Source of the DNA: a virus
Virus record (IMG/VR): IMGVR_UViG_3300025012_000023
Coordinates: 1-36,694 of that record
Strand: one strand, 5' to 3'
Length of the DNA stretch: 36,694 bases
Part shown: positions 1-36,694 of the stretch, in pieces
Layout of the letters: the number at the start of each line of letters is the position of its first letter
How positions within the stretch are numbered: position 1 is the first letter of the stretch
The notes under the pieces: model-generated
The model's input: only the letters and a program-made list of their open reading frames with translations
What the model was told of the DNA's origin: nothing
The model's database searches: none
Program-made: the position numbers and the translations under genes

Positions 1-127
1 AACGAGTGATATAAAAATAATGAAGATATTAAAAGCTCAGTACAGAATTGAGATTGGGACTCTTTTAAAAGTGCTTATAGTATGTCTGATCCTGAAGAAG
101 CAAAGGTAGTAGAAGCTTATTTCCAAG
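1..127. repeat. Terminal direct repeat, left copy (contig overlap)
   Basis: These 127 bases are identical to 36568-36694. The length fits an assembler k-mer overlap of a circular contig rather than a biological terminal repeat, and the reading frame of the large virion gene continues through the join in phase. Inferred: the genome is circular or circularly permuted, with true length about 36,567 bp. Confidence 0.93.
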
Positions 128-2556
128 CAAGACAACCTAAGACAGAGGATTCTTTTTATAACATATTAAGAAACTGACAAACCATACAAAACCCTAACAA
201 CAAGAATAACCCTGAATTTAACCTAGCACAACAAAGGTATAACAATTTTAAAACATATTCTTGATATAATGTTAATCAACTATCCTCAGCACTTACTAAT
301 TGATTAATAGTAGGTAAATTATATGATGATCTATCACAAGATCCAGCAATCAAAGCTAAGCTAGATCAGGCTAAGGTTTTTAATTCTGCAAATTGAAAAT
401 GAACAGATTTAGTAAAAGTGTGAGAAAATCAAACCAACGAAATCCTATCATCTAATCCAAAAACAGCTAAAAGTATATTTGAATGATGAATAACTGATGA
501 TGAATACAAACAAGCACTAGAAACTCCAGAAATAACAGCTAAAAGATGAGAAGTTGAAAAAGCTAAAATGGAATACGATGAACTAAAAGCTACTTACGAC
601 AATGTAGAAATAGAAGTGGAAAAAGAATATGGAACAATAAGTAAATCAGCAAAAGCAGCATTAATCTGAGAAAGAAGAAAAAGTATTTATAGAGATTTAT
701 CAGTCTTAGAATCTACACTTAATACAAAGGTTTGAACTCTATCAGATATGACAAAAACTCAGGCTGCAATATTTGAAGCCAACTTAGACCTATACAAAAC
801 ACAACAAGGACAAGAATTCACAAACTCACAAAATGACAAGAAATTCAAACTGCAACAAGACTTATTCAAGATGCAACAATCCTATGCAAATCCTGACATT
901 AATTCTACTGATCCAACAATAGCTAATATTGCAGCACAAAACGCAGTCAAAGAAACACTTAAATTTACAGAAGCTAATTGAATTTGAATAAGAAGATCAG
1001 AATGACAAATAATAAAAGATGCTCAAGATTACGCAAAAGCTAACTGAGTAACACTATGAGAAGCACTAGATAAGACTTTCACTTCAATAGTTACAGGATG
1101 AGAAGCATATAAGACTGCTATGGAGAATATATCAAGCAGTAAATGAGCTGATAAATATGAATATAAACCAATTCAATCAACAGATGCAAATGGTAATTTA
1201 ATAACAACTTGATATATTGCAGTAAATAAATCAGATCCAACAGATATTACATATTTAAATTCAAACTGAGAGCCAACAGATAATACTGGTGATACAGGTA
1301 CAGGCGAATGAAGTTCTTTATGATGAATAACACCAGGAACAACTAAAAACAGACCTGATAGAAACAATAATCCTTGAAACTTAAGAGTAGAATGAGATTT
1401 ATGAAAGGATAGTTGAGGTTTTTGAATATTCTCAGCTCCTGAATTATGATTTCAAGCTATGGTTAATGATGTTTCGGCTAAAGTAAATGGAAAAAGTAAA
1501 TATTCTAGCAAAATCAATACATTACAAGATTTAATAGCTGTTTATGCTCCTGCTTCTGATTGAAATAATCCTAATTCTTACTCAAATATAGTTGCTAAAG
1601 CTCTATGAGTAACATCAAATACACCTATAACACAATTAAAAGGTAGAGAAATAGAGTTAGCTGCTGCTATGGCTAAACACGAATGATTTACGGGTAGTAT
1701 ATCCTTATGAACTCCTTGATCTAATAAATTTAATCTAGCTTGATGAGTACAAACAGATATCCCAGCATCTACAACATATACAGATTCTGAATATAGAGAA
1801 TATTTAAATAGTGCTAAGTTACCTTCTGGAATTAAATCTATTACAACTGACAACTGAAAAAAATTCCAAGAAGAATATTTAAACTGGAAAAGACAAAACA
1901 ATCCTTTAACAGAGCCACAACAAAAAAGAGTTGATGCTTTATCTGATGATTATAGGAGAGATCAAACTGTTATATCACTTAAAAGATTTGCTCCAATTAT
2001 TAGAAAGTATCAAACAATAGATGTTTCTAAAATGACTGCAACTGATAAGCAAGGTATTATAAGTGATTATGCAAAAGCACTAGATCCTGATTCAGTAGTA
2101 AGGGAATGAGAATATGCAACTGTTGCTAAATATGCTCAATGATTATGAGAAAAAGCTTTAGAAGAAATTAAACAAGCCTTAGCTTGAAACTGAGTATTAT
2201 CTAATAATGCTTCAAATAAAGTAATCAAAGCTATTCTAGAAAGAGGTAAATATTACCAAGAGGAAGAAAAAAGTTTAAGAGAACAATATGTATGACAAAT
2301 TAACAAAGTATCTTGAAATTATGATTGAGAAAGTCAATTAGTAATACCATTAAACAATGCTAAGCAAGTAACAAGATACGATGACTGAACATATAAGGAA
2401 TATGATTGAAAATGAAATTACAGATATTTTAATGGTAAAAATCTAACAAGCTGGACACCAACCTGAAAACAAAATACATCCAAACCAAATGCAAATTACA
2501 GTTCAGTTTCTTGAAAAACATATACACAAGAAGATTTACTTAATCAATTAAAATAA
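1..2556 (+). CDS. Large virion protein with lysozyme-like domain (3' part; gene starts at 36136)
   Basis: This is the last 852 codons of a 995-aa protein (with UGA read as Gly) whose start lies at 36136, across the circular join. Around residues 598-720 of the whole protein there is a RNNNPGNLR motif, then a GGFGIF stretch and a YAP..DGNNPNSY block. That pattern is known from virion-associated peptidoglycan hydrolases and P5-like phage lysozyme domains. Further on, a SVVREGEYA segment near residue 843 resembles a region common in large internal proteins of short-tailed phages. The N-terminal third is Pro/Asn-rich and the middle is charged and helical. The likely role is an ejected or inner virion protein that opens the cell wall during genome entry. 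It stands next to the second large virion gene, 1 bp after its stop. Role is inferred; the domain call is moderately sure. Confidence 0.8.
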
Positions 2557-2557
2557 T

Positions 2558-4555
2558 ATGGCAATATACCCAGTTCAAACATTACTAGATTGAAGAATAA
2601 AGATGAGCGACTGAACAATAGTTGCACCAAACAACAAGGTAAATAAGCAGGCTTCACAACCTGCTATTACTACACCTAAATTAAACCTTTTTGACTTCTC
2701 TAAGTTAAATCCTACACAATCTATCGGAAAACAACAAAACACGCCTGTATGACCATTTAAATGAGTTGTAGGGAATGTTCAGACTCCATATAAACAACCT
2801 GAAAAAGCTATTGTAAAAAATCCAGCACTCCCTGAGTTCGCAAAACTAGAAACCAGTAAATTTGAAAATTGAATGCAACCAGTTAAAAAAGAGGTTAAAC
2901 AAGAATGATTAGTTCCAAAAGTAAATGCAGGGAATTATAATGATATTGATTTACAAAATGCACAAAAATTAAAAGACCTATGAATACCTAAAGAACAGAT
3001 TATAGAGCTTGTTAATATAAAAAAAGCTCAAAGAGAGTGAGTTGCAACAGAAGAAGATGTACCAACAGAAGAAACAGGATTTAAAGAATACTTGCCAATG
3101 GCAAAAGCTTGAGCAGGTAAATTTGAGATTAACCAAGATGATTGATTCTTAGAAACTATTTGAAAAACAATTGGGAATGTACCTTGATGAGTTTATAATC
3201 TTGCTGCTTGAACTGCTAACTTATGAGCTAATTTAATTCAAAACCCTATCGACACAACAGTAAATGTCGCAAAATGATTATATTGAGCTGCTGAATCTTG
3301 AGTTAATAGAATACAAGAAAATTACAGCAAGTGAGGCTTACAATGAACAGCAGACACTTTAGGAGATATTAACAAATTAATCTGAGAAAATCCAGTAGAA
3401 ACACTTTGAATTGTTAAACCTAGTCTTGTTGCAAAATGAAGTTCTAAAATAATTAAAAATGTAATTAAACAACCTGTAAAATGAGCTTGATATGTAGCTA
3501 GTGAAGTATTAGGTAAAACCACTGGGACAAGTTGAGAAACAATAAGAACAGCATTTAAACAATGATGAACTCAGGAATTTAAGTCAGCTCTTAGATGAAA
3601 TACAACAACACAAGATATTTTATCTAATACAAAAGAATGACTACAATCTATTAAAGATAACAGATCACAATTATACTGAGAAGAATATAAAAAACTTCAA
3701 GCAATTAAAACACCTATAAAGCTAAAAGTATGAGAAAAATGACTACTTCCTGATGTTTTAGATTCATTACAAAAAGATTATAAAATATGAATGAAATACA
3801 ACAAAGATTGAAAGGTTGTATGACTTGATTTTTCACAAAGTAAAATTACTTGATGAGCTAGTCAATCACAAATTGAAAGTATTGTTAATGATCTTAATAA
3901 ATGGAAAGATAACACACCTGAGGGGTTAGATGTACTTAAACAAAGAGTACAAGATTATTATAGATGAACTGCTGAAAGTGCTAAATGAGACAGAATATCT
4001 ACAATAGTTGCAAATAAAATAAAAGATAGTATAATTAAACAAGTTCCAGAATATGCTGATATGGTTTGAAAGTATGAAAAACTAACAAACGATATACGAG
4101 ATATTACAAAAACCTTATCTTTATGAGATAAAACACAAGCTCAAACAGCTATTACAAAACTAAATAGTGTATTAAGAGATAACTTCCCAGCTAGACAAGA
4201 TATGATAAAAATTATTGAACAATATACTTGAAAAAATATACAAGCACAAATTGCTTGAGCAAGTTTAAATCCTGCACTAGCGAAATGATTAGCTTGAGTA
4301 ATAACTGGATGATGAATAATATTATGACAACTTGCAAATCCTTGATTTTGGGTTTGACTTGCAGTCGCTAGTCCTAGATTAATTGGAGAACTTGCAGCAA
4401 CAATATGAACTCCTGTATCTAAATTAACAGAAGCTATCACTAATCTGAAAAAATATGGAAATACTATTACTAATCCTGCTATGAATAGCGTGGAATGAAG
4501 CTCTAAAATAATCAAAAAACCCTCTATCTTCAATAATCCTACAAAGAAAAAGTAA
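2558..4555 (+). CDS. Large structural protein, probable internal/ejection protein
   Basis: 665 aa with UGA as Gly. The start is fixed by the TAATATG junction with the preceding gene. The first 180 residues are Pro/Lys/Gln-rich and look disordered. A small-residue segment near residues 205-260 (NVPGGVYNLAAG, then NPIDTTVNVAKG) resembles a pattern seen in many phage inner-virion proteins. The middle is charged and helical, and around residues 570-610 there is a Gly/Ala/Ile-rich hydrophobic stretch that could insert in a membrane. Position beside the lysozyme-domain virion protein and before the fibre genes suggests a pilot/ejection role. No enzyme motif was recognised. A strong terminator overlaps the stop codon. 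Confidence 0.7.
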
Positions 4556-4579
4556 CCTACTAATTTAGGTTGCTTTTTT
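4552..4579 (+). terminator. Intrinsic terminator after virion operon
   Basis: An 8-bp stem (with one G-U pair) around loop CTAATT is followed by GC and six T. The stem includes the TAA stop of the preceding gene. It separates the inner virion genes from the fibre module. Confidence 0.85.
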
Positions 4580-4620
4580 ATGCAAAAATATTAAACTTAA
4601 ACTAACCTTAAGTAAAAATA

Positions 4621-4833
4621 ATGACAAACTGGAATACTCGAACATCTGTAAACACTTCGTGGGCTAAAACTCGACTTGGTTGAGCCTACCTTATGAACTC
4701 TTTATGAGAATACATTACAACTAGTCTTTGAGAAAGGATTATTGTTATTGTGAAATGAGGCGAATTAAATTTAACATCTTTTAACACAAGAAGTATACCA
4801 ACAACGAATTGGAGTCCAAGAACTCCTATATAA
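4621..4833 (+). CDS. Small hypothetical virion-module protein
   Basis: 70 aa with three UGA glycine codons. It starts MTNWNTRTS and ends NWSPRTPI, so similar Trp/Arg/Thr motifs sit at both ends around a central strand-like segment (GERIIVIVKGGE). No family was recognised. It lies 41 bp after a terminator and 14 bp before the tail fibre gene, so a tail or fibre accessory role is likely but unproven. No Shine-Dalgarno sequence precedes the ATG. Confidence 0.65.
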
Positions 4834-4847
4834 TTAACTTATAAACT

Positions 4848-6644
4848 ATGACAGATTCAGTAATCTTTCCTACACAAATAGATAATGCTTTACCCGCAAG
4901 CGATGATCGTATTCTTTTTTCAGATACATCCGACAGCAACATAACAAAAGATGCAGCAATTAGCGAGCTTCCTATAAGCACAGCCACACAATCAGCTATT
5001 GATGCTGTACAATCTGATATTGATACGCACGAAGCAAGAACAGACAATCCACATTCAGTTACTAAATCACAAGTTGGTCTCTGAAGTGTGGATAATACTT
5101 CGGATAGTGCGAAACCAATTAGCTCAGCAACACAAGCTGCACTAGATACTAAAATAGAAAGTGTAGTTGCTTGAACAAATGTAACAATAGATAACACAAA
5201 TCCTCTAAATCCAATTATTAATTCAACTTGAGGTGGTGGTGGTTGAAGTTGAGATGTAGTTAGTGGATGAGTTAGCGGATGACAAATAATAAACTGATGA
5301 ACTGGGGTAGCTGAACACTTAGACCTTTCAGCAAATGCTGCATTACCAACAACCTGATATATTAGGTTTAAGAGCTACATACAAAACATTATAGGAAACA
5401 TATTCGCCATATTCGATGTAAATGGTAACGAGAACTTAAGAATTAGCTCTGTGGCAAGTGCTGTTAATGCCTTATGAATTGAGAACTCTGTAACAACAGC
5501 CTGACCTGAGATATATGCTTTATGAGCTGATGCAAACATAGATATAAACATCACACCAAAAGGAACAGGTAATTTAAAGATAAATGGAGATATACAAAGC
5601 TGAGTTAATACTTGAGACCAAAAACTAAACACAATTATTGACCCTGATGGCTCAAAAACATTTTCAATGGGTGGGAACACTGTAACGTGGAACTTTACAA
5701 ATCCTACTTGATGAATGTTATATAATATGACGGGAGGTTGGAGTGGGCATATTCTTGAAGTAATGGATACATCTTCTGTTCCAGACTGATGATTATGAGA
5801 CCACCTACTTCATATGGAAACCTCAAGACTCAATGTATTGCCTGCACACTTTGTAAATAACTCAGTTGGAGGTAGAGCATTAAAAGCGGAGGGAATAACT
5901 GAATTAATTTGAGATACTACTATAACTTGAAATATTTCTGCTACCAATCTTTCTTGAACTAATACTTGAGATAATGCAACAAATACTCAATATAGTTGAT
6001 TGGCTGCTTCAAAAGAAGATACAGCTAATAAATCTACAAGTGTAACAACTGACCAAGCAAGTGATACAAAGTTTCCTAGCGTTAAATCTGTATATGATTG
6101 GGCAACTTGATTATTCGCTACTATATCAAACCTAAATTTAAAAGCTCCTTTAGCTTCTCCTACTTTCACAGGAACATCAACATTCGATACTATAAAGATA
6201 ACTTGATGAACTCCTTGAGCTTGAAAAGTCGCTACAAGTGATGCTGATTGAGATGTTACTTGGGAAACACCTAGTGGATGATGATGATTATCTTTTAGGG
6301 CTTCTAAGGACTGAATAATAACAACTTGATATCTTAAAAGATTTGAGATGAATAGTTCTTGAACTCTTAATTGAATAAAAGCATCTGTACTTTCTTTACC
6401 CACTTGATGAAATTTAGAAATACAAGTTTATAAAAATGGAACTGCTACTGCAAATTCGGTGTTCACTTCAGATTCTGCCTTAGCAATAACAACCTGAACT
6501 GCTGCAACAAACTGAACTTACCAAGTTACTAAAACAACAATAGATAATTGAACTTATGTAGACTGAACTGTGTTTTATATTTATGTGATTGCCTGAAGTT
6601 GAAATACTTTCTTATGAACTGATTTACTCGTAACTTGATATTAA
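4848..6644 (+). CDS. Tail fibre protein
   Basis: 598 aa with UGA as Gly. Residues about 60-105 carry the widespread fibre shaft motif (DNPHSVTKSQVGL, then SVDNTSDSAKPIS and SATQAALDTK). A Gly/Ser-rich hinge follows near residues 125-150. Then come a segment like DINITPKGTGNLKING and a second shaft-like block (TDQASDTKFPSVKSVYDWA). The C-terminal 100 residues are beta-rich and Thr/Gly-rich, as expected for a trimeric tip. Known fibres of this kind bind receptors on the cell surface. The next two genes are lectin-like, so the module probably decides host attachment. Part of this gene reads as an open frame even in the standard code (4848-5084) before its first TGA. Confidence 0.9.
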
Positions 6645-6647
6645 ACT

Positions 6648-7973
6648 ATGTTACAAACAAATAATTTATCTATACCTAGAAATTGATTAGTATTTGAGGC
6701 CAATCTTAACGGGTCGGCTTTAGATACAAACGATGGCACAAAAGTCATATTAACAGCTACAAATATAACCTACGGAACAACAGATGTTGGATATCAAAAA
6801 CAATGTTCTTCCTATAATTGAACATCTAGTTATATATCAGCTTGAACTTGATTTGATTCATTATCAACAGGGACAATATGTGCTTGGATTAAAACAACAA
6901 AAACTACACAACAATATATAATGACTAAAGGTAATAATTCTTGAGCAACTGATAATTTCTTTTTTGGAACAGGTGTTGTAACATCTTGAAGACTTGGATT
7001 TTATAATTGATGATGGAAAGAATGAAATACTAATGTTGCTGATAATAAATGGCATTTTGTAGTATTAACAGGAACTACTAATAGTTGAGTATTTTATGTA
7101 GATTGAGTTCAAGACTGAAGTTTTGCTTTTAATCCATTTTATCACACTTGATGAGGATGAACTGTTTACATATGAGCTAGAAATGTTCCTAACTATCCTT
7201 ATTATCTTTGAAATATTCAATGAGTAAGATTATACGATAGAATTTTATCAACCCAAGAAATACAAACTCTCTACCTAGATGGACAAAGACAACTTGGTGT
7301 AGGTTCATACCTTTGAAGTCAATGACTTTTGAGAGGAGCAGTAGCATATTATGATATGAAAGGGGATGCTAATGATGTGATTGGAGGGAATAACTGAACT
7401 GTTACAGGTGCGACATTAACTACTGATAGATTTGGGATAAGTAAGGGGTATAATTTTAGCTGAGCCACACAGGATATAATTTGTCCTAATAGTTCTGTAA
7501 TAGGTGCATTTTCTTCAGATTTTACTGTATGATGTTTTATAAATGCAGATACATTAAGCGATTTGGATTCTTTATGGGGAATATCATATAATACACATCC
7601 TTGAGTTACTATATATTACAGTAATTGACTGTCTAAATTTAGAGTAGACACATCTAATTCTTGATGAACACAAGTATTCATAAATTTTAATACTTCTATA
7701 TCTACCTGAGCTTGGTATCATATATTATATACTAGAGTTTGAACAACTTGAACAATATATATAAATTGAACATTTGATAATTCAGCAACCGTGAGTAGTG
7801 ATAGTTATAATAAAACTAGTCCATTTGTAATTGCTCGTAGACATTCTGCCGATTGAGGTTCTTGGTATTTTGATTGAAAAATAGATGATGTTATTATATG
7901 GAATAGATGATTATCAGCCTGAGAAGTTAAAGCACTATACGACATTACAAAACAGAAATACCTTATTTCTTAA
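6648..7973 (+). CDS. Protein with two LamG/ConA-like lectin domains
   Basis: 441 aa with many UGA glycines. Two copies of a laminin-G/concanavalin-like fold are visible, about residues 10-215 and 225-435. Each shows a typical strand pattern: GTICAWIK or FTVGCFIN early, WHFVVLTG or WYHILYTR in the middle, a VYIGARN or FVIARRH strand, and an ending like RILSTQEIQTLY or RGLSAGEVKALY. These domains commonly bind glycans. Position just after the tail fibre suggests a receptor-binding or decoration protein. The start is 3 bp after the fibre stop. Whether it is on the tail or capsid cannot be told from sequence. Confidence 0.85.
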
Positions 7974-7983
7974 CCTAAAAACA

Positions 7984-8649
7984 ATGGCAAATTTTCCTAG
8001 TTGGATGTTAGGCGACACTTCCTTAAAACTTCTTCTTCATTGAGACAAGGATATTTCTTGAGAATGAAACAATTGAACTCTTGTAAATGCACCAACTAGC
8101 GTTAGGCTTTTGGATGATATAAAGGGGTATAGTTATAATGGAACTACTCAATCTATTAATATCGCATCTTTCTCAAGACCAACAACTTGAATAACATTAT
8201 GAGCTTGGATAAATAAATCAACAACTTGAACTCACTGTATTATCTGATGAGATGATTCTACTTATTGAAATGCACAAAGAAGTTTTCAATTTAGAACAGA
8301 AGCAACAACCTGATTGCTTTCAATCATACTATTTAATGCAAGTACAAATAATTTTATATCTTGAGTAAGTAATGTTTGTGATTGAAAATGGCATTTTTGT
8401 ACTGCCACATATGACTGAACTACTACAAAAGTATATGTAGATTGACATTTAGAAAAATCTGACACAGCATTAACTGGAAATATAAGAGCGGGAACTTGAA
8501 TAGCCATAGGAAAACTCTCAGATGAAATAGCCGATGCTGCTGCTAGTTTTTTTCCTTGAAAAGCATTATTACCTATGATATTTAACAGAGCATTAACCCA
8601 AACCGAGATTCAGGAAATTTTTTATTCATCACTTTTATCTACTTTATAA
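7984..8649 (+). CDS. Single LamG/ConA-like lectin domain protein
   Basis: 221 aa. One LamG-like domain fills the protein: ITLGAWINKS near residues 70-80, WHFCTATYDG near 135-145, KVYVDGHLE after that, and a typical end RALTQTEIQEIFYS. It is a paralogue of the domains in the gene just upstream (10 bp gap) and likely arose by duplication. Probable role: binding a surface polysaccharide of the host, or of the bacterium the host lives on. The latter is only inference from the epibiotic lifestyle of these hosts. Confidence 0.85.
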
Positions 8650-8661
8650 CCATTTAAACTT

Positions 8662-9114
8662 ATGAAAAAATTATTTTGAACATATAGAAAAGAAAGAATA
8701 GTTAATCCTTACACAATAAAAGATGTTACATTCCATTGACACTACGAGCCTGCAATGTTTTTAAACAATATGTTTGCCGATTGGCACGAAGCAGGACTTA
8801 CAAATTTAATAGACAATTTAATAGAAGATAAAAATTATACTTCTGAGATTGCACCTTGAATTAAGAAACTTACTAGATTTTTGGTATTTGAATATAACGA
8901 GGAATATGTAGACCCTATAGAACTTGCCAGAAGTGCTGAAAATGTAGGTAAGAGATTTGATATATGTATTCAAACACCTGAGGTGGCTGCACAATGGTTA
9001 AGAGAAAATACAAACCTAGAAGAAACTAGTCCTAACATATTCAAACTTAGTGAAGCTAGTGTAGATATGATGAAAAATGAAGCAATAGAAGCTAAACTAC
9101 TTGACTTGAATTAG
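8662..9114 (+). CDS. Hypothetical protein, lysis/tail boundary
   Basis: 150 aa, three UGA glycines, stop TAG. No known family was recognised. It is soluble, rich in Glu/Asn, with helical blocks (LTNLIDNLIED, ELARSAENVGK) and no membrane segment or signal peptide. It sits between the lectin genes and the holin, 1 bp before the next gene, so it is co-transcribed with the lysis genes. Confidence 0.7.
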
Positions 9115-9115
9115 T

Positions 9116-9409
9116 ATGCAAAAATTCTGATTATGACCTTGAATAATTTGAAGAATGGAAATACTGCCATATGCTAAACTATTTAGAGTGGCAGCTCGTT
9201 TTCACGATATCGGTTTCCTTAATGGATGATCAGAAGATGATAAAAAAAGAATAGACTTGATGTTTTTAAGACTGATGCTTGCTGTTTCAAAAAACTCTCT
9301 ACAAAGGTTTTTCGCTTACTTATATTACTATTTAGTACATTATTTTTGATTCTTATTTTTTAGATATAAAAAGCTTGATATTATAAAAATATATGTATAC
9401 TGAAATTAA
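9116..9409 (+). CDS. Small protein with HD..GG motif and hydrophobic tail
   Basis: 97 aa. The N-terminus is Gly-rich, followed by RFHDIGFLNGGSEDDKKRID at residues 28-47 and a hydrophobic aromatic C-terminal stretch (FFAYLYYYLVHYFGFLFF). The His-Asp plus Gly-Gly plus distal Asp pattern recalls small phage phospholipase-like proteins, but this is only a weak resemblance. It lies directly upstream of the holin gene, so a membrane-related lysis role is possible. Confidence 0.6.
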
Positions 9410-9425
9410 TATGTAACAAATCATA

Positions 9426-9911
9426 ATGGAAAACTTCTTATATTATGTCTGACAAATGTTGGCTTACAAATATCTTAAAATAATGATAACATCATTTGTA
9501 AGTTTGCTGAGTTGGTTAATATGAGGCTTTGATATCCCAGTACAAGCACTATTTGTATTCGTTACAATCGATTATCTCCTTTGATTCTCATATGCTTGGA
9601 AAACAAATAGTATAAAAGGTAAAAAAATGAAAGAATGAATATATAAATATATTCTTTTTACTGTCGCTATAATAATGTGAAATATGCTTGATTTATCCAT
9701 ATTCAAGACTACACCTGATTTTGGTTGGCATTCACTTATTATAATTTACCTATGTATAAACGAATCTATAAGCATATCAAAACACCTTTCTAATTTCTGA
9801 GTAAAATTACCCGCTAAACTAATTCAAAAGCTTGAAAGTTACAGGGATGAACTAGATTTACCTGAAAGAAGAATAACAAGAATCGAAGATGTTATAAATA
9901 ACTCTAAGTAA
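9426..9911 (+). CDS. Holin, phi29/TcdE-like (phage_holin_4) family
   Basis: 161 aa. Three or four hydrophobic segments lie at about residues 18-35, 40-55, 75-90 and 100-115. The motif FVTIDYLLGFSYAWK, followed by a KGKKMKEGIYKY loop, is typical of this holin family, in which a D-x-x-x-G in the second helix is conserved. The C-terminal 45 residues are charged and cytosolic. The UGA codon supplies the family glycine after DYLL. Holins form membrane lesions that release the endolysin; the endolysin gene is about 0.9 kb downstream in the same direction. Confidence 0.87.
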
Positions 9912-9912
9912 T

Positions 9913-10059
9913 ATGAAATATAAAATATTATGAATAATTCTTTGATTGATATTAACTACTATAATAGTAATTAATATTTATTTTGGTGTTAAAGCTTATA
10001 AAAAATTAACATATATAAGCGAACAATTTGAACTTTTAGAACTTAATTGTAAAGAATAA
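9913..10059 (+). CDS. Small single-pass membrane protein (possible spanin/antiholin-like)
   Basis: 48 aa: MKYK, then a hydrophobic helix (residues 5-26), then a charged helix ending LELNCKE. It follows the holin across a TAATATG junction and shares a base with the next gene. Size and place fit an accessory lysis protein, but there is no lipobox or specific motif. Confidence 0.65.
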
Positions 10060-10154
10060 TGAAAAAATATATAGGCACAATGCCAAAAAAGAAAATGATA
10101 ACTCCAATGGAAAAAAGAAGACTTGTTGTTGTAAAACCAAAAAAGAAAGCTTAA
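10059..10154 (+). CDS. Tiny basic protein
   Basis: 31 aa, with about a third Lys/Arg, starting MKKYIGTMPKKK and ending KPKKKA. The start overlaps the previous stop (TAATG), which implies translational coupling. No function was recognised. Confidence 0.5.
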   Translation: MKKYIGTMPKKKMITPMEKRRLVVVKPKKKA

Positions 10155-10171
10155 TTATTAACTTTATTAAT

Positions 10172-10357
10172 ATGAGCTGTAAAAATCTAGAGCCATCAAT
10201 AAGCTGAAATTATGTACAGAATATCCACACAGATGAAAAGGCTTATAATGTTCAGGAATTATATGATATGCAATGATGCCGAGCCTGTAATGAAAGATTA
10301 GTTTGTAAAGTTTTATCTATACTTGAAAACAAAGTAACTTATAGATTTTATGAATAA
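10172..10357 (+). CDS. Small Cys-containing hypothetical protein
   Basis: 61 aa with CRACNERLVC near residues 36-45. One CxxC plus further Cys residues suggest a small metal or disulfide knuckle. Two UGA glycines. The gene ends in an 8-bp overlap (ATGAATAA) with the next gene. Confidence 0.6.
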
Positions 10358-10517
10358 TTTTAAAGAAAGGATTGAAAAAACTACGGATTTAAATGTTTTA
10401 GCAAAAGAATTAAAATGTTTATCTGAACTTATTATAAGCGAGCCTTGCACAGAGCATTATGATGAATTTGCGGAGAAAATAACAACGATAAGAAAAAGAA
10501 TTTTATCATTAATTTAA
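10350..10517 (+). CDS. Small helical hypothetical protein
   Basis: 55 aa, all helical in appearance, with no glycine. The start is set by the ATGAATAA overlap with the preceding gene. No family recognised; part of the run of tiny genes between holin and endolysin. Confidence 0.6.
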   Translation: MNNFKERIEKTTDLNVLAKELKCLSELIISEPCTEHYDEFAEKITTIRKRILSLI

Positions 10518-10521
10518 TATT

Positions 10522-10704
10522 ATGGTTAATTGTCCTAAATGAACACATCCTTTGATAACTTCAGCTTGCAGAGAAAAAGATAGACTCACAAAAGAACTCG
10601 AGGCACTTAAGTTAAGTCCAGAAGAACATTGAGAACGATATCTAGCAATCCACGAACAAACAAAACAAAGAATAGTAAACATTTTATTAGGTTATTCAAA
10701 CTAA
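10522..10704 (+). CDS. Small hypothetical protein
   Basis: 60 aa. It starts MVNCPKGTHPLITSACREKDR, so there are two Cys and a His near the N-terminus, then a charged helix. It resembles small zinc-knuckle or coiled proteins but no family is clear. Confidence 0.6.
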
Positions 10705-10705
10705 T

Positions 10706-10843
10706 ATGCTATTAGAAACCATAAACGAAATAGAAACCCTTAAATTTAAATTCAATTCTCACAGGGATAAAAAACTTAAAAAAGAATTTGAAAATAAACT
10801 AAATGAATTAAACTTAAAATTATTAGAATTAATCAAGGAATAA
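10706..10843 (+). CDS. Small coiled-coil protein
   Basis: 45 aa, Lys/Glu/Leu-rich, with heptad-like leucines throughout the second half and no glycine. The start comes from a TAATATG junction and the stop overlaps the endolysin ATG by one base (TAATG), so the two are coupled. Function unknown. Confidence 0.6.
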   Translation: MLLETINEIETLKFKFNSHRDKKLKKEFENKLNELNLKLLELIKE

Positions 10844-11646
10844 TGGAAGAAATAAATGCTTGTTTTGATAGACCAGATGAACGAAATATCCAGTATTGAG
10901 AAGTTATTTGAGCTATCTGAGATTTACCAAAAGAATTTTATATTGATGATTGAGTTATACAGGATCAAGATGAAGATTGATATCCTTATGGATGTGTTTT
11001 CTTTTCAGATTCACAAGGTTCTAATATTATGAATTTTTTAGAGGGTAGTGATATTAGAAGTTCAGGTAAATGAATGTGTGAAAAAGCTATTGAGCTAGGA
11101 AAACTAGATATAAAAGCAGGTGCGTATATAGTAGACTGACCTAAAGTTTGAACTATTATGGGTTATTTAAATTGATATGCTATTATTGATACCTTAGAGT
11201 TAATTAAACATTCTATATCTAATAATAGACCTGTACAATGTGGAAGTAATAAGATTGGTTGGAGTTTAGCAACAAAAGAAAATAACTGGACTGTATGACC
11301 TAAGGATAGCTACTGACACTCTATTATATTAAATGGATATTCTGATATTACTAAGCAGTTCAGGATTAAACAAAGTTATAAAAAATGGGATAATTGACAC
11401 CAATATTTAAATTATTCAGATATCTGACTATTATTTCCAAGTAAGTTTAGCCTTATAGACAAACAAGACCCTATTATTATTAATTATAAAAAGAAAATTA
11501 TGGAATGAATAAATATAGAAAAAGCAAAAGAAGCTTTTGAAAAATGACTTTGGAATGGTTTAGATGCTACCAAACCAGCCACAAGAGAAGAAGTCGCAAC
11601 AATGATTTTGAGATGATTAGAAAAACTAAAAGATTGATTAATTTAA
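10843..11646 (+). CDS. Endolysin: papain-like cysteine peptidase with C-terminal cell-wall-binding motif
   Basis: 267 aa. The papain-like core has a Cys at 51 in YPYGCVFFS, a His at 159 in SYGHSIILNGYS, and an IKQSYKKWDNGHQY segment (175-188) at the place of the usual NSWG..WG block. The position of the supporting Asn appears to be Gln177 here, which is unusual. Residues 236-262 (LWNGLDATKPATREEVATMI) match the WNG..P.TREE motif of SLH-like wall-binding tails found in Firmicutes phage lysins. Together this fits a lysin that cuts peptide cross-links and is held at the wall. It lies at the end of the holin operon, with no signal peptide, so release depends on the holin. Confidence 0.82.
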
Positions 11647-11699
11647 AAATAGTAAAATTCAAAGCTTTTTAAGTTTCAGGCTATCAAATATCACTTTTG

Positions 11700-11756
11700 A
11701 TGAAAAAACTACTGTATCGAGCAATTTGATATGGTTTTATCCGTAATACCAAGTAA
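11700..11756 (+). CDS. Possible 18-aa leader ORF
   Basis: An 18-codon frame (MKKLLYRAIGYGFIRNTK) ends in TAATG, overlapping the next small frame. It is too short to be sure. It may only couple translation to the following frame. Confidence 0.25.
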
Positions 11757-11833
11757 TGAAAATATGGATTTATACAATATTCGCTATATTTTTACTAACA
11801 TATCACTTGCAAATTGCGAGTGCAATAATTTAG
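11756..11833 (+). CDS. Possible 25-aa membrane peptide
   Basis: MKIWIYTIFAIFLLTYHLQIASAII is a single hydrophobic segment with a signal-like N-terminus. It lies just after the endolysin, and its TAG stop is inside a terminator hairpin, so it would be the last frame of the lysis operon. It could be a lysis accessory peptide; evidence is thin. Confidence 0.35.
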   Translation: MKIWIYTIFAIFLLTYHLQIASAII

Positions 11834-11856
11834 CCTCTTAATCGGAGGCTTTTTTC
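11832..11856 (+). terminator. Intrinsic terminator of lysis operon
   Basis: A 6-bp stem AGCCTC/GAGGCT with a 7-nt loop is followed by a run of T. The TAATCGGAGG part recurs on the opposite strand at 12106-12115 in the terminator of the leftward genes. Confidence 0.85.
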
Positions 11857-11870
11857 TTAACTAAAAAAGG

Positions 11871-12044
11871 ATGACTAAAACAGATGAAGCAATCACAAGA
11901 TGTAAAATAAGAAGAATTGAACTAGGGATAGTGTTAAATCCTAATAACTATATGATCTTTAAAAAAGATCCTACAAGGATTGAAAGAAGAAATCGTGTAA
12001 TGAAAGAATTGTGAATTAGATATGAGGATTTATGGAGCTGTTAA
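11871..12044 (+). CDS. Small basic hypothetical protein
   Basis: 57 aa, rich in Arg/Lys/Ile (MTKTDEAITRCKIRRIELG...), with one UGA glycine near the end. The ATG follows an AAAAAAGG stretch, one of the few purine-rich candidate ribosome sites in this genome. It faces the leftward gene pair, with a terminator between them. A small DNA-binding regulator is possible but no helix-turn-helix is clear. Confidence 0.6.
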
Positions 12045-12098
12045 ATCTGTTTACATTTGGGGTTTAAAAGCAACAATAATGCTGTTTTTGTTTACATT

Positions 12099-12121
12099 AA
12101 AAAAACCTCCGATTATAGAGA
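12099..12121 (-). terminator. Terminator of the leftward gene pair
   Basis: On the minus strand a short TCTC/GAGG stem with an 8-nt loop is followed by seven T. It lies 46 bp after the stop of the leftward zinc-binding protein. The stem is weak, but the position and U-run fit. Confidence 0.5.
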
Positions 12122-12166
12122 TTTTTTTTAAGCAGAAAGTAAGGCCTTTATTATTATACTTATTTT

Positions 12167-12346
12167 TTATAAAAATCAACAATATTTTTCTCATTCAAAT
12201 ACTCCCCATTCTCACTCGTTATTATCTTCCCATTTTTCAGAACAATCCATACAAAAATATAATGGTTGTTCTAAATCTAATTTTCATATCCAAATATCGT
12301 TTAATCAAAATTCTTTTCTGCAAAGCAAACAACTACATTTATCCAT
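12167..12346 (-). CDS. Small zinc-finger protein, leftward
   Basis: 59 aa, encoded on the minus strand with five UGA glycines. Two CxxC pairs (CSCLLC at residues 4-9 and CMDC at 32-35) point to a zinc ribbon; the C-terminal half is very acidic and aromatic. It is one of only two leftward genes. It lies after the 118-aa leftward gene with a hairpin between them. The overlapping plus-strand frame (12022-12348) is low-complexity and antisense, so it was rejected. Confidence 0.72.
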
Positions 12347-12364
12347 AATTTTAAAGTTAATAAA

Positions 12365-12394
12365 AACCCTGACACGACACAGGGTTATTTTTTT
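12365..12394. terminator. Hairpin terminator between the two leftward genes
   Basis: A 7-bp stem AACCCTG/CAGGGTT with an 8-nt loop. On the plus strand it is followed by A and seven T; on the minus strand by a shorter T-run. It can stop rightward transcription strongly and leftward transcription weakly, so the second leftward gene may be expressed at a reduced level. Confidence 0.75.
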
Positions 12395-12749
12395 AATTAT
12401 TTTCTAATCTATCTATCCATTGTTGAATTATATTTGCTCAGGCTTTTCATTCTTCATACTCTCATATTTTATAACCTAAAGAAGAAATAAGACCTATTAT
12501 TGCATACCATTCTCCCCAATCTTTTAATCCTAATCAAGAATTATATTTTTCTAATACAAAATGCCATTGAAAGTGTTTTAGTTTTCAATTCACCTGAATA
12601 GTAAATATTAAATGTAATTGTCTAGAAATATCTTCTTCTAAATCTGTTCAAAAATCATTTTCTGAAACTTTTATTAAAGAGTTAGTACTTATTTCTTTTA
12701 TTTCTCATACTATAGAAATAAAATCTTCTGTGTAAACTATCGTTGACAT
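12393..12749 (-). CDS. Leftward hypothetical protein
   Basis: 118 aa, acidic, with several UGA glycines. The sequence begins MSTIVYTEDFISIVGEIKE and ends IQQWIDRLENN; the middle has a WHFVLEKYNSGLGLKDWGEWYA stretch. No signal peptide, membrane helix or known family was found. It is the first gene of the leftward pair, reading away from the non-coding control region. A candidate leftward promoter lies around 12798-12830 (TTTACT, 16-bp gap, TATAAT on the minus strand). Opposite orientation to everything else suggests a regulator or an accessory (superinfection or host-takeover) gene, but that is inference. Confidence 0.75.
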
Positions 12750-12809
12750 AATCTTTATAATTTTAATAATAAAAAGGTATCTGCCGTGTACTTTTATTAT
12801 ATATATATA

Positions 12810-12914
12810 ATGAATAAATCAAGTAAAAAAGATTTTTGTAAAAAGATTTGATTTTTATCAATTTATGAGTATATAGATAGTACAAGTTGAAAAACTTATT
12901 GCTCTTTACAATAA
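12810..12914 (+). CDS. Possible 34-aa protein in control region
   Basis: MNKSSKKDFCKKIG... with two UGA glycines and two Cys. It would be on a short rightward transcript ending at the terminator at 12956-12985. The frame is short and its composition is not strongly gene-like. Confidence 0.3.
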
Positions 12915-12942
12915 ATGTTACAATAAATGTGCGTTTATTGTA
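12906..12942 (+). repeat. Tandem 12-bp direct repeat plus matching inverted repeat
   Basis: TTACAATAAATG occurs twice in tandem (12906-12917 and 12918-12929). The downstream TTTATTGTA (12934-12942) is complementary to TACAATAAA in either copy, so two alternative hairpins (9-bp stem) can form. It precedes a terminator by 13 bp. This may be an operator or an attenuation element. Confidence 0.6.
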
Positions 12943-12955
12943 TTGAGACTTAATT

Positions 12956-12985
12956 AGACCCTTGCGCACACAAGAGTCTTTTTTT
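12956..12985 (+). terminator. Strong intrinsic terminator in control region
   Basis: AGACCCTTG/CAAGAGTCT forms a 9-pair arm with one C-A mismatch and a 6-nt loop, followed by seven T. It ends a rightward transcript that starts somewhere after about 12800. Confidence 0.8.
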
Positions 12986-13480
12986 GTACTTTTAAAGTGC
13001 ACCATTAAAAATAGTGTTGGATTTAATCCTGGATACCATAATTAATCACTAGAGTTATGGGGAATATACTACTGAACACTTTAATAATCAGGGCAGACTA
13101 TGTGGACAAGCGAACGATCCTATTCAAGGAATAATTAAGTTTGTATAAAAAGAGAAATGTTTTAGGAAACTAAACAAGTTCTAAGGATTAAGTCCTGAGT
13201 GGTTATGACTAATTAATACTATTGTCTGTAAGTAATTTCTTAAACTATTCTTTAAAAAACTTGCAGACTCACACAGCTCACTCAACCTTTCTTGGAATAA
13301 TTATTATCCTTGAATAATCTCTGATCTTAACTTATATAACTCCTTACTAATCTCTATAACTAAGAAAGCTAGACTCAAATAATATGTATTCATAATCTTA
13401 TATTAAAAATAAAACATATTATTATAACTATAAAAAATAAATTTGCAAAAAATTACACTAAAAAAAGAATAATTAAATAT
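12986..13480. other. Gene-free control region (candidate origin or structured RNA)
   Basis: About 500 bp contain no convincing gene on either strand. Visible structure: CCATAA/TTATGG hairpin near 13037-13061; a TGTTTTAG-GAAA-CTAAACA hairpin with a GNRA loop near 13158-13176; and an AT-rich, A-run-rich segment from about 13380 leading into the early promoter. A short leftward frame (13304-13393, 29 codons) stops at a double TAA, yet the same frame stays open for about 39 codons beyond. It may be a decayed gene or chance. The location between divergent transcripts suits a replication origin or regulatory RNA, but no iterons or DnaA boxes were recognised. Confidence 0.5.
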
Positions 13481-13522
13481 AACTGTAAAATAATTTGCAA
13501 TTTAAGGATTAATTAATATAAT
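13481..13522 (+). promoter_or_regulatory. Early promoter P1
   Basis: AACTGTAAAATAA box, then TTGCAA, 16-bp spacer and TATAAT (13517-13522). Nearly the whole 42-bp element is repeated at 19347-19388 and, with changes, at 15250-15291. It lies 25 bp before the first early gene. The leader end CTTAACAAAAACAAA also matches the leader at the third promoter. Confidence 0.85.
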
Positions 13523-13547
13523 TAAAGAGTCTTAACAAAAACAAAAT

Positions 13548-14111
13548 ATGATTGAATATAAAATCATAACATTAAACAATAAAGCACTTCCTATTCTATG
13601 AAAGGATAATTGGAAAATGTGCTGAATAACTAATGAATTTATGTATTTCAGCAGAGAAGTAAAAAAGTCTTTTAAACTTACTAAAGTAGAACAGACCAAA
13701 GAATATTTAAACTTTAAATCCTTATATCCTAAAAAATCAGGAATAACAGATCCAAAAGTTATAAATAAAGTTAATTCACTTGTAAAAGAAAATAAGTACC
13801 AAGAATTGATAGACTGAGTAACTCGTTACAATAAATTTATACTTGTTAATAATCTAATATCTAAATTTATACTTAATCCTCTAACTTTTTTAAATCAAGA
13901 AAGATACTTAGATAAATTCGATATAATAGATCAAAAAGTCTGAGCTTCTGAAATGTGGATGAATGACTATTTAGAAAAACTAGACCCAAAATTGATTGAA
14001 AAAGTGCTTGCAAAGAAAAAAGAGTGGCAAAAACAACATCCTACAACAGAATTTACAAGCTGAGTTCTAAAAAATATCATAACATACTTTAATGAAAACT
14101 GAATATACTAA
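13548..14111 (+). CDS. Early protein, possible replication organiser
   Basis: 187 aa, very Lys-rich. The C-terminal half has NLISKFILNPLTFLNQERYLDKFD, which resembles the helix found at the end of many phage replication initiator/organiser proteins (pattern: nP.tFLn.eRy). The last 60 residues are helical and charged. It is the first gene after early promoter P1 and directly precedes recombination genes. That place fits a protein recruiting the host replisome. No ATPase motif is present, and the call rests on this short resemblance. Confidence 0.6.
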
Positions 14112-14229
14112 TTGCAAAGACTGTAATAAAAAACAAACTATAAAATACACTTGGGAAAAGAGTATAAGATGTTCTAGATGTTTAGCTAGATTTTTACAAG
14201 GAAGTTGAATAATAATTAATAAGAAGTAA
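14092..14229 (+). CDS. Small zinc-ribbon protein
   Basis: 45 aa with C8..C11 (NCKDCNKK) and C27..C30 (RCSRCLAR), a compact four-Cys zinc ribbon. It overlaps the preceding gene by 20 bp in another frame. Likely a nucleic-acid or protein binding accessory factor. Confidence 0.65.
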
Positions 14230-14231
14230 AT

Positions 14232-14465
14232 ATGAAAACAGAAAATTTTAATTGTGATATTTGTAAAAAAACAGCAACCATAAAAGATAAAACAATTCAA
14301 GTTATTTTTCAAACTTATCAAGAGGATTGACAATGATGCAATCCTTACTTAGATACTGTAAAAATGGATTTATGTGTTAATTGTATGGAAGAAATATTAT
14401 CTTGAAAATGAATATTTGCTTGGGGTGCTATGTGATATAATAATTATTCCTTTATTAATAAATAA
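14232..14465 (+). CDS. Small zinc-binding protein
   Basis: 77 aa with CDICKK near residue 8 and CVNCMEE near residue 48, i.e. two CxxC pairs, plus a Gly/Trp-rich end (GKGIFAWGAMGYNNY). Five UGA glycines. It starts 2 bp after the previous stop. Role unknown. Confidence 0.65.
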
Positions 14466-14468
14466 AAT

Positions 14469-14852
14469 ATGATAGATTACAGCCATATGAGATTTTGCAA
14501 ACCAGTAACAATCAAAAAAACTCCAAAACCAATAAATAAGATTTCAGAGAAAAATAAAGAAGAAATGCTAAAACTTAAAAAAATAAAGAAAAGCATTTTA
14601 AGTGAAGCAAACTCATTACATACAAATTGTGAATATTGCAAGAAGAATTGTCAAAGTTTAGAACTTCATCATATTATATATAGATCTGAATGTATGAATC
14701 ATCCAGAAAAGCATTCTAAAATCAATTCTTTGCTCCTGTGTAGAACTTGTCATAAATTAATGCACGATCATAAGGATTTGAGAAATAAATACATTAAAGA
14801 ACGAAAACTTTGGGAAACATTTGATTTTATTAAAAAAGAAAATTATGAATAA
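14469..14852 (+). CDS. HNH endonuclease
   Basis: 127 aa. C54-x2-C57, then LELHHIIY (His67, His68), Asn86 and C91-x2-C94-H95 make a complete HNH nuclease with its structural zinc site. The N-terminal 45 residues are very basic. There is not a single glycine in the protein, so it reads identically in the standard code and in code 25. It lies among recombination genes and its end overlaps the RusA gene by 8 bp (ATGAATAA). It could act in recombination or DNA processing (NinG-like role), or be a mobile homing gene. Confidence 0.85.
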   Translation: MIDYSHMRFCKPVTIKKTPKPINKISEKNKEEMLKLKKIKKSILSEANSLHTNCEYCKKNCQSLELHHIIYRSECMNHPEKHSKINSLLLCRTCHKLMHDHKDLRNKYIKERKLWETFDFIKKENYE

Positions 14853-15234
14853 TATAATTGAAATACCTATTAGACCATTTCCAGCAGTAAGAGTAAACTC
14901 AAAAGGATGAAGATTTACACCTAGAGCAAAAGAATACCACAATAAAATGAATGAACTAAGAAGTTTAATAAATAAGGATATAGATACTATAATAAAAGCA
15001 TTAAATCAAGGATGCTACGAACTTATATTTTATTTTGCTATCCCTAAGACTAAAAGAAAGATAAAATTCTGTGAAATGCCTTACGATATACGACCAGATA
15101 CGGATAATCTTTTTAAATCATTTACAGATTCTATATTTTATTGAAAAGATACAGATGATAAGTGAATATGGAAAATAAACGCAGTAAAGAGGTATTGAGA
15201 TTGTGATAAGATAATGTTTTGCTATCAAGATTAA
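14845..15234 (+). CDS. rusA: RusA-family Holliday junction resolvase
   Basis: 129 aa. The family signature is clear: an N-terminal strand with IPIRPFPAVRVNSKG, then RPDTDNLFKSFTDSI (Asp85 and Asp87) and KDTDDKGIWKINAVKRYG (Asp104/105). RusA enzymes bind and cut four-way DNA junctions as dimers, using three acidic residues. UGA supplies glycines at 22, 100, 107 and 118. The gene is coupled to the HNH gene by an ATGAATAA overlap. It would resolve branched DNA before packaging, in step with the ERF annealing protein and SSB nearby. It is the last gene before early promoter P2. Confidence 0.92.
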
Positions 15235-15249
15235 AAAGAAATTAAAATA

Positions 15250-15291
15250 AACTGTAAAATAACTTGCAATTTAAAACATTATGAATATAAT
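15250..15291 (+). promoter_or_regulatory. Early promoter P2
   Basis: AACTGTAAAATAA box, TTGCAA (15264-15269), 16-bp spacer, TATAAT (15286-15291). The spacer differs from that of P1 and P3, so the box and hexamers are what is conserved. A hairpin TAAGAAAT/ATTTCTTA and other unstructured bases follow in a roughly 100-nt leader. Confidence 0.83.
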
Positions 15292-15394
15292 TAAAAACAG
15301 TTAAGAAATAAATAATAATTTCTTACAAAACACTTTACTAACTTGCAAAAGATAATCGCACAATCGGATCTAAGCAAACATTAACTTAAATATT

Positions 15395-15595
15395 ATGAAA
15401 CAATTAATTGCCTTGAAAACTCCTTATTGAAAAGAAAGTTATTATATAATGGAAGAATGAACTGGTAAAGGTTGGAATGATAGTAAAAAGTTTTTTAAAG
15501 ATTTTTGAATAGAAAGTAAATTAAATATATATTGAGTAAGATATTGATTTTGTACTAAAAGCTTTTTAGAAAATTTAAACTGTAAATTTCTTTAA
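15395..15595 (+). CDS. Small hypothetical early protein
   Basis: 66 aa, first gene after promoter P2, with five UGA glycines. Mixed alpha/beta look, two Cys near the end. No family recognised. Confidence 0.65.
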
Positions 15596-15596
15596 T

Positions 15597-15755
15597 ATGA
15601 TAGATTTTAAGAATTATAAAAAGGCTCTTATTGAAGATGAGCAAGAAACACTAGATAACATTGACAATTATATTTGTGATTTAAATAGAAGTGATATTGC
15701 AGAATTAATTAATTTTTATATTGATAACCACAAATATTATGCACACTTGCCCTAA
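15597..15755 (+). CDS. Small acidic hypothetical protein
   Basis: 52 aa, acidic and helical, no glycine. Starts at a TAATATG junction and overlaps the next gene by 17 bp. Function unknown. Confidence 0.6.
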   Translation: MIDFKNYKKALIEDEQETLDNIDNYICDLNRSDIAELINFYIDNHKYYAHLP

Positions 15756-15927
15756 ATGTAATGATGAAGTAGTTGAAATAGAATTTCATTCTAAACTATG
15801 TTATGATTGTATATGGACTATGGAAAAGAAGTTAGAGATTGAATGGGATAAATTAGTATCAGAATCTAATAATGCAGTCAGAACTACCAATTTACTCAGA
15901 ACATTAATTTGAAAAGTATATGAATAA
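15739..15927 (+). CDS. Small zinc-ribbon protein
   Basis: 62 aa. C4-x2-C7 (TCPKCND) and C27-x2-C30 type spacing (LCYDC) make a four-Cys ribbon, followed by a charged helix. The ATG at 15739 is preferred over the upstream TTG at 15721 because the protein then starts directly at the zinc knuckle. It ends in an ATGAATAA overlap with the next gene. Confidence 0.65.
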
Positions 15928-16246
15928 TAAAGAAAAATATAATAAATATGTTCAAGATTTATTTATTCTTAATAAGCAGATAAATAAACTCTTATTCCCA
16001 AAAGAAAACTGGGTAAACGAAGAGCTAATGTTAGAAGCTGAGAAACTACAAAAAGAAAAGCAACAAATAGAATTTGAGATGTCACAATTAGAATTATATA
16101 AAGAAGAAGAATTAATAATACCAAGAATCATTAAAAAACACACTAAATTTAATCGCTGACAAGGTTTAAGTTTATATTCCGATAATTGACACGATTTTGA
16201 AAAAATAAGAGGTTTAAATGATGAAATATTAACAATAATGATTTAA
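15920..16246 (+). CDS. Coiled-coil hypothetical protein
   Basis: 108 aa. Residues 1-65 form a Lys/Glu-rich coiled coil; the rest is a mixed tail with UGA glycines (FNRGQGLSLYSDNGHDF). Stop overlaps no other gene, and the next start follows by TAATATG. Function unknown. Confidence 0.65.
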
Positions 16247-16247
16247 T

Positions 16248-16376
16248 ATGGAAACAAAAACAAATACAATAACAGTATATATTAATTGAGTACCTCACGA
16301 TATTAAATTATGAAGTCTAAAAGCTTATATACAATACTGGAAAGCTAATTGAGACAAAGTAACATTAACAAAATAA
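16248..16376 (+). CDS. Tiny hypothetical protein
   Basis: 42 aa with a beta-like start (TNTITVYINGVPHDIKLG), flanked on both sides by TAATATG junctions and directly upstream of the ERF gene. No family recognised. Confidence 0.6.
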
Positions 16377-16377
16377 T

Positions 16378-17055
16378 ATGAAAGAAATAGCAGAAGCAAT
16401 AAAATCAGTAATGGAAGATGTAAACTGAGTTGCTAAAAATACAACTGTTTGATCTTGAACTAACTCTTACAAATGAGTTAGTGACAAAGATGTAAAAGAA
16501 AAAATGAGAGAATCAATGATTAAAAATTGATTATCTATACTCCCTACCTGAGTAAATTCAAAAATACAAATAGACAGGTGGGAAGAAATAGACACCTACG
16601 CAAAAGTTAAAGAATGAGAAAATAGACCAACAAAAACAAAACAATCTATATTTACAGAAGTAGAAACTAAATATATCCTACTTCATACTAGCTGAGAATC
16701 CATTGAATTAGCTTGATATTGACAATGAGTAGATACACAAGATAAAGGAGCAGGGAAAGCAACAACATACGCACTTAAAAATACTTTGCTTAATATGTTC
16801 TTAATCCCTACTTGAGTTGATACAGATGACACTCACTCTGATGAATACGATATACCAAAATCAAAAAAACAAGAAACACCAAAAGCACAAGAAAAAACAA
16901 AATGGTTTGAATTAAGCGAAAAAAACAAGGATGTCATTAAAAAAAGAATGACTGATGAAAATAAGACACCACAAGAAGTTATAGATTGACTGATTAAAAA
17001 CTGATATTCTATAAACGAAGAAAACAAAACAAATATTTTAAACATTAACAATTAA
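16378..17055 (+). CDS. erf: ERF-family single-strand annealing protein
   Basis: 225 aa. The ERF core is visible from residue 30 to 155, with the diagnostic block GYGQGVDTQDKGAGKATTYA at 113-131 and MFLIPTGVDTDDT after it. Within the block, two of the glycines are UGA codons, which supports the code. ERF proteins form rings that anneal complementary single strands in phage recombination. The C-terminal 60 residues are charged, and end in a small helical domain that may contact SSB. The gene is followed after 4 bp by SSB, the usual partner. The pair probably serves recombination-dependent replication and repair. Confidence 0.9.
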
Positions 17056-17059
17056 TACT

Positions 17060-17449
17060 ATGAACTCTTTAAATAAAGTACAATTAATCTGAAACATAAC
17101 ATCTGATCCTGAAGTAAAGCAAACTCCAAACGATCAATTTGTAGCAAATTTTAGCCTAGCAACATCTAGACAATGGAAAGATACAGCAGGAGAAAAACAA
17201 GAACAAACAGAATTTAGCAACATAGTTGTTTGGGGTAAACTTGCAGAAATAGTTGATAAATATATATCTAAAGGTAAAAAAGTATATGTAGAATGAAGAT
17301 TAACAACTAGAAGCTGGGAAGATCAAAGCTGAGTAAAAAGATATAAAACAGAAGTTGTAGCAGAGAATATTATATTATTATCTGCAAATGACAACACTTA
17401 TAAAAAAGAAGAAACTGAAGAAATAAATATTGAGAATATTCCCTTTTAA
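17060..17449 (+). CDS. ssb: Single-stranded DNA-binding protein
   Basis: 129 aa OB-fold SSB: MNSLNKVQLIGNITSDPEVK, then FSLATSRQWKD, TEFSNIVVWGKLAEIV, and [26 protein letters not shown]. UGA codons give the conserved glycines of VQLIGNI and VEGRL. The tail is short and ends NIENIPF, close to the acidic -DIPF tip through which bacterial SSBs recruit partners. It directly follows the ERF gene. A palindrome with a candidate promoter comes next. Confidence 0.95.
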
Positions 17450-17457
17450 AATGGTAC

Positions 17458-17505
17458 TTGACTTTATAGAAATAAATATATAATGATAGTGTATTTATTT
17501 CTATA
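17458..17505 (+). promoter_or_regulatory. Candidate promoter with 14-bp perfect palindrome around the -10
   Basis: TTGACT (17458-17463), a 15-bp gap and TATAAT (17479-17484). A perfect inverted repeat, TATAGAAATAAATA (17465-17478) and TATTTATTTCTATA (17492-17505), flanks a 13-nt centre that begins with the TATAAT. This could be a repressor operator or, as RNA, a 14-bp hairpin acting as a processing or stabilising element. There is no T-run directly after it. Confidence 0.6.
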
Positions 17506-17516
17506 ATTAAAGTAAA

Positions 17517-18041
17517 ATGACAATATGTATTAAATGTTTAATAAATAAAGATAATTCAGATTTTTATAAACATAAACAAACTTCAGATTGAATTTTACAT
17601 AAATGTATACTATGTGTTAAAGAATATCAAAAGATAAAAGATAATTCTTGAATAGACAGAAAAAGAGAGAAAACCCCAAGAAGAAAATTATGGAAAAAGA
17701 ATTTTTTAATAAAATTCAGAAAAGATAATCCAGAAAAATATAAAGCAATGTGACTAGTAAATAATTTTTTAAGATATCACAAAGAACTTAGACCAACAAA
17801 ATGTTTTGTAACAGGTAAAGAATGATGACTTATACATAAACATCATTTTGATTATACAAAACCAAATCAAGTAATACCGTGTACACCTAAGATTCACTCA
17901 GATTTTCATCAATGAAAAATAACTGAAGTAAAACCTGAATGGATATTAAAATTACCATTCAATAATAGAAAATATATAAAATCTTGAAATTTTACAAATA
18001 TAAAAAGATATGGAACCTTTAAAATACCTTTAACCATATAA
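17517..18041 (+). CDS. HNH-like endonuclease with N-terminal zinc finger
   Basis: 174 aa. Four Cys at 4, 7, 30 and 33 form an N-terminal zinc site (CIKC...CILC) of the type found in phage HNH nucleases. The nuclease part has HKHHFDYTKP at 107-116 and PCTPKIHSDFH at 121-131, matching the HHfDY...C..cH...H pattern. The C-terminus is basic. It sits between SSB and the NinB-like gene, behind its own candidate promoter and palindrome, as expected for a mobile homing gene. A role in recombination is the alternative. Confidence 0.8.
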
Positions 18042-18046
18042 GAATA

Positions 18047-18433
18047 ATGAAAGTTTTTTTTGAAAAACAAAATTGAGAAATAAAAGGTTTTTGATTAAAA
18101 GACTTTCTGGGTAATTGTAAGGATTGAATGTACGAGCTTAAAATTAAACGATTATATAAAAATAGAACACTTTCTGAGAATAATTATTATTGGGGAGTTG
18201 TTCTAAAAATATTAAGTGATGAGTTATGATATGAAATAGATGAGGTACACGAAGTATTTAAAGAAAGATTCCTAAGTAAAAAACAAAGTGTTAAATCAGA
18301 TAAGCGTATAAAACTCAAACGAGTTAAAAGCACCTCAGAACTAACAACAGTGGAATTTGAACAATATATGGATGATATACGACTATTCGCACAACAAAAA
18401 CTTAATATAATTATCCCTTTACCTAATAACTAA
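18047..18433 (+). CDS. NinB-like recombination protein
   Basis: 128 aa. The central block RTLSENNYYWGVVLKILSDE at 40-59 and the later LKRVKSTSELTTVEFEQYMDDI and NIIIPLPNN match a widespread phage family (NinB/Orf-like; pattern: r.qN.yyw.vv, STt.L.t.eFe.ym, ip.P). NinB/Orf of lambda helps load recombination proteins on single-stranded DNA. The protein is about the usual size. Its neighbours ERF, SSB and Rus-like resolvase support a recombination role. Confidence 0.78.
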
Positions 18434-18436
18434 ACA

Positions 18437-18637
18437 ATGGAATTACAAGAAAAAGAGAATAGACTAGAAGCTCTAAGAAAAATAATAAAAAACAATTCTT
18501 ATATCAAACAAGACTACTGGGCTAATCAATTATGAATATGATCCAATCACTTTTCTAACTTTGTAAATTGAAAAGCAGGGCTTAGACCTGTAAATATAGA
18601 GAAGCTGGAGAAACTTATAAAAGATAATATTAAATAA
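18437..18637 (+). CDS. Small helix-turn-helix-like protein
   Basis: 66 aa. A charged helix is followed by YWANQLGIGSNHFSNFVNGKAGLRP, which fits a Cro/CI-like helix-turn-helix (the turn glycines are UGA), then another helix. It may be a small DNA-binding regulator. No DNA target is known; it is the only XRE-like candidate seen here. Confidence 0.6.
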
Positions 18638-18647
18638 AAACAAAATA

Positions 18648-19298
18648 ATGATAAACCTAATAAATTGAGATTGTCTTGAAGAAATGAAGAAGATAGAAAG
18701 TGGGAGTATTGATTGTCTTTTAGTAGACCCTCCGTATTGAATGGACTTTCAGAGTAATTATAGGAAAGAAAAATATAATAAAATAAGTAACGATAAGTCA
18801 TTAGACTGGATAGATGATTTTGTAGATGAAACTTACAGAGTCCTTAAAAATAACACCCATTGATATATTTTCTGCAGTTTTCATAATATAGATAAATTCA
18901 AACAAGCACTTGAAAGAAAATACAAAGTTAAGAATATATTGATATGGGAAAAAAACAATACTTCAATGTGAGATTTAAAATGAGATTATGCTCCTAAATA
19001 CGAAATGATTATATTTGTACATAAATGAAGAAGAGAACTTTTATGATGATTTAGATTTGCTAATATCTTTAAATTTGCAAGAACTGGAAACAATTTTCAT
19101 CCAACAGAAAAACCAGTCGATTTAATAGAATTTCTTTTAAAAAACTCTACAAAAGAAAATGAAATAGTAATGGATTGTTTTATGGGGGGGGGCAGTATAT
19201 GAGTAGCCTGCAAAAATCTAAACAGACACTTCATCTGAATCGAGCTAGATAAAACATATTTTGATATAGCAACTAATAGAATTAATAAAGAAATTTAA
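18648..19298 (+). CDS. Beta-class DNA methyltransferase (N6-A or N4-C)
   Basis: 216 aa. Motif IV DPPY lies at residues 27-30, and the SAM-binding motif I-like DCFMGGGSIGVA near 176-187, followed by FIGIELD. This order (catalytic before SAM motif) is that of beta-class enzymes (PF01555). HPTEKPVDLIEFL before it is also typical. The product would methylate a short DNA site, protecting phage DNA from restriction or altering expression. No restriction enzyme is next to it, so it is an orphan. A run of nine G (19184-19192) encodes Gly180-182 in the SAM motif, unusual in this AT-rich genome; a slip there would cut off the last ~35 residues. A terminator follows. Confidence 0.9.
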
Positions 19299-19311
19299 AA
19301 GATAACAGATT

Positions 19312-19340
19312 AGATATAGTGTAAAAACTATATCTTTTTT
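19312..19340 (+). terminator. Intrinsic terminator after methyltransferase
   Basis: An 8-bp stem AGATATAG/CTATATCT with an 8-nt loop is followed by five to six T. It isolates the recombination operon from the one started by promoter P3, which begins 7 bp later. Confidence 0.85.
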
Positions 19341-19346
19341 AATAAA

Positions 19347-19388
19347 AACTGTAAAATAATTTGCAATTTAAGGATTAATTAATATAAT
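19347..19388 (+). promoter_or_regulatory. Early promoter P3
   Basis: Same 42-bp element as P1: AACTGTAAAATAA box, TTGCAA (19361-19366), identical 16-bp spacer and TATAAT (19383-19388). The near identity over the spacer suggests recent duplication or strong selection. Confidence 0.85.
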
Positions 19389-19483
19389 AGATAAAGTTAA
19401 GCAATACAAAACATATAATGTTTACTTGCAAAGCTAATAATTAAAAGCAATATCCACCGTACTAACGAGATAAAGCTAAGCAA
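19389..19483 (+). repeat. Leader with imperfect direct repeat
   Basis: AGATAAAGTTAAGCAA (19389-19404) recurs as AGATAAAGCTAAGCAA (19468-19483), 15 of 16 identical, in the about 125-nt leader of the P3 transcript. A small palindrome AAACAT-ATA-ATGTTT lies between. The repeats may bind a regulator in DNA or RNA. Confidence 0.5.
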
Positions 19484-19512
19484 ATCTAAATTATATCTTA
19501 ACAAAAACAAAT

Positions 19513-19650
19513 ATGAGTGATATATACCAAGAAACATTACTACTGGAAGATTGAATCTATCAAGTAAATACAGATTACAACACTTTCTGGAACAATGTTT
19601 GAAACTGATCTAATTATCTTAAGGCAACTAACTTAATCGTAAAAATATAA
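19513..19650 (+). CDS. Tiny hypothetical protein
   Basis: 45 aa, first gene after P3, acidic, with three UGA glycines (LEDGIYQ, NNVGNGSN). No family. The leader end just before it matches that before the first gene of P1. Confidence 0.6.
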
Positions 19651-19652
19651 AT

Positions 19653-19922
19653 ATGCAAAAACAAAAACTAAACCAAGAACAAAAAGAAAAAATGCTTTTA
19701 AAATTCTTACACTCTGATTACAAGATTAATACACAGCAATACTGAAATGACTTAGATATCTTTAATAAAGAATGTGCAAGATACTTAGTATTAAAATGAA
19801 ATGTAGTAAAAAACAGTAGGAATACTGATAAATGGATAAATATCCGAACACACGAGTTTTGATGAAGTTGTAAACACGTTTTAAGATCAGAATACGAATC
19901 ATTTAAATCCTCATTAAAATAA
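19653..19922 (+). CDS. Small hypothetical protein
   Basis: 89 aa, Lys-rich N-terminus with a helical look, then RYLVLKGNVVKNSRNTDKW and a final Cys/His part (HEFGGSCKH). No family recognised. Two bases after the previous gene. Confidence 0.62.
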
Positions 19923-19923
19923 A

Positions 19924-20004
19924 ATGAAAGCATTAATCTTTATAGCTCTAGCAATTCTTATGTCCTTAGAATCAATAATAGACAAATTATTCAATAACTT
20001 TTAA
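19924..20004 (+). CDS. Tiny membrane peptide
   Basis: 26 aa, one hydrophobic helix (ALIFIALAILMSL) and a polar end. Starts 1 bp after the preceding stop. Plausible small membrane protein; no homologue recognised. Confidence 0.45.
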   Translation: MKALIFIALAILMSLESIIDKLFNNF

Positions 20005-20007
20005 TAT

Positions 20008-20346
20008 ATGAGTCAAATAATAAAACTATTTACATTAATGTCAAAAGTAGACAAGAGATGAAATTACTTATGGCATACAAATTCTGAACTATGTGATCTC
20101 GTTTGATTTAATTTCAAAGATAAGCTACTACAACTAAGAGAAAAAGGTTGCGAAATGGAAAGGCAAGGATCAGGAACTAAATACGAATGGAAACTAACCT
20201 ACATACCACCAACACTTATAACTGTAAAGTGAAAACTAAAACAAGTAACTTATGAACAACTTATAAACTATTATGATGATATAGATTACAATATCGTGGA
20301 CTCTAGGAAATGGTATCAAAAGGTTTGAGAATTCTTTAATTTCTAA
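20008..20346 (+). CDS. Hypothetical protein with winged-helix look
   Basis: 112 aa. Residues 20-70 (NYLWHTNSELCDLVGFNFKDKLLQLREKGCEMERQGSGTKYEW, in part) read like a winged helix-turn-helix, as in phage proteins that take an HTH plus a beta wing. The rest is helical. The family is not certain. Confidence 0.6.
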
Positions 20347-20354
20347 AATAAAAT

Positions 20355-21281
20355 ATGAATAAAATAAAAATAATAACAGCTTATTTATGGTTTCAAAAAC
20401 CAATCCGTTACACATTGATACTTTTACTTACTTGATATATGGTTGGATATCCTATTTTACAAAAACATATACAAAAAGAAATAGAAACAAAAATAGAGAT
20501 AGAGAATCTTAATAAAATCAAGCAAAAATCAATCGCTGACAAAGAGAAAGAGTTAAAACCGTTAAAATCCAAGCAAACAGAATTAAAACACGAATTAGAC
20601 ACTTTAAATTGAAAAATCATACCTAAAGAAGATTGTTTGCAAATATTAAGAAATTCATTAAATACACTTGAAATAGTTGAATGTAGACCAGAAATAAGTA
20701 TAATACAAAAGGCAAGTGCAAGCGAGAAAATGGATGTCGCCGAGGTTAGCGAACACCTATTAACTGGAACTACAAGAGATCAGGTATTAATGGATAGAAT
20801 ATGTAAATATTGAAAGCTAAATTGAAAGGTTAGTCCTCTGTGTAATAATTGGCAACTATATAATTCTATGAAATGAATAAGTGAAGCATATAATGTACCA
20901 TTTGCAATTGCTTTGGGAATAACTTATGCTGAATCCCACATCTGAGTAAACTATGCTTGAACTTGCAATGAATCGTTTAATAATTTCTGAGGTGTTAAGT
21001 GGAGAATATGACAAGATTGAAAAGCAATAAAAGATCAAGTAATACCAAATAATTGGATTGATTATAATAAAAATAATAAAGTTGATAAATGAGAAAATTG
21101 TTGGGTTTATAGATTTGGAAGTGTAGAAGATTATTGGCAATCTAAAATGAGAACATTACAAAAATATAATTCTTGTTTTAATAAAAATAAACCTATTACT
21201 TGTATTAGTTATGCTTATGTCTGAGATGCAAAAATAGCTGAACAATCTTGGATAAACAGAGTTAGTTTAATTTCTTACTAA
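20355..21281 (+). CDS. Membrane-anchored peptidoglycan hydrolase-like protein
   Basis: 308 aa. A single N-terminal membrane helix (about 19-35) is followed by a Lys/Glu coiled coil (38-88) and a C-terminal domain. In that domain YAESHIGVNYAGTCNESFNNFGGVKWR (192-217) matches the glutamate-containing active site region of lytic transglycosylase or GH73-like glucosaminidase folds (E193; NNFGG.K at 209-215). The layout puts the enzyme outside the membrane, tethered by a stalk. Six Cys in the outer part may form disulfides. It is in the accessory operon from promoter P3, far from holin and endolysin, so it may remodel the wall early or serve attachment of the host to its prey. That role is inference. 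Confidence 0.72.
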
Positions 21282-21287
21282 AATAAT

Positions 21288-21806
21288 ATGAAAAAACAAT
21301 ATATAAAATTTGAAGAAGGAAACGAAGCCTCCCTAAAAAAAGCTTGTGAATTGGCTGAGAAGAATGGGTGTAAACAATCTTGTGCAGGAGGCTCACTTAA
21401 TTTTAATGGACAATGATTATTGGCAATGAGCCCAGTTTGAATTTATCACACAACTTGATTTGATGAGCAGTTTCTTATTAGTTGTTGATACACAGAACTA
21501 GTTTCTACCGAAACTATTAAATGGGTATATGTAAGTAATGAGAGTGAGGAGAGGGCTTTAAAAAATAATGAAATGAGAATATTAATTACTACTCTCCCTT
21601 GAAAAGCATTTTATCCATATATAACTGTTAAAAAGTGATGTGAAGAAGAATATTTAAATTGAGAGGTATATTATAAAGATTCTTGGAAATATATAGTAGA
21701 AATTCCAGAAGAAACCCCAATAGTCGAAACCCTAGAAATAGCTTGAATAAAATATTCAAAGGCAGAAATAGAAAAAGCCTTGAAAGAGATTAAGCCTATT
21801 AATTAA
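21288..21806 (+). CDS. Hypothetical protein
   Basis: 172 aa, soluble alpha/beta, with several Cys in the first 75 residues (CELAEKNGCKQSC). Eight UGA glycines. No known family. It starts 6 bp after the hydrolase gene at a TAATATG site and is the same transcript. Confidence 0.65.
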
Positions 21807-21816
21807 CTTTATTATT

Positions 21817-22221
21817 ATGACAAGAATAAATCTAATTCCAGTTTCAGAACTCACAGATCAACACTTGTTATCTGAACACAGAGAAATAAAACGCATTCCG
21901 AATGTTATAAAATCAGGTCGTTACTCACTCGACTGAATGCCTGAAAAATACACTTTAGGAAAATGACACGTTAAATTTTTTTATGATAAAATTCAGTTTT
22001 TATATGAAAGATATACAGCTCTTAATTGTGAATGTTATAAAAGAGGTTTTAATGTTGAAAATTATTGAATATCTTTTGTAAATATATTTTATTGATATTA
22101 TTGACAATTTCGTAATAACTACACCCCAACCCAAGAAGCAATACAAATATCTCGAGATAGAATAAACGAAAAGATAAAAGCTAAGCCAGGATTTTACAGA
22201 ATGTATTGAAAATTAATATAA
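21817..22221 (+). CDS. denV: Pyrimidine dimer DNA glycosylase (T4 endonuclease V-like)
   Basis: 134 aa, almost the same length as T4 DenV (138). It opens MTRINLIPVSELTDQHLL and continues SEHREIKRIP, matching T4 DenV closely. The catalytic N-terminal Thr2 and the key Arg22, Glu23 and Arg26 are all present. Later LGKGHVKFFYDKIQFL corresponds to T4 LGAGHVTFFYDKLEFL and here both glycines that T4 has include a UGA codon. The end MYGKLI matches T4 YYGKAI, again with UGA as Gly. The enzyme removes UV-made cyclobutane pyrimidine dimers and cuts the strand. In this genome it gives independent DNA repair after light damage and is the best single proof of the code. Confidence 0.96.
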
Positions 22222-22236
22222 TTTAACTTAAACAAA

Positions 22237-22608
22237 ATGCAATTTACTTTAAATAAACTAGTCTCAGAACTTAAACAATGTTCTAACAAGGATGCAAGTG
22301 TTGAATTTGATTTTGGAAGAGAGCCACAAAGATTTTGTTCTTGGAGAGGAAGTTACGACTTGCCAGCAATTATTTGGTGAGAAAATAGAATATCAATGGA
22401 GCCATTAAAATTATCTGAATTTATTAAAATGTGTGAAGAAACCATTTGAACTGAATTTACTTGATATAAATGAGGTGAATATATTATGAGCGGTAGTGAT
22501 AGATTATGGGTATGTGAACAAGCCAATTACTCTGGAAGCTTATGTATTTGTTGAATATCAGATAAAGATTACAAAATTATTCTTCATACAGAATATTGTG
22601 AATATTAA
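22237..22608 (+). CDS. Conserved phage hypothetical protein (SWRGSY family)
   Basis: 123 aa. FDFGREPQRFCSWRGSYDLP, then GTEFTGYKGGEYIM, and a final DKDYKIILHTEYCEY match a family seen in many tailed phages (pattern: SWRGSY..pA, GYKGG.y.M, v.L.T). The function of the family is not established. The GYKGG glycine is UGA. Confidence 0.72.
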
Positions 22609-22638
22609 ACCTATTTAACATTTAATAATAAAGAGAAT

Positions 22639-23289
22639 ATGATTTTAAAAGATGACAACGGTAAAAAATTACCAAAAGAAGTACAAACTAGAGTTAATGC
22701 TTTTATAGATAATCTACCTAAAGTAAACTGGTTTAAACCATATCCAAACTTGAAAAAAGAAGATGTAGAAAAACAGATAAATTTTACACTTGAATGTTTT
22801 TGAGTAAAAGCAGGAATAGAATATAAAACTTTATCAAAACAAGAAGATTGGGCTTCTGCTTGGGCTTCTGCTTGGGATTCTGCTAGGGCTTCTGCTTGGG
22901 ATTCTGCTAGGGCTTCTGCTTGGGATTCTGCTAGGGATTCTGCTAGGGCTTCTGCTTGGGATTCTGCTAGGGCTTCTGCTTGGGATTCTGCTAGGGCTTC
23001 TGCTTGGGATTCTGCTAGGGCTTCTGCTTGGGATTCTGCTTGGGCTTCTCAAGAAATACTATTGGAAGATAATAAAGATTTTAAAGAAAAATATCCAAAT
23101 TGAGCATTTAGACAATTATTTAAATTATGGGAAATGTGATTATACCCAGTATGAGTATTAAAAGAAACTTGAAAATTTACAGTATATGCAGACTCTAAAT
23201 GTATTGATTTATTTAAAGAAGAAAGTATTAAAACAGAATTACCAAACGAATTAAATATTAATTGAAATATTTATATACTTAAGATTTAA
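22639..23289 (+). CDS. Protein with W/R-A/D-S-A tetrapeptide repeats
   Basis: 216 aa. Residues 1-70 and 138-216 are ordinary globular sequence; residues 71-137 are 16 perfect tetrapeptide repeats (W/R)-(A/D)-S-A plus a partial one. Similar AWDSA/ARASA tracts are known from proteins of unknown role in several phages and bacteria. The repeats alternate Trp/Arg and Ala/Asp, mainly in an eight-residue super-repeat. They should form an extended helix or a solenoid with an aromatic and charged face. The DNA in this part is GC-richer than the rest. The number of repeats can change by slippage. Confidence 0.75.
22849..23049 (+). repeat. Tandem 12-bp repeat array inside the coding region
   Basis: Sixteen full units of 12 bp (consensus TGGGATTCTGCT or AGGGCTTCTGCT), plus 9 bp of a further unit, in frame throughout. 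Most pair up as 24-bp units. It is a coding minisatellite, not a CRISPR array: units are contiguous, with no spacers. Confidence 0.95.
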
Positions 23290-23313
23290 CCCTATTTAAT
23301 AATAATTAGTAGT

Positions 23314-23508
23314 ATGAACGAAATAAAATGTGAATATACGGATGAAATAACTTGTCCATATTGTTGATATAAAGATTGAGATAGTTGGGAAGAAAATGAT
23401 TATTTAAGTAATTGAAATTATGAAAAACTTACTTGTTGACAATGTTCAGAAGAATTTTTATGCCAAATGGACATAACAGTTGATTATAGCACAAAAAAAA
23501 TTAATTAA
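23314..23508 (+). CDS. Zinc-ribbon protein
   Basis: 64 aa. ITCPYCGYKDGDSW at about 13-26 and LTCGQCSEEFLC at about 40-51 form a classic CxxCG...CxxC ribbon, where the glycine after the first knuckle is a UGA codon. Acidic. Possibly a DNA or RNA-polymerase-binding regulator. Confidence 0.75.
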
Positions 23509-23528
23509 CAAATAACCCCCTTTAACTT

Positions 23529-23678
23529 ATGGAAACAAAAGAAGAAAAAATTAAGGCAGTATTAAGTTTTAATAAATTAATATGGAAACAAATATGAAAA
23601 ATGGAATGGGGAATTTATAATAATTATGCAAATGAACAAATAAAGAAAATAGATAATTTATATTCCCTAATTAAATAA
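23529..23678 (+). CDS. Tiny hypothetical protein
   Basis: 49 aa, Lys-rich and helical, with Trp residues and one UGA glycine. No family recognised. Confidence 0.55.
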
Positions 23679-23683
23679 TATCA

Positions 23684-23830
23684 ATGAATTTAAAGGAATT
23701 AGTAGAAAAAAGAATAAAAGAATTTAATGAGAGTTGAGAAAAAGATGAAATGCAAAAGACATTTGAAAAGCATCCAACACTTACTAAGTTTGCATTTTGA
23801 TATATTGATAAATTTTTAACTAGAAAATAA
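23684..23830 (+). CDS. Tiny helical protein
   Basis: 48 aa, charged, helical. Two UGA glycines. No family. It precedes the NUMOD/HNH gene by 23 bp. Confidence 0.55.
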
Positions 23831-23853
23831 TTTACTTATTAACTAATAGAACT

Positions 23854-24435
23854 ATGACAGAAGAGATTTTTAAAGATATTCCTTGATATAATGGGTGGTA
23901 TAAAGTATCTAATTTAGGTAAGGTTAAAAGTATAAAAAAGATGAATTGAACAAATGAAAGAATTTTAAAATCAGCAAAAGATTGACATTGATATCCAGCA
24001 GTTGCTTTGTTTAAAAATTGAAAATCTAAAACCTATAAAATCCATAAACTAATGTATTTAACTTTTATGGATACATCTAATAAAAAACTAGAAGTTAATC
24101 ATAAAAATTGAATAAAAACTGACAATACATTACAAAATTTAGAATTAGTGACACATTCAGAAAATAATAAACATACATTTGATGTACTTTGATATAAATG
24201 AAGTATGTTATGAAAATCCTGAAAACTATGTATTTTTAGTAAACCAGTTATTCAATATGATTTAAAATGAAATATATTGAAAATATGGGAATGTGCAGCT
24301 GATATTAAAAGAGAATTATGATTCTTAACTTCATCAATAACTAAAGTCTGTAGAGGACAATGAAAAACTGCGTATGGTTATACTTGGAAATATAAACTCC
24401 AAGAAATAAAAAATTCCCCTTTACTTATTAAATAA
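23854..24435 (+). CDS. HNH homing endonuclease with NUMOD domains
   Basis: 193 aa. The N-terminus EEIFKDIPGYNGWYKVSNLG is a NUMOD4 domain. HNH motifs follow: IHKLMYLTF with His64, VNHKNGIKTDNTLQNLELVT at 81-100. A C-terminal NUMOD1-like DNA-binding part (VIQYDLKGNILKIW, then AADIKRELGF and a SSITKVCRGQ helix) ends the protein. Such genes are free-standing homing endonucleases that move between phage genomes. UGA glycines fall at the usual family glycines, so it is adapted to this code. Confidence 0.92.
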
Positions 24436-24443
24436 ACTTATAT

Positions 24444-24632
24444 ATGTGAATAAGACAAGAGCAACTACAATCTAAATTAGACAAAGCATTTGATCTCTAC
24501 AACAATAGATTCACAAACTGAATAACAACAATGGAACAAATAGCTGAGCAATGTTGACTACATAGAACATCACTTTGCAAACCTTTTAAATATGCAGGAA
24601 TAAAAATGAAAAAAGCAGAATGAAGCTATTAA
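24444..24632 (+). CDS. Small helix-turn-helix protein
   Basis: 62 aa. The second codon is UGA. TTMEQIAEQCGLHRTSLCKPFKYAGIK at about 29-55 fits a helix-turn-helix with Gly in the turn, again UGA. It lies just before early promoter P4, whose -35 starts 7 bp after its stop. It may be a small transcription regulator. Confidence 0.62.
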
Positions 24633-24638
24633 AAAGAC

Positions 24639-24666
24639 TTGCAAAATATCAACAAAATTATATAAT
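24639..24666 (+). promoter_or_regulatory. Early-type promoter P4
   Basis: TTGCAA, 16-bp spacer, TATAAT, the same hexamers and spacing as P1-P3. The AACTGTAAAATAA box is absent here. The gene after it also has the ACAAATATG start context. Confidence 0.75.
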
Positions 24667-24687
24667 AAATAAAGTAATAAAACAAAT

Positions 24688-25023
24688 ATGGAATCACTTA
24701 AAACCCTAAAAGAAACAAACCAAGCTAAGTACGAAGAAATAAGACAATTCTACTACTCCAAATGACTAAGAGACACCAAGGCTAAATACTGACACTCTTA
24801 TACAGCTTATCAATATAACTTTGGTAAGTCCTGAGCAAGAGTAGGAAGAAAGACTAAATTCTGATGAAACGCACCAAAGGAATATATGACAACATATTTC
24901 CAATGAGAAAGCAAAGTAATTAAGAAGTATTGAATACAAGGAATGTTAAAAAAAGATAAGAATAAAGAAGATAAACCATACTATAAAACAAAAGGATTTG
25001 AAGTCGCTAACTATTACAGCTAA
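24688..25023 (+). CDS. Basic hypothetical protein
   Basis: 111 aa, strongly basic, Lys/Tyr-rich, with ten or so UGA glycines. Segment YTAYQYNFGKSGARVGRKTKFGGN suggests nucleic-acid binding. No family was recognised. It is the gene directly driven by P4 and followed by the tRNA-like gene. Confidence 0.62.
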
Positions 25024-25053
25024 ATGAAAACAGCTAATACTTAAGTTATTAAA

Positions 25054-25159
25054 CTAGGAGTGGCGAAGTGAGGATACGCAGGGTAAGGGTCATAACCTTT
25101 GGGTTTCTATTACCAACAGACAAAATAGATTGTAGGTGCAAATCCTACCTCCTAGACCA
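25054..25159 (+). tRNA. tRNA-like gene with atypical anticodon region
   Basis: A perfect 7-bp acceptor stem (CTAGGAG/CTCCTAG), a Leu/Ser-like D arm (TG-GCG...CGC-A), a perfect 5-bp T stem (GTAGG/CCTAC) with TGCAAAT loop, discriminator A and encoded CCA end. The 51 nt between D and T arms are about 20 nt more than normal. One fold gives an anticodon arm TAAGG-GTCATAA-CCTTT (one mismatch) with U33, anticodon CAU and A37; a second pairs GGTAA with TTACC over a 23-nt loop. The anticodon is therefore uncertain. No UCA tRNA for the recoded UGA was found. Confidence 0.7.
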
Positions 25160-25217
25160 TTAAATATTAAACTATAATGTAACTAAACTCAAAAGTAAAT
25201 ATAACCTTAATAACTAA

Positions 25218-25337
25218 ATGAAAACATCAACACTAATACTTATACTTGTAAAACACTTAATAAAAGGTAGACTAAAGACTAATATACAAAAAGTAAACCA
25301 TAACCTTACTTATAACACTGTAAACCTATATGATTAA
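25218..25337 (+). CDS. Tiny hydrophobic/basic protein
   Basis: 39 aa, with a hydrophobic N-terminus (TSTLILILVKHLI) and a basic polar tail. It overlaps the next gene by 8 bp (ATGATTAA). Function unknown. Confidence 0.5.
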   Translation: MKTSTLILILVKHLIKGRLKTNIQKVNHNLTYNTVNLYD

Positions 25338-25539
25338 AATACTATCACAAGAGATAAAAGAATGTGAAGATACAAAATGAAACAAAACAATAGTATTAGA
25401 GATATATTATAAGATCAAAAAAGATACTTGAAGATTCCTACTAAAAGACTATAATGCAACTACAAAGAAACAACACAATGGTTATATAAAAGAAATCAAA
25501 GAACAAATAGCAAAACAATACTTAGAATTAAAAAAATAA
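25330..25539 (+). CDS. Small hypothetical protein
   Basis: 69 aa, Lys/Glu-rich, with two UGA glycines. Starts in the ATGATTAA overlap with the gene before. Charged helices at both ends. No family. Confidence 0.58.
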
Positions 25540-25542
25540 CAT

Positions 25543-25668
25543 ATGAAACACTTAACAGATAAAGAGTTTTGTAAACAATTTCTATTAGGTATAAAAACAA
25601 GATGACAAATAAAGAAGCATAAAAAAAAGTTTTACGCAGATATAAATAAAGAATTTACTATATATTAA
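25543..25668 (+). CDS. Tiny basic protein
   Basis: 41 aa, basic (KTRGQIKKHKKKFY), short gap of 3 bp to the previous gene. No family recognised. Confidence 0.5.
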
Positions 25669-25684
25669 ATTACAGGACGGAGCA

Positions 25685-25803
25685 AATTAGGCAAAAAACT
25701 TCGTTATAGGTAGTGACAAACAATATAACTGTTAGAAAGGATATGATTCGCTCTATTACTCTAATAAGAAATATAACAAAACACTATCATTTTGCCTTTA
25801 ATT
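25685..25803 (+). ncRNA. Candidate structured RNA or small-ORF region
   Basis: The 143-bp gap between genes can be closed by AATT-AGGCAAAA (25685-25696) pairing with TTTTGCCT-TT-AATT (25790-25803). A local AACA/TGTT stem lies inside. Alternatively, a 20-codon frame at 25743-25805 is preceded by AAAGGA, one of the rare Shine-Dalgarno-like sites. Neither is proven. Confidence 0.3.
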
Positions 25804-25811
25804 AAAAAACT

Positions 25812-26000
25812 ATGTGAATTAAATATTATAAAATACCATTTGGATATATAAGCTATTGATGGCACAACATATTCTCGGGTAATATGAAAGGATGAAATAA
25901 ATGAGAATGATATTCAGTAAGTGTTAACATAAAGAAACTATCTTTACTTAAGAATAACAAACACGAAGTAATAAGTTTAATATTAGATTATAACATATAA
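25812..26000 (+). CDS. Small hypothetical protein before terminase
   Basis: 62 aa. It starts ATG-TGA (Met-Gly), with a Gly/Lys-rich middle (SGNMKGGNKGEGYSVSVNIKKL) and a beta-like end. It lies 2 bp before the small terminase gene. No family recognised. Confidence 0.58.
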
Positions 26001-26002
26001 GT

Positions 26003-26410
26003 ATGGAAGAAAAGAATTTATGATGAAAACCATTATTGTTTAAAACAGTAGAAGAATTAGATACTAAGATAAGAGAATTCATTGATTATTGTGATACTAA
26101 AGCCAAACCAATGACATTAGAAAGATTATCAGTATTCTTGGATTGTGAAACAGATACTATAAGAAACTATGAAAAGAAAGATGCGTATTTCGGTACTATA
26201 AAAAAGATAAGAAAATTGATATTAGCAGATAAGGTTGAAAGACTCAATGATAGAACCACTTTTACACCGTGAATAGTATTTGATTTAAAGAATAATCACG
26301 ACTGGAAAGATAAAATAGAAACAGATAATACAAACCATAATAATGATATAACAGAACATCTTACGATAGAACAACAAAAAGCAATAGCTAAAAGAATTAA
26401 TAATGGATAA
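26003..26410 (+). CDS. terS: Terminase small subunit
   Basis: 135 aa. The order of motifs fits phage small terminases: basic start GGKPLLFKTVEELDTKIREF, a DNA-binding helix-turn-helix region (MTLERLSVFLDCETDTIRNYEKK), and the common ending GIVFDLKNNHDWKDKIE. It recognises phage DNA and hands it to the large subunit. The gene overlaps the large terminase start by 8 bp (ATGGATAA), so they are coupled. Confidence 0.88.
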
Positions 26411-27797
26411 AGAAACATCACAATTTTTTAAACAAGCATCTAGACAGGATTTACTGTCTTTTTGTGTATTTACAGATCAATTTTATGAAATAGCACCACA
26501 TCACGAACTAATAAATGATGCTTTAGTTAAATTAGTTAATTGAGAGATACAAAACCTTATTATAGAAATGCCACCAAGAAGTTGAAAGAGTAGGATAATG
26601 CAAGAGTTTATAGCTAAACTGTATGGAGATAAACCTAAGACAGATATTCTATATACTTGACACTCATTATCATTACTAGAATGATTCAGTAGAAATATTA
26701 TAAATAGAATAAAAGGTAATGAATATCAATCATTATATAATACTAAATTTGTACAATGAAGTGAATCAGTTAAAAACTGGAATATAGAGAAAGGCTGAGA
26801 ATTTGCTGTTTATTGAGTATGAGGATGAATAACTGGTAAAGGTTGAAATATACTTATTATAGATGATCCTTATGCAACAAGACAAGATGCTGAATCAGAC
26901 ACAGTAAGAAGAACAGTTAGTAATTGGTATTGGTCTACATTCTTATCTCGTAAACAAAACGACAAAGCACAACAAATTATAATAATGCAAAGGTGGAGAG
27001 AAGATGATTTAGTTTGAGAAATCCTTGAAAGAGAATGAGAAAAATGGACTGAGCTAAAAATACCTGCTTTAAATGAAAATGAAGAAAGTTTTTGGGCTGA
27101 TAGATTTAGTGCTGAATACTTCAAAGATATAAAAAAACAAAACCCACTATTCTTTGCTTCGCAATATCAGCAAGACCCAGTAAATGAATGAAGCTGAGAT
27201 TTTATAAAAGAATACTTTACTTATTGTGATTGAATAGAAGTACAGCAAAGACAGCCAAGAATGGATATAATAACCTTTATTGATCCTGCGATAAGTCAGA
27301 AACAAGAAGCAGATTCTACAGCGATAGTTACCATATGAATGGACTCAACTAATAATATGGCTTACTTATTAGAGGTAAAGAAGTTAAAAGAAACACCTGA
27401 TGAGATTATAAACGAAACTTTTAGAACAGTTGATAAGTTTAAAGATGAGGGAAAAAGTTATAAATGCTGAATTGAAACGGTACAATATCAGAAAATGTTA
27501 GAATTAGAGATAAGAAATCAAATGAGGATAAGAGATAAATTCTTTAACTTAGAATGAATAAAGCCAACCTGAGAAAAGGCAGCAAGAATAAGATCATTAC
27601 TACAACCTAGATATTCAAGCCGTTCAATAATTCACGCAAAAGATTTAAATTGATTATGAGACTTAGAAATAGAGTTATTAAAGTTTCCAAATGGTAAACA
27701 CGATGACTTAATAGATGCTTTAGCTTGATGTTTTACAATAGCACAAGTAACAAATGTAAATCAGAAAATGAAAGTTTATACACCTAACTACATCTAA
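26403..27797 (+). CDS. terL: Terminase large subunit
   Basis: 464 aa. Walker A PPRSGKSR at 57-64, in which Gly61 is a UGA codon, and Walker B LIIDDP at 151-156 make the packaging ATPase. The C-terminal nuclease starts with ITFIDPAISQ and has AIVTIGMDS, and a final HDDLIDALAG with the usual acidic residues. This motor cuts concatemers and pumps DNA through the portal. Length is normal for the family. It is followed by the glycosyltransferase cassette, with the next ATG directly after its stop. Confidence 0.97.
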
Positions 27798-28616
27798 ATG
27801 AATCTTTGATATTATCCTGAAATATATGTTTGAATGCCAAGCTGAACAGGCTTTCCACATCCTGAAACAATACTAAACATATTCAATCAAACTTGTGTAA
27901 AAAACAGAGAGGTTGAATTAGTGTTTTATTCTGAAAACATTATTAAAAGAAAACCAGTTCAACACGCAAGGAATGAAATAGTCCACAACTTCCTAAAATC
28001 AGGTTGTCACTATCTTTGGTTTGTTGATGATGATAACCCACCAGCTTTAGATGTACTTGAAAACCTACTTGAACACCAAAAAGACTGCGTTTCTGCTTTA
28101 GTTCCTCTAAGACATTGAGATAACTACTTACTAAACATATTCAAAGACTGAAAACACATCACAAGTTACGAATGAATGGAATGACCACTTATCGAAATAG
28201 ATAACTTCTGAACTTGATGTGTTCTGATGAGTAAAGATATAGTCGAAGCAATGTATAAGAAATTTAATTGAAATCCTTATCAATTCAGAATAGAAGAATT
28301 TGTATTAAATGAAATGAATGATGAAGTAGAGAGATACGAGTTTCAGGATAGATATATACAAGATTGGTTTATTAGATATAAGCAAGATGAGTTCTGAAAC
28401 ATACTAAAAAGAGAAGAAAGTATATCAGAGGATTTATTCTTTGGTAGAGAAGCAAAGAAACTTTGATTTAAATTCTATGCAGATTTAAGAAGCCATTGCA
28501 CACACTTTAAAGATATTACTAAGCTAAAAGTAAAATATGAAGAATATAAAACCAACCTTGAGTATTCTGATTCCAACACTACACCAGAAGAATGAGAAGT
28601 GAATTGAATATATTAA
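27798..28616 (+). CDS. GT-A-type glycosyltransferase
   Basis: 272 aa. It starts YYPEIYVGMPSGTGFPHPET, has QHARNEIVHNFLKSGCHYLW, and a FVDDDNPP motif with the metal- and sugar-nucleotide-binding DDD at 77-79, followed by LVPLRH and FGTGCVLMS. This is the pattern of phage-encoded GT2-like transferases. It would put a sugar on phage DNA, on a virion protein, or on a host surface molecule. It lies between terminase and portal, and overlaps the next transferase by 80 bp. Confidence 0.85.
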
Positions 28617-29130
28617 GCTATTAGAAAATCAGATAAGACAACACTTTTATTGTAAACCTATGTTCTGAAATTGAATTGAAGTTAAGAGTGTGGATAATAT
28701 GCTTGTGAACACCGCTTGGAATACACTAGTAAAAGAATGTGAATGAGAGATTATGCTTATCTTAAACGATGATATAGAACTACAAGAAGAAGTATTTGAA
28801 ACACTTGCAAAGCTAGAGAAATGACAGGTTTATTGTCCTTATTTCAGCAGATGAGATAACTTCAATAAGATTTACTCTAACAACTGAAACAATATAGTTT
28901 GATTCTGCTTCGGAATGTATAAGAGTGATTGGAAAGATATTCCAAGTGAACTTAAAATATATTTCTGAGATAATTATATTTATGAGTATATGAACAAGAA
29001 TATTTTATGGGGCTGATATATTCATCATTGGGAATCTAAATCTATTTTTGCACCTGAGAGAAAAGAACAAATAGAAAGTTTAATTAAACAAGATTATATA
29101 GAATGGGATAAAATTATAAGTAACTTATAA
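28537..29130 (+). CDS. Second GT-A-like glycosyltransferase
   Basis: 197 aa. MKNIKPTLSILIPTLHQKNE is the typical first strand and loop of GT-A transferases; MLILNDDIEL at 73-82 carries the DxD-like motif, followed by a GFCFGMYKSDW segment. The first 26 codons lie inside the end of the preceding gene, in another frame; because this part is the conserved start of the fold, the long overlap appears real. Together with the previous gene and the following methyltransferase, it forms a modification cassette. Confidence 0.8.
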
Positions 29131-29134
29131 AAAT

Positions 29135-29656
29135 ATGCACAAGAATATACTAGACTATTGCGAAACAATTAAAAATAAGTTCCCTGAGAGCTTTAAAAGT
29201 AAAAAGGTATTAGAAGTAGGCTCACTTGATATTAACTGATCTGTGAGACAATATTTTACTGATTGTGATTATACTTGAATAGATTTATGAGAATGACCTT
29301 GAGTAGACAGAGTATATGATTTTACAGTGAAATATCAACCAGATGATTTATGGAATTTTGACACTATAATTTCAACTGAAATGTTAGAACACTGCAAACT
29401 ATATAATCAAGCACTTATTAATATGATTAAGTGTCTTAAATCCTGATGACTTCTATTAATAACTGCAGCCTGAGAATGAAGACCTGAACATTGAACAACA
29501 AGAACAAGTCCAAAAGATGCACCATTTACTAATGACTGGTATAAGAATATAACGGAATTAGATTTATTACAAGCACTTCAGCCTAGTATATACTTCTCTG
29601 AATATGAGATATCAATTCAATGAACTGATATAAGATTTTACTGAATAAAATGTTAA
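29135..29656 (+). CDS. SAM-dependent methyltransferase (class I)
   Basis: 173 aa. Motif I VLEVGSLDINGS at 25-36, then YTGIDLGEGPGVD at 46-58 (acidic loop), STEMLEH at 80-86 and LKSGGLLLITAAG, which is a normal small class I methyltransferase. UGA gives the loop and GID glycines. Such enzymes often methylate sugars or nucleotides next to glycosyltransferases. Substrate unknown. Confidence 0.85.
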
Positions 29657-29674
29657 AACAACCTAAAATTTGGT

Positions 29675-29701
29675 TTGACTTTATCAAAAAAAAAGTATAC
29701 T
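29675..29701 (+). promoter_or_regulatory. Candidate late promoter before portal leader
   Basis: TTGACT, 15-bp gap, TATACT. The TTGACTTTAT start and the 15-bp gap match the candidate at 17458. It would begin a transcript near 29708, just at the structured leader. Confidence 0.55.
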
Positions 29702-29713
29702 TAAATTAAGTAA

Positions 29714-29769
29714 GAGCGGAAAACTTATGTATTTAATGCAATCCGCTCGCAACAAATCTTAAGTTTTCC
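29714..29769 (+). ncRNA. Structured leader with pseudoknot potential upstream of portal gene
   Basis: GAGCGGA (29714-29720) pairs with TCCGCTC (29742-29748), and GGAAAACTTA (29718-29727) pairs with TAAGTTTTCC (29760-29769). The order of arms permits an H-type pseudoknot (stems 14-19/43-48 and 21-27/60-66) or two exclusive hairpins. The last bases of the second stem overlap the 5' arm of the terminator that follows, as in an attenuator. It could also be a stand-alone small RNA ended by that terminator. Confidence 0.55.
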
Positions 29770-29792
29770 CTCTTTACCTAGAGGGTTTTTTT
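29768..29792 (+). terminator. Intrinsic terminator in portal leader
   Basis: CCCTCT/AGAGGG 6-bp stem with a 6-nt loop and seven T, ending 22 bp before the portal ATG. Because head genes must be made in quantity, some way past this terminator, or another promoter, is required. Confidence 0.88.
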
Positions 29793-29813
29793 AATGTTAA
29801 ACCATATCAGAAA

Positions 29814-31676
29814 ATGGATATAGCTAAACTTACAGCACAAGTTCAAGATGAATACAACCAATGATATCAACATATAAGACAAGAAAGAGATAGAAAACAA
29901 GAAGTATTGTCAAAGATAATACCAAAAAATGTAAAAGAATGAGAAGTTAAAGTCCATTTATTATGGAGGAATCTACAATTAGAGAACTCCTTATTTTTGA
30001 CTGATGAATTTAATGTTGTACTTAACTCTGATGATTGAGTTTTATCAGGGGAGATTATGAAGAATGGAGAAAAAGCAATGAAGTTTGATGATGAAGATAT
30101 GGAACTTATTGAAATGAGAGAAGATATAGTAAACTACAACTGATTATATTGAGTTGCTGTTACTGTTGTTGATTGATTTGATTTTGATGAGAGCCAGCCT
30201 TTATCAGATACTATTGATCCAATGTGTGTAATTCCAGATCCTAAGAATTGGAGATGATCTAAGATGCGTTTTATCTGATTTGAAAGAAAACTAAGCAAAG
30301 AATATCTAAAATCAAACTGATTCAAAAATATATCTGAAATTCAAGAATGAACTAGTTTTGAGATGCAAAAGTATGACAGAAAAGTAAACACAGCAAACAA
30401 CACTAATTACACAGTAGAAACAAACTGACTTTGTGATATCTACGACCATTTCACAGTATTTGAATGAAGAAAATATCTAACAACTTGGGCTAACAACAGA
30501 ACTCTAAATATTAGAATGGTTGAGATTGAATGATTAACAGAAGCAGAAATAAAAAAACCACATAAAGTTAAATTCCCAGTTCAGATACATAGAAGAAAAC
30601 CTGTTTTAAATAGCTTCTTTGGTGTTTCAATAGCTGATGAGGTACTTCAATACCAAGATAGTATTTCAATGCTTGTAAATCTACAAAATATACAAGCAAG
30701 ACTTGCTGCTTTATGACCTGATAAGTTCGTTGATGAAAACCTTTGAATAGATGCATCATTACTAGGAGAGAAACTGCCTTGAGGTAGAGTTATACCAGTA
30801 AGAAGCGGATGAGTTATTTGAAATTCTATATTCAATGACCAACAGATTAATCCAAGTCAATTCCCTACACAATTCAAAACAGAGCTATACAAGATGTCAG
30901 AGGATACAACTTGAGTTAATGCTCTAGCTTTCTGACAATCAGCACCTTGATCACAAACAAAAGCAGAAGTTCAAACACTTATGCAAAATGCAAACCAATT
31001 ATTAAGTTGGGTTGCTTCGAACTATATGAGATGACAAAAGGAATATTGGAAAGCACATTACAAGGCTTATGCTTTATTTATGACTGATAAAGCTAAAAAG
31101 AATGTAAGTTTCTACCAACATTGAAAAGCTATTAGCCTAACACTTAAGAAGAAAGACTTTATATCAGATTGAAAGGTACAAGTTTATATAGAGAGCAAAC
31201 AACAAAAACAAGTAGAGAATGATAAGTCCTTTGCTAAACTGAATACTATTGCAAACCTGTACTTAGGTAATATGAAGCCTTGATATGCAATGAATACATT
31301 TTTAAGAAAACTTTGAGATACACTTTGAGTTGACTGATTTGATTCATCACTATATATAACTCCTTCAGTAGATGAAGAAAGAGCAACAAAAAACTTAGAA
31401 CTTCTTAATAATAACATTGAAATAAGTTGACCTGAAGCTTGAGAGGATTTAAAAACATACATAGACATATACAGCCAAGCAATGGATACTTCTGCGAAAG
31501 AAAAAGCATTGGAAATGTATACAAAAGCCTATATTGATTTTAGACCAGATCCAATAATGCAAGAAATGCAAGCTTGACAGACAGATTGATCTGCTGGAGC
31601 AATGAATTCAAACATAGTTGCAAGTCAGTTAAGTCAATGAAATAAAGTGCCAAGTGTACAAAATGTAGCAATGTAA
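29814..31676 (+). CDS. Portal protein
   Basis: 620 aa, a size usual for short-tailed phage portals. The N-terminal half is acidic with a beta-rich region (TIDPMCVIPDPKNWRG), the middle has IHRRKPVLNSFFGVSIADEV and a helix-rich part (LQYQDSISMLVNLQNIQARL) typical of the portal wing/stem, and a SEDTTGVNALAFGQSAPGSQT loop follows. The C-terminal 90 residues are helical, then polar. It forms the ring at the capsid vertex for packaging and ejection. Position after terminase and before scaffold and capsid genes agrees. Confidence 0.85.
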
Positions 31677-31687
31677 CCTAAAAACCA

Positions 31688-31930
31688 ATGTTAACAAAAG
31701 ACCAAAAAGAATCCTTAAAATCACTTACTAATCATCCGGGTTGGAAAGTGGTTGAGATGATAGAAGAAGAAGCAAGAATAGAGCTAGGTAATAAATTAAT
31801 GATAGCTGACCTTGAAGATACAGCACAATTAAAAGTTCTTAGAGAAAACCAAATCTATGCTAAAGCAAGAAAAGACTTTATGCAAAATATAATGAAAAAC
31901 ACAACAGAAGTTTACATACCTGAAGTTTAA
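31688..31930 (+). CDS. Small helical head-module protein
   Basis: 80 aa, acidic, mostly helical, starting MLTKDQKESLKSLTNHPGW and ending TTEVYIPEV. It contains no UGA codon and so reads the same in the standard code. Lies between portal and scaffold-like genes, a usual position for a small head-assembly factor. Confidence 0.7.
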   Translation: MLTKDQKESLKSLTNHPGWKVVEMIEEEARIELGNKLMIADLEDTAQLKVLRENQIYAKARKDFMQNIMKNTTEVYIPEV

Positions 31931-31940
31931 CATATTTCTA

Positions 31941-31963
31941 CTGCTTATTACTTTAATAGGCAG
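31941..31963 (+). promoter_or_regulatory. Strong hairpin in the intergenic gap
   Basis: CTGCTTATTA/TAATAGGCAG makes a 10-pair stem (one G-U) with a 3-nt loop, just before an in-frame ATG at 31965. No T-run follows. It could hide that upstream start, process the mRNA or set expression of the scaffold-like gene. Confidence 0.5.
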
Positions 31964-32021
31964 AATGAAGTTTGAGGAAACTTTTACAAAAACCTTTATT
32001 TTACTGCTTAACATAACTAGA

Positions 32022-32531
32022 ATGGCAGACCTAGACCAAGACTTTGAAGATGATGTATCTTATACAGAATCTGAGGACTTAGACACAAACTCTGAAATTA
32101 CATACGAACAAGCTATGGAATGGAAGAAAAAAGCTGAAAGGCTTGAAAAGGCAGAAAGGAAACTAGTAGAATTAAAAAAAGCTAGTAAGGATAAGCCAGA
32201 AGCTACTGAGTGAATAACTCAAAAGGAATTAGACTTAAGGGAGGAAGTATCTGATTTTATACTTGGAAATCCTGACTTAAAAGAATATAAAGCAGACTTG
32301 CTTAAATATGTAAAAGATTGATTCACATTAAGACAGGCAAAAGCACTAGTAGAAAATGATGATAAGGCAATCGCAAACAAGGAAAAGGCAAACCAATTAA
32401 ATATATCTAATTGAGAAAGCTGAAGCACAAAGACTTCTTATACAGAATCTGAACTTGAAAAAATGAGTCAGTCTGACTATGAAAAAGCAATGGGAAGAAT
32501 CGAGAAATGAGAAGCAAAATTTAAAAGATAA
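32022..32531 (+). CDS. Scaffolding-like protein
   Basis: 169 aa, very acidic at the start (MADLDQDFEDDVSYTESED), then a Lys/Glu-rich coiled coil, and a Gly/Ser linker and helical end (SELEKMSQSDYEKAMGRIEKGEAKFKR). This is the usual look of a phage scaffold, and the place directly before the major capsid gene agrees. The start at 32022 is preferred; the same frame could begin at 31965, adding 19 mostly hydrophobic residues, but that ATG adjoins a strong hairpin. Confidence 0.8.
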
Positions 32532-32550
32532 TATAATTTAACTAAGAAAA

Positions 32551-33378
32551 ATGGCAAACACTATAATCAATCCTACTATCTTCGCAAAAGAAGTTATTAG
32601 AAACAGAGATATCAAAAATGTATTCTACAAATTTGCAAACTCTGACTATACTTGAGAATTAAAAAAAGCTTGAGATACTGTAACAGTTCAAACTCTACCT
32701 ACTCTTTCTTTCACTACTTGAGGAACTGCTTGAAATGCTATTACTGCTACTGACTTTACAATCACTTCTGAAAACCTAGTTATTGACCAGGTTGCACAAT
32801 TAATGGTTACTCTTAAAGATATAGAAGTAACACAATCTAATCTATCTTTAGAAGCTAAAGTTTGAGAAAGATTTGCAGAAGCAGAAGCAAGACTTCTTGA
32901 TGTTGTTATTAGAGATTTCATCTTAAACGATGTTGATTCTAAAATACCATCTGGAAACAAACTATCTACAATCACAGCTTCAAAAACTACTGTATTTCCT
33001 GCTATTGAAGCATTGAAAGTAAAATTAGCTGAAAACAATGTAACTGATAACTTAGTTTTATTTGTTGCTCCAATAATCTGATCTTACCTAAGACAAGCTG
33101 ATGTTTTAGATAACACAGATCAAGGGTTTATGACTAGACAAAAAGGTTATCTTGGTTTAATTTCAGGATTTAAGGTAATTGAAACAAACGCACTAACTAC
33201 TCCAAAGAAAATGATAGCTATGCAAGAGGGGTCAATTAACTGTGTTGTTCAATTAAATAAATACGATGTTAGACAAGGAACTGATGGTTTCTACGAAAAC
33301 TTACTTGCTGAGATTATATACGGATCTAAAATATTCGGAGAATCTGGTAAATGAATCGCTACACAAGTTTACTCTTAA
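32551..33378 (+). CDS. Major capsid protein
   Basis: 275 aa. It starts MANTIINPTIFAKEVIRNRD, then FYKFANSDYTGELKKAGDTV and TVQTLPTLSFTTGG, and has a spine-helix region (KVGERFAEAEARLLDVVI) and VLFVAPIIGSYLRQ, as in HK97-fold coat proteins of the P22-like type. UGA codons supply family glycines. A strong hairpin follows its stop. It should be the most abundant virion protein. Confidence 0.88.
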
Positions 33379-33383
33379 TCGAT

Positions 33384-33420
33384 AAACTCTTAACTCCTTA
33401 GAAATAAGGGGTTAAAGTTT
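33384..33420 (+). terminator. Long hairpin after the capsid gene (terminator or mRNA end)
   Basis: A nearly perfect 17-bp stem (one C-A mismatch, one U-G) capped by a GAAA tetraloop, followed by GTTTATT. The T-run is imperfect, so it may be a partial terminator or an mRNA-stabilising hairpin that raises capsid expression relative to later genes. Confidence 0.7.
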
Positions 33421-33438
33421 GTTTATTAACAATAAAAT

Positions 33439-34134
33439 ATGACACCAGATCAATTAATAACACAAGCAAGAAATGCAACCTGAATGGATACAATAAACTA
33501 TCCTGATACTCAGGGTATTATTGATTTTAACTTTGTATATCAAGATATTATTGCCGACATCATAACAGGAATAGATGAGGATTATTTCTTTAATATAGCT
33601 AAAGGTGACACAGTAGCAAACCAAGAAGAATATAATATTACTGAAATTTGAACAAGTCCTGATAATGTAAGAATTAATGAGATTAACAAAGTATTCATTA
33701 AATATGCAGATTCAGACACTTATTACACAGAAGCAACAAGAGTAAATCCAACAACCTTAACAAATGACACAGATTGGTATAAAGTTAATCAACCTAAAAC
33801 AGCTCCTATATTCTATATCCAAGACAATTCTATATTTGTATATCCTGCTCCGAATGTTATAGTAACTGAGTGATTGAAAATCCACGTAATATACCAACCA
33901 CAAGACTTAACAATATCAAGCACCGAAGCAAATATATTAATACCACCAAGATTCCATAGAACAATAGTAAGCTGAATTATACCTTTTATCTATGCCTATA
34001 AATCAGATAACAACGGTTTTATAACCTATTCTCAGATATTCGACAAAGAAAAGAAAGATATGATCGCACAAATGAAAAATAGAAACCAATCTGTAATACA
34101 AATAAAAGCTCCTAATCTTAATCAATATACCTAA
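33439..34134 (+). CDS. Head-tail connector/adaptor protein
   Basis: 231 aa. DFNFVYQDIIADIITGIDEDYFF, then IKYADSDTYYTEATRVNP and IFYIQDNSIFVYPAPN match the gp4-like connectors of short-tailed phages, where the latter strands form the beta part. The place after the capsid gene and overlap with the nozzle gene by one base support it. It would join the portal to the tail tube. Confidence 0.75.
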
Positions 34135-35573
34135 TGGCTAATGTACCCCTTTCGTTTAGTTGGAATAACTTTGCCTGATGAATCTCAGATAACAAATACC
34201 AAGCTCTGCCTTGAAGATTTTATCAAGGTTTTTGAGTAAATACAAGAGGATTTTATATGCACCCACAATCAGTAAATAAGCTTGAAAATGAATATGTTAA
34301 TTGAATAAATTGTGTATTTAATCAAGAAATTATTTGATGAACTTGAAACATAATTTGGACCAATGAGGGAGAGATTTATGAAGATACAACACTTAGAACA
34401 ACTTTAACACAATGAACACAAGGATATCATATAGGTTATTTAGTTCCAACTTGATCAGTAGCTAAACTATATTACTTTTATGATACAATCCCTTCAATAA
34501 GTCCTAAATATATCCACAGAAGCAATATTGATTGAAGCTGATTTGAACAATCCTATTTTCCTACAACAAAACCAACATACACTTCGGATGATTGATTAAA
34601 TATAAGCGTACCAACAAAAGTAAAAGTATTTAATGATTGATGAAAAAGAATAATATTCTCGCATTGTAATAATGTATTTATAATGGATCCGAGCGAGATT
34701 ATCACAAAGAAACTTACTTTCCCACCTGCTGAAACTGTTGTTTGAATAACAGAATTTCAATGACAATTCAAAATATACACTAACACAGGATTTACACTTT
34801 CTAAAATCTATACTTGGGATTGATCCTCAACAGAATATGACACGAGTGTTATCTTAACAGGAATATCGATAGGTAATGTTATAAATGACTGAGCTTACGA
34901 TTATTTTAACGATATTTCTTGAAGTATGTATCAAGTTGCTTGAGTACAGTATGAAAAAATATACCACGAATCTTGAATATCTTTATTATGAAAGGTTTGA
35001 GATTTTATATATATGAATTACAGAAATCCTGATGGTAAATATTCATTGGCTACTTATGGAAACTTGCCTTGATATCCTAAATGAATAAATCCACATTACA
35101 CAATCGATGAGGAAGATGCAACAAATGAAATCCAACAACCTACATTCGTGGATAGTTGAAGTTTTACTTATTACGCAACATATAAAAAACTATATCGTAT
35201 ATTTCCTACTTCTACTGCATATGATATGACCTTATATGCTGATAGTCTAGTTTTTACTTGAAACAACATAGAAAACAGAAAAAGTATAGATAATACCATA
35301 CTTAGATTCTCAGGAGCAACAGCAACTTGTAAAATTAAGCTAGAAGCACAGAAACAAGAGAATTGATCTTGGATAAGCCTTTGGGAATGAATAAATGCAG
35401 ACATAAACGCAGAGAATCATTGATTTGTATTATATTCTCAAAACTTTCTAAATCCTATATGAAATTTTAATACACTAAGATTCAGAGTTAGTTTTCTAAC
35501 CAACTGAATAAGTACAACTTGTAGATTTTATTGATTAGATGTTAACTGAAAAGAAGATGTATGAGTAAAATAG
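34134..35573 (+). CDS. Tail nozzle-like protein (P22 gp10/T7 gp12 type)
   Basis: 479 aa, beta-rich throughout, with over 40 UGA glycines. It starts SFSWNNFAGGISDNKYQALPG, and contains repeats of the kind seen in beta-propeller tail nozzles (IIFSHCNNVFIMDP, FKIYTNTGFTLSKIYTWDG, IYMNYRNPDGKYS). This, along with length and location, fits the tail stabilisation/nozzle protein. A fully different tail protein cannot be ruled out. Stop is TAG. It overlaps the next gene by 13 bp. Confidence 0.72.
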
Positions 35574-36076
35574 AACAATGATTTAACACATTTGAAGACA
35601 AAAACAAGGGTTTTGAACAATTAAAGTCAAAACCTCTTGATTATTACACAGACATTTATTCTCCTTGACAGACTAAAGAGAGATTAAAGATTGGTAGAGA
35701 GGTTGAATGAAGTGCTTGATGATGAAGTAAAACTATTATATTCACTCGATTATCCACAGTTTGAACTGGAAATCAGTCTTTTACTTGATTTTGATTTAAA
35801 CCCACCTCTTATACGATAAAAGCTTGGAGAAGCTGAAGTGCAGCCGTTGCGACTTGGAGTATTTGAGGATATACAACATCTAATTATTGTTTACAATTAG
35901 CTGATTGATGAAGTAATGATGTATCAGCAACTAATTATGTGTTAAGGGTGTTTTACGCTAATCAATGATGAGATAGAACAAGTGCAACACATATTAGTTT
36001 TGACAATGACTGATTAACATTAAACTTTAATTTTTCAGCTGAAAATATAGTTATGGAAATAACTTGTAATAGATAA
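35561..36076 (+). CDS. Virion protein, probable tail or head decoration
   Basis: 171 aa. After a charged N-terminal helix (EQGFNTFEDKNKGFEQLK) it has a beta-sandwich-like region: KTIIFTRLSTVGTGNQSFTG, FGFKPTSYTIKAWRS and ends NFNFSAENIVMEITCNR. This pattern appears in phage structural and carbohydrate-binding proteins, but the exact family is unsure. Last gene before the candidate promoter for the large virion genes. Confidence 0.65.
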
Positions 36077-36082
36077 ATTAGC

Positions 36083-36109
36083 TTGATTTAATCAATAAAA
36101 ATGTATAAT
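36083..36109 (+). promoter_or_regulatory. Candidate promoter of the large virion genes
   Basis: TTGATT, 15-bp gap, TATAAT, 26 bp before the ATG. Same 15-bp gap as those at 17458 and 29675. An AT-rich palindrome ATTAATATATTAAT follows. Confidence 0.55.
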
Positions 36110-36135
36110 AATATTAATATATTAATCTAATAAGT

Positions 36136-36694
36136 ATGGCAATAGATAAAAAGACTTTTGACACACTAGAAGCCTGAGCTAGAAACCAAATAATATCAGC
36201 AAACAACGCTTGAAACAAAGCAGAAGCAGAAAGACTATATCAGTCTTTTTTACCACCAACACCAGTTGCACCAATTGTTAATACTCCTGTTACGCCAACA
36301 ATTAATCAGCCCATACCAAATAATCCTGCACCGATTCAGAATTACATAGAAAAGATGCCTTGACCTGATAATGGTAGTCCAGTTAATACACAGAATGCTA
36401 ATTGAACTTGAATATGAGTAAATCTTTGACCTAGCTTCCAAGAAACACCAAAAACTGAATCAGTAGAGGCTCCAAAACCAGTTACAGTTAAAATAAATAA
36501 ATCTACTAAAACAGAAGCTCCAATTATTGACCCTAATATTAGAAAACAAGAAATAGTTACAAATCTTAACGAGTGATATAAAAATAATGAAGATATTAAA
36601 AGCTCAGTACAGAATTGAGATTGGGACTCTTTTAAAAGTGCTTATAGTATGTCTGATCCTGAAGAAGCAAAGGTAGTAGAAGCTTATTTCCAAG
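36136..36694 (+). CDS. Large virion protein with lysozyme-like domain (5' part; continues at position 1)
   Basis: First 186 codons in the window (144 unique ones before the 127-bp overlap). MAIDKKTFDTLEAGARNQII is followed by a Pro/Asn-rich stretch (LPPTPVAPIVNTPVTP..., several NP and PIPN repeats), probably a flexible linker. The frame meets position 1 in phase and continues to 2556, total 995 aa. The lysozyme-like domain is in the other part. A candidate promoter is just upstream. Confidence 0.85.
36568..36694. repeat. Terminal direct repeat, right copy (contig overlap)
   Basis: Identical to 1-127, showing that the contig closes into a circle. No inverted or cos-like structure is visible at the ends. 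Confidence 0.93.

Follow-up and report, generated by a model that had tools for sequence, protein, structure and literature searches.

The stretch of phage DNA analyzed here, referred to as the window (36,694 nucleotides), is broken into small frames under the standard genetic code and becomes a dense phage genome under code 25, in which TGA encodes glycine. The genes called with this code are almost all plus-strand and include those for terminase, portal, capsid, and tail, as well as lysis-type genes. Window 1-127 and 36568-36694 form a direct repeat of 127 bp and a second contig (L002) spans the junction of the two ends, so the circular map is complete at ~36.6 kb. Scans with the capsid, portal, and terminase recovered one contig identical to the window and ~20 divergent relatives. 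One capsid relative lies on a contig binned with Gracilibacteria, which fits the TGA = glycine code. Another, L019 (JALZUP010000340.1), lies on a contig assigned to a Robiginitomaculum bin; in view of the relatives of this phage, that assignment is probably wrong. In terL (194-2491) of L018, the Gracilibacteria-bin relative, ~940 bp separate the codons that correspond to window-protein residues 147 and 148, an interruption that is possibly an intron or intein.

The portal, or head-tail connector, gene (29814-31676, plus strand, code 25) matches the PHROG 332 head-tail adaptor (E = 9e-5), is syntenic with terL, scaffold, and capsid genes in relatives, and is the first gene of the late operon. 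From 29814 the genes stay on the plus strand throughout, round the circle to 11646, and are followed by an intrinsic terminator 3' of the lysis-region genes (11832-11855, plus strand; hairpin of −9.3 kcal/mol, then TTTTTC) that is the probable 3' end of this operon. Given this one-strand gene run up to the terminator, the leader preceding the portal gene heads a virion and lysis operon of ~18 kb.

Several other features of the genome are recorded here in their own right. The intergenic region of ~200 nt that holds the late-operon terminator also contains a hairpin, CACTTGC/GCGAGTG, directly 5' of that terminator (window 11806-11855). Between terL and portal, the window carries two glycosyltransferase-like genes and a methyltransferase (27798-29656); the closest relatives lack them, and in close relatives with terL the interval is just a short gap. 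Gene starts across window 2558-36136 are mostly without a Shine-Dalgarno-like sequence, and the regions upstream of gene starts are A/T-rich with frequent TTAA and AAACTATG/AAAATATG contexts. A protein encoded at 22639-23289 has an ASAWDSAR-type tandem repeat, and the reverse strand there is open as an RSPSRIP repeat.

The late promoter and its spacing to the portal gene

The top-scoring promoter upstream of portal occupies 29675-29701 on the plus strand, with a −35 element TTGACT (29675-29680), a 15-nt spacer, and a −10 element TATACT (29696-29701). Transcription is predicted to start at ~29708, 7 nt past the −10 element and at practically the first base of the antiterminator strand described below. 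Because a pattern-only promoter scan was uninformative (94 matches found vs 98 expected), we turned to the relatives for evidence. Between the end of the terminase gene and portal, these carry a recurrent promoter consisting of TTGAYW or TTTACA, 15-16 nt, and a TATAMT-like element. Across 16 relatives, the mean best promoter score 20-50 nt from the portal ATG was 10.06, compared with 8.64 ± 0.19 for shuffled sequence (0/300), and four of these 16 had no convincing promoter match 5' of portal. The promoter-like sequence that the original prediction had placed upstream of the leader is thus backed by the relatives. A 15-nt palindrome at 29698-29712 was set aside, as it overlaps the −10 element and lies mostly 5' of the predicted start.

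The distance from the −10 element to the portal ATG is typically 26-31 nt in relatives (range 25-47) vs 112 nt in the window. This excess of ~84 nt amounts to just the switch described below and matches the predicted transcript, 29708-29791. Between the T-tract that ends the leader and the portal ATG, ~20 nt leave no room for a further promoter of the late type, so transcription into portal passes the terminator.

Competing helices in the leader

The leader holds two perfect complementary pairs in the interleaved order a-b-a'-b', followed by an intrinsic terminator, exactly as originally described. Hairpin a (29714-29748, plus strand) pairs GAGCGGA (29714-29720) with TCCGCTC (29742-29748) over 7 bp around a 21-nt loop, and the core of helix b pairs GGAAAACTTA (29718-29727) with TAAGTTTTCC (29760-29769) over 10 bp. 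The terminator (29768-29792, plus strand, −8.7 kcal/mol) consists of CCCTCT (29768-29773), TTACCT, AGAGGG (29780-29785), and a tract of seven T residues (29786-29792); it lies between the −10 element and the portal ATG, the placement expected of an attenuator. Allowing one bulged C, helix b runs on into AAGAG (29712-29716) and CTCTT (29770-29774) plus GU/AC. The extended helix comprises 15-17 bp, with one bulged C and one bulged T, between region 1, the 5' strand of the antiterminator (GTAAGAGCGGAAAACTTA, 29710-29727, plus strand), and region 3, its 3' strand (TAAGTTTTCCCTCTTTAC, 29760-29777, plus strand). Region 3 includes the terminator 5' arm, and the extended helix captures this arm of the terminator hairpin (29768-29785) entirely; the contact between the second pair and the terminator arm had been anticipated, but merely as touching, which understates it. 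Helices a and b share GGA at 29718-29720, and the full helices therefore compete and cannot coexist. A match of 7 bp between TAAGTTT and AAACTTA within portal (29826-29832) was treated as chance, given its lysine-leucine coding context. Overall, this layout is that of a textbook anti-antiterminator, antiterminator, and terminator.

We gauged how readily such an arrangement arises by chance. When the leader was dinucleotide-shuffled, the interleaved 7 + 10 bp pairs arose in 0.15% of cases, and the leader segment folds at z = −3.4. When 29760-29779 was held fixed and the upstream leader was shuffled 2000 times, the antiterminator duplex reached −18.6 kcal/mol compared with −5.3 ± 1.8 kcal/mol in shuffled leaders (0/2000), and the leader folded to 29779 reached −21.1 vs −7.9 ± 2.3 kcal/mol (0/1000 shuffles). 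In a survey of 27 terminator-like hairpins from the window and its relatives, only that at 29768-29792 had a strong upstream partner (z = −6.0; next −3.0), and the terminator at 11832-11855 had no antiterminator partner (z = 0.4).

Hairpin a is the competing upstream helix that an attenuator also calls for, and the alternative outcomes are of near-equal energy: in constrained folds starting at 29704, hairpin a plus terminator gave −22.5 kcal/mol and the antiterminator −22.1 kcal/mol. The two lie about half a kcal/mol apart, so a small push would decide between them. We next computed base-pair probabilities for growing transcripts starting at ~29708, a treatment that leaves out polymerase, kinetics, and pseudoknots. 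Hairpin a had a probability of 1.0 in transcripts up to 29766 (computed for 29750-29766) and was dominant until ~29768. The antiterminator rose to 0.96 at 29770 and then to 1.0 up to about 29784. In transcripts ending at 29785-29792, in which the 3' arm of the terminator is out, the antiterminator held 0.70-0.77 and the terminator 0.23-0.30, giving a 0.71/0.30 mixture as the last of the three states. Masking 29713-29741, which could mimic a factor bound there or a ribosome initiating there, brought the terminator to 1.0, and masking 29730-29759 brought the antiterminator to 1.0.

The best explanation of these computed elements, and one we consider likely, is that the leader of the late (virion) operon is a transcription attenuator, a switch that probably throttles production of virus-particle proteins. 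The earlier suggestion of an attenuator timing late gene expression is in this way partly supported, as the best-supported reading, by the 0/2000 shuffles, the near-equal energies, and the order of states. Polymerase from the late promoter would make a leader of ~85 nt that passes through three successive, mutually exclusive folds. Hairpin a, the anti-antiterminator, would close first; as region 3 emerges, its TAAGTTT would pair with the loop of hairpin a and then displace the stem, such that the crossed a/b pairing may serve as a natural toehold for the exchange of hairpin a for the antiterminator. Once formed, the antiterminator would hold the terminator 5' arm, and polymerase would read on into portal and the virion genes. 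Were hairpin a to persist instead, through binding of a factor or overly slow strand exchange, the terminator would form and transcription would stop at ~29790; masking of region 1 would likewise let the terminator form and end transcription near 29790. What computation shows is the elements with their improbability, order, and energies, the promoter, and the absence of the switch from relatives; the true ends of the RNA, the route of strand exchange, and the regulation of read-through with its agent are inferred.

Distribution of the leader and alternative explanations

One special case of the attenuator, which we regard as unlikely, would have a ribosome set the fold by translating a possible leader ORF (29727-29762, plus strand; MYLMQSARNKS, 11 codons, TAA stop) that overlaps the switch and whose translation is unsupported. 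The ORF contains CGC (29748-29750), a codon used 3 times in 8697, and a ribosome paused near it would cover ~29730-29759, block hairpin a, and free regions 1 and 3. The masking results agree with such control, as do the rarity of CGC and the length of the ORF, which arises in 3.7% of shuffles. On the other hand, the rare codon may simply follow from the G+C-rich stem, and the start context of the ORF resembles that of non-start ATGs, ranking at the 37th percentile among these and at the 2nd among real starts.

Searching viral contigs for exact matches to the stems and scanning them from protein anchors found the leader in one further contig only. That copy is identical to the window, so the comparison yields no covariation evidence, and the suggested search for the same leader in related phages turned up nothing beyond it. 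No leader homologue was found in a phage database, and the divergent relatives inspected are without the element, though the promoter is present in most; as these relatives manage without the switch, it is dispensable within the group. A strong terminator 3' of the late promoter was likewise absent from the relatives inspected. On sequence inspection, hairpins at their terminase/portal boundary lie 5' of the promoter in L036 and overlap it in L043 and L044, and the boundary terminator in L036 would serve solely as an insulator. The simplest reading, drawn from the single lineage that carries the switch, would be its gain in the window lineage.

These boundary hairpins lend some weight to the proposal that the window terminator, too, is a simple insulator that ends the upstream early/packaging operon (terL, glycosyltransferases, methyltransferase), with a non-regulatory leader pairing and late genes expressed by leak-through. 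We think this improbable: the window terminator is 3' of the late promoter and so stops the late promoter's own transcripts too, and the 15-17 bp antiterminator would be left unexplained.

Searches beyond the phage group bear on whether the leader is instead a phage small RNA (~85 nt) that acts in trans, in which case read-through into portal would be incidental. Weak DNA matches (E <= 0.1) in 46 of 287 Gracilibacteria-linked genomes were short, scattered, and at the chance level for that number. Covariance-model matches in 3 of 288 genomes (best E = 5e-4 per genome) were rejected, as they proved to be unrelated terminators whose similarity lies mostly at the 3' end. No Rfam family reached its gathering score, the best sub-threshold match being TarB at 19.6 bits vs 80. 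A promoter, a compact folded RNA, and a terminator are what a free-standing small RNA gene would have, terminated transcripts would be ~85 nt, and a precedent exists in IsrK of the Gifsy-1 prophage, in which a phage promoter gives rise to a short terminated RNA and a read-through mRNA (PMC4825925). Nevertheless, against the translation starts of the phage itself, the strongest pairings did not surpass those of shuffled RNA, and this result, along with the lack of an Rfam match above threshold or a homologue above chance in the sampled genomes, makes the small RNA quite unlikely.

It is very unlikely that the leader forms a stable H-type pseudoknot, such as a fold that binds a ligand or protein. 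The a-b-a'-b' order would permit one, as giving GGA to stem a leaves a 7-bp b stem (29721-29727 / 29760-29766), yet this remaining stem is A/U-rich with a zero-length first loop and a 14-nt second loop, and a fully paired non-crossing alternative exists at −21 to −22 kcal/mol. The stable pseudoknot proposed originally is not supported, since the two pairs share 29718-29720 and are alternatives, and a crossed pairing would be at most a strand-exchange intermediate. Equally remote is a DNA-level inverted repeat (an operator or recombination site) that does not act as RNA; its 18-nt arms, 32-nt spacer, and position directly 3' of the promoter would suit one, but neither arm has a further copy with <4 mismatches in the genome and the exact tie-in with the terminator arm and T-tract would be unexplained.

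Relation to known systems

Read as an attenuator, the leader combines the RNA logic of standard attenuators with a genomic position that is analogous to the pR'-tR' leader of lambda. Both the window and lambda (pR', 6S RNA, tR') have a late promoter and a short terminated leader, with a terminator before the whole virion operon, and in both passing this terminator would be the control step. Lambda passes tR' through the Q protein, which acts on polymerase. In contrast to lambda (for Q and tR', see PMC4604602), the window leader has an RNA antiterminator built in, and no Q-like antitermination protein was recognized among 20 window proteins searched against Pfam and PHROGs. As in bacterial attenuators and riboswitch expression platforms, three mutually exclusive helices follow in the same order with near-equal energies, and the antiterminator takes the terminator 5' arm. 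Unlike these systems, the window leader is without a recognized aptamer, T-box, protein-binding site, or supported leader peptide, and unlike bacterial attenuators it precedes phage virion genes. IsrK resembles it in having alternative structures as well as two transcript forms; it differs in acting in trans and in serving as a translational switch for a downstream ORF (PMC4825925), and we claim no homology between the two. The order of complementary segments is shared with H-type pseudoknot leaders, but in the window these segments overlap and compete.

Gene regulation in TGA = glycine phages of Patescibacteria appears to be poorly known, and a paper devoted to such phages mentions neither promoters nor terminators (PMC10746230). 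We did not find an RNA antiterminator before the late operon of a TGA = glycine phage in the open-access papers searched. The conserved late promoter TTGACW-15/16-TATAMT, usually 26-31 nt 5' of the portal ATG, provides a usable landmark for this phage group. Far more tentatively, a phage of TGA = glycine bacteria (Gracilibacteria/Absconditabacteria type) might decide on virion production through an RNA-only switch heading its late operon. Such a switch, recently acquired within the group, would respond to a signal from the host or the infection (translation state, a ligand, or an RNA) without a Q-like protein. If the attenuator is confirmed, a compact 85-nt RNA switch would set the output of the whole late operon, where lambda-like phages use a protein.
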